Shown one piece after another: positions 1 through 64,000 of a stretch of 64,000 bases of DNA (the first letter of the stretch is position 1; each line of letters starts with the position of its first letter). The notes beneath the pieces were generated by a model. The model did not search any database and was not told where the DNA came from. It saw only the letters and a program-made list of their open reading frames with translations. Source of the DNA: Dillenia suffruticosa (taxonomy: Eukaryota > Streptophyta > Magnoliopsida > Dilleniales > Dilleniaceae); the NCBI GenBank assembly GCA_033439265.1, contig JAVTVX010000010.1:15903490-15967489 (forward strand), written 5' to 3'. Made by a program: the position numbers and the translations under genes.

Positions 1-191
1 CCTGACAGAGCCACAAATTCACTGCTACAAGAGAAGTACAAAAGAAAACAAAAAATAGCAACATGCAGATTGCTTTTACTGTTGTGTGTCTTCATGCATT
101 AGTTACAAGTGCTGAAATTCCAAGCATAAATGAAGAAGCACAACAAAAAAGAGGCCATATCTAATTGTTAAATTATATTTTGGTACCCCAC

Positions 192-1038
192 CTCCATCGG
201 GCACAGATATGTCTGCAACTTCCTCAAGAGTCTTACAGACAGTTGCTGTTCCCTCTTCACAAAGTGCATCACAGGCAGCAAAAAGGATGTAACTGACTTC
301 AGGGGGGCAAAAAAGGAAACTCAATCAGCATCCCCACCCATTACTTAGGGACAAAATGAGTCCCAATGAACCACATACAACAGGCAAAATCAACTTCAGG
401 AGACTAGATTTGTATCAAATATGGCAACAACAAGACAAAATAAAGCTGAAATGAACTACAGGGGGTCCCACCAAAACAAAATAAAACGGTGGATATACCG
501 GGTATATTTATCTCCAGCATTTTTGCATGCGGCCGCTGCCTCAAAACTCAACAACACTGCACTCATCAACCTACCATTGGACCACACAATAGCCCCTCAG
601 TAATTGTGTCGTGTTCACAGTGCAAAGATAAAATTCTGGACTAAACTTGGTGCTGCTTGACATTGAATTCTTAGGCAGCAAATAAATTATATCTTCCATC
701 AAAGAGTGTCTAAGGCAGAAATTTTAAACGTTTGATAATGTAGAAGACTATAATATTAACGCAGTTCTACAATAAACCCCCTAGCAAAAAAAAAAAAAAA
801 ACCACCTACCGGGGAAATGAAATATGCAGTGAATGCATTGCAATTCTGAGAAACATTCGGCAACTAAAAAACTTTCCCAATGAACAAGAATCAAGAGAGA
901 GAGAGAGAGAGAGAGGCAATGAAAAATTCTTGAAAAGGCGATCATTCATTCATTTCATCAACAAGAATTTAAAGCAAATGATCTATTCTTGAAAAATGTG
1001 AAGAGAGTGAGAGTCGGTACCTGTTGATGCTGAGGCAT
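192..1038 (-). CDS. 5' part of an unidentified minus-strand gene (partial)
   Basis: The product is not recognised. A short coding exon can be read at 1021-1038 (start codon at 1036-1038, encoding MPQHQQ), followed by a consensus splice donor AACAG|GTACC. A candidate next exon lies at 192-296, with acceptor CTGAAG| and donor GGAG|GTGGGG. It is open in two frames, one of which reads ACDALCEEGTATVCKTLEEV. From MPQHQQ the in-frame continuation is a different reading (SVTSFLLPVMHFVKRE), so the frame, and whether these exons join directly, are unresolved. The gene would continue past the left edge of the window. The upstream DNA looks like a plant 5' region, with GA tracts and a TATA box near 1605. 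The exon-donor segment occurs a second time at about 1403-1446. Confidence is low because no domain is visible. Confidence 0.3.
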
Positions 1039-1446
1039 GGTTAGAGGAGAATTTGAAACCCAAAGAAATATCGATCAAATTCACGGACAAACAATACAAG
1101 AAAGCGATCAAGTCAAAAAAGCGATCAAGATAGAGTGTTCGATCAAAGACAAGCGATCATCATAACCAAGAATTATCAAGCAAAAAGAAATCGCAACCAC
1201 AAAAAGATGAAAACCAAGAAACGATCAGATTCTTATAACCAACACAATTAAACAAGACATCCGATTAATATACCAAGAATATAACATGAATCAGAAAAAA
1301 AAAAAAGAATGGCGATGAACGATTCTTGAAAAGGTGATCATTCATTCATCAAGAATTTAAAGCAAATGACTTGAAAAATCTGAAGAGAGTATGATTCGGC
1401 ACCTGTTGATGCTGAGGCCAGGTTAGACTGGAATTTGAAACCCTAA
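919..1446. repeat. tandem duplication of a first-exon segment
   Basis: Two diverged direct copies, about 919-1075 and 1308-1446, share the order ATTCTTGAAAAGG, ATTCATTCAT, AAGAATTTAAAGCAAATGA, GAAGAGAGT, then CCTGTTGATGCTGAGG and GAATTTGAAACCC. On the minus strand each copy ends with CATCAACAG followed by a GT donor (GTACCG in the proximal copy, GTGCCG in the distal one). The proximal copy has the ATG; in the distal copy the same site reads CTGG, so it could serve only as an untranslated alternative first exon. Confidence 0.75.
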
Positions 1447-1601
1447 GAGAGCGAGAAAGGGAGTTTGGTGGAATGAGAGAATGACCGGAAGGGAGGGGGA
1501 GAGAGAGAGAGGAAAGAAAAAGCTCCCAGAGTAAGAGAGAGCAGGAGGAGAGACGAGGCAGACTAGCGTATTATATGCCGACTTCCGAAGAAAAACCGCT
1601 G

Positions 1602-1608
1602 ATTTATA
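1602..1608 (-). promoter_or_regulatory. TATA box of the left-edge minus-strand gene
   Basis: The minus strand reads CCGTATAAATCAGC here, a good plant TATA box. It lies about 200 bases upstream of the distal first-exon donor at 1403, and GA-rich leader-like sequence (1440-1560) lies between them. The assignment is inferred from position; no transcript is available. Confidence 0.4.
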
Positions 1609-1650
1609 CGGAAGGATGTTACTGTCCAGAGTGACAGCTGTCAACTCTCT

Positions 1651-3584
1651 GTCTCGTTATTAGAGTAACGGTCACTAAAAAGGGCTCAAATCCTAGCAGT
1701 CGATCTCCCTAAATTCAAATCTTCATTTTCATAAAAGTCATTTTAATTAATATTTCAAGAAAAATAGCACCCTCTATGAAGATTTACTAAAAGAATTTTT
1801 ATTTCATATTTGATATTTAATTCTAAATATAATGCAATTATAATTACAGGCCAATATTTTTATAATTTTATTTTGAGAGATGGGTATTTTTAAAATAATT
1901 TTCTTGAAATTAATTAAATATGTAATAAATTAATTCTTTAACCAATAAAAATATTTTAAATAAATTTTTAATTGAATTTTTGTGGCTCAAACAAGCGAAT
2001 ATTGAATTCAATGCTTGATTGTGCATCCCTTTACCAATAATTCTAGTTCAAACCTATGATATGAAGCCATAAAATGAAACATTAGAAGTATTAAAGCGAA
2101 GAAGTTTTGTTAATATCATTCCGAACATAGTTCATATATATGTTCACAAAATACTATAGAAACGAAAATAAAAAACTGAAATGAATATAAAATGATATGA
2201 GAAAATAATATTTTATAAAAATACAAAAATAAAAATATTAAAAATTTTAAATATAAAAATATATAATTTATAATAAAATAGTCAACTTTTATAATAAAAA
2301 TTTAAAAAGATCAAATATATAATTATTAATCATAAAAAATAATATAAAAATTATAATTATAATTAAATAAGTAAATAGGTAAATAATTTATTAAATATAA
2401 AAAATATAAATATTTTTATATAAATTTTAATTAATTTAACATGTTAAAAAATTTTAAAAATAAAAACGTTCGTGTCAAAAAATTTTCATACATTAAAATT
2501 TGGTCCATGCCTATAAAACTTCACCTCTAACCCGAGACAAACATCAAAGGAGGAAGATGTTTGGTATTTGGGTTTTCGGCGGCAATGTTAACCACCGAAG
2601 TCCGAAGCATGGATGTTGGTCAACTTTCTCGTCATTCATTTGAGTTGTTAATGTTATAACCTTTCGGCCTATCTTTATGCCTCAACTCTTAGATAATTTT
2701 ATTTTACCTTTTCATCCCTTCTTAAAGATTTAGTAAATTTTGAAATGACTTCATTAATTTTGCAAAATCTCTTTCTAACCCTAATCCTCCATAAATTTCG
2801 AGGGCTTATATTAATATTAGAGTTGGGCAATCTAACCAAATTCAAGAACCAAGTCAAGTCAAACTTAACAGTGTAATAGAAAATTTCAAATCTAATAAAA
2901 AAAAAAAAAAAATAGCAACCCGGTTACCTCGAGGGAGGTCAAAATTTCTTGCCCAAAAAATGACGCTATGCCAATTGGGTTGGGCATCCCACCTCACCTT
3001 GCACAAGTCTATTAACAATCTTATCAACTTCAAACTCGAACAACAAGATTGGAAAATCTAGAATCTCGCCTTTTTAACATTGACCAAAACAAAAGTTTTT
3101 TTTTTTCTGATCGTATAATAATTTAAATATGAGATCATCATGTTAGAAGAGGGGGTTTTTAATACTAGACTATCCTCCTGGGGACAAAACAAAATTTCTA
3201 TGACATTTACAGAAACTAATAATAATTCACACCGGAACTTCTCTTCAAATAAATAAATTATGAGTGCTACTTAGCCCCAAAAGTTAATAACAAAATTAGC
3301 ATTCACCTTTCACCAAAATACACTAATAAAATTGTGTCATATGGTACTTGGTCAATTTTGTCATTCACTTTTTCTGGTTCATATCATATCAATGGTATTC
3401 TCAGCATAGTTGCTTACCAACATAACCCCTGCGTGGTTGCTTGCCAACATGACCCGGAAAGCCTAAAAATGCTATGGTATATACATAAAAACGTGCAGTT
3501 AACTACCAGAGTAATCTTTCATTCTGCACTGTTATCAGCTTGCTCCTACATGACTCCTGTATCTTGATCTCTGGAAGCTTGATC
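1651..3584. other. intergenic, AT-rich
   Basis: No gene is recognised. Positions 2190-2490 are a very AT-rich block (runs of ATAAAAATATAA type) that resembles, in inverted orientation, the block at 28680-28900; both may be copies of one non-autonomous element. A 16-base A-run at about 2889 follows a short sequence with a weak SINE-like look. The remainder to 3584 shows no coding potential. Confidence 0.5.
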
Positions 3585-6500
3585 TTATCCTATGATATTA
3601 TCAAGTGGGCCATGCAAGGTCCCAAAAAGTGTGGTCATTATCTGTCTATGGCATTCATCACAGAATTACTAGGCATTGTGGCCCTCGTTTGGGAGCTTGT
3701 CTACTGCAGCACACGGGAGAATCCTATGGATGAAATCAGCCGATGATGGTGGAACTACACTGTCATCCATGCCCTGCTCAAAAATGGAAAATTTCAAGAT
3801 TTTCAGGAAATCGGGCATACAAGTTGGAAAACACAAGAAAATGAAAGACAAACATCTTTAATAGGCTTTTTATGTTTCAAGTCAAATCACTCCAACCGAG
3901 CCCAAAGTTAGCATTGAATGAAACAACAATCTACCATACCTGGATTACAATTTCAAGTATGTCTAAAACCGGCATATGTTTCACATTTATGTTCAGCTGC
4001 GGGTGAAAGTACCATTCTGAACCAACTTGCCCATTTCCCCACTCCAACCTAAGAAACAAATTAACTTAAAACACTGAAATAGTTAAAAGATGGTAAATAA
4101 ATGGAGGTTCCGACCTGCCATATGTGTGTTGAGACAAGAAATCCAACCAATTCTTGCTCAGCGTCACTGTACATTGATTTGAGCCAATCAAAGATGCCCT
4201 TTGGGTGACGGTTGTTATCAATTTTCAGGTCTGAAAGGCTGAAGCCCCAATCCGATACCTGCAAAGCAGCTTCCTCCACAAATGGCTTTGTACTTCCTTG
4301 CCAGACTGATTCCTCCACATCCCTTTGCTAGAATTCTTCAAAAACTGGTGGATCCATTATCCATGCTCTATCCTGGGAATTAATCACCATGTTGGGAGCA
4401 TACAAGTCATTAACAAAAAAAGAAGTCAATTTAGGATTTTCCAGAACTCCAGGAATAAATTATCACTACTCATCAGGTCAAACAGAGTAAAATCATCTAG
4501 CTTGTGGCTCTCCTCTACATCATTCTGTATTCAAGTTGCACCCGTGAAAATGGGAAAAGAAAAAATCATCTCAAAATTAAAATCCTAAAATTACAAATAC
4601 CGAAACAAATGGTGCTGTGCTGTTCAACCACCACCATCCTGGTTTAAAACCTACTTATATTGAACTTGACAAATGTACAAAGATCTCTGAGTCAAAAGAA
4701 GGAACTGCAATCACAGATGACTCACCCTTGCTCCCAGAGACAAGAAAAATCACTTGTCAATCTGACCATGCTTTCCAGATAGGAAGCTTTGGCAATAGAA
4801 GAAAGCAAGAAGCCCCGACATCTCCGAGCAATAAAGTACATAAATTTCCTGTTTGGGGCCCACCACTTCCAGATTTTCTCTTTCTCTTCTTTAGTAAGAC
4901 TTGATTCATATGGATTTACTACTGGAGCTAGCATGACAGCCCCTGCAGGTAAGATCACTGATAAATTAGAGACCCAAATGGTCATGTATTGAACATATCT
5001 ATGACCATGTCCTAATAGGAATATTGCATCCTACACCAATTATTATATCCCATGACATCTTGTCCCCATAAAATGGAAATTCTTGATGGAACTCTACCTT
5101 CAAGTCTTTCAGGAATGTATCTGAGTGCAGCCCATGCATGCATAGCTCCACTTGAATGCCCCACCACCCAAAACTTGTCACTGACACCCAAGGCATCTGC
5201 CAAGTGTAACATATCTCGGGCTGATGACTCAAGGTTTCTATCATGACGAGGATCACTTTCTCCAAAACCAGGGAGATCATTTGTTAACAAGCGGATGCCA
5301 AACTCTTCCAGTAACAATGATTTGAGCCCAGGAATTCCTGTATTAGGGAGGGAAAAGACAATCCTAACTACAACCAGAACAGTCATATGCCTTAAATTAA
5401 GCAGTTTAGCCACAATGGGCTGAACATATAAAACGTTTTACCTGCAAGTCAAAAGGAAAGAAATGAATGCAGGGTTATCACAGAAAATCTAGCTTTGTCA
5501 GCCGGAACACCTCGCTCCTCATATGCCAAGTATCTACCATCAGGAAGCAGTATTCTAGTCGCATTAGGGGGATGTACATACACTTTATTTACCAATGGTG
5601 TTGGAGATGGAGTATGGTGCACATTATTTACATTTAAGGCTGCAAATTGGCAACCATATTGTTACTTGTATCTTCAACTGCAGTATGAAAGTAAGCATAG
5701 AGAGTGCATTAAACATATAGATGCAAGCCTTCAAGCGAACTTCAAAGCAACGATAAAGAGGACAAAGTCATGCATTGCTGCAATACTAAACTATGCACAA
5801 CATATATAGCTAGATTTTAAGCTAAGCCCCAGCCATAACTTGCTATCACTCCGAATGATCTCAAAGCCTTCTAGCTACTAACCTTCTTTGAAAGTCCTTG
5901 TAAAGAACACCCATATTGTCACACGCATCAAACACCCAAAGTTGGCTTCCACCAAACACACTGGATGTCAAGCTTCATACATACAAATTTGCCCATTGCA
6001 TAAGCTGTGCCGAAGCACAAACCATTATCCTCAATTACCTTTTCAGTGATACATTACTTCACAGCCAAAGTCATGAACATATGGAAATTCATACACTGAT
6101 AAAATTATGTCCAGCACATTACATTGTTATATGCTCTTTGCTCACATCATCCCAAAAGAAGAGCACCATGTAATGGATTTTGTTATTTCATTCATTGACT
6201 ATTTGGTATTAAAAGTATTACTGCGTTAAGCATACCAACAAAAAATTCCTAACTAATATAAAAAGAAAAAACAAGCGTAAGGAAACGTTGATGGTTCCAA
6301 TTGGTACAATTAGCCAATTTTCACAACCTCAAATGGAAATGCAGAGAAATGGCACATTCCCCGCATATGGACCAATTACAGCATTATTGACCAATTACAT
6401 CACACCATGGACTTAGTCTTAACAGCATTATTCAGTCAAGCATACCAACTAAAAATTCCGAACATAGATATGCACAAAAAAATAAATAAATTTTCTTTCA

Positions 6501-6644
6501 CATTTAATGGCATGAGTGCCCATTGTTCAATATACTTGAAATGTCTTTCTTAATTAAGAAAATCAGTCTCGCTATAAGAAGAGCACAAAGCCACAAAATC
6601 TTCCTCACCACTCTTATTTCTTAGTTTTAGTTGGGCACAACCAA

Positions 6645-6890
6645 ATGGAAAACTTTTGTTTCTTGTTTCTGTTGGGGTTGTGTCTCTTTTCATTTTCCAC
6701 AATAGCCGAAGTCCTCATTGATAATTATACCATTGCCATAGAATGGCATCCCGGAGCATGCAAGGGAAAAGAGAAAGATGAAAAAGAGATATCTTGTTAC
6801 CAACCTATTGAACCAAAATTCTTCATTCATGGTTTATGGATCAATGATACTCCTTGTAAACAACAGGACTGTCCATTTCATGAGCCAGTA
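6645..6890 (+). pseudogene. RNase T2 (S-like ribonuclease) first-exon fragment, left copy
   Basis: This is the first exon of an RNase T2 family gene, encoding an N-terminal secretion signal (MENFCFLFLLGLCLFSFSTI) and then a segment ending in KFFIHGLW, the first conserved active-site block of the family (CAS I) with its catalytic His. The exon ends at a good donor, CCAGTA|GTAAGT. The second half of the family (CAS II, containing HEW/KHGTC-type residues) is not found downstream: the intron-like sequence runs straight into an inverted copy of the same exon. On its own it would encode only about 80 residues, so it is a gene fragment. A TATA-like CTATAAGAAG occurs just upstream near 6572 and is conserved in the other copy. 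Confidence 0.85.
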
Positions 6891-7205
6891 GTAAGTAAAA
6901 TGAGTTTATAATCATGTTAACAGGATCGAGATCTTGAAAAGTTAATGGAACAGAACTAGCCTAATTTTGAAAACACCTCTGACAAAAATTATATATTTTG
7001 GCAAGGATAGAGCATGGTATCATTGACTTTTCAAGATCTCGGCCACTCGTGTTGCCAGAATATATAATTTTTGTCAAAGGTGTTCTCAAAACTAAACTAT
7101 CTCTATTCCATTAACTTTTCAAAATCTCAATCCTGTTAACAGAATTATAAACCCATGGTTATATATGAAAAAAAAAAGAGTTTTGAATCGAAAATCTTTA
7201 ATTAC

Positions 7206-7447
7206 CAGTGGCTCACGAAATGGCCATGTTGTTTACAAAGAGTATTATTGAACCATAAACCATGAATGAAGAACTTTGGTTGAATAGGCCGGTAACAAGA
7301 TATCTCTTTTCCATGTTTATCTTTTCCCTTGCATGCCCCAAGACGCCATTCTATAGCAATGGTATAATTATCGATGTGTACTTTGGCTATTGTGGAAAAT
7401 GAAAAGAGACTCAACCCCAACAAAAATAAGAAATAAAAGATTTCTAT
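7206..7447 (-). pseudogene. RNase T2 first-exon fragment, inverted right copy
   Basis: This is the inverted partner of the fragment at 6645-6890, encoding GLSLFSFSTIAKVHIDNYT and KFFIHGLWFNNTLCKQ. The start codon has become ATA (7445-7447), and small deletions before the donor shift the frame so that it closes at a stop straight after HFVSHW. It is less well preserved than the left copy, and it too lacks the second catalytic block. Confidence 0.85.
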
Positions 7448-8447
7448 TTGGTCATGCTCAACAAAAACTAAGAAATAAGAGTAGTGACGAAGAGTCTATA
7501 GCTTTGTGCTCTTCTTATAGCCGGACTGATTTTCTTAATTAAGAAAGACATTTCAAGCATATTGAACAATGGGAACTCATGTCATTAAAGGTGAAAGAAA
7601 ATTTATCCATTTTAAGAGACTTAAATGGCAATGCTAATTTTCACATACCAATTGCTACATTGGTGCAACAAAGCTAAAAAAAACAGCATTATTGAACAAT
7701 TACATCACACCATTGATTTAGTCTTAACAGCATTATTCAGTCAAGCATACCAACTAAAAATTTCTAACATATATATATGAACAAAAAAATAAATAAATTA
7801 ATGTACGCACCGGTTGATACAATAAGCCAATTTCTACAATCTACGAAAACTGAAAATTAAATTCATCCTTTATAAAATTTAAAGACCAAATGGATTGAAG
7901 AAGTTCCTCAATAACTATACTATAGGCTAGCGATTTGGATTTAATCTCTCCGAGTAACGCAAACAATCACAATGGAAACCACAAAATCTCAAATATAAAT
8001 TCATCAAACACCAGAATTTACGAAATTTCAAAGTCCACAAACAATTTATAGATTGATTACCTGCGGAAGCAATGACCAGAACGAACAGTATAGCAGACCA
8101 GGAATGAACGGGATCGCGATCCTCAGGCAAATACTCATTAAAGAAGCTCAATTTCTCACAAACCGCTCTACAAGGCCCTCCGAATTTCTTCACAATCACC
8201 GAATCCTCATTCCCCAAAGTCCGCTTCACAATATCTCTACATCATCTCCCGAATTCCAATACCATCTCTCCCAACGCCTTCAGGAATTTCACAATCTGAT
8301 CCTTCACGCTCCCCGATTCGCCGCCGAATACCTTTTCGTCTACGCCGCCGTCGTGAAAACATGGTCGGACGATGTGCTGACGAGAGATGCCAGCACATCA
8401 TGCCGTGAATCGGAAGATTTAGTCTCGGAGGACGACGAGGAGATCAT

Positions 8448-10073
8448 AGCTTGAAATTAGTTTCAATGGTACAATGATACATTAACGAGAGAGAGAGAGA
8501 GAGATTAAATGAACCAAAACGACCAAACAAGTAACATGTCTTAATTGTTTTTTCAAATCAATAAGGGAAAGATAGTGTTTTTCCAGCTTTATCTTTAAAT
8601 TAACATTTTTCCTTTTAAGGTACTTTATTCTTTTCCATCTGTTTATTCTTTTAGAGAAAAATCGTGTAAATACATAAAAGCATAAATATATGTGTTGAAT
8701 CATTTATTTTTTCACGGGCCATTACTCATGTTTTGGAGGAAAATCCTTTCTTTGGCCTACATTATTTTTTCCCTTCTAGATATACAAATTTTGGATAAAT
8801 AAATTTTTTACGCAAAAAAAGAAAACAATGAATTTTGTTGCCATGGCCAATTAACCTGTAATTATAAGTCAAAAGAGTTTGTTCGGTGATTCTTTTAATA
8901 TTATTGAACTCTAAAAGCATTGCAGTTGCTATATTCTAAATGGTAGACAAAATGCTATAAGTCACCGACTTAACCAAAATTATACAGAATTACAATGGTG
9001 GGCCTTCTGATGGCGGTGGTGTTTAAGAAGTTTTGCTATTGGTGCCCAAACATGCCTCAGCTGTCTCCCAAAAATTACAATTAATCAGTACCAAAAATAA
9101 ATTACAATTAATATAATAATTTAAAAGAGAAAGAGATTTAAAGAAAAGAAAAAAGAAAAAGAAAAAGAACTCTGGTAGCATCATTAGTGGGCTATGCAAT
9201 TGAAATCACGTTATATGAACAAATTAATTTTTAATTTTTGACTAAGTTCCCTTTTTTTCTGTTACAACCTGATTAGAACCCTAAGTTCCCTGATTATAAC
9301 ATTAAAATTTTTGAATTTACTTTTCAAATATTAAACACATTGAAGTCTACTTTGGAATTTTGGGAATGGGATGATGAGCATCTAATGTCAACTTTGTTGG
9401 GTAGGGTTCTCTATCCCCAAATATGGATAGGATTCATTTCATTTTTTTTCAAAGTAAAATGCATAACAACTTTATATTATGGTGACCCATTTGATACGAG
9501 AAAAGACCATGACTCTGTAGTTGACTATAGTCTAATATCATTCCCCCAAAAAAGACCAATTTGATACATCTAATATTATTATAAAGAAAAATATGCATCA
9601 AAAGCAGTAAAAAAAAAATTGAGAGAGAATAGCAAAATCGAACTAAGAACACAACAGCATCAAAAGCATTAAAAAAATAGAGAGAGAATAGCAAAATGGA
9701 ACTAAGAACACAACAATACTTTAGTAAAATAAACAAATAAATTTAGGACGGAGGAGCAATAGAAAAAAAGAAATGCCCAAGGAACACGGAGACCAGAGGA
9801 TAATTATCAGAAATGCCCAACAAAACTAAGTTCCTGTTCAGAAATGGTACATTTCAAGCAAAAGATGTTTTCCATGGCACCAGTTACTCCAGGATCTGGA
9901 TCCCCAAATAGGAGTCCGTGGGAAAGAGAGAGATGAGATAAAGAGAGGCATATGGGCTCGGGAACATGCTAAACTTGATTGCCAAATCTTTGGGCCCAGT
10001 CATGTAGAGAGAGCGAGAGAGAGAGAGAGAGTATACAGTCTACAATTGCTCAAAAAAATTCCAAATCTTCGTG
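8448..10073. other. intergenic
   Basis: No gene is recognised. A (GA)n tract at 8488-8504 lies just upstream of the dead hydrolase. A short tandem duplication of about 65 bases sits at 9592-9715 (unit contains GAGAGAATAGCAAAAT and GAACTAAGAACACAACA). Another (GA)n tract lies at about 10011-10030, beside the 3' end of the RBR ligase gene. Confidence 0.5.
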
Positions 10074-13000
10074 CTAAAACTCCTCTTCCTCATTCTCATC
10101 AAAGTCATCTTCATCGTACAAAATGTTACGCTCATCCCAGAGAGGGCAGGAACACGTAGCTTTCTTGTTCTTCCACTCTGCTCCACAAGTATAGCAGAAC
10201 TCAAAACCACACCTGAACAAAATCCGGGAATATTAGAAAAATCCATTCCGAGTTAATTTTATCAACACTGGCCGGCAAAAGAAAAGGTGAAGACAACATT
10301 CCACAGAATAAATGCATAGTGATTTTCCCCTCAACAACAGGAATGTGGATCGTCCCCCCCCCCCCACCCAACCCAACCCAACCCCGTTCATCTTAGTGGT
10401 TAATATAATCTAATATTCTGAGCTTTAACTCTTTTATAATTAAAAGAGAAAAATCCCTAGTATAAAATGGAGACAAATCTTATTAAACTTGTTATAATAT
10501 AATCTCAATAAATTAGAAAACTAGTCTATTACAAATGTAAGAAAGCAAAAACCATGAGCTTCACAAGTAATTTTCTTCTAACAAAGGGAAAAAAAATTAA
10601 AGTATTGACATTCATTATTTATTTTGCATGTATCAAGAGAAAACTAAGTAAAATATATATATGATATATATTATATAATATAAGAAATATTGTTTAAAGT
10701 TTGGAAGAAAATGATGTTGACCAGTAAGATGAAAGATGAAGGGGAAGAGAAGGGAGCACCAAAATTGAAATATGAAAAGGAAAGACTAATAGGAGAAACC
10801 ATTTCAGAGGATCCACAGATGAGCATTACTTCAAGATGTCCCACTAAGCATACCATGTTCTTCAACAAAAATAACAAGATGCCTATATTTGGAATTAAGG
10901 CCCAGGCTGCTGTTGTTAGTTTTTCTCTTCATAGATTAATATCAACCAAATAGCAACAAACTGAAGTGAACTAAGAAACCATAAGGATATCATTCTTGCA
11001 GTTACCCTTTCCCGGACTCGACTGAATCTCATTGTTCATATGCCCCTATTTCCAATTTTGTTCTTGTAAATGACATGGAAGTCTCCCACTATCTTTCTTT
11101 TTTGGAAATATTAATGATAGAAATAATTTGGAAAATACCTTTGAAGGACTCTAAGTTCTACATTTATTATTGATTGGAGACTGTTAGTTCAGATCCATTA
11201 GATTGGTGGAAAGAATATGAACCTCAAATACTACTTGCAATCTTTACCATGGTTCATTGAAATGTTACGATCATTCATATTCTTCAACTTTTAGGGTTTT
11301 GTTTGGATTTTAATTATTAGGAGAATTTTCAATATACTCAGTTATCAACATAGACTCACTAACCACAGTTATTGAACACAAGAAAAATCAGAAGGAACAA
11401 TAGAAACATGTGATTCACAAGATTCCTGATGAGAAGCTTATGGGAGGCCTTAAGTTCTGGAGTTTTTTCCTAGTGAGCTTTAGTTCCAGGTGATTAAAAG
11501 TTTCTATTAAGAGAATGTCTTAGCCTCTGCTTCTATTTCTTTCTCTCCTTTAACTATAATGCATTTTATTTTTTTCAAAACAGCAATCATAATATTTTTT
11601 TCTGAGCGGTAGATAGTATAAGTTTGTTACGAAACAGGTATCCTTCCAATTAGATAGCGTGTATCATATCTTCAAATTTTCTAACAATCTTAACCTTTGA
11701 TGAGTTTTGTGTTTAAATTTTCAGAGCATCTAATTTACATGTACCATGCATTTCAATCTCAATTCAGCACATCATTCCACACATTTGAACGTTTGGTCTT
11801 CAACAATGTCATATCATTCACAACTCCAAGTAAAGAAGCCAAATAATTTAATAGATGCTCAAGTTTCAACGGGTTTCCCAAATTAACTTTGAACAGGATA
11901 GGATATTTGAGATTATAATGCCTTGGGGTGGAATATTTTATAGGGAAGCCCCTATTGTGTGTAAAAATAACATGCTACAATCCATAACCAAGCATAGGAT
12001 GTAATGGACAGACAAGAGGAAAATTTATGGAATATAACAAACGTAAGTTCTGGAGATACTATATTTGCAACAGCGAGGAAGAGAAAGGCACATCTTAAGT
12101 CTTCATAGTGGCATCTATTAAAAGGTGTTTAGAAATTAGCACCACTTAGGACTCACCTTTCCAACATCTCTCTCAATAATGATATCATCAATCAATGGCA
12201 ACTTATGTGTTAGACATCATTTGGAAGGCAACACTTTATTCCAATAAATGATAGTTTGTGCTTAAACATTCTAAGGTAAAACAAAGAAGGTAGCCTCAAA
12301 CCTAATTTTGCACTTTATGGCTCTAAATGTAGAATTAAAATATCAATTTTGAGAGAGGGAGAGTGAAATACCTGCAAGTCATGTGATAGCAACCTTCAGC
12401 AAGCTCTATCATATGATTGCACTTTGAACACTGACGCCACAGATTTGAAGTTGCAAGTGACTTCAGCTTTGCTTCTTCTGGACGGGGATACGGGTTCAAT
12501 CTTTTGTATAGATTGCAAGTCACATTGTTATGCCAAGGGACCTTGCAATTGATACAGAAAAGGCCATTGCATTTTGTGCACTTTCTCACTTCAGATGGTT
12601 GAGCACCAAAAATTGACTCATCAGTATGAATTAAAACCTCTGTTTTTGACATCAAAGCTGAACATCGTGGATATGGGCAATACACCTTCTCAGTTACAGG
12701 AATTGATAACTCCTTCACACGCTGCCTCATGATCTCAGTTAATTTAGGTGTCAAAAACTTTTCACAACTGTCGATCTTCAAGTCAGAGTCACAACCTTCA
12801 TGAGGGCATTTAGGCATCATACCATGAAGTAATTTCACTTCTGTATGTTGTTTCATACAAGAATAGCAAAACCGGTGCCGGCAACCATCAACTTGAAACA
12901 TCTGATTAGTGACAGTATCTTCTAGACAAATTATACATGTTTCTTTTAAGTCCCCCAAACTGGCTAAATTAGTAGGCCTAGTGATCTGAGATTCTATAGC

Positions 13001-14885
13001 CTCTCTTGCAAGCTTAATTGCAAACTTAATATCATTTCGGGGGACAAGGGACAGAGCACACTCTTTAAACTTTCTGTGAAGAAGAAAAACCTTTCCAACC
13101 AACGTTGCAACTTTTTGCTGCTTTGGCAACCATCGTCCCACCATCTGCATACAATAAAATATCAGTTAAGTAGCTCTAAATTACAAGCAGCCTGACCTGA
13201 GTGTGAAGCTTCAATTTGCATCTCGAAGAAGTCAAAAGCTAGAAGAAAAGAAAAGTGCTCAGGAACATGCTTTCATGAGCACATTATCAAATCCAACTTG
13301 TACAAATTGTTTGCAAGTAAACAATCTAAATCAAGGAGAAATGATCCTAAACAAATTTTGATATTGACAATTTATGGCATTTCAGGAATGGTTAGGTATT
13401 TTAAAGTAGTCAATCAGGGTAGTGAATGGGTGTCTCTGCTTCTTCTTACTCCATGAATTATTATTCTTCCAGAAAGGTAAAATAGGTTCTGTCTAAGTCA
13501 GATAGCACAAATTCATCTGTTCTTCTTACATCTAAATTCTGAAAGTAAAGAACAAGAAATGGTTCACAATTGTCACAGCCGCATGGAAAATATAACAAAA
13601 ATTTCTATTACTACATCTAAACTCCAATGCTGCTATTGCTCTGAAAGTCCAAAACAAGACCTATTTTAGGTCATCTTATTTTATTCTTAAAAGTCACAAA
13701 AGCTTTCAAATATCAATGCTCTGTAAGTCCAAAACAAAACCTATTTTAGGTCATCTTATTTTATTCTTAAAAGTCCCAAAAGCTTTCAATCATCAAAGAT
13801 ATCCAATGTCCCTTAGTAGAGCTACAAACAATGTCAACTAGCAAATAGTAATCAATGATATAGAGAATCCTTTGACAAAGATATCGAAGCATTCCAATGG
13901 TGGCTTGGTGCTTATGCATGAAACCGAACCCCCACAGTTATAGAGCCCAAACCCCACGGTTACAGTGGCAAACCTGTGTCCTCAAACCCTAACCATCGAA
14001 CACCCCAAAGGATACACGAAGTCCCAACTAAAACCCACTAACGTTAAACAATCAAAAAGGTCAATCAAGTTGAAAACAACATGGGTTTTACGAGAGACTC
14101 ACATATTGATAGAGAGGATAATAATCAATGAAATAAACAATCTTCGGCAACCCCAGAGACGAAGCCGCATCAAGCCCTTCAATCAAAGCCTCCAACTCTA
14201 CCACTTTCCTTCCTGAACCACTCACAGCCATCGGCTTCTTCAATTCAAAAACCAAATTGTCGTGCGGATCGCAAATCGCAATCCCAACACTCCCCAAATC
14301 CCGGTCCGAATTCCCAACTCTCACCCGATTCACCAAACCCTTGAAATACAATCTGAAAACCTCTTTGGAGGACAAATTCGAATACAAGGAAGAAGAAGAA
14401 AACGATGAACTCGAACCAGAAACATCATCAGCAACAAAAGGCCTTTCAATGTTATCTCCGTATTCCATCCATTCATCCTCCGGCACGGACTCAATCTCGC
14501 GAGCCAATTTCTGATCGTGAATCCGACGGTTGACATCCGTCATGAGTTTGATCATGAACGCTTCGCTCTGTTCACTGTCTCTTCTCTCCTGCTCGTACCG
14601 GTCTATTTCTTCGGCCTGGAGAGAAGCAAAGTTGAAAACATCGTCCGGCAACACTTCCGGAGGGGAATTAGTTTCCGCCATGCGCGGCAGAGGCGGGGAG
14701 GAGGAGGAAGGTAGGTTGTGCAGAGAGGCGGTGATCGCCTCCTGCATTTGAAGGCGGAAAGCGAAATCGAGATCGGATTCTAAGGTTTTGGCAGCCATGA
14801 GTTCGCGATGTTGCTCAGAGATGAGTGAGTGTAAGTCGTCTGAGTCGGGCGTCGCCATGGTTTCTTCTGACGGTTTTCTTTCCAT
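10074..14885 (-). CDS. RBR (RING1-IBR-RING2) E3 ubiquitin-protein ligase with RNase H-like domain
   Basis: Three exons, 14103-14885, 12372-13144 and 10074-10212, join in phase to 564 residues. RBR ligases accept ubiquitin from an E2 on a RING2 cysteine and pass it to substrates. Residues 1-170 are acidic and low-complexity. About 175-258 form the RNase H-like domain seen in plant RBR proteins (GSVGIAICDPHDN, VVELEALIEGLDAA). RING1 starts at Cys331 (CIICLEDT, CRHRFCYSCMK, CPHEGC). The IBR lies at about 417-471 (CPYPRC, CTKCNGLFCINCKVPWH). RING2 starts at about 500 (CSKCNHMIEL, then the likely catalytic Cys in CYHMTC at about 518), ending CGFEFCYTCGAEW. An acidic tail ends DDFDENEEEEF. The RING2 domain is split by a 2.1-kb intron directly after HMTC. 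No coding lesion is seen. The substrate is unknown; a further upstream start cannot be excluded, but ATG 14885 gives a natural length. Confidence 0.93.
13640..13795. repeat. 75-bp tandem duplication in RBR ligase intron 1
   Basis: Two adjacent copies of a unit of about 75 bases differ at only a few positions. The unit contains GCTCTG(A/T)AAGTCCAAAACAA, ACCTATTTTAGGTCATC and TTATTCTTAAAAGTC. It lies inside the 958-bp first intron. Confidence 0.85.
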
Positions 14886-16225
14886 GCTTCGGTGGATTTA
14901 TGTACCACTTTGTTTGGTCTCAGGTTCTCGTCCGGTGCTTCGACTACGGTGTTTGATGTATTGGTCACACGGCGAAATCCGGTAAGTTTTCTTTGATTTT
15001 AAGAAAGTTTAAAAAATTTAGAAGAATATTTTTTACTATGGAAAATAAAATTTTTCTGGATATTTTTTTTCAAGAGGAAAAAAGAAAATTAACAGTAATA
15101 AAATAGTAAAAAATAGTAGTAAATTGTAGTAAATAAAAATTTAGTATTAATCTTTTTAATTCCTAACCTTTTAGTTTTATGAATTAATATATCACGCTAA
15201 ATTTTTTTTGAGTTTAATAAAAATAGTTTCACATTAACTAATTATTATATTCCATCTGAAGTTTATTTCACTTAATATTCTAATTTAGTTAAAAAATTGA
15301 AATTTCATTAGTAAATGAGCAATAATATTTTAATTTTGACCATATAATTTTATTTATTTATTTATTTATTATAACTTACTACTATTCTTTTTTTATTCCA
15401 TTTGTGTTGCTTGATTTTTATTTCTCATTTGATGCAAGTCTATAAAACTATTCAATTTAAAAAAAAATAATAATTCTAAGAAAAGTCTAAATAAATAAAA
15501 ATTTAGTTAATATATATAATATCGTTCGTATAAATATTTATGAACAGAAAGTTCGTAAAATTAAAGAATTACAGAACAAGAATTTAATCATTATTTCATT
15601 TGATTCACCTACAGTGAGTGCAACATATAGCATCATTCTATATCTAAACATTAGAAAAATACATTTGAATATATTTACCAATTAAAAAAAATTCTAAAAC
15701 AAATTCTTATTAAAAGAAGGTAAAAAGAAAATCTAACTCCAAATGCTATCTGTCATGGGTAAGTTTGGTTCTTTTACATTTCAGAGCCAAACCAACGTAG
15801 GTGGCATCCCAAAATTTTGTCCTAATTGGCTTGGTTGGGTTGAGTTCGGCTTGTGTTTTGTGTCAATATTAAATATAAGGAGCCATTGTTTTAACTCATA
15901 AAATGCCATAATTTTCATATAATAAGGATATCTATTTTTAGCCAATAAAATCTTAATTAAAGAATATAAAATAGTTCCATTCAGAATAATAGTAATGCTA
16001 CAATTCTAATAAGATGATATGTTTAATAATTTAATTTAAAGTATTAAATACTAGAACTCCAAAATTAATATATATTAGTGTTCTAATATATAGTGTAAAC
16101 CTAAGTAATGGACTCAAGAACCGCCCATCCCAAAATCAGTTTCTAAAAATTGTCGTAAACCTGCCGAGAAGGTATTTGGAATGAGAGAACAAGGTGCAGA
16201 AACATGAAGAAAATAACTCTAGTAC
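14886..16225. other. intergenic between the RBR ligase promoter and the RPS1 relic
   Basis: AT-rich, with no open coding region of note. The first few hundred bases must include the RBR ligase promoter, but no clear TATA box or named motif stands out. Downstream of the last RPS1-like exon no match to the RPS1 C-terminus was found. Confidence 0.4.
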
Positions 16226-19200
16226 CTGGGGTTGGAATCTCAGCATGTCAGCACATGCCAATCTCAGCATGTCAGCACATGCCATAGCTGCTGCTTGAGC
16301 TATTCTCTGTCTAAATGTCTGGGCCATTTCTTCCGCCTGAGAGACAAGGATCATAAGTTCAACTTCGCTGTTAAATTCAATTGATTCGTAGGCAAAAGAG
16401 TTGTGTGTTGCCCAATAGAGCAAGAGATGTGCAACACAGTGAAGACACTAACTTCAATTATAAGCAATAGGACTGCAAATTGCATTCTCATATACAGCGT
16501 CAAGACCTTTTCAAAAACAGATGTAGGATTGCGAATCATGTCTCCCGGAGTAGGCTCTAGCTTCTTAGCGGAGCGACTCACCCAGCCTCTCTCACAATCA
16601 TGGCTCAAAATCATGACCTGCACCACAAGGATTAGTAACACATGACACAATGCAGAGGGGCAGAAATTTTCCATCCAAGTTTTGTGCAGAGCTTAAGAGT
16701 GTCACCAGGTTGAAGAACGGTAGCAGTATCTGATACACGACCATGACTGATTTGACTGACATGAAGAAGGCCATTAATTCCACCAATATCAATGAAGGCT
16801 CCATATGGTTTTAGACTCTGGAGTGTTCCAATGACAACTGATCCAACACCAAGCTGTGCTTGGCTATCAGCCATAGCCTTGTGGTTACTGAGAAAGAGCC
16901 TAGACTGCTCTTCATCAACCTCAACAAATTTCGGTGGAAGCTCCTTGTCAAGAAGCCCTCTGCAGTTGCTATCTGATACAGGCACAGGGGACATGAAGCA
17001 GAAGTTAAGATTTAGGCAATTTCAACTCTAGAAATGAAAATAAATTCGAAAGAAGAAAATTGTGGCCTATTTTGAGTAAAAGTAATTCATTGTAATAGCA
17101 TAGGATTTTCCAGTAAAAACTTAAAAGAAACTTAGTATTTCACAGTTCTCAAAATGCCGTGGGACCTTAAAAATATATACAATTGCCTATTAGCAGTTTG
17201 CGATGAAATGAAGCTTCGAACATGTCCATAAAAATGTTATGCTATAATATATCTGTTTTCAAGAGAGGCAATTTTTGGAGGAAAAGTGCTAGCCATTTCT
17301 GGGACTAACAGTTAAAATTTGTGAGAATGGAAAAAACCCACGAAGGTCCTCCACCGGTGCAACCACTCCGCCTTTATTTGCACCAACAATCTGCACGTAA
17401 TGTTTTTGGTTTAATATTCAGACACCAAATCTTCAAAATAGAAACCAAAACATAAAAAAAGAAAAACAAAGGGAAGAAAAGAAATCAAGAAGTATTTGGC
17501 TGGTAGGAGCTAAAAAAGTATTGCTCCCAAGCACCATTCCGTACATATTTAACTAATTTAGAAGCAAAATAACAAGCATTGCTACTTGATAGTTTTTGTG
17601 AGTTACTGTATGAATGATTTAATACATGATATACACACCTTACCCTTGACGACTACTACCTCAGCTTGAAGCTGTCTGCATCGTTCCCAGGCAAGGTCAT
17701 ACTGGATTGACTTCAAGCTAAGATCAAGTTATTTTGTGAATGTATGCCTCCTGAACAGGCAGGTAAGCTGAAGATTTTGCTGTAATGTCAACTAGTGCTC
17801 CATTGGCATCTACATTAAATACTGTACCTTTCACCTCATAATCCAAATGTGAGTAACATTAACCAAGTTTAATAATTAGCTTAACATAAAAATAGCCAAA
17901 AGAAGAAAGATCATCAAACAAGATTGAACAATATTTGATTCTCTGAAGTAACAAAGTGACAGGATGAGGCATTCAAGCATGGTTGGTACTGAGTCAACAA
18001 AAATTAAGCCATAAGCCAATGACTTGAAGACACTTTTAATGAATCTAACGATAAGGAAATCAAATTCAAACAACACAAGTGACAGAGATGCAAATTACAC
18101 ATCTAACTTGAGTCGTTAAATCATAACTTTTTGTCAACTTTATTGTCAAAACCGAGAATAGGAGAAACATGGGAAATTAGGAAACTAGAAAATACGTGTC
18201 AGGCAATTCTTCTAAATATCTTTTTCCTGTATTCCCTCAACTTAACTCGATTAGGAATTATATAATACTAGTCTGCGCACTTATTATTCACTTGAAGACA
18301 GCATTATCTCTTGTTCATTTGAGCACCAGCTATTCACCAATTGTCTGTTCTTCTCACTAGTCTTGCATTAGCTTTTCGAATCTTGATCATACAAAACAAG
18401 AGAGACAAACTAATGAAAAGTAGCTAATCTACATTAAAATTAAGAAAACAAATTTTCCATCAATTTCACAAGATAAAATAAAATAAAATCCTAAAACTGC
18501 AGACAAATGGGAATTCAAAGTATCCGCAACTCAGCTCCTCTCAAATCATCTAGCTTGGGGATTAAAAAATTCGAACACCTCAGTCTCACCCTAATCACTT
18601 TTCCAAAGAAAAAATTAAAAGTTGAAGCATGAAGGTAGATTTTTTTCCACACCCAAATTGCAAATTATTATTCAATCTACATCAGTTATCACTAATCTAA
18701 ACCCCAAAAACTTTGCATATATTCCAACAATCCCAACTGATTCCACAACATTTGCAAAATATGTAGTCAATGGGGCTCAGATTTTCCTACATTTCCGGCC
18801 GCAAATTTTCAAAGAATGCATGGAAATATCCATCACATTCTTCCATATCTTGCATAATTTCAACTTAAGAATTTCCTTTTATACAATACCCAATTGCAAA
18901 TTATCAAAATTAGAACTTAGCATTTTGTAATTTTCACATAATTTACATAAAATTTTGATAACTAAGCACATATCTATCACATAATTAACATAAAATTTTT
19001 AAACATAGCCGGTTGCAAATTTCATAGAATTCACTGAAATATCCCTAATGAAGTCCAGCATATTTTACATAATTCCAATTCCAGAACTCCATTTCATATG
19101 ATAACCAGTTGCAGATTTCAAATTTAAGAACACAAAATTTTGCATGATTTTGCACCAAATTTTGATAATCAAGCACATACCCATCGAGGATAAGAAAAGT

Positions 19201-19991
19201 AAAGGAGAGAGCTTGGGGCCAATTTCAATATCAGAACTCCATAATTTTCAAATTTAAGTTCAAAAAAGCTGCAAATTCCACATAATTTATACAGGATTTT
19301 GATAATGAAGCGCATTACCATCACAGGAATTCCACATAATTTATAGAACATAAGATTTTGCAAGTTTCACATAATTTATGCAAAACCATGATAATTAAGA
19401 ACATACCCACTGCAGGAATTCAAGGAAAGAATAAGGAAAAAGGAGAGACCTTGGTGCCAATTTCGGAGTTGAAATCGTATTTCTCGAGAGCACAGAGGAA
19501 GTCGTCAAGTGAGGAACCAACGCCTTCCATAGAAGCAGTACGACATCGCTCGAAAGCTTCTTCGAACATCTCCTTCATATTCGTTCTCTCTTAATCGGAA
19601 AGTAACTATACAGATGTAGAAGATCAGTGCCGGAACCAGAAAGTCGAGTTTGATTCTTCAGATAAGAGTTTAACCAAATGATCAAAAGGATTTTTAGGAA
19701 GAGTGCTTTCGACCGATTTCCCGTTTGTTATCATTGAAAATGGACTTTTGAAATTTGAATTCAATAAACATTACAAATTTTGGAAAAGAAGCAAATGAAG
19801 AGGTTCCCCAAAATTAGGGTTTAATCGACTATCAAAGAGAATCAAATAATTCGAAAAAAAATGAAAGAATTCCCCGGATTGCAGATTCTGATCGAAAATT
19901 GAAAAGAGAGCGATTCAGAAGGGAAGAAGAGTACCTGAACCGGAAATTTGTCGTGAATTTTGGAAATTGGAGTCTGGTCGGTGTTCTCCAT
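16226..19991 (-). pseudogene. chloroplast-type ribosomal protein S1 (RPS1) pseudogene
   Basis: This is a decayed copy of the nuclear gene for plastid 30S ribosomal protein S1, an mRNA-binding protein built of S1 (OB-fold) domains. Recognisable exons: 19450-19578 ([33 protein letters not shown]), 17639-17834 ([20 protein letters not shown] and [18 protein letters not shown]), about 17300-17390 (IVGANKGGVVAPVEDLRG), 16692-16972 ([38 protein letters not shown]), 16507-16617 ([14 protein letters not shown]) and 16226-16336 (AEEMAQTFRQRIAQA). A possible upstream exon at 19935-19991 begins MENTDQTPISK and is not a transit peptide. Lesions: an internal loss of about 25 codons with a frameshift, giving TGA at 17724-17726; a one-base loss near 16960; a donor reading AAG|CT at 16690-16691; a 24-bp tandem duplication in the last exon (ACADMLRLACADMLRF); and no C-terminus. 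A functional copy is expected elsewhere in the genome. Confidence 0.9.
18620..19400. repeat. degenerate tandem repeats in the first intron of the RPS1 relic
   Basis: Loose repeats of about 100-150 bases recur with shared words such as CATAATTTACATAAAATTTTG, TTTGATAATCAAGCACATA, TCCAGAACTCCAT and GGTTGCAAATTTCA. They look like old tandem copies within the intron. No coding content was seen. Confidence 0.55.
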
Positions 19992-22900
19992 TTCTGGGTG
20001 ATGGAAGAAAATTGAGTCATGCCCTTCCCTCTTTATACAATCAGGTAAAGATTAGAGCAACGGTCATATTTTGCCTGAAAAATAGAAATATTTTCAAACG
20101 AAGTTTTTTGACATCAACTCGCACAGTACACACAAAACCCCTCTGTTTCTAATATGTGTGCGCGCGCGAGATAATGGGCTTTGTGTACCTGCCTGGCTCC
20201 AACCTAAGAGCCCAACGTGATTCCTCCGCTTCTTTCCACAGTAGGTTTTGAGAGGGAAGTGAGAGAGAGAGAGAGAGAGAGGTACGGGTCGCGCCGGAGA
20301 GGCAAAGAAAAAAATTAATTCAATAAAATTAATTCGAAAATTAATGAAAAATAAATAAATTATTTTTATTCCTAATCTATCGAGTTAAACCCAGATTATA
20401 CGGAAATGAAAATAATCACTTTATAAAAATATTTGCCAATTATTCTTTTCTAGACTTTGACAATTAACAAATAACGGATTTTTTTATATTTTTTTCTTTT
20501 TGGAATTTCCTGATTCTAAAAGTGTCGTGGGATTTTGGAAATATGATAGATTTTTCAGATGAATACAGAACAAATTATTTTTTCACCTTTTACTAAAAAA
20601 TATTACTGATGACCTATAAATTTGTAATATTAAATTTGATCATTTTGACGTTTATTTTTGTATTTTAATTTATATTCTTTTATTTTAAGAAAAGAAAAAC
20701 AATATTTTTTATAATTTATAGATATTTAATAATTATATTGATCAAACTTAATTTAATTCGAATCAAATTACATTTTTAAAGGATAATATTTTTTTATATT
20801 TTTTTATCATATATAAAATTTAAATTTGAAATTTTAGAATCGTTAACGTTAGACGAGGTTGGTCAACAAAAGATAAGATGGGATCAATTACGATTTGAAT
20901 TTTATAAAACGTGTTTTAAATTCTTGACAACATACCTAACATCACTATTTGATTGGATGTGGCACGTATAACCACCGAGGTGAAATTTTGCTTTCCCTAA
21001 CTTGTCTCTATCCAAAAATTAAAAAAAAAAAAAAAAAAAAAAAAGGTTTATGACTTGTTAGGTATCAGTTATATAATATTTTTTAAATAGCAAATTTTGT
21101 TAATTGCTGTTTTTATTTGACCGGTGAATTCAATGTACTTAATAGAATGCGTGAAGCTAAGCTTTTTCTTTCATTCAAAAACAAATAATTTGAATGCATA
21201 AATATGGATAAAGTAATCAGCCCATGGAAGGTTGTGTTCGAGAGGTGCCAATTAAACCTGGTTTAGTTGGCAAATAAAATATTTAAAAGAATTTTCATGT
21301 CAATTGAAAATTAAAAGAAAAAACTGACCCACCCTATTTGAGAGACTAGTTAAGGACTTAGGTCAAGGGTAGTATTCAAATTTCCTTCCCCTTTTTTTCT
21401 TACAATATGATTGAAATCGAAATGATTACGAGAAAAATTATAAAATAGATTTTCATGAGTGATACAGTACAAAAACGTGAATTTTATTTGATTCGATGTG
21501 ATAAACTCGTGACATAGTATATGAGGAAAAAAAGTATTATAAAATTTTTTTAAATAAAAAAATTATGATACAGACATGTTTTGTTTTATGTTAGGATTTT
21601 TTTTATTGTACAAATATATAATATGTATTAAGATTTATTAGTTGTGTTCCGTTTGTGTTTATTTAAAAAACCTCTTTCTTTTTCTTTTTCATCATCAGTA
21701 TCTTCCGATTCAAGTATTATAAGACCCATTTTAAGAATTGATTTTCCTAAATTTCAAACTCAAGACCTCTAATTAAGGAGTAACACACTCTTGACCACTC
21801 AATCCAAAGAAATTTGGTTTAAAAAACACTTTCTTATACTCCTTTTTCTCATATAGTGTGTTCCCCCTCTTTTATCCATGATTTCTACCCAAATTTTGGA
21901 TTTTTGGTAAAATCTATGTGATTTTTTCTGCCATTGTCTTTATTTATTTTTATAAGAACGAAAAATAAGAATTTATTTTTTATGAGTCATGAATTAATTT
22001 CTCCGGTTGGTAGAGATATATGACAAATAAAATAGTTTTGAGTGGAAATTTAGCACCAACATTCTAATCTAATCTTCTAAAAGTATGAAACAACTTATGG
22101 AACTTTTGGCCAATTTTTTTACTCCTTAAAGTATAAAAGGCAAATATAAATAGCAATAGAAACCAGTGTTCTAGATGTCAAGGATACCACAATAGTGGGC
22201 AAGAAAGAAATTTCAAAATTTTTCTGAGATAAATAATAATAAAAAAAAGTAAAGGGGTAGAAACTTCTAATATTAAATCATCAAAATGTTTTAGTTGAGG
22301 AATGTTTCAATGCAAGAAAAATCATGCCAAATCGACTTTTCTAAAGGAAAAAAGTGGAAGATACCCAAAAGTCAATTTTCAAATATGCATGGCGAGCTTT
22401 ATTGAGTTTCAATTGAAATGAAGATTTTTGGGTTCTCATTTTGAATACCCTCAATTGCATCTAGCTAGTGCTACTTCAAAAGTAAAAATTTGCTTAAAAT
22501 CAAACTCATTTGAGCTTACCAAAAAATGATATAGCTACTATATAAAAATGGTGGCCCGCCCATGCATGTATAACGTTCACCGGGCTCAATGAAACAATTG
22601 TCGTGCGTTAACTTGTACCATGCTCGTGTACCACAGGACAACTTTTGTGCAAATCTTTTCCGGATGTCTTGTAAAATGCTTGGTAAAATCGATCCCAAAA
22701 GCACGAGAGAGCCACGGGTATCCTAGACAACCAGACAGTCAACAAACATTGTGACAACCTTGTTCGATCTTCGTTTTTTTTATTTTTTTTGGTTTTTCAC
22801 GACTAATATTTGAAATTATATGTTAATTAAATCGATTCCAACGTTTATAAAACTCTATTTAAGAAATAATTCTCTCAAAATAATCTTTTCAAATCTCAAA

Positions 22901-24827
22901 TTTCAAATTTAAAACTTAGTTAAGAGACTTAATATCTCGTTCTACTAAACCACCTATCCAATTCTTCGTCTTCACTTTTACTAGAGTTAATGGCATACCA
23001 AACGTAGTGTTCCAAAAATTTTAAATTATTTTTATTTTAGATAAACCGTGAATGCCACGGTGTGTTACCCTTGTTTAACATGAGTATGCACATGTGCAAC
23101 CAGAGTAGATCTATGCCTAATTGGACCAAAAGTCCTGTGTGACATCTTTTACCCTTCACTTTATTATATCTAAGCACAAAACGGTGATCCTGCAATAGGG
23201 CTCTCCCTTTTTTGCTCTATGTTCCAATTAGGTCAGCTTAAGCCTTAACAACTCCAACAAAGGAAAATTGAAAGAGGGGGAGGGGATTCTACTTGTTATC
23301 TACGAGTGATTTATTGGGATGAGATGAACCTCCGAAATTTACCTTAAAAACAAAATACCAAGAGAGAGAAAGAGAGGGGGGGAGAGAGAGATGAATAGTT
23401 ATAAATGGTCCATTATGTTGATATTACAAGTAGAACACAAGCAAAGTTGTTTGTCCTCTAATGAATGTCTCAATTCAATTGATGTGATATGAGTGGTAAA
23501 CAAACCCTATTTTTGATGGTCCAATAGGACGGGAGAGACACGCTTTGACTTTGAAACTAAAAATTCGCTTAGCATGATTAGAGAAAAGTCACCTAGGTAC
23601 AACTTAGTCAAAAAAATAAGAACAATTCTGATCCCCTTCATTTTAAGAAATCTGTGAGAGAGAGACAGAGCGAGAGACAGAGAGAGGGATTGATGTTTTG
23701 GGACACCATCACTATAACGTCGGGTCTCTGAAAAAAGATGAGTGCACGTGGGGAGCACATGATATGATTTCCAAAGCACGATCTTTCTGTGTTTGCCTGG
23801 CGATTTGGATCCGTAAAAGCTAAAAACGCGTTTAAGAGAAACATCTGTCATCATTGGTTTTCATCTTTACGGTGTAAAAACGATTAGTGACTTTAATTTA
23901 GGATGGGCCCAGATTATAAAATCCTTTACATTGGAACAAACCTACGGCCAAGATTTGTTTGAACTAAACAATTGAAAAACCCATCATTAATTTACAAAAT
24001 TACTTTCCTCTATTATTCCCTCAAAAGTTCTCTGGATTCATTTCAAAGATTTTCTTGTCAAACGAATATGGTTCAAATCATATATTTATATTACGAGAAA
24101 GTATAATATATATTAAAAATTATGACTTTCAAAATCAATATATATAATTTTTTTCTTTTTTATAACCTAAGACATATAATGCATTATACTAATTTTTATA
24201 TGATAATCCATATGAATATATATTGACTCATTTTAATTAAATAATCAATATATTTTAATTAATTTAAATAAAATATAATAATATAAAATATTATTTTATT
24301 TATAATTTATTTGATTCATCACAATAATCTTTTCGTTTGGAATTTGGAAGAAAGAAAAAAAAATTGGGTGATTTTCTTTCTAAATTGCAAAACAGGTCGC
24401 ACTCCTCTCATGTCGACCGCAGAGAACTTCTACCTTACGCGGCTATCATTGGCAGATGTAGCCAGCCAGAGGTTAATCAGAGCCGGCAGTGGTCAAGAGC
24501 AAGTTTGACAATAACTCTCATCTAACTTCAATTTTGCAATATCATATCAAAGCAAAATTAGGTTAACCAAAAGTGGCATTAGATTCAATTCAACAGTCAC
24601 CTTACAAGGGGACTCTCTCTCTCTCTCTCTCTCTTATCGGATCCTACCTCAACCTTTTCCTTTTCCCCTTTTGGGGATTTTTGGATATTTCCCCTCATAC
24701 ATTACTACATTACTCTACTAACCTAGTAGACTTCTATTACATTATTTTTCTTTCAATGTCTCCTTCTCATTAGAACAATTAGCATACATGGAGTTAGGAG
24801 AACCAACATAGGGCAATTTTCTCTCGA
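19992..24827. other. intergenic, with SINE-like relics
   Basis: No intact gene is recognised in these 4.8 kb. The stretch contains a (GA)n tract at 20262-20281, a 26-base A-run near 21018, two tRNA-SINE-like relics on the minus strand (about 21700-21830 and 22855-22965) and a (CT)n tract at 24616-24634. A GC-richer segment at about 24395-24510 stands out from the AT-rich surroundings and is open in two frames, but matches nothing I know. Confidence 0.4.
21700..21830 (-). repeat. degenerate tRNA-derived SINE relic
   Basis: The minus strand reads GGATTGAGTGGTCAAGAGTG (polymerase III A-box-like), then, about 35 bases on, GAGGTCTTGAGTTTGAAATT (B-box-like), then a tail with ATGGGTCTTATAATACTTG. 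The tail matches the minus strand near 27190-27240 (ATGAGTCTCATAATACTC), so both belong to one family. No target-site duplication was identified. Confidence 0.5.
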
Positions 24828-25986
24828 TCAAGCCCAAAGGGGTTCCCAAAATGACCCCAAATTTGTCTCTTCAAGCAAGGGTTGATCCATTTGGAAGTTG
24901 CTCTCCACAGTAACGAATCTATCAAGTGAATCATGAGGAGATGGGTGAGATGAAGTTTGGGCCATTTCCATGCAAATTAAGGCCATGAGATTTGCTTGCT
25001 GGCATTGCGTAGTCACTAGCTCTGCTTGTGCCTTGGCCAATTGTGCTTGTAACTCATTCACTTGCTTTTGAAGTTGAAAAATTGCGCCTGCGCATCCATA
25101 CACTGGGTCTCTGATCCTTGCATTCGCCTCGTAAACCATGCTGCTCACTGCATCTGCCCTTTGTGACTCCGGAAGCTCCTGAAAAATAAATTTAAAAACA
25201 TAACTTGATTATATTCATACCAACGTTTTAAAACTTTCCAAACTATATAATATTTAAAGTCTTGTCAAATTTATTATGAAATGGTTTTTTTTTTTTTTTT
25301 TTTGGCAAAACTAGAAATCTATTTGCAAGGGCAAGAGACATAAGTGATGGGGCATATGCTCAAATTTCTTCTTACCCAACTTGTAGGTTTACCAATTGGA
25401 CACTTATGTAGTCTAATCAATGGACTTCTGACCATGGTGTATTATAATAAATTTTAATGAGACGTTCGTGACAACATAGAATTTCACAAGCAGACCATGT
25501 GAATGACTCTGTATTCGTAGTTGGGAGAATTCGACATGTGCGTGTAAAAGAAAAATGTGTTTTTTTCTTTGTTTGGTGAACAACCGCCCGCCCATTCTTT
25601 TCAAATTGTCAAACCTTAAAAAAAAAAGAGGCCAAAAATTTTAATTTTCGGCTCTTAGAAAACCTGCCATGCTAAATGGTATCTCTGTTCATACCGACCC
25701 TTTTCACTTACTAAGAGAATGGTAACATGAAATTGATGGGCTGAATTGAAATCATTAAAAAGATTACCTGCAAGAACTTGATGATGTTGCTAGCACCAAA
25801 AACGCGATGAGCAATGGTGAACTTGAATGGTTCCGAGGGTGGGAAATAAGGTGCTAGGACACATTTATCAGCGCATCGCCGCCTTAGAATTTTGCACGCC
25901 GCACATGGGCTCACCACAATGGGAGCAGAAGGAGGAGAAGTGGTGGTGGTGGTGGTGGCGGTGGTCGTTGTGTCACTTGACCCCAT
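24828..25986 (-). CDS. LOB-domain (LBD) transcription factor, LBD1/LBD11-like
   Basis: Two exons, 25768-25986 and 24828-25178, join in phase (73 + 116 residues) to a 189-aa protein. LBD proteins are plant-specific nuclear DNA-binding factors; the LBD1/LBD11 group is linked to cambium activity and secondary growth. A Thr-rich N-terminus (residues 6-16) precedes the zinc-binding block Cys28-x2-Cys31-x6-Cys38-x3-Cys42 (CAACKILRRRCADKC). The GAS block follows (FGASNIIKFLQ|ELPESQRADAV, crossing the intron; VYEANARIRDPVYGC), and then the coiled-coil block LQKQVNELQAQLAKAQAEL. The intron falls directly after FLQ, the usual place in this family. The tail ends FWEPLWA. All class I features are intact. 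Which of the LBD1/LBD11 orthologues it is needs a tree. Confidence 0.93.
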
Positions 25987-26095
25987 CGTTGCTTGAGAGA
26001 GAGAGAGAGAGAGAGAGTGGAGGCAGGAGAGAGAGAGAGTATGCTGTGATCAGCAGATTGTTTTGGATGTTGTCTATGGCACAAGGCTAGCTGAG

Positions 26096-26103
26096 TATAA
26101 ATA
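26096..26103 (-). promoter_or_regulatory. TATA box of the LBD gene
   Basis: The minus strand reads CCCCTATTTATACTC about 110 bases upstream of the LBD start codon. A (GA)n/(CT)n run at about 25993-26017 lies between it and the ATG, in the expected 5' leader. The assignment rests on sequence and spacing only. Confidence 0.5.
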
Positions 26104-26663
26104 GGGGGAACCGCATACGACGACGTCAGCAGTTGAACGGCGATTTCCTGTTTCCATTTTACCCCCTTTCAGGTTCGTCAATTGTCATGTGAGCGTAAAT
26201 TTTTTGGGTCCCAGGGACTGGGAGGACATTAGGTGAGGGAAAATAAATAAATAAAATTATTTTTATTTTATTTTATTTTATTATAAAGAGAGTAAAATGA
26301 TTTTAGGGAGGAAGGACTGCATTTTAATTAGAGAAAATAAAAATAAATAAATTTTATTTGTGACAGTGACAAGTCATGCAACCCAACTAAAAGTCATTTT
26401 TTAACCACTTTTTTATCTGCCTCATTTTTGTCCTTTTGCTTTTTTAACCATTTCTAAGGTGAACTTTCAAAGTACTAGCGGCGATACACACCATACGCTA
26501 TATAAATTCCCCTTTTGATTTCTACGCCTCGCAGAAGAATCACTATTTTTTTTTTTAATAGAACAAAAGAATTACTATTGTTATAAAAAAATAAAATAAA
26601 AGACAAATATTTTACGTTAGCATTTGTATTTGATTTTCTTCCTCATCCTCAGCTCCCCCCCCC

Positions 26664-26699
<36 letters not shown>

Positions 26700-26704
<5 letters not shown>

Positions 26705-28290
26705 AAAATATACTAAATTACTACTTATTCTAAATAAAACACACACAAAATGTTGATTTAAAGTGTTGAAATTCGGTCAGTATTTACAGTTTCTAGATTT
26801 TTCTTTTTTTTTTCTGCTTTGACTTAAAATGTGAGATTTTCTCGGCAAGTTGTCATATAGGAATAACATTCCAGCTTTGGAGAAAATAGCTCCCAATCTT
26901 GTCATATTTTCCAAGTGGAAAATCCGTGGTTATCATGAATTTCTCCATCCTATTTTCTTGGACAAAATCCAAACTAACATGTGTGGTACAAAAGTAGCGA
27001 TTCGGAAAATAAAACTTATTTCTTAAAAATTTAATTCTTATGATTGAATTAAGAGAAACTTTTATTTTAACAATTTTTTTGTAATAATCTTTATCTACTC
27101 TCCTTTTTTTTTAGAGGAAAGAGAGATATTTAAAAAATATTAAGTATAAGTTTTCATATATTAATTTTTTTTTATGTTCGTCAACGGTATTTAAATTTTG
27201 TCTGATTAATCCGATTTGAGTATTATGAGACTCATTTTTAAAGAGTTGACTCTCTTAAATCCTCTTTTACTATTTTTCTTTTTGGAAAAATATGACTTAA
27301 ATCTTAAATCTCTGGATAAGAACCACCGTACATAGGCCCTACAATGGGAGTGTTCGAGACAAAAAAAATATATATATATATATATATTATATAATTTTTT
27401 TTTGTCTAATAGAAAAATCTGCAGTATAAAATTATAAAATGAAAGACAACTTTTCTCTATATAAATATTAAATAAATCATCTTTCATCCTGTCATGTCAG
27501 GCCATATTTACTTTATGTTAAAAAAATGGGCATGACCTGTATTTTTAAATTTTTACCAAATTACTACTTATTCACACAGAATATTTGAGTTAAAGCGTTG
27601 AAAATTGAAATGCAGTGAATAGTTTTGATTTCTAGATTTCTCTTTTTATGTTTTGACTTAAAAAGTGAGATTTTATTGGTCACGTTGTTATATGGGACTA
27701 GAATTCTAGCTTTGGAGAAAATAGCTGCCAACTTTGTTAAATTTTCCAAGTACAAAATTGGTGGCATTCGTGAATTTCTCCCCCTCCCCATCATATTTTC
27801 TTGGACAAGATGCATACCAACATGCCATTTGAAAAATAAAACTTATTTCTTAAAAATCTACTTCTCATGATTGAATTTAGATAAATTCTTATTTTAAATT
27901 TTAGTAAAAGAAAATTCTATTTCATACACACTATAAAGGGATGAAAGATACCGACGTTTGATTGGTTCAATGAAAAAAGTATTGGGACCTTTCAATTATA
28001 TCTAGATTTAACTTTGTATAAAAATAAAAAAAAAATCATCAGGGGAGATTCTCTCAAAAGCGAGTCTGATAATGGATCGATTTAGGTTAATTGAAATAAA
28101 ATATTGAATATTGAACGGTATCCGAGTTAGGGACTAAAAAAATAAAATAAAGGGACGAAATATTAAGGGAAAAACATTAACCCAATTTCCCTTCGTATTA
28201 CCCATGTCTTAAATCTTAAATCTTGAGATAAGAGCCACCATACATGGGTCCTGCAATGGGAGAGTTCAAGACCCAAGAAAAAGGATTATA
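26700..28290. repeat. diverged tandem segmental duplication (unit about 0.85 kb)
   Basis: Positions 26700-27380 and 27540-28290 match in the same order: AAATTACTACTTATTC, TTTCTAGATTT, TTTTGACTTAAAA, CTAGCTTTGGAGAAAATAGCT-type, ATTTTCCAAGT, GAATTTCTCC, ATATTTTCTTGGACAA, AAAATAAAACTTATTTCTTA, then GTCTTAAATCTTAAATCT and CAATGGGAG(T/A)GTTC. Single-base and short indel differences are frequent, so the duplication is old. No gene is recognised inside it. The ends of each unit carry a SINE-like relic. Confidence 0.8.
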
Positions 28291-29461
28291 TAATTTTTTT
28301 TTTTTTTATTTCTAAACCCAATAATCTATTTCTATCCCAAATTTAAAATAAATTCAAATAAGTAATTTTGAACTAATCCAAAATTAAATAAATGGGAAAC
28401 ATGTTCCCAAACTCAAACTTGATTTATTTTTATTTTAAAAATATTAATAAATTAAAGCTTATTTATATTGTAAATACAATATTAGATTTTTTGAATTAAA
28501 GCAAGACTTTTGTACGATCACAGGTTATATTTTAATAATTAGGATGATGGTTTTGGAGATCCGACGCTAATTCATAAATCCGCCCCAAGTTGGGATTTTA
28601 AATAGAAAATTCCAAATCTATCCTGAACTCCTTTATACATATTCCAAATCCATCCCAATGGGTTGGGATATTCAACATTAAGTTTTCTTTTAAATTAATT
28701 AATATGTATATAAAAATTTTTATATTTTTTTATATTTAATGAATTATTTATTCAATTATAATTTTTATTTTTATATTATTTATCTCATAATTAATAATTA
28801 TATATGTGATTATTTTAAAATTTTTATTATAAAAAGATAATTATTCTATTATTTTATTAAAATAATTAATATTTATATAAAAATTTTGTATTTTTATAAA
28901 GTACGATTTTCTTGGTATGTTTCTATTTTCACATTTTGGTGCCTGTGCAAGCGTTGAAAACAAGTTAACCTATCTCATTGCCGCTCCTTCTGGGGGAAGA
29001 AAAAATTGAGGCAAAGACTTTTGGGAACAAGAGTTTTGTTGTTGGTATGGTAATAATAAATCCTAAAATTGAGAAAATTAAAATTAGATTCAACTATATA
29101 ATATACAGTTCCTAATGCAAAAAAGAAATGATGATTTTTTAATAAAAGAAATTGACATTTACATTTAAATTTTTATTAGAAATTTTTTATTTTAATTAAA
29201 AATATTTAGAAAAGTAAAAATTGAGTTAAGTAGGGGCTAGTTAAGATTTATAAAAAGAGAGGGCAGATGTATTTGAAATTCTTGTCATATATGTGATGGG
29301 ACATAACTTGCTAGTTCCAACTTATCCATTGGACAGGTGTACAGCACAGTCATTTCTCAACTAGGGATTACGAGACTAATCACAAATTTTCAAGCCTATC
29401 TTATCACACCCAACTAAATCACTTAGGTTTGTTTGGTTAGTAGTTGGTCTGTTGGCACGAC

Positions 29462-29503
<42 letters not shown>

Positions 29504-30430
29504 GAGAGAGAGGTAGAGAGGTGGGGTAATGTTGGGTTGAGAGATTTGTCAGCTCGTTGGGCACATGGTTAACCGCATTATTACTTTTTTTTTTCTGATT
29601 TCGATTCTATCATCTCTCTCTCTCTCTCGTATTGCTTCCTTTGCGTGGACCTGGTTGAGGGGAAACATGTAACACTTATTTTGCGTAACTTTATGGTTAT
29701 CCGCACTATTACTTTGTCACAGCCATAATGAGGGCTGCCAAGAAGACCTCATCATGGTAAAAAAAAGAAAAAAAGGTTCCATTTGCAGATATATTTGTTT
29801 CTCCATCCAACACTTTCCCCCGAACAGAATTTCAACAAGCAAGTGGTGGGCTGTCTCAGCCTCCGTTATTATGGTGCTTACTAAGCGGGGCGAAGAAAGG
29901 AGCATGGAGCAACTGCCATCTATTTTATTTAAATAAAAAATATAGACATTGAGCTTAAAGTTAATAATTCTAAATATTTTTTAATTTATTAAAAATTATA
30001 ATTTCAACCCATTAAAATTATAATATATATGTATATATATTTTGATTTTGTTTTGTTTTTAAGGAAAAAGCATCGATTCGTTCTTAATGGAAGAAATTAT
30101 GATCTGCATGAACACACCCTAAGTTTGGCCAATTGGTGGACAGAACGAATTTTTGTGCGGGGCAGGCAACATACATTGGCACATCAAGAGCTGCCACTAC
30201 ATTTATCGGTTCATCTTCTTTTTTTTTTTTTTACTTAACCGATCGATTTTCAAAATCATAATCCAATTAATCCGGCCTAATCTATTATCGGATTCTCTTT
30301 AGGGAGAAGTCTTTCAATATAATTTTTTATTTCTGAAATTCGAATTCAAGTTTTAATTAAGACATTTAGAATTATTTTTACTAAATCAATTGTCCGTTGG
30401 TTGATTTATTTTCATCATTATCTTGAACAT
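28291..30430. other. intergenic, AT-rich
   Basis: No gene is seen. It contains the AT-rich block 28680-28900 (inverted relative to 2190-2490), a (GA)n tract at 29464-29500 and a short (CT)n tract near 29612-29628. A minus-strand SINE-like relic lies at about 30270-30420 (GATTTAGTAAAAATAATTC, then AATTCGAATTTC). Confidence 0.4.
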
Positions 30431-30822
30431 TAGAGATAGGACCAGTCTAATTCGGGCCGGATCTGGTCCGTTCCTGGATGAGCCCAGGAACCATGGGCTG
30501 CGATTCCAAGACCTTCCAGGGCCGGGCCGGGCCGGTTCAAAAAATTACTTAGAACCGGCCTGACCCGGTGAACTAAGCGAACCAAATTGTGCCGAGCCGG
30601 TTCGATTTGACTATTTTCAAAATAAAAAATTTCAAAAAATAAAAATTTGGCCATTGGACCGGCACGGAACTGACCCGGCCTGGTTCAAAAAATAGAAACC
30701 GGACCGTCCGGTTACTGTCGAGGGCCGGTCCAGTTCTGGGTTACTGGGTCGGTTTCCGATTTGAACTACGGTAGGATGGCCGGGCCGGTTTCCAGACCAG
30801 AATCGGTCTGGTCCCATCCCTA
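30431..30822. mobile_element. hAT-like MITE, 392 bp, with 8-bp target-site duplication
   Basis: A GC-rich island in AT-rich DNA, full of CCGG, GGGCCGG and CCGGTTC words. The ends are inverted copies: the left begins TAGAGATAGGACCAG, and the right, read inward on the minus strand, begins TAGGGATGGGACCAG. The flanks are TTGAACAT (30423-30430) and TTGAAAAT (30823-30830), an 8-bp duplication with one mismatch, as expected for hAT transposition. It has no coding capacity, so it would depend on a transposase elsewhere. Confidence 0.8.
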
Positions 30823-30830
30823 TTGAAAAT

Positions 30831-33800
30831 GGTCGAATGTCATCAATTAATTGAAAAAGGGTTGCAAATTAATTTGTTAAGCAAGTTAGGCAGTCTATGT
30901 TGGATTGCATGATGATGATAGTCAAAATCACTGACCCAGTTGACTAATTTTCCATACCCATCATGCCTAGATGGCATTATTTTTGGGGCTAACACAGATG
31001 GTCCCACTTACGAGCAAATATTCTTTAATGGAACCCTCAGTTTCAATTTCTGAATACATTTCAACAAGACTAATGAAACAAACCAAAGATGCAAACCTAA
31101 AAATTTATGTGATTGAAGACTTGTGTGCCAAATTTATAGCATTGATTTGGACAAAGTGACTTACTTGGGGAGTCCTTAGCTGTTGTAGTGTTGAAAGACA
31201 ATATCGAGTCCGGATCTTGAACAGTCAAGATATCCAAAGCCTTGTGCATATGAGTCGTCATCACAAGCCTTTTTTTTTTTTTTTTGAAAAAAAAAGGGGG
31301 AATTTTGAGAAGAGAAGGTGTCCTCTTAGGTGTAAAACAAATATAATAGACATTTTTTTGTTGTTTCCGAATAAAAAATGAGTACAGAATTAAATAAATT
31401 GAATTTTATTTAATTATAATCTCTCGAATTTAAATAATTTTTAAATCAATAAAAAAAATTAAAAAAACATATTAAATAAAATACCACTGAAGATTTTGTT
31501 TTATTTAATTTTTGATTCATTTGATTTTTCTCGTCATAATCTTTTTGAATTATTAATAAGCATAAGGTATAATTTTTGCCCTATCAATTGAGACTTTTTG
31601 GTTTATTCAACTAACAGGTCCACACGGTTAGCCTCCGAAAGGTCTTCTTTCTACTCCAACGAGTTTCCCACCCAGACCGGTGACAAAGCATTATAAACAA
31701 TAAATTCTTGGGTCCAGCTCAGGGCATGGTCCTCTGGTAGGGTAGTCCTTCCACCTTTTTTTTTTTTGTTTTTTTTTCACTCGAAAAGTCTGCTTTTTGG
31801 GACTTTAGGCACCAAAGGGTTGGCGTATACTTGCTTTGTGGATGCAAGACAAGAGAACCAAGAAATTAAGCACATCCTATTCGTGTTCCAAGGTTTACTT
31901 GATGATTATCTTTGTTAATACCCTCGGCTTGCCTATTCACTCCCACTTAATAGGGAGTTGTTGAGTGAATTATTTTTATGTCAAACTCTTGTGCACCCAC
32001 TCAATAAAATGCAACAATTATAAATTGATATCTTTTGATCGACGTAGGAAAATATTACTGATTAAATTTATATAAAAATTTTATTATTATAAATATAAAA
32101 ATATGAAAAATTAAATATGTATTAAAATTAAATAAATTAGTAATTTGAATGAATTATTGATTTGATTTTAATATATATTATATTTTTAACATTATTTATG
32201 GCGGAGTGTGTGTTCGTGTGTTTTGGGCCATGAGAGTACGAAGAAGTAGCAGTGAAGTCACTTTGTTCGAGTTCAAGGTGCCTTTTCTTATACGTTAACT
32301 CTATTTATGTGTCAACATTACAATACTTTCTTTTTCGATACCTAAATTGTTAATCATTTTAATTGAAAATTTTCAACTTATCAAGTAAACACGAGTATAT
32401 ATTTTTATATTTTAAATGAGTATTCAAAATCCCTTGCCATAGCCTGACCAAAGTGTTCAAGTAAGGAGTCTTGTGTATATATTAACAAGGATCGAATTCA
32501 ATTGATATTATCGACATTATTTTAAGTTCAAGTCTTACCGATGTATAAAAGTAAAAAAAAAAAAAAAAAAAAAACAAAGGATTGAAAAAATGTCTTATCG
32601 CGTGGAAGTGGCTCCTTATTTAATCTCTGAACCAAGGGAAAGAGACCCAACTTTTGCTATTATTCAACCATCCCATTTCCAGAATATCAGAAACTATTAA
32701 TGGGCTGACTGAGATTGAAGTCCCCCAACCAAATTTTCTGCTCTCATAAGGCTGGTACGAACATAAACCAGAAGAGACGAAAATTAGTAAGTTTGATATC
32801 CAGTGAGAAGAATGTGGTCATGTCTTCTCCATCTCCTCATTATCAACGGCTTGAATGTTTGCTATTCTATTCTTAACGGCTGGAAAGTCTTGAATAGGTT
32901 GTTTCGGCTTGACCTCAATCTCCCATCTACTAAAATAACTAGAGACATTCTTTTTCTTTATCAAGATAAGGGACATAGAGAATAAAGGATTGCACCCCCA
33001 TGATAGAGCAAACTCGTAATTGTTGAGATTTTTAATATTGTTGAAAAATATTCAAAAAGAGTCTCCGAAATTGCTCCAAACCTTCCACAAGAATAAAGGA
33101 TTGCACCTCGTAAGAACCCTAAAACAAATCAAGTTGAAAACCTAATGAAGAATTAGCAAAGAAGAATTAGCAATCTTGTTTGTAGGTACGGCCGATGGTT
33201 GTACATGTCGATCCATCCCGCAATTGTTGAGATTTTTACTATAATAAAAAAGAATCCAAATTAATCTCCCGAATTGCGTTGAACCTTCTAGAAGAATGGA
33301 GATAAAGGGCTTCATTTGATACACAAAGTTTTCCATGACTTAACGTAGTCTTTCCTTTATATTTTTGCAAAGAGGTTATTTCCGCACCTTAAACCATGAT
33401 CTCAAGATAGAACAATTCAACTGTTACGCCACAATTCACTCTCAAGAACCCTAATGCAGATCAAATGGTAAAATATAAATACAGCAAAAAAAAAAACACA
33501 CACTCACACAATCCTTTGTGAAATTTGGAGAGAGAAAACACCATTGAAAAGGACCAACCTATAACAAGTGTTCTGTGAGCAAACAGGGCAAGGGCAATGA
33601 AATCTGCTATCCAACAATAAATGGACACATGATCATTGATCTTGGCCAACGTCTATTGAAACACAAGGCTTATAGTACAATTAAAGACTACAACCACAAT
33701 GCAGCGCTCACAGGCTAGACTGGCAGCTCATAGCAAAAAGAAAAAATTGGCAATCAAACCCCGAACACTAGAAAGCAAAATTTAAAGATGTCTCAAATTC

Positions 33801-33872
33801 AACAAAACTTAAGACATTATAGGCACCCGGGACCAGAATATAAGGCTAAGAGTTCCAGAATGCATCATAAAC
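30831..33872. other. intergenic
   Basis: No gene is recognised. A poly-A run at 32551-32572 follows a short SINE-like sequence, whose edges AACAAGGATCGAA (near 32484) and AACAAAGGATTGAA (near 32573) might be a decayed target-site duplication. Two diverged copies of a segment of about 100 bases lie at about 33015-33110 and 33215-33310 (both with AATTGTTGAGATTTTTA and GAACCTTC-like words). The last few hundred bases should hold the 3' end of CARB. Confidence 0.4.
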
Positions 33873-36800
33873 TTAATATGGAGACACAGATTCCAAGTTT
33901 TTAGCACTTTGCTTTCCAGTCTCATGGAAGAAATCTTGGAGGGAGATCATCTTAATGGTGCTGCTCTTCAAACTCCTAATTGCTTCCACACCAGCCAAAG
34001 CTCCAGCAACTGTGGTTATGAGAGGCACTTTGTATGCAAGGGCCGTCCTCCTCAGCTGCCTTCCATCAATCTGATCAAGTGAGTCACCGGAACTGGTGAT
34101 CACAATTAGCTGGATTTGCCCATTAGCAATCATATCAGCTGCATGTGGCCTTCCCTCGTGCAACTTCAACACTCGATCCACTGGGATTCCCTCTAATTCA
34201 AGAATCTGGGCTGTCCCAGAAGTAGAAACAATATTGAATCCCAATCCTAAAAATGCACGAGCAATTGTGGGAAGATGGGGTTTCGTCAAATCATTCAAGC
34301 TGATAAAAACAGTGCCAGAAACTGGTAGCTTTTGCCCAGCAGCAATCTGGGCCTTAGCAAATGCAACTGGAAACTCAAAATCAATGCCCATAACCTCACC
34401 GGTGCTGCGCATCTCAGGGCCAAGCAATACATCACAGCCTTGGAACTTCTCAAAAGGAAGAACTGCTTCTTTAACTGATACATGTTTTGGGATCACTTCT
34501 TTTGTGAAACCAAGGTCATGAAGAGTCTTCCCTGACATGACAAGGGAAGCATATTTAGCCAATGGGTGCCCAATGGCCTTGGACACAAATGGGACAGTCC
34601 GTGATGCACGAGGATTTGCCTCAAGCAAGAAGACATCCCCAGATGCTGTGATTGCATATTGGCAGTTCATGAGCCCACACACATTTAGCCGCTTCGCCAA
34701 TTTTATTGTCCACGATCTGATTGTTTCCAAACATGTAGATGGGATAGTTTTTGTCGGAATTGAACAGGCTGAATCACCAGAATGAACACCTGCTTGCTCT
34801 ATGTGCTCCATTATCCCACCAATGACCACATTACCATGTGAATCCGCAAGAGCATCAACATCAATCTCAATGGCATCTGATAAATATTTATCAACAAGTA
34901 CTGGGCGTTCTGGGTCCACCTCAACAGCATTCTCAAGATAGGTTACAAGCTTGTCATCACTATACACAATCTCCATGGCTCGGCCACCCAACACATATGA
35001 AGGCCGTACAACAACAGGGTAACCTATCTCCGTTGCAATGGCAAGTGCATCAGCCTCACTCTTTGCAATTCCACCCTTTGGCTGTTCAATCTGCAGTTCC
35101 TTCAAAATAGCATTGAACCTCTCTCTGTCCTCAGCTGCGTCTATGGAATCAGGTGATGTCCCCCAAATATGAACCTGCCCAACCCCACTGGCACATTTAG
35201 GCTTCCTCTCATCCAAATACCGCTGGATGGGAAGAGCCAACTTCAGAGGTGTTTGCCCTCCAAATTGCACAATGATGCCATCTGGCCGCTCCAAGTCAAT
35301 GATGTTGAGAACATCCTCAACTGTCAATGGCTCAAAGTAAAGACGGTCACTAGTATCATAATCTGTAGACACTGTCTCAGGATTGGAGTTCATCATAATA
35401 GTTTCAAATCCTGCATTCTGCAAAGAACAACGATAACAAAGGAAAGAAAAGAAAAATAATCAGAAGGAAAGCATGGCAAAACAAAATGAAAACACCGGGA
35501 TAGATGGCAAAAGATGATGTGATGAGTGGGAGTTCTCTGCCAGTTAAAATTTTGCAGTAACACGTTCTGAAACTATTCAAATGCCGGAAGATGATTACAA
35601 TTTCATCGGCTGTGGTTGCATAAAGGTGCTAATCACATGCAACAGTAAATTTTTTTAATAAAATTTTTTCACTTAACTCTTCTTGGTTAGGCCTAGAGTA
35701 TCTTTACTGCAGGTATTGGTCCTTTCAAATATGGAGACTTCCAGTAAAGAGAGTAAAGATGTATCTATCAGAAATATATTCATACAATTAGTAGTCACAG
35801 CTGTATAAGATACTAAAAGAGTATAAGTAGCAGTAAAACGGCATTGTTAACTCGAAATTTTTTGGGGGAAAAAAAAATCTGCGATAGCATTATCAATCTA
35901 AATTTTTTAGTGTCCCGAAAACTAAAATAATGTGGATGGCTGGATCAAACAGGATTAGGCTTTGATGGTACACTGCAACTATCAAGTGTCCTTTTTATGC
36001 TCAGCCGTGCAGCCATCCTATTAATAGGATACTTTGCTAAAGGTGCACGCAACAATGACATAGGTAAAGTGATTCATCCTAAATGAACTTTAAAAAGCTG
36101 CCTTTGATTAAAATGCCCTAAGATAGAAAATCTGCATTTTCATAACATCCACATGCACGAAGCAACCAATATTAATGCATAGTTAGAAGCACAGACCTGA
36201 AGTGCAAATGATGTATGGCAGCAGCAATAGTCAAACTCAATCCCCTGACCAATCCGATTTGGTCCTCCGCCCAAAATCAAAACCTTTTTCCTTTGTGTAG
36301 GAGCTGACTCGCACTCATTGTCATATGAAGAGTACATATAAGGAGTGTTGGCTTCAAACTCTGCAGCACAGGTATCAACACGCTTATAAGCTGGACGAAC
36401 ACCCAAAGACAACCGCTTCTCACGGACTTCTTTCTCAGAGGATTTTGTTGCAAAAGCTATTTGCTTGTCACTGAAACCTCTCTTTTTCACTTCAAGGAAG
36501 TCGTCCTTGGTTAGCTGAGGCAAGCTCCTAGACAAAAGAAACTGCTCCACATCCACCAGTTCTTTAAGCTGAGTGAGGAACCACTTATCAATATAACTTA
36601 GCTCGTGGATGTCATCCACCTTCATCCCCTTCTTCATAGCCGCATATATAGCATGGATGCGGTCAGGGTTTGGGACTCTGAGGCTGTACTTCAACTGTTC
36701 CCAATCCCAGTCCAATTCCTTGATCTTAGCGCAGCCCCATCCAGAATACCCACATTCCAATGATCGAACAGCTTTCTGAAAAGACTCTTGGAATGTGCGG

Positions 36801-38427
36801 CCAAGTGCCATGGATTCGCCAACGGATTTCATTTGGGTTGTCAGTATTGGCGGAGAACCTGGGAATTTCTCAAATGCAAAGCGTGGTATCTGCAGAATCC
36901 GTTTATATTTGAAAGCAAATAAATACCACTTACATGATAGGAATTGAAAAGCCCTAAGATAATGCTTCGTATTCCTAAAAATTGTAATGTGAGTTATAAC
37001 ATAAAGGGCTAAGATAGGTAGTCAGATTCTGCATCATATTTAAATGACAAGAAAACAAATTAAACACCACAAACAAGATCCATGTTCGCAAATAATAAAA
37101 TAATAACAATAACTAAGAATAAACTTGCCTTAGTCACCACATAATCGATCGAGGGCTCAAAACTAGCAGGAGTCTTCTTTGTAATATCATTAGGAATCTG
37201 ATCCAACGAAAACCCAACTGACAACTTTGCAGCCATCTTCGCTATTGGAAAACCAGTAGCCTTCGAAGCCAAAGCTGAAGACCTCGAAACTCTAGGATTC
37301 ATCTCAATCACCATAACCTCACCATCCTTAGGATTCACAGCAAACTGCACATTTGACCCGCCACACTCCACACCAATCTCCCTAATAATCGCAATTGAGT
37401 AATCCCTAAGCCGCTGATACTCCTTATCAGTCAAAGTCTGTGCAGGGGCAACGGTGATCGAATCCCCTGTATGTACCCCCATGGGATCAATGTTCTCAAT
37501 AGAGCAAATGATCACCACATTGTCGGCCAAATCCCTCATTACCTCAAGCTCATACTCCTTCCAACCCAACAATGACTTCTCCACCAAAACCTGCGAGGTT
37601 ACACTAGCCGCCAAACCCGACTTACAAATACTCTCAAACTCTTCCCTATTATAAGCAATGCCACCACCAGTCCCACCTAGGGTAAATGCAGGCCTAATAA
37701 TCAAAGGAAACTCCCCGATTTCGTGGGCAATCTCAAAGCATTCCTCCAGCGTTGTCCCAATCCCAGAAGGAGGTGTCTTAATCCCTATATTATTCATCGC
37801 TTGCTTGAACAAATCGCGGTCCTCGGCTTTTTTAATAGCCTCAAGCTTAGCACCAATCAATTCAACCCCATATTTCTTCAACGCACCGCTTTCAGCTAAT
37901 GCCACAGCCAAATTGAGAGCTGTCTGGCCTCCCATAGTGGGCAAAATGGCATCAGGCCGCTCTTTTTCGAGCACTTGCTCGACCAATTCAGGGGTCATGG
38001 GTGTAATGTATGTTCTGTCAGCCATGTCAGGATCAGTCATGATTGTTGCGGGGTTTGAATTTATCAGAATTACCTCGTACCCTTCTTCCTTCAACGCTTT
38101 GCATGCTTGAGTGCCCGAATAATCAAATTCACAGGCTTGCCCTATCACAATCGGACCTGCTCCGAGAATCAAAATCTTTTTGATGTCTGTTCTTTTCGCA
38201 ACTTTTGATCCTTCAAAAGCTCCAATACTGCTAAACTCACTCCTCACGCAGTTCAATTGCTTCAGTGATTGACACTTTGATTGGAGGCGGCTTACATGAG
38301 AAACAATTCTTCCGAAATTTTCGGTTTTTGGGTAAAAGAAGATGCGAAAAGTTGAGGGTTTAGAAAGAGAGGGTTTTAAGTGATTGAGAAGAGGCTTTGG
38401 CATTGTTGAAGACGAAGAAACGGCCAT
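33873..38427 (-). CDS. CARB: carbamoyl-phosphate synthase large chain, plastid
   Basis: Exons 37129-38427, 36197-36889 and 33873-35417 join in phase to 1178 residues, the usual length for the plant protein. With the small subunit (CARA) it makes carbamoyl phosphate from ammonia released from glutamine, bicarbonate and two ATP, feeding pyrimidine and arginine synthesis in plastids. A Ser/Lys-rich N-terminus of about 75 residues looks like a transit peptide. The first synthetase half starts at about 83 ([20 protein letters not shown]) and contains [12 protein letters not shown] and [15 protein letters not shown]. The second half starts in exon 2 ([20 protein letters not shown]) and contains [14 protein letters not shown] and [17 protein letters not shown]. 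The C-terminal MGS-like allosteric domain ([24 protein letters not shown]) is where family members bind UMP and ornithine. The first intron starts AAG|GCAAGT, a GC-AG intron. No lesion was seen. Confidence 0.96.
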
Positions 38428-40489
38428 ATCTATGTCTCTCTCTGGAAAATAGGGTTTTGGGTGAGGTGAACGATGAAGGAGAGGGTTGAGAGTGTAAAGT
38501 GAAGTGACAGCGTTGGGAAGTGAAAGTGAAGATTAAAAAGAGTGAAGAGTATTTCTGAATTGTCTAATCGGAATTATTGAGAGAGAGAGAGAGGTAGAGG
38601 AGGATATCTCTATGGATAAAAAGCGAATCTCGTCGGCCGCTTTTCGAATCGTCGACTAGCTACCATGCGTCGTCTACAGGAAATGACCCTTCGTGCTCGT
38701 CTACTTCGAATGAATGGAGTCTCCTACTTGTTCGAAATTAGGGCTTCCGTTTTACCGGGTTGACATTAAAAGCCCACCCTGGCCCATTTGTCCTGTCAGT
38801 ATAATTATAGATTTGGGTTTGGAATACTTTGAATATTTAGCATTAAAATTTTTTTAAAAAAATTATAATTAAGGTTTTTTTCTAAATGACCTCAATGCCC
38901 TTAAAAATCAAAATCTTGTATCTCGTCGTTCTCCACTTTCATCTCTCTTCCTTCGCTCTCCTCTCTCCTCGGATTTCTCATTTTTCATTCTGTCTCCTCT
39001 GTCCTCTCTTTCTTAGAAAGTGAAGCGTCATTTCTTTCGGTGAGAAGGTTTTTATCGGATGGGAAGGAGAATCCCTCTCTCGTCTCTCCTCTTTCCTTCT
39101 CCTATCTTTCCTGGGAATGAGAACCCATTTTTCTTTTGTGGGAATCTTGAAAAATCCTGCAAAGCATAAAGCACTTTTGTGCTTCCTTTCTAACAATTTT
39201 GTTGGAGGTAGGTTTTGATTCACGGATAATACCTATGTTGGCACAAACGAGGTGGATAGCTGTTAGACCATCTGATTGATGAAACCTGTAAAAAATTATC
39301 ATAAGGTGCTTCGATGGGAAGACTTGGATGTTTAAGTCAAAAACGATTTTCGGATTTAGAAACAAACTAAAAAAGAGAGGTTTGTTACGACTTTGCGTGA
39401 TCAGTGTCAAGTTTGTTTTTTTTGTTGTTTAAAATTTTAAATATAAAATTATCAGATTAAAAAAATAGGATTTGTATCATTAGTCTATCTCATAATAAGT
39501 GTCAAGTCGAGAAAACATATCTAGGCGACGACCTTCGTGATATTTTTATAATCTGTATGTACGGTAAGTTTCATATATTATTATGACGTAAAAATCTTAA
39601 TTTTCTTATTAGAACAACCGAGTTTCAAAAATTACATCGAAGAATTTTTAAAAATTTAAAATTTTCTTGTGAAAATTTCTTTTCTTATCAACAATAACCA
39701 GAGATTTTATTTCTAATTATAAGAGATTATTTTCATGATTTAAAGAAAAATGAACATTACTTTAGTTAATTAAATAGTAATACCGACCATTGAAGAGGTA
39801 TTGAGTCAATCAGCCGGTCATCTAAAGAGGGTCTGATCGATAGAGACCGGGTGTTATATTTGCCTGATCAAGAGGCACGCACGTGCTTTTGACTTGGACT
39901 CTGGGACCAAGAGATTCCGGATCTCACGATGACGGGCCTATTCTAGGCCACACTCCTTCGAATTCCAAAATCATGGAAAATAAATGGGCAGCCCAAATAT
40001 ATTCCCACTTTCATGAATATCCGTTACGAGAACAAAATATGTAATTTCCAAACCTATATACAATTTATTTTCATCTCAAATGTTAATTCCACCATAACTC
40101 TATCATTGAGGTATGAGCGCCAGTGCCCCCGCATGATTGGTGAATTGTTGGATCGTTAGTCAGATCAAGATTAAATTTTTCGACGGCCATGATTAATCCT
40201 TACTAATATGTTATTTTTATCGATATTTATTGACATAAGTAGTATGGATACATTTATCTCTTAATTAAGTTGGAAGTTCAATTTTCCCTAGATATAAAAA
40301 AAATAATATGGAGAGACCAGCCCTAAAAAATAGACCCTGTAGCGATCGATCCAAATTAATTAGAACGAAAATCCAGATACCGAGTAGTAGCCAAACTAAG
40401 GTATAAAAAAAAATCCAATAGTTATTTTCTATGAGAATAATTAAAAAATTTTTTTAAATACCATATTCCCGAAAAATATATAATATGTC
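38428..40489. other. CARB upstream region and intergenic
   Basis: The first ~170 bases hold the CARB 5' leader and promoter, with a (GA)n tract at 38579-38594. Pyrimidine-rich DNA at 38920-39110 looks like a plant 5' leader on the plus strand, but no coding sequence follows it. Nothing else is recognised. Confidence 0.4.
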
Positions 40490-41285
40490 GAAATCAATTG
40501 ATTTGATTTTGAATTTTTTATATATTATATTTTTATATTTGTTATAATTGTTTTTATATTTATAGTAATGAATTTTTTATATAAAATTAATTTATTATAA
40601 TAATATCTTAAGATAATTGATTATTAAGTTTTATATTATTATATTATCCTCTATTTCTAATATGATATTACAATTATATTTATCTATTTTTATTATTCAT
40701 ATTTATTATTATATTATTTTATATTTTCAACACGGAGAACTATATTTTGCAAAATAGTTATTTAAACACCTACATGAGTCTCCACTAGCTAAAAACAGTG
40801 TTAAAATCATATCAGCGAAAGTTAGAGCTAATGCTAGAGCTAAGGGCCAAGAGCTTGAATCAAAAGTCAGATCCCAAGCTTGTTAAGCCTCGAGCCAAAA
40901 TCGGGAGCCATCGATAGAGCCAAAGCCAAAACTAGAGCTAAAGTTCAAAGTTAGCACAAGGCTTGCAAAAAGAACATTAAGATTTTAGATTCTCTATTTA
41001 TATTTTATTTTAAATTTAAATGATTTCTATCGTATCACATTATATTTGAGAAGAAATGTTAACAAATATATTAATATATATTTATATTTTTATATTTATA
41101 GTAAATGTTTTTAAATTTGTGATAATAGTTTTTTATATAAATTTAATTTATTATAATAATATATCGAGACAATTGAATACTAAGTTTCATATTATTATAT
41201 TACTCTTTATCTATAATTTTGTACCATAATTATATTTATCTATTTCTATTATTTCTATTATTTTTATATTATTTTTTTATTTCTA
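40490..41285. repeat. pair of AT-rich direct repeats around a GAGCTA-rich core
   Basis: Positions 40490-40740 and 41045-41285 are similar direct copies (shared ATTTATAGTAA, TTTTTTATATAAA, TTTATTATAATAATAT, GACAATTGA-like, TATTATTATATTA and AATTATATTTATCTATTT). They flank a core of about 300 bases rich in GAGCTAA/GAGCCAAA words. The arrangement resembles a small non-autonomous element with terminal direct repeats, or a tandem duplication with an insertion. No coding sequence was seen. Confidence 0.6.
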
Positions 41286-41387
41286 CACCAATGGAATGAA
41301 TAAATTTTAGCAAGCTAATTTCGTCTGCCCACCTCAATAAATGTGTATATATGTCTATATATTTTGGACCTATCTATTAGATAAGTT

Positions 41388-42013
41388 TGATTGGAGTGTA
41401 ACGTGGAAGGAAAATGGGAGAGGAAATAAAAGTGGAGTGAAATAACTCTTTTCATTTGTTTGGTAAGAAAATAAATGTGGATGAGACATAAAAGTGAGAT
41501 ATAATCCCAATCTCTTCCCTTATAATTTTATTTCTGTCCCAAAGTGGACAGATTGGGAAGGAAATGAATTTTTGGGACAAATTTATTTTTGTCATTCTTT
41601 GATATTTATGAAGATTTCCATTAATTTTTTTATTTCAATTTTATTTAATACAAAGTAATAAAACTTGATTTCCTTTATCAATTTTATTTGACAATTTATT
41701 TTTCCATTAATGATGGAGATTTTACTTTTTTAACATTACTATTTCAATTTTATTTAATATAAAGCAATAATAAAAATAATTTATAAAAAATAAGAAAAAT
41801 ATATTAAATAGCTATTTTTTAGAAAAAATTATATTTTTAGAAAAATATTTTAAATTAGAAAAATAAAAAATTACGTGATGAAAAATATTAAAAATATTAT
41901 TTTATAAAGGTATAATAAACAATTTTAAAAAATGATGTGGTATTTCCTTTCATTTTTTATTTCGACCAAACAAAAATAATACCATTCATTTATTCTCATT
42001 CCCTTCCACCCTA
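41388..42013. mobile_element. MITE-like element with long imperfect terminal inverted repeats
   Basis: The left end reads GTTTGATTGGAGTG, GTGGAAGGAAAATGGGAGAG and CATTTGTTTGGTAAG. The right end, read on the minus strand, gives GTTTGATAGGGTGG, AAGGGAATGAGA and TTTTTGTTTGGTCG. These align as imperfect inverted repeats of about 80-95 bases. The interior is AT-rich and non-coding. The target-site duplication was not resolved. Confidence 0.5.
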
Positions 42014-45000
42014 TCAAACAAAAAATAAAGAAAATGCATTTACTTCTATTTTTTTGGTCTCTGGCTTGGTCATCTCTCAATATCCGAGATTTCGTCCTGA
42101 CTAATTCAGATTAATTCGTTGTCAGGCCCACTTTTTAGGGAATCTCATAATATGATTTTTTCTATTCTCACACCGAGTCAAACCAAAAGATGGTTAAAAG
42201 GGTCTCAATACCCTTCTCCGTGAACCAACCTACTCTATCATGTGAAATAAATCTTCCTTTTTCTTTTCCCTCTCCCTCTTCCCCTCCCCCTCACCTTCCA
42301 CGAACCAAACTTACTCTATGCTCTTTTCTTTTCTTTTTGGGCTTTCCTTTTTCCCTCTCAGGGCTCAACGTAGATCGACCTATTGGTATTTAGGTAGCCC
42401 ATTACTCCTCGGCTCTGCCTAATCAAATTAGGCTCGAGTGTGCACCTAGAACGCCAAATTAGGCTCGGCCTAAGTAGTCTGTCACATCGTCGATCCTACT
42501 AACCTTTATGGACTTGACGAATATCCAATTCTAAATTTAGGTAAGAACTAAATTTACATTCTGGGCCCAGAAGACCCCCAATAATTTATTTTATAAATAT
42601 TTTTTTAATTCACCATCAATATTCAAAAGCCCTAATAATCTAATTCGAATAGTTTTAAAGTTCAATTCAGGGACCGGATCTCCCAACTCTTACTTTTTAC
42701 TCTTCAAACTCAAACTTAAACTTTAATTAAGAGAATTTAATGTGTTACCACTAAATAAATAGATCATTAATTTTATTTTACAAATATCACTTTTTCTCGA
42801 AAAGTAAATAAATTTTACGATATAGATTTTTATTTTAAATTTTATTTTATCGATTTAACTTTTACATGTAAAGTTAAATAACATAAATGTACCAAATGCT
42901 TCGTTACGGTTCATTACTATGTATTTTGATTTTTTTAATTGAATAGAAACATATTTTTACGCATTCAAAATAATTCAAATCTGAAAAATATATGATTTTC
43001 TCTATTTGGTTCTTGATTCATTTAATTTATGTAAGATTATTATCCTTTTATCTTATATTAACCTTAGCATGCAGTGGCTTGTAATTAAGGTAATGTATTG
43101 AAAATGTCCATGAACACGGCAAAATGGCGGATTGGTTTCATCGAGCAATGATCCAAAAACCAAAAGAAAGAAAGATTAAATGTTTTTCCCCTCCTTGAAA
43201 ATGACTCTAGCACTTGCTTGTGAACATCGTGTTTGAAATTGAGTTATGGCTGATAGTCAAAACACTTCCGATCTAAGTTTCCAGTAGACAACTAATCTGT
43301 ATGGCCAGACAGCGAGCGTGTGAATGAAAATCATTTGTCCACTTGGAGCTATCCAAAGCATGTTAGGTCATTTTGCCTTCCTCAACCCTGTGATTACGTA
43401 AAAAGCACTTCGGTTGTGCTGCAAAATTTGATAATAGTCAAATCATAAAAATTTTATATTTAACTCTATAAATGAATTTTGCCCAAATGTGTATAATATA
43501 TAATTATTTTTTCACTTGACTAATCAGTATTTAAAATTATATTTTGATTAATCTGAATCGAACCATTGTCGAATCTGCTATAAGGAAAACTCCATAAACG
43601 TAACTCTTTTCATTTTCAAAATTTGAAATTAAATCTTAATTAAATGAACTAACGTTCTTTTCATTAACCTAATTTTTCATTGATATAATATATAATTATA
43701 TGCATATATATATATATATATATTGTATTTTTATATTTAAGTGCGAATTTTAAAATCCATTTATAAGCGTGAACAAATGTCTTAATTTTTAAAAAAAGTA
43801 TATACATAATTATGAAAATTATAATCTTAAGTAAATAATTATATTTCAATTAACGTCTTTACCATCATTGCAATCACCTTCCCTTCTATTGAATTATTAT
43901 TGGTTTATGCTACTTTTTCTATTTTGTTTCTTTGTTTTTTTTTTTTTTAATATCATCCGAAACACATGAGTGCCAAATTTCTTGATTCTTTTCATTGTTC
44001 AATACAATAATGCACAAGTGATCATTGCTTACTTTGGATTATTGAGACCCTCTTTGACAAGGCTAAACACCCTTTCATAGCCTTTTTCCATTTTTTTTTT
44101 TTTTTTGGTTTCCTTATCTTTTTAAAACTAAAAGTTGTCAATTTTTTCAAAATCCTGATAAATACACATGAAAGCATCTCAAAACACAAATAATTGAAGC
44201 TATTTTTTTTTTCTTTTGTGTGAAATAATTCTTAGTCACATGTTCATAAATTTAATTTAATTTTTTTAGTTTCTCAAATACCAAGGTATTAAATTTGAAT
44301 CCTTGAAATGGAACAGCCTGACAAAATAAAATTCTTTGAATTCGTTGACTAAACTAATTTGGAAAAGGGAATATTTTACATTAATTCCGGGACAATTTAT
44401 GAATTAAAAATATAATCTAAAATATTATTTTTATTTAAAATATAATTGTATTTCAATTTTACTAAAAAAAATTTAATTTCACCAAGGCTAAGGACCGACT
44501 GAAAAAAAAATAAAAGCAACTTGCATAAGGAAAATGTTAGTCTCACAAATCAAGACTAATAAAATATAATTCAACCAACACTATTCTTTTTTACTTAAAA
44601 ATCTTGAATTGAAATCTTTTTAAATTATTTATATATATATATAATTTTTATTTTTTTTAAAAAAAATTAATAAATAGTTAAAAGAAATTTTAGAAATAAA
44701 AAAAATTAGTCGGATCAGATTTGATTAATTGAATTAAATCCTTAAATACATTGATATGTTTAAAAAAAAAATGTAAAGGAAGCCATAGACCATGATCGGG
44801 CGTTACGGGGCCACGTATAATGCAAATATATTTTTTAGTATCTGTCGAAGCTTCATGGAACTGAAAAAAATCAACGGTCTACAATAGCGCGTAAAATTAA
44901 AGTGGTTCCACGAGAACGACGACGTTGTTGACGACGGCTCGGTCGGCTCTTGATTCCATTCAATGTTTCATCGTCTCCAACGTTAGAAATATTTTCGAAA

Positions 45001-45206
45001 AGTAAAAAAAAAAAAAAAAGAAGAGTCAAAAATCAAAGTAGAGGTAAGAGACCTATCCTGAAAAGTGACGGCGACGACTATTATAACGGTTAACTTTTGA
45101 TTTGACGGTCCGTCTCTCCACCGCCAGCACCTTATTCGTATATGCTATCTCCCTCTTCTTTATTCGCCCCCTCCCCACTGCCTTTCTCGAATACGTCTTC
45201 TTTACG

Positions 45207-45237
<31 letters not shown>

Positions 45238-45390
45238 CTTTCTCTCTCTAAACTAGTTTAAACTTTGAGGGCTCCATTTTCCAAGAAATTGGAACATTTT
45301 ATTTTCAGGGTCCAGTCCAACATTAACGCAACCCGAAACCTAAAGTCTCGTGGTTTCGGTGCTCGGCTGCTTTTGTGATCGTCGGACAAA
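42014..45390. other. intergenic and PITP promoter
   Basis: No gene is seen from 42014 to about 45000. SINE-like relics on the minus strand occur at about 42690-42775 and 43565-43650. A (TA)n run lies at 43700-43722. From about 45180 the sequence takes on a leader-like character, with a (CT)n tract at 45205-45232 ahead of the start codon at 45391. Confidence 0.45.
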
Positions 45391-48300
45391 ATGGTTCAGA
45401 TGAAGGAATTGTATCCTTTTTTTACTTTCTCTTTTTTTTTTTAAATGACAAGAAGATTTCAAATTTCTTGTTGGTTTTTTTTTTCTTTTTTAAATTAGAT
45501 AGTTGTAGGTTGATCTATATTTCAAACTTGATTTTTTTTTATGCATCCGATGTTCTATTGTTTTCTGTCATGTAATTTTCTTTCATTTGCAACTAATTTT
45601 TCTGCATCTTTGCCATTTCTTGATGCCCAATTTCGTCTTGTTAACAATTGATCGTTGTTTTGTTAGGTTCCACATTAACTTGGGATTTCTACCGTGACAA
45701 GGTTGTTTAGGTCTATTTTTCTAAATTTTAACTTTTGCAAGTTTTCGGGTGATTTAATGTGTTTGTTGGTCCTCCTTGACTTGAGTTTCGTTGTTGGGGG
45801 GGCCTTGTTTTGAAGCCGAATTGTTATGCCTATGTCGTTGGACGAGGTAAAAGGAATACCTTTGACTTCAATGATTGAATGCCACAGCTATAACGTTGTT
45901 GGCAATAAAATGGCTAAAGACTACTTTTTTCTTACCTTTTGTGGGGCGTCTGCAGTATCGCGTAGCACAGAGGTTCATGGTTGCAAAAATGCAGCAAAAG
46001 CACACAAAGGGAAATGAAGGGGTGGAGGTTCTAGAGAACAGACCCTTTGAGGATGAGACGTTTGGAAAGGGGCAATACACGTCTAAAATTTATCGTCTGC
46101 AAAGGTAAATTTTTGTTCTTGATTCATCACTTGTGCAATTTGGATTGTAAAAGAGTAATGGGGGATAGAATCATATACGAAGTTGTTGTCTCCAAGCTTG
46201 AATGATTTAGTTGCAAATGCAGTTTGCAAAAAAAAATAATATTAAGATAAAATAAAATAACAGTGGAATCCTCCACACACCTCAGTTATATAGTATAAGG
46301 GAATGCACTTTGTCATGTGCCTACCTTTTTTTTTTGGGCTCCATTACAAGGCAATGCTCTTTACAAGAAGGAAATCAGTTGTGAGGGCTTGAAACCCCGC
46401 TGGACCAAGAGGCCGGTGTTATGACCCTGCTTTTGACATATGCATTTACTCTTTTGTCGTCTTTGAGTCTTGAAGTATCTGTCATACATGCCTCATTAAT
46501 ATTAGACACTGTAGTTAGGAAGACATATGCATGTACTCTTTTGACATGCATTTGCTCCCTCCTTCGTGTACCTTTGAAATTTCTAACTAACAACTGAATT
46601 GGTACCTCCATTCTAGACATTCACAACATTTACAAGCTGCAGTTCTATTCAAGACCTGAATTGCCATTACATTGACAAAATTAGTCTTTTTCAGCAAAGT
46701 TCCTACTTGGCTTACAACTTTTGCTCCGGCTGATGCCCTTATCATAGAAGAGGAAGCCTGGAATGCCTACCCAAAATGCAAAGCAGGTTTGCCTAATCTG
46801 CTTTTTATATCAACTTGCATTTTGTTTTCGGTCTACAAACTTGTTCTGACATATTTTTCATGGCATTGGTTGCAATATGGCTTAGTTCTGAAGGTAATCT
46901 TCCCCTCTCTTTGATTGAAATAGCTTAGACAGCATTTTAGAAAGCAGAGAATAATAACTAATCTTTTTGCTTCTTGACAGTGTCCATACTTTACGAAGTT
47001 CAGTCTTACAATTGAAACTGTTCACGTGGCCGACAAGGGACAGTCAGAAAATGTATGTTCATTAAACTTTAAGTATTCCTGTTGGGATTTTGCCGAGATT
47101 TTATTACGTTGTGGAGGACTAGATGGTATTTACTGTTAGCTGCAACATAAAACCTACCATATTAGTTGCGGAATGGTGAATTACCATTCTTTGTTCTCCG
47201 TTCTGTCCAACAATTGACTGAGTATTCAGTGATTCAGGTTCACAATTTAAATGAAGAACAACTAGCAGCCAGGCAAGTAGAATTTCTTGATATAGCTTTG
47301 CCCGCAAAGGACTCTTGGAGTTATGTGGTTGGGGCTAGCAGCATAGATTTCTCAAGATTTAAATCTGCAAAGTCTGGCCGTGGTCCACTTACAGTCGGCT
47401 GGCAGGTTTAAATCTTCTCTTTCAATAAATTTTATATTTGTACACAACCATGAAAAATCTGCATAGTTATTCTCGACAGATTAATATTCTTCTTAGTGGT
47501 ATCCTGAAGATTGCATGCCACCAATCTTTCAGTAAGTTTTATATTTGCAGCACAATCACCAAGAGGACACAACCATGAAAAATTTGTGTAGTTATTCTAG
47601 ACAAATTAATATTCTTCTTGGTGGTATCCTGATGGCACGCCACCGATCATTCTGTGGATAGTTCTTTCTTATTTCCTGAGATTTGCCTACAATGGTCTAG
47701 ACTGAATATGTGAAAAGATCGCAGTGATGTGTCATATAATGAATATTGGATTTATACTGGTGTATTTCTTTGGTAACCATTGTGTTTCCTAATGAACTTT
47801 AATGTAGCATTTAGATTTGCATTGTCTTGATAACTCTGTGTCATGAGTAGTTTAATGTAGCATTTAGGTTTTGCATTGCCTTAACTATTGTGTTGTATGA
47901 CTTGATGCAGGATAGATGTGATCCTGTCATGACTGCTTACAAATTAGTCACAATTGATGCACCATACTGGGGTTTTGGGTACCGACTTGAGCAGGCATTG
48001 CTAGCGGTATTATTTCTTGGACTTCTTGTATAATTTAAGATGCCACTTTATGAAATTAAAAAGGAAAAAAAAAGTCGGTGACTTCCAAATTTTAGAAGTT
48101 TTACCTCCAATGATATACACCATCTTTTAGCTTCCCATATTGAATGATATGCGGTTCCTGTGCAAATTTCGTGGCTAACTTGTCAGGCAGTGAGAACATA
48201 TTAAATGTTTATATTAATCTCTAAATATCTTTTGTAGGGTGAAAGGGCACTTTTCCTAGAAAGTCATCGGAACTGTTTTGGGTGGATAGATGAGTGGTTT

Positions 48301-49379
48301 GGGATGACACTCAAACAGGTATTTGAGCTTGAACAACAAATCATTACTTCGTTAAATCAGGTAAGAAGAGGTTACACTCCTGGGCATACAAATTGGATAT
48401 TTAATATGATTAGTTAACATGTGCACTTTGCTACAGTTCTATAATATATGATCAATCCATGTCATGCCAGTCATCTGACTCTTTAACTTCATATATTGCT
48501 TCTTGCCATTTCGTGCTTTCATACTGTGGCATTGCTCATCTATGATAGTTCCCATGTTGTGCATCATTTATAGAATATATACAAGTAAGATATGTTTACT
48601 GGTTGGCCTCCATTAATATGGAATCAATGCTTTCATTTATCCAGACTATGTTGGGGCACCGGATTACTTCTCTTTGTATTGCTCTTATCTCTTAAAGAAC
48701 AAATATTGACTTGACTTTCCATGGATTGCACCATGAAGAAGGGAAGCCTGATTCTTGTAGTTGTGTTCTTTTATCTAATTTGGTGGTTGTATTACTTATG
48801 GGTACTGGTTGTAATAGTATCCGGAGAAACTTAGTATGTTGGTAAAGGTGCTTGCATCTGTAGTTAACATCTTGGATTCAATTCTTTGACACAACCTCTT
48901 CTTTATTAAATGGGGGTAGGACTTTTTCATATTACCTATCCTAGATTCCATGTATCGAGTGGAACTTGTGCTTCAGGCACAGGCTGACATTTTTACTAGT
49001 AGAAATAGCAGTTATTGCCTGCATTTGTAATGTTTAGGAGTGTCACTTTTATATCATAAATCTGCTGAGCACAGATGTCCCGTTTTTGTTGCTTTTCCCA
49101 GGTTCATGTTAGAATGTCATTTGATCAAATCATCGAAAACAGGCAATGCCAATAATGTTCATCCAATTAGTCTACAACAGGGTGTTAGAAAGTCACTTTA
49201 TCACCTGCTGAATTTTATTGCCTTAAAAGGATTTATGATGTCTTTGGATGCCATCTGACCTGAATTCTTCTTCTATGGAATGGACACAGCAAATTCGGAA
49301 TCCAAAAAATGAGGATGAGGAAGAAGATCCGGATCTAGAATGCGAGGCTGATAATGAAGGCATCCATATCAAAAGCTAA
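45391..49379 (+). CDS. class I phosphatidylinositol transfer protein (StART-like PITP)
   Basis: Ten exons join in phase to 282 residues: 45391-45410, 45816-45846, 45956-46104, 46695-46786, 46886-46893 (8 nt), 46981-47052, 47238-47405, 47911-48006, 48238-48360 and 49290-49379. The protein matches animal PITP alpha/beta along its length. Family landmarks: MVQMKEFRIVMPMSLDEYRV; EGVEVLENRPFED; GKGQYTSKIY; TFAPADALIIEEEAWNAYP (LAPEGALNIHEKAWNAYP in animals); SIDFSRFKSAKSGRGPL; MTAYKLVTIDAPYWGFG; GWIDEWFGMTL. Class I PITPs shuttle phosphatidylinositol and phosphatidylcholine between membranes in the cytosol. An acidic tail (NEDEEEDPDLECEA) replaces the animal C-terminus. All splice sites are GT-AG. 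The first two coding exons are very short (20 and 31 nt), so gene predictors may miss them. No lesion was seen. Confidence 0.93.
47428..47656. repeat. tandem duplication in PITP intron 7
   Basis: Two copies of about 105-120 bases, 47428-47531 and 47534-47656, share TTTTATATTTG, ACACAACCATGAAAAAT, TAGTTATTCT, AGATTAATATTCTTCTT-type and GGTATCCTGA. The duplication lies in an intron and has no coding effect. Confidence 0.8.
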
Positions 49380-51328
49380 TGTGAGAAGAAAAGGCTTGCT
49401 ATTGCTTTTCTACATTCTGAGAAAAATCTTACTCGTGATATTTCCCTTGAGTACTTACCAATTTTATAGACAAAATAGAGACGGGACAATAGCATATTTG
49501 ACTTGATAGGTCTATATAAACATGTAATTCAATTATTTGTAAAAATCTGAATTCTGACAGAAATGCAGTCATTGCTGTAATTCAGATTTCAGGGTATCAT
49601 CTATTTATTTTATTATGGAATTGAAGGTCATTTGAATAACATGCTTTGATCTTCTTTGCGGAACTTGGTGGCAGCTTGGTATCAAATGAAAAATTACTCC
49701 AATTCATTTAAAATGAATTGAATCATGAAATTCATTAATCTTTAAAACTCTCTATTTAATATTAATTATGTTAGAATGGTAATTGAAAAGTGATGAATCC
49801 CGTAAATTTTTTAAAGTTTATCCGTAAATTCCATCTTTTTTTTTTTTTAATTTGAAAATTTATGGTATTTACGGAGTTAAAAATATGATTTTATTTTTAT
49901 TTTTATTTAAATTATTTTTAAATAATATAATTTAAATTTGAAAATAAACTCTAAAAAGAATAGAGTTGATTTTGATTTAAGAAGGGCAAATGAGTCTCGT
50001 TCTTGTCTCCAGACGAAAATCAACGAAACCCTCCTACATCAACATTACAAACATCCCCATTTTGGGATTTTAATGTCCGTTTATACTTCATATTTCTACA
50101 GTTATATATCAACAAAAATTCAAAATTTAAGCATTGCTATTTGGGAAAATTTTTTCAAAACTAATAAACAAAATTGGATTAAAGAATAATTTTTATGGAA
50201 ATAATTTTTACAAAAATAAATGTTGTTTCTTAAATTAGTACTCTCCTGCCATGTTCTTTTCTTAGTATAAATCAAGAAATTCACTCTTTTTCATTTAAAA
50301 AAAAATTATTATTATAAAATTAAGGAATTTGTCATTATTATTATTATTATTATTATAAAAAATAGAATTACCTAGATATGAATGAAAAACTTGCGTATCT
50401 GTGTTGGCCATTTTAAATTTGAAAAATGCACCGCGGACGGGGGTGCGTAGCGCGCATTTGTACAAGATCGTATTCCCCGATTATACGATTATAAATTAGA
50501 AACCCAATCTCTCTCTCTCTCTCTCTCTCGGAAGACGGAAAGTGATGTAACTGCGGCCGCACAGTTTGGATTCTTCTTGTCCGAAGGTAATTATCGCTTG
50601 CTTTGATCGATCTGAAAATTGGTGTTCAAGTGGTTTGCATTCAGTGCGGAGACGAAGGTACTTAAAATTGAGATTAACGTTAGATTCCTGTGTTTATACT
50701 CTTATCTTTACCTAGTGCACCACAACTGCTTGTCGATTTGCTTCTGTGATTTTTTTTTTTTTGTGTTTTTATCTGCTTTTGATAAAATTGAGGTTATTTT
50801 TTCTACGTTGAGTTGTGAATTTTAGTCTCTTCTGCTGTCGAATCACTACACACGAAATGTTTGATACTTATTCTCTAACATTCGGTTCACGAACAGTCGT
50901 AACTTTGGAACAGTTGTTCCCCAAGCATATAGTTAACTTGGTATTCATAGACACTGAGCACCGGAAGTTTTCTCAAATTTTGGACACACAGCATTGATTT
51001 CAATCAGTATGCATGTCTGATGACTTTGTCCTGTCATGGACGATGTACAATAAGTGCCCCCACATTGTTTTCCTTTTGAACAATCTGCCCATGTCAAAGG
51101 CAGAGGATGCATGATATAAGTCCCAAAACAATCTCTTCTCCTCGGTGTCTTGATGGACACTCTAAGGTAGGCATGCACTGCTTTGGAGCCTTTATTTAAG
51201 CACATGCTTTTGTACGATCACATGTTTCTTTGTCTCGCTAAGAGATAGTACATTTGTTTAAGATAAGCTGAATCTCTAGCATGTTTGAGCTATTTAATGA
51301 TTGTCATTTACTTGTTATTTTGAAGGAT
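49380..51328. other. intergenic and leader of SEN2-like copy 1
   Basis: AT-rich DNA with a (TTA)n run at 50335-50356 and a (CT)n tract at 50511-50530. A likely untranslated exon ends at GTCCGAAG|GTAATT (about 50586), and the acceptor TTTTGAAG| at 51325 lies four bases before the SEN2-like start codon. Copy 1 therefore kept its promoter region. The intron-like stretch 50590-51320 has no recognisable gene. Confidence 0.45.
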
Positions 51329-52058
51329 ATGGGCCCCAGATGGAAAGGGAAGAATGCAGAAGCTCAAGCACTTGCAGATCCTATATCAAAGATAGTCTCA
51401 CCACCTTATACTTCTCTGATCCGATCAGATTCTCGTGCATTACTATCTGGCAATGATACACGTCTCAAGGCTAATTCTGAGCAAGCCAACCTTCTTATTC
51501 GATCATGTTTTGGGCTGCCCATCTGGCACAGCATGACTGCTGACTCAGATAAACAATGGTTTCAGCTGGGTTTCGAGGAAGCCTTTCTCATGTGCTATTC
51601 CTTAAGATGCATTAACATTGCGGGAGAAGATAATTGTCCTTAAAATGCTGAGGAAGTATGGCAGTATGTGAAATCTTGTAGTCAATCATTCCCTTATTTA
51701 TACAAGGGTTACTTACATCTTAGATCAAAGAATTGGGTGGTCAGGCCAGGATTGCAGTATGGAGGGAACTTTGTCGCATACCGCCACCATCAATCTTTTG
51801 TTCATCCTGAGTATGTTGTACTTGTTTCATTGGAAGAAAATGGTGATGCTAATGGGAGATTAAGGGTCTGGTCTGATTTGCAACAGTGCGGTTCGACTTT
51901 CTGGTGGTGTTGCAAAGACATTGTTGGTTCTTCACATCCATAAACATGGCCAAGGTGACAGCTCAACATCATTCTTGACGGGATCTAATGTTGATGAGCT
52001 TACAATTACTGTATGGAGTGCAGAACAAAGTTGTGAGGATCTCGGAAAAACAAAGTAA
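51329..52058 (+). pseudogene. tRNA-splicing endonuclease SEN2-like pseudogene, copy 1
   Basis: This retains most of a plant SEN2-type catalytic subunit, which cleaves the 5' splice site of intron-containing tRNA precursors. Readable parts: MGPRWKGKNAEAQALADPIS, CFGLPIWHSMTADSDKQWFQLGFEEAF (split here: KQWFQLGFEEAFLMCYSL), HLRSKNWVVRPGLQYGGNF, and VAYRHHQSFVHPEYVVLV, which carries the Tyr and His expected of the active site. The expected Lys sits in GGVAKTLLVLHIH, but in a different frame. Lesions: TAA at 51641-51643 (NCP-stop-NAEEVW) and a frameshift at about 51881-51885 (SDLQ|SAVRLSGG). After the shift the sequence stays open to TAA 52056-52058. The gene is recent enough to read easily but cannot make a full protein. 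Confidence 0.88.
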
Positions 52059-53175
52059 GAGTACATTTGTTTTGTGTATTGAATATGTTTACCTGAAGGT
52101 GATTATCTTTTTATTTTTAAGCGATACTGCCATATGTGGTACAAGAAAATGGCATGGCATAGGTCCAAAAGAGAGAAATGATTAAAATTATGACAAAAGG
52201 TGGAAGTACTAATGCATTTAAGGAGTGTAAAGTTGCAGCGCTTTTGGTTCCCTTGGTTTGACATGTTGCATTTGGTATTCTTTAGATGCATTCTTCAAGT
52301 GATATGGGCCAACTAAATAAAACAATCCTTCTACTTTCTTTTAATTGAGACAGGTGAGATGTGCCTACCAAGAACATTCACTTCTGCATAGGAAGACGGA
52401 AGAAACCTCAGATGCTTAGAAAAAGAATATGAATGAGTTAAAAGCCTGCACCTTTGACATTGCTCCTCAAACGAACCAACAGATGAGATGTGCTAATTAA
52501 GAAGAAACACTTTCTTCTAAAAAAGAAGTCATTTTGGAGTGAACAAGACTCAGATGCTGACACAGAGAGCATCTGAAAAAGCCAAGGTAAAGGTCCACAT
52601 TTCTTATGCTGCTGCTGGAATGGATTAAACTAAACTGGAATTTTGATGCTTGAGGATTTATTATACCCCCTAACTTTTCTATCCTGCACTCCATTTATCT
52701 GGTCACTTAATACATAACAGATAGCATCTTATTTCTCATTCCTTAGTTTTTATATATATGTTATGAATAGCTTACAAGAGCATATGGAATACTTTATCAC
52801 TGTTCTGTAATTCAAAATTGTCTTGCATTGTGTAGTTTCGAGTGCATCACGTTTTCCTCATATTTCCTGGTGTACACTCCACCTGCACACACATTCCTAC
52901 TCTCCAGAGAAGCATGTGAAGTGCATGAAATTGATCCGTGTTTGGATGTATCCTGTCTGTTGGTCTAAAATTTTTCACTTGTTATCCACAACCAAAAGTT
53001 CGCTGTTTTTAGTTCGTTTGGCTTTTCAATTCTCTTGTGAATTGTACTTTGGAGTTCCAATTTCATTTATATAGAAAATGTGATTAAATTTGTAATTATT
53101 TATCGGAAGACTTTTTAATTACCAAAAACAATATTCTAGAGTTTTTTGTGTGCTCTTGCAAAGAATTCTGTTCTA

Positions 53176-53310
53176 CCAAACGCTCTTGGGTCCAATGCTA
53201 CCAAAATGCTCCTCTTTTGACATGAGGTCTCAGGTTAGAACCTCCATCCCCCATCCCCACTCCCTTAAGGTGATGCCCTCCTTTGTAACCAACAATAAAA
53301 AAATAAAAAA
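53176..53310 (+). mobile_element. short SINE-like retroposon with 16-bp target-site duplication
   Basis: A body of about 135 bases ends in an A-rich tail (AACAATAAAAAAATAAAAAA). It is flanked by perfect 16-base direct repeats, AAAGAATTCTGTTCTA, at 53160-53175 and 53311-53326. It contains GGTCTCAGGTTAGAACCTCC, which resembles a polymerase III B box (GGTTCGANTCC). The A box is weak. It sits between the two SEN2-like copies. Confidence 0.8.
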
Positions 53311-53373
53311 AAAGAATTCTGTTCTAGGTTTTAAAAAATTATAATAATCTTAAAAACTATGCATTCGAAGGAT

Positions 53374-54058
53374 ATGGGGCTAAGATGGAAGGGGGGAATG
53401 CAAAAGGCCAAAACCTTGCCAATCCCATTAAAAGATAGTCTTACAGCTTCAATCTTCTCTAGTTCAATCAGATTTTCGTGCATTACTCTTTGGGCCTATT
53501 GCACTTCCTCAACTAGATTCTGCACCAACCAATATTATCCATGCATGTTTTGGAGGATACTGCTGTACTGCTGAGAAGATAAAGAATGGTTGCTGCTGGG
53601 TATGGAGGAAAGGTGTCATTCATTAAGATGTGTTAAGGTTGTAGGTAAAGATAATTGTCCTAAAGATTATGATGTGGAATGGTGCTGTATGAAATTTCAT
53701 AATCCAATGTTCCCTTATCCATACAAGGTTTATACACCACTGAGAATTGGGTGGTTAGGCGGGGTTCCCCATTTGGTGTGGACTTTGTTGCCTGTTGTCA
53801 TCATCTCTCTTTGGTTCACTCTGAGTATGCCGTGCTTGTAAGAAAATGACAACACTAATGGGAGACTAAGTTCTGGTCTGGCTTGCACTATGCAATTCGA
53901 CGTTCTGGCAGTGTTGGATAGGCATTGTTGGTTCTTCACATCAATAAAAACAGCCAAAGTAAGGGCATGCCTCCATCTGTTGGGGGAAACAGTGTTGATG
54001 AGCACACAAATACAAAATAGAGTGCAGAACAAAATTGTGAGGATCTGAAACAAAGTAA
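53374..54058 (+). pseudogene. tRNA-splicing endonuclease SEN2-like pseudogene, copy 2
   Basis: A second, more decayed tandem copy of 51329-52058. It starts in the same context (CGAAGGATATGG) and reads MGLRWKGG, then shifts frame. It is recognisable again at SLRCVKVVGKDNCPK, FPYPYKVYTPLR, GVPHLVWTLLP (copy 1: RPGLQYGGNF region) and, in another frame, CCHHLSLVHSEYAVLV, with the expected His. Frameshifts separate nearly every block. The homology continues beyond the coding part, to about 55000. Confidence 0.85.
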
Positions 54059-55374
54059 GAATAAATTCTTCATTATCCAGATGTGGTTATGATTAAATGT
54101 GATTTTCATAGTTGGTACCTTTCCACATAAATGCCAACTCGGTATAGAAAATGTGGGGCTCCAGAGCTTTTGTTTCTCTTGGTCTGACATGTTGCAATTG
54201 GTATTTGTTTATATGCACATCCTCCCAGTTCAACAGGCCAAATGGAGTGGTTCTACTTTCTTTGAATTGAGACTGATGAGATGTACTAGTGAAGAAGAGG
54301 CACATTCTTCTAAGTCACTTTCTTCTGCATACAAATATGAACAAGTTAAGATGCTGGTGTCTAATGCTGCTGCTCAAAGTTAGAGAAGGATGAGATGTGC
54401 TACCCAGGAATAATCACGTTTTTCTATATATGAATCATTTTGAACTGAGCAGGACTCAGATGCTTGCATACTGAATCTGGACAAGCCGAGGTAAAGGTTC
54501 AATCTTTGATATCTGCTGCTACTTGAATCGATAGATTGAATATAAGATGCCTGTACAGTTAAAACCCCTCCTTTAAATTTTCTATGCATATTTTGTCTAC
54601 CCTGCGATTAATTATCAATCTAGTCATAACCACGTAATGCATTTTTACTAAGAGATCGCATCCTCTTCCACGTTTCTTAGTTTTTACAGTCATGTTGGAA
54701 ACAGCTTACGAGAGCATTTGCTAGTTATGCCATTTCAAAAATGCGTTGCAGTCTATTGTTTTAAGGGCACCCTATCTTCCTTACATGCCTTTGTGGAGAC
54801 CGCATGTGCACCCACATTCCTAAATTTGCACACATGCATGTGAAGTGCATGAAGTTGGACCATGCTTGGATGCATCCCGTCGGTGTGGGAGCATTGGCTT
54901 CTCCTACCAATAAGCCATCCTCAGAAAGCAAGAGCCATTTTGTCGCAAAAAATATGTTGATTTTTTGCTTGTGGGAGCTTTTCAATTCTCTTGCGGATTC
55001 CACTTTGGAGAGTTTCTTTTCCCTTTTTTAGTTGGCATTGCATAGGAGGCAAAACTCCAACTCTAAACCAAACCATTATAACAGGTAAAGTTTTCGAGTG
55101 TATTTAAATGACCATCTGAGCAAACTTTTAGTCTTCACTTTGCTGGGTTTCAATAGCATTTATACTGCAATGCTGTATCTGTAAGCTCAATTTTCTTCAA
55201 TACATGGAAAGTTTATCCATTCTTCATAGTGTGCAAGCAAACTTTTAACAGCATAAATCAAAACCACTCCTCCCACTTATAAAATAGACCAAAACATATA
55301 AAATAGACCTAAACATAAGCACAAGTCCCCAATTCCAAAATCTTACATAAGTTAAACCTCTAAGTAAAAGGAAA
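54059..55374. other. 3' part of the SEN2 duplication and intergenic
   Basis: Up to about 55030 this is the duplicated 3' flank of SEN2-like copy 2. From there to 55374 lies the 3' side of the tetraspanin gene, with no other feature seen. Confidence 0.5.
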
Positions 55375-55898
55375 CTACAGCTGAAATGGGCTAGGTTTTG
55401 CCTTTGTCATCCTAGTCTCGCCATAGGGTTCATCATTGTCTATTCTCCGGTTGTTCCTGAAAGCTGCCCATCCAATCACATAGACAATAACTAGAATGAT
55501 TAACACCACAATGTTTATGACAGAGGCCTTCCTCCAACTCTTCTTCAAGCTTGCTAGCACACCAGCTTTGCAAGAGTCACAGGAGTAGCAAAGTTGCTCT
55601 TGGTCATTGCTCCAACGACTACAATCAAGGTTGCTTGGGGTCATCCCCGTACCGGGATTCCATTCTGTCTCATTGACGTAGACATAGCCACACTCTGTTG
55701 GGGGCTTGCAACATCCAGACTACAAAGGCATTATTAACAAAAATTTTTTTACTTTCAGAAGTCAAAAATGATTATAAAATTAAAATAAAAATAAACAGTC
55801 CATGTCAAAAACATGTGGTGGCATAAGTTGCTAGCTTCTGAATGAGAAAAGTAGCGGGATGTTTTTACATTATTGAGTCAGCCATGCCCACTATTCTC

Positions 55899-55946
<48 letters not shown>

Positions 55947-58266
55947 TGTGGGAGAGGGGACAATTAGCGCAATCCATCTGGCGACAACAATAGGTTTTCG
56001 CAAAAACACCTTTGTTACATGCCCTTGTAGTTTGCTTAACAAGTATAAATAGATATCATGCTCCTAAAAATATCATTTATTTCAATTGATCAATTTGGAA
56101 AATTTCTTTATACCCTTGAGTATATATTCAAAATCTTTTAGTTATCTCTTTACAAACTTTTTTCCCCCCTTCTTTCTTTTAGCTAACATTTCGGAAGGTA
56201 CCCCCAAAAATCTGCACCTACTATAAAAAGTTGCGCTTCACAAGTTTTCAATGTTTCAACCTTTCCCTAAACGAGAAGTGCACTCAATTATTGGAATGGC
56301 TTTTCTTACATAAGAAAGCAAATTTGCCATGCAGTTGCTTTAACCTTGGGTTAATAATTCCTCTTTTGTAAATTAATATAGGAACCTGTTCTTATAGGCA
56401 CTCGAGTATTAAAAAATTTTTATTGAAATTTAATATTTGAACTTTTATATGTATATATATTTTTGTGGTTTCCGTGATCATTATATAACCCAAAAAAATA
56501 ATATAGGAACCTCATCTTTTGTTGCACAAGTAATTAAATAGAACCCCACCCAAAGTTCTATTTCATGTCAAAATAACTTAGTCGATATGTTATTGGCAGC
56601 ATTAATGGAAGGGCCCACTTGGTTGATAAGGGCATGCGAATAGGTATTGAACATGTAAGAAAATTTAAAAATATGGGTTTAAAATATTGTGACCAAAAAC
56701 AAAGAAGTTTCCCTTGATTTGCCAAGAAAACTTCGGTTTTGGCCGGCAAAAGCAGTCAAACGAAACAAGGATAACCCAAAAGAAAATTTAAGATATTCTT
56801 TTTATACTCTCAACCATAAAAAGAAGATACCCTTTTTCCTTTTTCATTTGCTTTAGTAATGTTCCCATACTTTTAAATAAAGAAGGGAAATTTTGAAAAG
56901 GACAAGAACATGGTGGTTGGAATGTAAAGAAAACAAAACAAAGTGGCCCAAAACGACGTTGTTTGCTTTATCTGGCGACATGGGTATTTAGAAAAGGGTA
57001 AAGGGCAGAACCGTTAGAAGAAAAAAGCGCTTGTTTGTGCGCCTTTTGATTGTGTACAAGTACAGGTTGTTTTAGGGTACATCATTTAGACCACGCTTGC
57101 TCTCAAGTCTGAGGAACAATGAATGGTTGGGTATAGGGCCCTCCCTTTTTCGAATTATTTAAGCCAACAACCAGTTTTAGTGTGGTCCCCTTTCTCACTA
57201 ATTTGTCCTTTATTATCTCTCGTTGGTATTGCTGATTTTGAGACTTGAACATTGAAACCCTCCCCCAATATCACACTTCAAGACACCAGTGTTGATAAAA
57301 CTTATCCCTAATCAACCAATCCCAATCACTATTGAACTGTAAACAAAATAAATCCTAGTCATTTAAATATTATCAATGAGAGTATTTAGTACTCAGAATG
57401 ATAGAATAACCTCTGAAAAAAAGGTGTTCAAAGACTATGAGAGTCTATCCTCATCCATGGGCATCAGCCTCATAGTGGATCATTATAAAAAGTGCTAAAA
57501 GAATACCCTGCCAAACTATGCTTCGTCCAGTGATATACCATGTCTTTTGCCAAAGACCCAAGAAAGGAGTATATACTACTTTAAAAAAAAAAATTAAAAC
57601 AAAAATAAAAAATCTACTTGCCTATTATTTTGATCTAAATTTTGAATCCCACCCATAATCCAATGATTAAAAAGGCACCCAATTTTCATCAAAACTAAAG
57701 CCAAATCTAATAAAAGACTTCAAAAAAGTTAAAACAAAATAAAAGGGAATTACCTCAATGGGACTAAGTTTTCTGTTAGCAAACATTTCAGCAGTTTCAG
57801 GAACACCCCCATCAGACTTCCCCATCTTGCTACAAACCTTGGAATCTCTAATACAGGAGCTAATCTTAGACCAATAGCTATCATCTGCTACGCGCTCCTC
57901 CAGCCAACCCGAGTAGTCCTCCAAATAGTAGTCCAAGTAAACCTTATTCATCAAGGCCCGACCCGATCCTTTGGAGGTGACAGCATAGGCAAATATGATG
58001 AACCCGATTAAGGCCCCGATTATGAAGAACATAACGAACAGGTAAAGCCACATGAGTAAAGTGTTACGGTAGCAAGCGCCGGCAAAACCAGCTAGTGACA
58101 CGATCATGATGGAGACTCCGATTACGATCAACGGCCACTGTAAAAACTTTATGCAGTCCGTATTGTTCGCCCTGCTGCTCAGCCATATCCCACCTCCTAT
58201 TATTGGGATCGAGAGTAGGAAAGCTAGGAAATTTAGTAGTCCGATCAAGTGGTTGCTAGTCCTCAT
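55375..58266 (-). CDS. TET3: tetraspanin, TET3-like
   Basis: Two exons, 57754-58266 and 55375-55719, join in phase (171 + 114 residues) to 285 aa, the length of Arabidopsis TET3. Tetraspanins are four-pass plasma-membrane organisers; TET3 is also known from plasmodesmata and extracellular vesicles. Transmembrane segments lie at about 8-30 (IGLLNFLAFLLSIPIIGGG), 44-66 (LIVIGVSIMIVSLAGFAGA), 72-96 (LYLFVMFFIIGALIGFIIFA) and 236-258 (INIVVLIILVIVYVIGWAA). The large extracellular loop, 97-235, carries the plant signature GCCKPP (173-178) and further cysteines (CYSCDSCKAG). The N-terminus MRTSNHLIGL and the tail DNDEPYGETRMTK fit TET3/TET4 closely. The 2-kb intron lies directly before SGCCKPP, as usual in plant tetraspanins. 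It contains a (GA)n tract at 55903-55943. TET3 and TET4 are hard to separate without a tree. Confidence 0.95.
55903..55943. repeat. (GA)n microsatellite
   Basis: About 40 bases of GA dinucleotides in the tetraspanin intron, among the longest such tracts here. Others lie at about 895-914, 20262-20281, 25993-26017, 29464-29500 (GA) and 24616-24634, 26668-26699, 45205-45232, 50511-50530 (CT). Several lie in probable 5' leaders. Confidence 0.9.
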
Positions 58267-59180
58267 TTCTCTCTCTCTTTCTCTGTTTCTCTATACTTCT
58301 TGAGTTGAGGGCTGTAGAGAGATGGAGTTTTTGTGCGTGGGTCTCGTGCTGGGTGAATGGAATGACAGAAATGTCCCTGCTAGGACTCGTTTTGAATGTT
58401 TAGGAAGAAGGGTATGATGTGATCTGAATCTGCATGTATGATTTTTCTTTTTCTTTTTTTTCTTTTCTTCAAAATAAGGGATTATTATGGGGTTATCAGT
58501 ACGTATGACGTTTTTATTTTATAGGGTTTTGTGTGTGTGACCCTGAGTTTCTTGACTTGCGGTTGACGTTAGGTTTAGTGAAGCTAGTAAGAGGACAACC
58601 TCCCACTACCTCTCTACACTCCCCAGCTGTCTCACGTGAGATTGCGACATTTCCTGTTATTTTTTATTAATGTTTAGGACGATGAGGTCATGTCCAACTT
58701 GGTGGGTTTTCTTAATTTAGCAGGACGGTAAGGGCCTAAACGTTTTGGACTCTCTTCCTAATTTAACAAAATGGGTCCATGGCCCGTTTCAGGATAAAAG
58801 GCAATCGGAATTATTTGGATTATTTTTTATGGTACTGGACCGATAGATATATTTTTTTTTTTTTTGGTACATTCCGATAGATATATGAAATTATATTACT
58901 CTCCTCCAAACTATTGTCTCGTTTATTGTAAAAAAAAATTCTTATAATATGATTTTTTTTTTATTTTTAAAATTTGAATATGAGTTTTGATTATCTACTA
59001 ACGCTCAACTATCCCTTTGGTGGAATTATTTGGATTATATGATTACCTGGAGTCTCTATCAATCATGATACGGTTTCGTGAATAATATAATGAACTTATT
59101 AATGTGAAATTATGGTCCGTACTAAGTAGTTTGAGGGTGTCTGATTGTGCAAATGCCAGATGATAATCATAATAACTCGT
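58267..59180. other. tetraspanin promoter and intergenic
   Basis: Pyrimidine-rich on the minus strand next to the start codon, in keeping with a 5' leader. A minus-strand SINE-like relic may lie at 58965-59025 (words TTTGAATATGAGTTTTGATT and ACTAACGCTCAACTATCC). No other feature was seen. Confidence 0.4.
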
Positions 59181-59197
59181 ATGATTATAGAAAGTAA

Positions 59198-59393
59198 TCG
59201 ACGTCTGATAGCTCAGTTGGTTCAGGGATTGACACCCCTTAATAATAATCGGGAGTTTAATCCTCTATGGAAACGAAAAAATCAATGTTGGGAGACCTTC
59301 TTCCTCAATTAGATCCTGCAAGTGATCGATACAGATTAGTCAGAGTGAAGTTTTAGATATTGAGTTGTTGTCTAACCATAATACAAAAAAAAA
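59198..59393 (+). mobile_element. tRNA-derived SINE, 196 bp, with 17-bp target-site duplication
   Basis: The head reads GTCTGATAGCTCAGTTGG, an excellent polymerase III A box (59209-59220), followed about 32 bases on by GGGAGTTTAATCC, a B box (59251-59263). The body ends in an A-run. The element is flanked by perfect 17-base repeats, ATGATTATAGAAAGTAA, at 59181-59197 and 59394-59410. The perfect duplication suggests a recent insertion. Confidence 0.92.
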
Positions 59394-59410
59394 ATGATTA
59401 TAGAAAGTAA

Positions 59411-60513
59411 AGGAAAGCCCAGGTTGGAACAGGGGTAAAATTATTTATTAAGAGTGGTAAAGATGTATTTTTGGGGGACTTCGTGCTGTAATGCGAAGCA
59501 ACGCGTTGCGGAAGTTGTGAATATTTCTTCCTCATGCTGGAAATCTCGACGCAGCTTGCTAATGATGCGCAGAATCTCAGTGCCTCTTGTCTTTCTTCTG
59601 GTTAGTAATGGTGCCGTTGGCCAATATGTCGTCCTCTGTCCCACTGTCACTGGTCACCGCCCTAAGATATATCCCCAAACAACACCCCTCCATAATTATC
59701 TCTTCTCTTTATTTATTTATTTATTTTCCTAAGGGGTTACTATAAAATCTTATATTTAAATCACAATATTTTTTTAATTTATTAATTTTTCCCCATAGAT
59801 AATTTCTGCTTTCCATTTCCTTTGCCCTCAGGTGCTCCGCTCTTCTTCTTCCTCCTTAATCATTTTTCTCCGACCGTGATCTGCCCGAGTTGTTAAAACA
59901 GAGATGGATAAAATAAAGTTATTATTTTAATTAAATCCCACATTTATTAAACTAAAATTTTAGGTTTAATTTATAAGAACGTGAAATCTAGTTTATACTG
60001 ACATTTATTAAACTTAAGAAAACCTCGTTTTCATAAATACGTCATACTCTGATATAGAGAGAGAGCAGTGTAGCCGAATGGGTCCATCAGCTGTTGAATT
60101 GATTAAATGAAGCGAAGGTGAATCAAGGCTTCTGTCCAAGCCAAAGGGTCTGTGACAACTGACACTGCAATACATCTTGGGCAGACAACGCGACTTTTTT
60201 CCTTTTTTTTTTTTTCCCAAAATATTTTTCGAAAAAAAAGAGACTCAAATCGATAGAGACAAGTCGAACGAAATCACTTGTAGCATTGGATCTTTTTTTA
60301 TCTTGAATTTGAAAATTTAAAGTCATTTTTATTGCATTTTACAAGTATTTTAATTTGAATCTGTCAAGTAAACGTTAAGCCCAACTTGTTTTAAGATAAT
60401 CACATAATGATTTCGATAGCGGAAACAAAAAAAAAATCACATAATAGTCTATATGAGTTTTATCTTACAGATTAAATGAGTAAAAGTAAATAAATCAAAT
60501 TATACATAATAAT
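59411..60513. other. intergenic
   Basis: A GC-richer segment at about 59475-59670 is open in both directions and looks unlike its surroundings, but I recognise no protein in it. The rest is AT-rich, with poly-T near 60204. Confidence 0.35.
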
Positions 60514-60971
60514 TAGGGGTGTTATGACACTCGGGTCGAGCTCGGGTATCATAATACCCGAGCTCGAGCTCGATGTACTTTAGGTGAGCTCGAGCTCGAG
60601 CTCGAGCTCGTCGAGTTTGTATTTTTCGAGCTCGAGCTCGAGCTCGAAGTGTCGTCGGGTGTCATCGAGTAGTGTCGTCGGGTAGTGTAATTGGGTGGTA
60701 TACATAATATATTTAAAAAATATATCTAAAAATATAATTTTATATATAATTTTTTTAAAAAAATATATATATAATTATATATATAATTTATTTTAAAAAA
60801 AATTAAAATATTTTGGATAGCTCGTCGAGCCTTCGAGCTCGACACAGCTGGGCTCGAGCTCGAGCTCGATACCCAGCTACCCGAGCCCGAGCTCGGCTCG
60901 AGCTCGGTTTGACCGAGCCCGGGTAGTGTCACGGGTACCCGTGACACTACCCGGTGTCATTAACACCCCTA
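60514..60971. mobile_element. hAT-like MITE, 458 bp, with palindromic subterminal regions
   Basis: Terminal inverted repeats: the left begins TAGGGGTGTTATGACAC, and the right, read inward, TAGGGGTGTTAATGACAC. The flanking 8-base repeats ATAATAAT (60506-60513 and 60972-60979) are perfect, as for hAT elements. The interior is packed with GAGCTC and CTCGAG words around an AT-rich centre. A hairpin at 60540-60563 (GCTCGGGTAT/ATACCCGAGC) and a 36-bp perfect palindrome at 60919-60954 sit near the two ends. No coding sequence was seen. Confidence 0.85.
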
Positions 60972-62639
60972 ATAATAATCAAAATAAATAAAACCTGATA
61001 AGAGAATAAACAAGAAATTGATACTTTTTAAGACATGCTTGAATTTGTCATCTGCATAAACAAAATATCATAATTTTTTTTATCAGATAAGAATAATAAA
61101 AATAACAAAAATACACGCATTTATGAAATATCAAATATTAGATCTCGATATCAAAAAATATATTTAAATAAGAATTTTTTTTATTACTTAATGTCAAAGA
61201 TACCAAAATATCATTTGACATATGCTTGATAAGTAATTTAGACACTAACATAAACCACTTCTCTTCCCCCAGCTTGTATTTAGGGTTTGGTCCTGTAACC
61301 AACGGTCAGTTAGCTTAGTAGAATATGACGTTAGATCTCTTAATCAAATTCCCGAATTCGACTCGTAATTTGGATATAAAGCAAACCACGTTGGGGGGTA
61401 GCCCTTTTATATGGGTCACTGTAAGTATTGAATCGAATTAGTTAGAGTATAATTCCGAATATCGGTTGGTATAGTATAAAAAAAGTTTAACTTCGAATAT
61501 CAGCTCTTATTAATTTAATATCTGATACGTGGATTATTGGCTCACATATATTAAATTAATTTTTTACGGGGGAAGGTTTATAAAAGTAGCTTGCTACTTG
61601 GGCCTTCATATATTGCCCTTGTGTTGCACTATTACATGGGCCTGACGCACCATCAAAAAAGAAAATAGTACAAAAAAAGGCTTGGCCCTCTAAATGGAAA
61701 TAAAATGAAAAGACGGGCCCAAACTTTAGAACAAATATCGCTTTAATGGGCTAGGCCTGGAATGACCCAATGAGAATATCGGACTTTAATTAGAATATGA
61801 CCCTCTCATATCTAGCCGTTACAAGTCTCCCTCTCTCCAATTCGGACCGCATATTGAAACCCTTCAGAAAAATGGAAAGTCCTGGGGCTTTGGCTCATAT
61901 AACCCTAGAAACAAAGCATAATAAAAAAAGCAAATCTTTCATTTTTCTGCCCCCACATACTTGCCGATGATTGCGACATTGTCTGTCTCCGACCTGATGA
62001 CTTGGTTGTGACGCTGCCTCTTTCAAGATCCACCAAGTAAGACCATTTTCCCTGCAATATTCTGTGATTTCTTCATAATCTTATCCACTTCAGTCTTACT
62101 TGCGCTGTGCCTGCCATTCTTTCACGCCTATTGCTGTGGATTCTTTGTTCTTTGTTTATGGGCCGATCCTTATGCTTTGAAACGTTCCCTGTTGCCCAAG
62201 GACCTAATAAGAGCATATTTAGGAGACCTAATTTATTTATTTTTTATTTAAAATAAAAAAATTAGTAAAACATATTACTATTTTCTAAAAGGGTAGAAGA
62301 GGAACACCAATTAATTAATTTTTAAAAGTATGATAATTGCTCTATTTGCTATAAAATATTTTTTAAGATTTATTGCCACAGTTTACCAAATTTTGGAAAA
62401 GTGAAAATATTTTTCAATTATAAGAATAAAAATATATTATCTTTCTCGGTATATAAAACAAACACAATATAGTAGTGCAGTGCTGATGCCCGCCCCCCGC
62501 CCCCCCAAAAAACGCCAATCACGATGCCACGTTGGAAAAGGAAACGAAGCATCATGCGGAAGCGGACGTCAAAACCGGATTTTAAAAAGAATTAAATATG
62601 GGACATCAACTTCCAATCCTTTTTGTCCCTCTCTCTTGC
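60972..62639. other. intergenic, with a SINE-like relic
   Basis: Positions 61300-61400 resemble a tRNA-derived SINE (GTTAGCTTAGTAGAA as A box, CCGAATTCGACTCG as B box); no target-site duplication was found. An AAACCCTA-like telo-box word occurs near 61902 (ATAACCCTAGAAAC). Positions 61965-62035 contain TGATGA-type words and a small inverted repeat, ACTTGGT/ACCAAGT, but no convincing RNA gene. Confidence 0.4.
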
Positions 62640-62759
62640 CGTTTTGTTGATATTCACTTGTGTCGCTTAGGAAGAGGAAGAGGAAGAAGAAGAAGAAGAA
62701 GAAGCAGAGCCTTCAACAGAAATCCTCGCATTCCTCTCTCTCTCTTCAGATCTTCAAGG
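62640..62759 (+). other. putative untranslated first exon of a plus-strand gene running off the window
   Basis: A GAA-rich then CT-rich leader ((GAA)n near 62662-62704, CTCTCTCTCTTCAG) ends at a strong donor, TTCAAGG|GTAAGAAT (donor GT at 62760-62761). This is the usual look of a plant 5'-UTR exon followed by a leader intron. No start codon or protein is visible before 64000, so the gene cannot be named. Confidence 0.45.
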
Positions 62760-62761
62760 GT

Positions 62762-64000
62762 AAGAATATGAATAAACACACGAACACACCAATTTCTTCC
62801 TCAGTGTGTTTCTATTTTAATGTCTAGTTCATTTTTCTCTCTCTAGAACTAATAATTTCTCTTTTCAAGTTCCTCTGAATGCCTGATTTGCTAAAAGTTG
62901 TCCTAAAACTACAATGCAGGTTTATTTTGAGTCCTAGACCTCATAGATCGTAGCCTTTTCAGCTTTCTTTGCTTTTTTCCTTTTTCATTTTCAGCTCTCT
63001 AAAAAAGAATTTGAGTCCTAGACAATTCATAAATTGTTAGCTACATTGTTTTTATTTATGTTAATTTTGATTTTAGATCTGTGGCCTGAACATCGTACAT
63101 TTTATAAATGATTTTGGTTTTGAGTTCTCTGTTTGGTGTGTTAACGTTAACACTAACACCAGTGAGCAACGTGCTTATCTGCTCTTCTAGGATTCTGGAT
63201 AACATAGCATTCCTGTGTTTCTTCTTCTTGTTCACTTTTTCTGATTATTTTATTGTTTTCTGATTTATTTTTCAACTGCAACGCGTGGATCCGACGTACG
63301 AGAAGCTTTTGATCCTTTTCTCTCTGTTTCTGTTCAGATTTTTTCTTTATAATATAAAAATAACGTACAAATTTCAAAGGCCATACATCATATTCTACTA
63401 TTTTCGTGCCCTAAAGTCACGGCACTGGTGGTGGGTGTGGACTTACAAAATGCCCTCATCATGTGGGAACCAAAATTATACTTTTTTGACCCAACTTGTC
63501 TGTTTTCTGGTGCCTCACCAACTCTGTTTCAAGATATTAATCAATTTAAATGTAGTGCAGCGTGAATGAAGTGAACCCCAGTTAGTAACTCTCGTGATCT
63601 CAGTAATAATGTACGTGGATTGAATTGGGAAATGTTTGCACATGCATAGTAATACGTATAGAACATGGGAAAATTATAAAAGATTTATTATAATTATTGT
63701 AATTTGTTAGGTTTTGTATTCTATCATATAATGGCTTTTGATTGAATGGGAAATGTCAACGAAGCACAGATGCAGTTATAGGTATAGGACACTGACACTA
63801 CCACAGGCACAACATGGATACAGTAACACTGGAAAATTATAAAAAAGTTTTGTAACTATCCAAGTTACAAGGTTTTGCATTTTGTTAGTAAAGTGTGAGT
63901 GCAGCCTGAGGGAAAATAAGTACTGAACTGCGGGAAGTATTTATTCTGGGTGAAAAAAATTTAAGACAGACCCAGAATTTGAGGGTACTGATTAGAAGGG
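62762..64000 (+). other. probable leader intron or intergenic
   Basis: T-rich DNA with no recognisable coding exon. It is probably the first intron of the gene that begins near 62640. The acceptor is not visible inside the window. Confidence 0.35.

Follow-up and report, generated by a model that had tools for sequence, protein, structure and literature searches.

A probably dead RNase T2 palindrome in a hydrolase intron of Dillenia suffruticosa, one of a set of inverted RNase gene copies

In the OGI/MeGI system of persimmon, the small RNAs of OGI act on an intact autosomal target (PMC7048303). Inverted ARR17 fragments on the poplar Y give 24-nt siRNAs linked to the methylated state of the promoter of their target (PMC9636151), and Smi sRNAs, which come from one of a group of related sRNA precursors at the Brassicaceae S-locus, match the 5′ region of their target (PMC13128112). 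In Drosophila, hpRNAs against Dox-family genes were demonstrated by means of Dicer mutants and small RNAs (PMC10317233).

The DNA analysed here, called the window, is a stretch of 64,000 nucleotides from Dillenia suffruticosa. An earlier note had described in it an inverted duplication of the start of an RNase T2 gene, and had suggested that a hairpin transcript could silence RNase T2/S-RNase genes sharing the first exon. Some members of the RNase T2 family are pollen-blocking cytotoxins in self-incompatibility.

By inverted-repeat search and arm alignment, it was observed that a left arm (6485..7004, plus strand) and a right arm (7052..7613, minus strand) meet tail to tail across a loop of 47 bases between their inner ends (7005..7051, no strand), in agreement with the earlier description of two such arms with a short loop. 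The outer arm segments (6479-6865/7227-7613, 387 nt) were 89% identical and the inner ones (6900-7004/7052-7156, 105 nt) 87% identical. In the joined alignment from 6485-7004, 455 of 516 ungapped positions were identical (88.2%; K2P divergence 0.13), with one gap of 4 bases and one of 40 bases between the arms. The minus strand of the loop reads as an extra repeat of the exon 2 start (gagatcttgaaaag). Across the whole 64 kb, no other inverted pair at E ≤ 1e-10 exceeded 36 bases in length, and the predicted fold of the palindrome had an energy of −665.7 kcal/mol, compared with an average near −225 for five mononucleotide shuffles; a chance origin was therefore excluded. The window thus holds a long, near-perfect inverted repeat of the kind known from hairpin siRNA (hpRNA) loci. 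Its predicted stem comprised 491 base pairs with a longest unbroken helix of 35, so that the proposed stem of about 500 bp held as a prediction. The stems of usual MIRNA genes are far shorter.

Both arms carry the start of a gene and stop at the second catalytic motif in exon 2. The left arm contains an exon 1 with signal peptide and the motif FFIHGLW (6645..6890, plus strand; open frame, profile match and alignment), a GT...AG intron remnant of 33 bases (6891..6923, plus), which is 40 bases shorter than the intron of the right arm, and the first part of exon 2, interrupted by an in-frame stop (6924..7004, plus), read from the sequence and homologous to exon 2 of a related locus on C16. By arm alignment, the right arm contains on the minus strand an exon 1 with a lost start codon (ATA) and a 4-base deletion (7206..7447) and a GT...AG intron of 73 bases (7133..7205); its exon 2 start (7037..7132) runs up to the second motif, with the stretch NYIFWQHEW at minus 7093-7037. 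The signal-peptide exon was thus as the earlier note had it, but what had been taken for the start of an intron turned out to be a complete short intron (33/73 bases) that leads into exon 2, which continues to the second motif.

The Pfam RNase T2 profile (PF00445) matched the left exon with 23.5 bits (E 6.9e-5), under the curated cut-off of 26, and the window arms were missing from the RNase T2 list of the whole-genome Pfam search. The left arm's FFIHGLW and the right arm's FWQHEW, which we take to be CAS I and CAS II, nevertheless occur in the correct order. Because of this order and of the relative at C16, which Pfam lists by its exon 2, the assignment to RNase T2 was considered safe. The earlier note's inverted duplication of an RNase T2 fragment was thus far supported. 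Neither arm keeps a coding frame that is intact across both catalytic motifs, given the lost ATG and the 4-base deletion on the right and the exon 2 stop on the left. The left arm retains an open frame of 88 amino acids, which runs past exon 1 to 6908. Between the arms, 26 ungapped exon 1 codons differed, 19 of them amino-acid-changing and 7 silent; upstream of the 4-base gap, 16 changing and 7 silent differences were counted among 73 codons. This ratio gave no sign of protein-level constraint on the arms, and a hidden coding function of the 88-amino-acid frame was rejected on the same ground. Each arm is a decayed start of an RNase T2 gene.

The entire palindrome was found to lie within intron 1 of an alpha/beta-hydrolase gene (5640..8060, minus strand, 2421 bases), which is bounded by an in-frame GT...AG junction; the next open frame (5012-5434) contains the hydrolase domain PF00561 (E 7.9e-10). 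Exon 1 of the hydrolase carries frame breaks, so that transcription of this gene is uncertain. We infer that what is now intron 1 received a copy of a gene for a secreted RNase T2, that an inverted duplication of this copy followed, with its junction inside exon 2, and that both halves decayed afterwards. If transcribed, the hydrolase pre-mRNA, or a transcript running in from either flank, would fold into a stem of some 490 pairs, which could be cleaved by Dicer-like enzymes. As no intact RNase T2 target was found in the assembly, such putative small RNAs would at most silence the window locus itself or its C16 relative.

This limit follows from searches of the 596-Mb assembly. With the left arm as query, the whole-genome DNA search returned five matches, namely its own two arms and three pieces of C16, and the protein search returned nine besides the two arms, 30–59% identical over short stretches. 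Among 11 RNase regions besides C16, the longest exact run shared with the arms was 14 bases; in three further regions (C29_1494, C34 and C21) it was 12–13. In addition, 21-mers of the hairpin had no match, even with 3 mismatches, in three intact-looking RNase genes on C29. C16, itself a decayed palindrome, was the only locus sharing a 29-base stretch with the arms. Neither the DNA nor the protein searches of this assembly revealed an intact RNase T2 gene with a similar exon 1, or an intact target with near-perfect sites such as hpRNA loci have. The proposed silencing of RNase T2/S-RNase genes through a common exon 1 was accordingly not supported, and no full-length gene similar enough in exon 1, which the earlier note had wanted sought, turned up; for this assembly, that is one half of what the note had named as refuting its idea. 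Since the genome search skipped very common words and scored the best candidates alone, and since the Pfam run missed the window arms themselves, a target could have escaped; it could also be located in another haplotype.

No match at the Rfam gathering score was obtained in positions 4000-10000 of the window or in L017, L045 and L060. Below the threshold there were weak generic stem matches only, and a known MIRNA or other RNA family was rejected. The exon in the window was too short for placement relative to S-RNases, and exon 2 of its relative C29_1447 was compared instead. It was closer to the RNases MC1, NE (1iyb, presumably RNase NE), NGR3 and LE (E 3.3e-9 to 2.8e-7) than to S3-RNase (E 2.5e-4) or SF11-RNase (0.0095).

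Four tail-to-tail RNase T2 palindromes were found in the genome: the window locus (C10:15909974-15911102) and those on C15 (4036941-4038077), C16 (13672277-13674457) and C21 (12645981-12647598), each centred at a different gene position. In the trees the two arms were sister to each other in C10, in C15 and in C21, and at least three of the four palindromes appear to have formed separately. Judging by titles and the starts of abstracts, RNase T2 palindromes were not described in the open-access papers that literature searches listed. Convergent pairs were absent from all 57 control loci, whereas palindromes made up 4 of the 10 RNase T2 loci that lie beyond the C29 cluster (p 2.7e-4). In this comparison the control families were picked by protein profile rather than DNA and hold fewer fragments, and P450, a poor control with only 88 of 1027 candidates scored, was left out. 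The counts also omit DNA matches of ≤160 bases, many of them in AT-rich stretches of introns, as well as two weak protein matches on C21 and C8 (E 0.21 and 0.22). The proportion was 4/6 when restricted to copies whose DNA is close to that of the C29 or C10/C16 groups, and 3/17 (p 0.01) when the eight C29 pieces were added and the window locus was omitted. The C15 palindrome is 80–82% identical to an intact-looking RNase gene, and in its tree the gene copy came first and the inverted pair later. With both strands counted, 44 of its 21-mers matched C29_1447 exactly and 601 within 3 mismatches; for C21 these numbers were 1 and 178, against a background of 3–28 for these two palindromes in the unrelated 7-kb regions C24 and C26. 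To judge from these matches, the silencing idea fits C15 better than the window locus, and C15 is the better candidate silencer.

A 62-base element upstream of the exons (6515..6576, plus, and 7516..7578, minus; genome search) was detected in four copies in the assembly, two at the window palindrome and two at the C16 palindrome. As all detected copies sit at RNase palindromes, a dispersed transposon was rejected. Between C10 and C16 the element was identical at 57/62 positions and the exons at 76/108 (p 9e-4, in a comparison chosen after the fact); on this comparison, its better preservation is left unexplained by a pure relic. The C10 palindrome is further flanked on both sides by a direct repeat of 105–117 bases (6378..6482 and 7683..7787, both plus, 90–92% identical). 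The genome search with this repeat gave four matches, all on C10: the two copies themselves, plus two matches covering only 80 bases of a neighbouring stretch. With no second genomic site in this search, it too was rejected as a dispersed transposon. A long-TIR transposon with a captured exon was set aside, as no matched flanks were seen between C10 and C16.

We infer from the decay and from the failure of the searches to find a target that the window locus is a dead, non-functional palindrome of pseudogenes, belonging to a set that has arisen repeatedly, with a probability of roughly 0.6. An error of assembly is scarcely credible: nothing beyond the general misassembly risk of palindromes speaks for it, and the arms, which differ at 61/516 positions and by two gaps, are not one sequence laid down twice. 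It is possible, if somewhat doubtful, that the recurrence reflects a bias of mechanism without function, in which the dispersal of RNase copies, by strand switching, a carrier transposon or local repeats, is prone to producing inverted duplicates. The direct repeat around C10, a 208-base direct pair that brackets C16 at a greater distance (L017 467-674 and 7630-7837), the additional exon 2 piece in the C10 loop and a second small palindrome within the C16 locus are all consistent with such a bias, but the C10 repeat was confined to C10, nothing like it was matched at C16, and neither the ends nor the coding parts of a transposon were recognised.

Recurrence within one gene family hints, against a pure relic, at selection or a special mechanism. 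An active or recently active hairpin-RNA gene, whose siRNAs silenced a parent RNase T2 now lost or present in other haplotypes only, would suit the long predicted stem, the intron that could supply transcription and the inverted-fragment precedents in persimmon (PMC7048303) and poplar (PMC9636151); since no target was found in this assembly and both arms are decaying without visible coding constraint, we regard it as rather improbable. A silencing network around the C29 cluster, in which C15 and weakly C21 would silence C29 genes now while C10 and C16 are spent and their targets dead, is likewise unlikely. The palindrome excess over the controls and the 21-mer matches in C29_1447 argue for it, but the excess shrinks when the C29 pieces are counted and the window locus is omitted, the fragment-poor controls may flatter it, and C10 and C16 lack a detected target. 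It would be a long shot to hold that RNase T2 genes were turned into hairpin genes repeatedly (C10, C15, C16 and C21, in at least three events), silencing the C29 cluster now or once, with the window locus an old member that outlived its target and the 62-base element its last active part.

Taken alone, the window locus as a dead palindrome is an ordinary one. Seen alongside C15, C16 and C21, it suggests an enzyme family, RNase T2, that may have an unusual tendency to be copied as hairpins. Should the C15 hairpin give rise to small RNAs against its intact-looking relative, the origin of hairpin silencing of a secreted RNase could be studied there in a testable case, and the window locus would be what remains after target loss.

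The comparison with known systems shows likenesses and differences. Inverted duplication of gene fragments is also the raw material in the model for pseudogene-derived miRNA genes, to which the window locus, with no Rfam family at gathering score and no target found, is otherwise unlike (PMC3237417). Like the ARR17 pair, it has inverted exon fragments, relaxed constraint and a hairpin-forming structure, but no target sharing promoter or exon was found for it in the assembly (PMC9636151). Smi also belongs to hairpin loci tied to a self-incompatibility gene; that gene, however, is SCR, which is active and lies in the S-locus, whereas the present RNases are not shown to be S-RNases (PMC13128112). 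OGI/MeGI differs from the window locus, for which no target was found and whose hairpin is predicted from DNA, but shares with the Dillenia palindromes a gene copy duplicated elsewhere and then locally inverted into a potential hairpin, the order seen in the C15 tree (PMC7048303). The Dox-family hpRNAs, unlike the Dillenia RNase palindromes, which are known as a sequence pattern, are functionally demonstrated; both groups comprise several scattered hairpins with kinship to gene families that evolve rapidly (PMC10317233). If the network around C29 were real, the RNase T2 palindromes would be a parallel in plants to the way hairpin RNAs keep dangerous genes under control.

The inverted repeat proposed at this place was recovered by a repeat search, with arms at 6479–6865/7227–7613 (89% identity) and 6900–7004/7052–7156 (87%) and a loop of 47 bases between the inner arm ends. 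Aligned to each other, the arms agreed at 455 of the 516 ungapped positions; one gap of 4 bases fell in exon 1 and another of 40 bases in the intron. Folded as a single strand, as had also been proposed, the palindrome gave –665.7 kcal/mol, and the slightly longer stretch 6479–7613 formed 491 pairs with a longest unbroken helix of 35. Elsewhere in the 64-kb window, inverted pairs at E ≤ 1e-10 did not exceed 36 bases; the sole other inverted match at this threshold was a perfect 36-base palindrome at 60919–60954.

Each arm (6485–7004, plus; 7052–7613, minus) comprised ∼160 upstream bases, an exon 1 with the signal peptide and the catalytic motif CAS I (FFIHGLW), a short GT...AG intron (33 bases in the left arm, 73 in the right) and the start of exon 2 (first 81 and 96 bases, respectively), which stops at the second catalytic motif, CAS II (FWQHEW in the right arm). 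The signal-peptide/CAS I exon and upstream sequence described in the earlier note were confirmed; the stretch it took for intron is partly exon 2. The left arm kept an 88-aa frame; the right arm had ATA in place of ATG and a 4-base deletion. The 26 differing ungapped codons of exon 1 comprised 7 silent and 19 amino-acid changes (7 and 16 in the 73 codons that precede the 4-base gap). With plant substitution rates of 7e-9 and 2.5e-9, the arm divergence (K2P = 0.13) would correspond to roughly 9 to 26 million years. An alpha/beta-hydrolase gene on the minus strand contained the whole palindrome in an intron of 2421 bases (8060 to 5640). Across the GT...AG border of this intron, exons 1 and 2 of the gene are in frame, and the open frame after the junction carried PF00561. 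In hydrolase exon 1 (8063–8450, minus), as assembled, stops interrupt the frame upstream of the splice site, which suggests possible damage to this host gene or a misassembly. On both sides, the palindrome was flanked by a direct repeat of 105–117 bases.

It had been suggested that the window palindrome (C10) could silence RNase T2/S-RNase genes that share exon 1. The 596-Mb plant assembly (37 contigs) was searched, and with left-arm DNA five matches were obtained: the two C10 arms and three pieces on contig C16. The protein search returned 11 (the two C10 arms, the three C16 pieces, four C29 copies and two weak ones). The Pfam search of the genome gave 23 RNase T2 exon matches, on C15, C16, C20, C24, C26 and C29; the C10 arms were missing from them, indicating that this search is insensitive to such remnants. 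No C10 21-mer of either strand came within 3 mismatches of the C29 genes 1447, 1465 and 1513, and in 7-kb regions the counts were 0 (C26a), 0 (C26b) and 3 (C24). The longest exact run shared with C10 was 29 bases for C16, 14 among 11 other RNase regions, and 12–13 in C29_1494, C34 and C21. From these 21-mer and exact-run results, together with the genome searches, no target was found in the assembly; this absence is unproven, because the genome search passes over very frequent words and gives scores to the top candidates alone. For the locus in the window, the most likely reading is a dead pseudogene palindrome within an intron, with no target found.

Further RNase T2 palindromes were observed elsewhere in the genome. 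That on C16 (region L017, 4277–5880) runs tail to tail from exon 1 to intron 2, with 74.6% identity over the inverted alignment; that on C15 (L045, 3941–5077; C15:4036941–4038077) covers exon 2 to exon 3, with arms 85.7% alike; and that on C21 (L060, 81–733/1021–1698; C21:12645981–12647598) is tail to tail from exon 1 to exon 3, with arms of 653 and 678 bases (74.4%). Adjoining the C15 palindrome, an open frame (MGAASKVGDWAFKAFTLGLG...) at L045 5459–5764 (minus) resembled a first exon. A C29 pair at 1.458 Mb (L047) is head-to-head (66.6%), the C34 copy is a single degraded fragment, and the C1 copy is known from one 251-base search match alone.

The simplest reading of these sequences is that the palindromes would have formed separately, in at least three events. 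In the exon 2–3 tree the C15 arms were sisters (99/97), adjoining C29_1447, and so were the C21 arms (100/100); the exon-1 tree placed the C10 arms as sisters (100/100) in a group with the C16 arms (100/100), and none of its forks joined the two C16 arms to each other. Gene conversion between arms could imitate such a pattern. The joins, as read from the sequences, lie at different gene positions: C10 is joined in exon 2, C16 close to where intron 2 ends, C15 at or slightly past the exon 3 end, and C21 inside exon 3. One feature is left unexplained if these loci are relics. A 62-base element upstream of the TATA-like site (6515–6576, plus; 7516–7578, minus) was detected four times in the genome, with two copies in C10 and two in a second, small C16 palindrome (L017, 6080–6457; fold z –22 vs 100 shuffles), separate from but beside the RNase palindrome. 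C10 and C16 copies were 87–92% identical, and the element was more strongly conserved (57/62) than an exon piece (76/108, ∼70%; p 9e-4, in a comparison chosen post hoc).

Outside the C29 cluster, tail-to-tail palindromes made up four (C10, C15, C16, C21) of the six copies whose DNA is close to that of the C29 or C10/C16 groups, the others being C34 and C1. The proportion was 4/10 with more distant RNase T2 loci added (C20, C24 and two on C26), and 4/18 when eight C29-cluster pieces were added too. No convergent pair within 3 kb was found at 49 thaumatin or 8 Kunitz loci, and the thaumatin family had one divergent pair. Against these 0/57 loci, imperfect controls found by protein profile and mostly intact genes, Fisher p was 2.5e-5, 2.7e-4 and 2.5e-3 for the three counts; it was 2.6e-4, 1.8e-3 and 0.01 without the window locus, which was left out since it had been chosen for being a palindrome. 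Five random 10-kb regions (from 60 drawn) contained no close palindrome; in one of these regions, inverted pairs of 226 and 111 bases occurred, with 3.5 to 4 kb separating the members. The C16 flank L018 held inverted pairs of 455–583 bases more than 2 kb apart, and the flank L019 had none such. Short close palindromes do occur, as indicated by a close inverted pair of ∼165 bases (74% alike) in the C20 region. It is the genome-wide pattern of RNase T2 palindromes that merits follow-up.

If any RNase T2 hairpin here silences a gene, C15 would be the candidate, better than the window locus. It is 80–82% identical to C29_1447 and, with both strands counted, shares 44 exact 21-mers with that gene, 7 with C29_1465 and 4 with C29_1513, all three intact-looking exon by exon. 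C21 shared one with each of the three, and C10 and C16 none. In the C29 cluster at 1.44–1.52 Mb, where the 1.465- and 1.494-Mb copies had similar scores, an F-box gene (L021, 3546–4751; FBA_3 domain) adjoins an RNase T2 gene, and the two may be linked in the manner of the RNase and F-box genes of S-loci. Working hairpins of like build that serve as precedents for the putative RNase T2 hairpins are persimmon OGI (PMC7048303), poplar ARR17 fragments (PMC9636151), Brassicaceae S-locus precursors (PMC13128112) and fly hpRNAs (PMC10317233).
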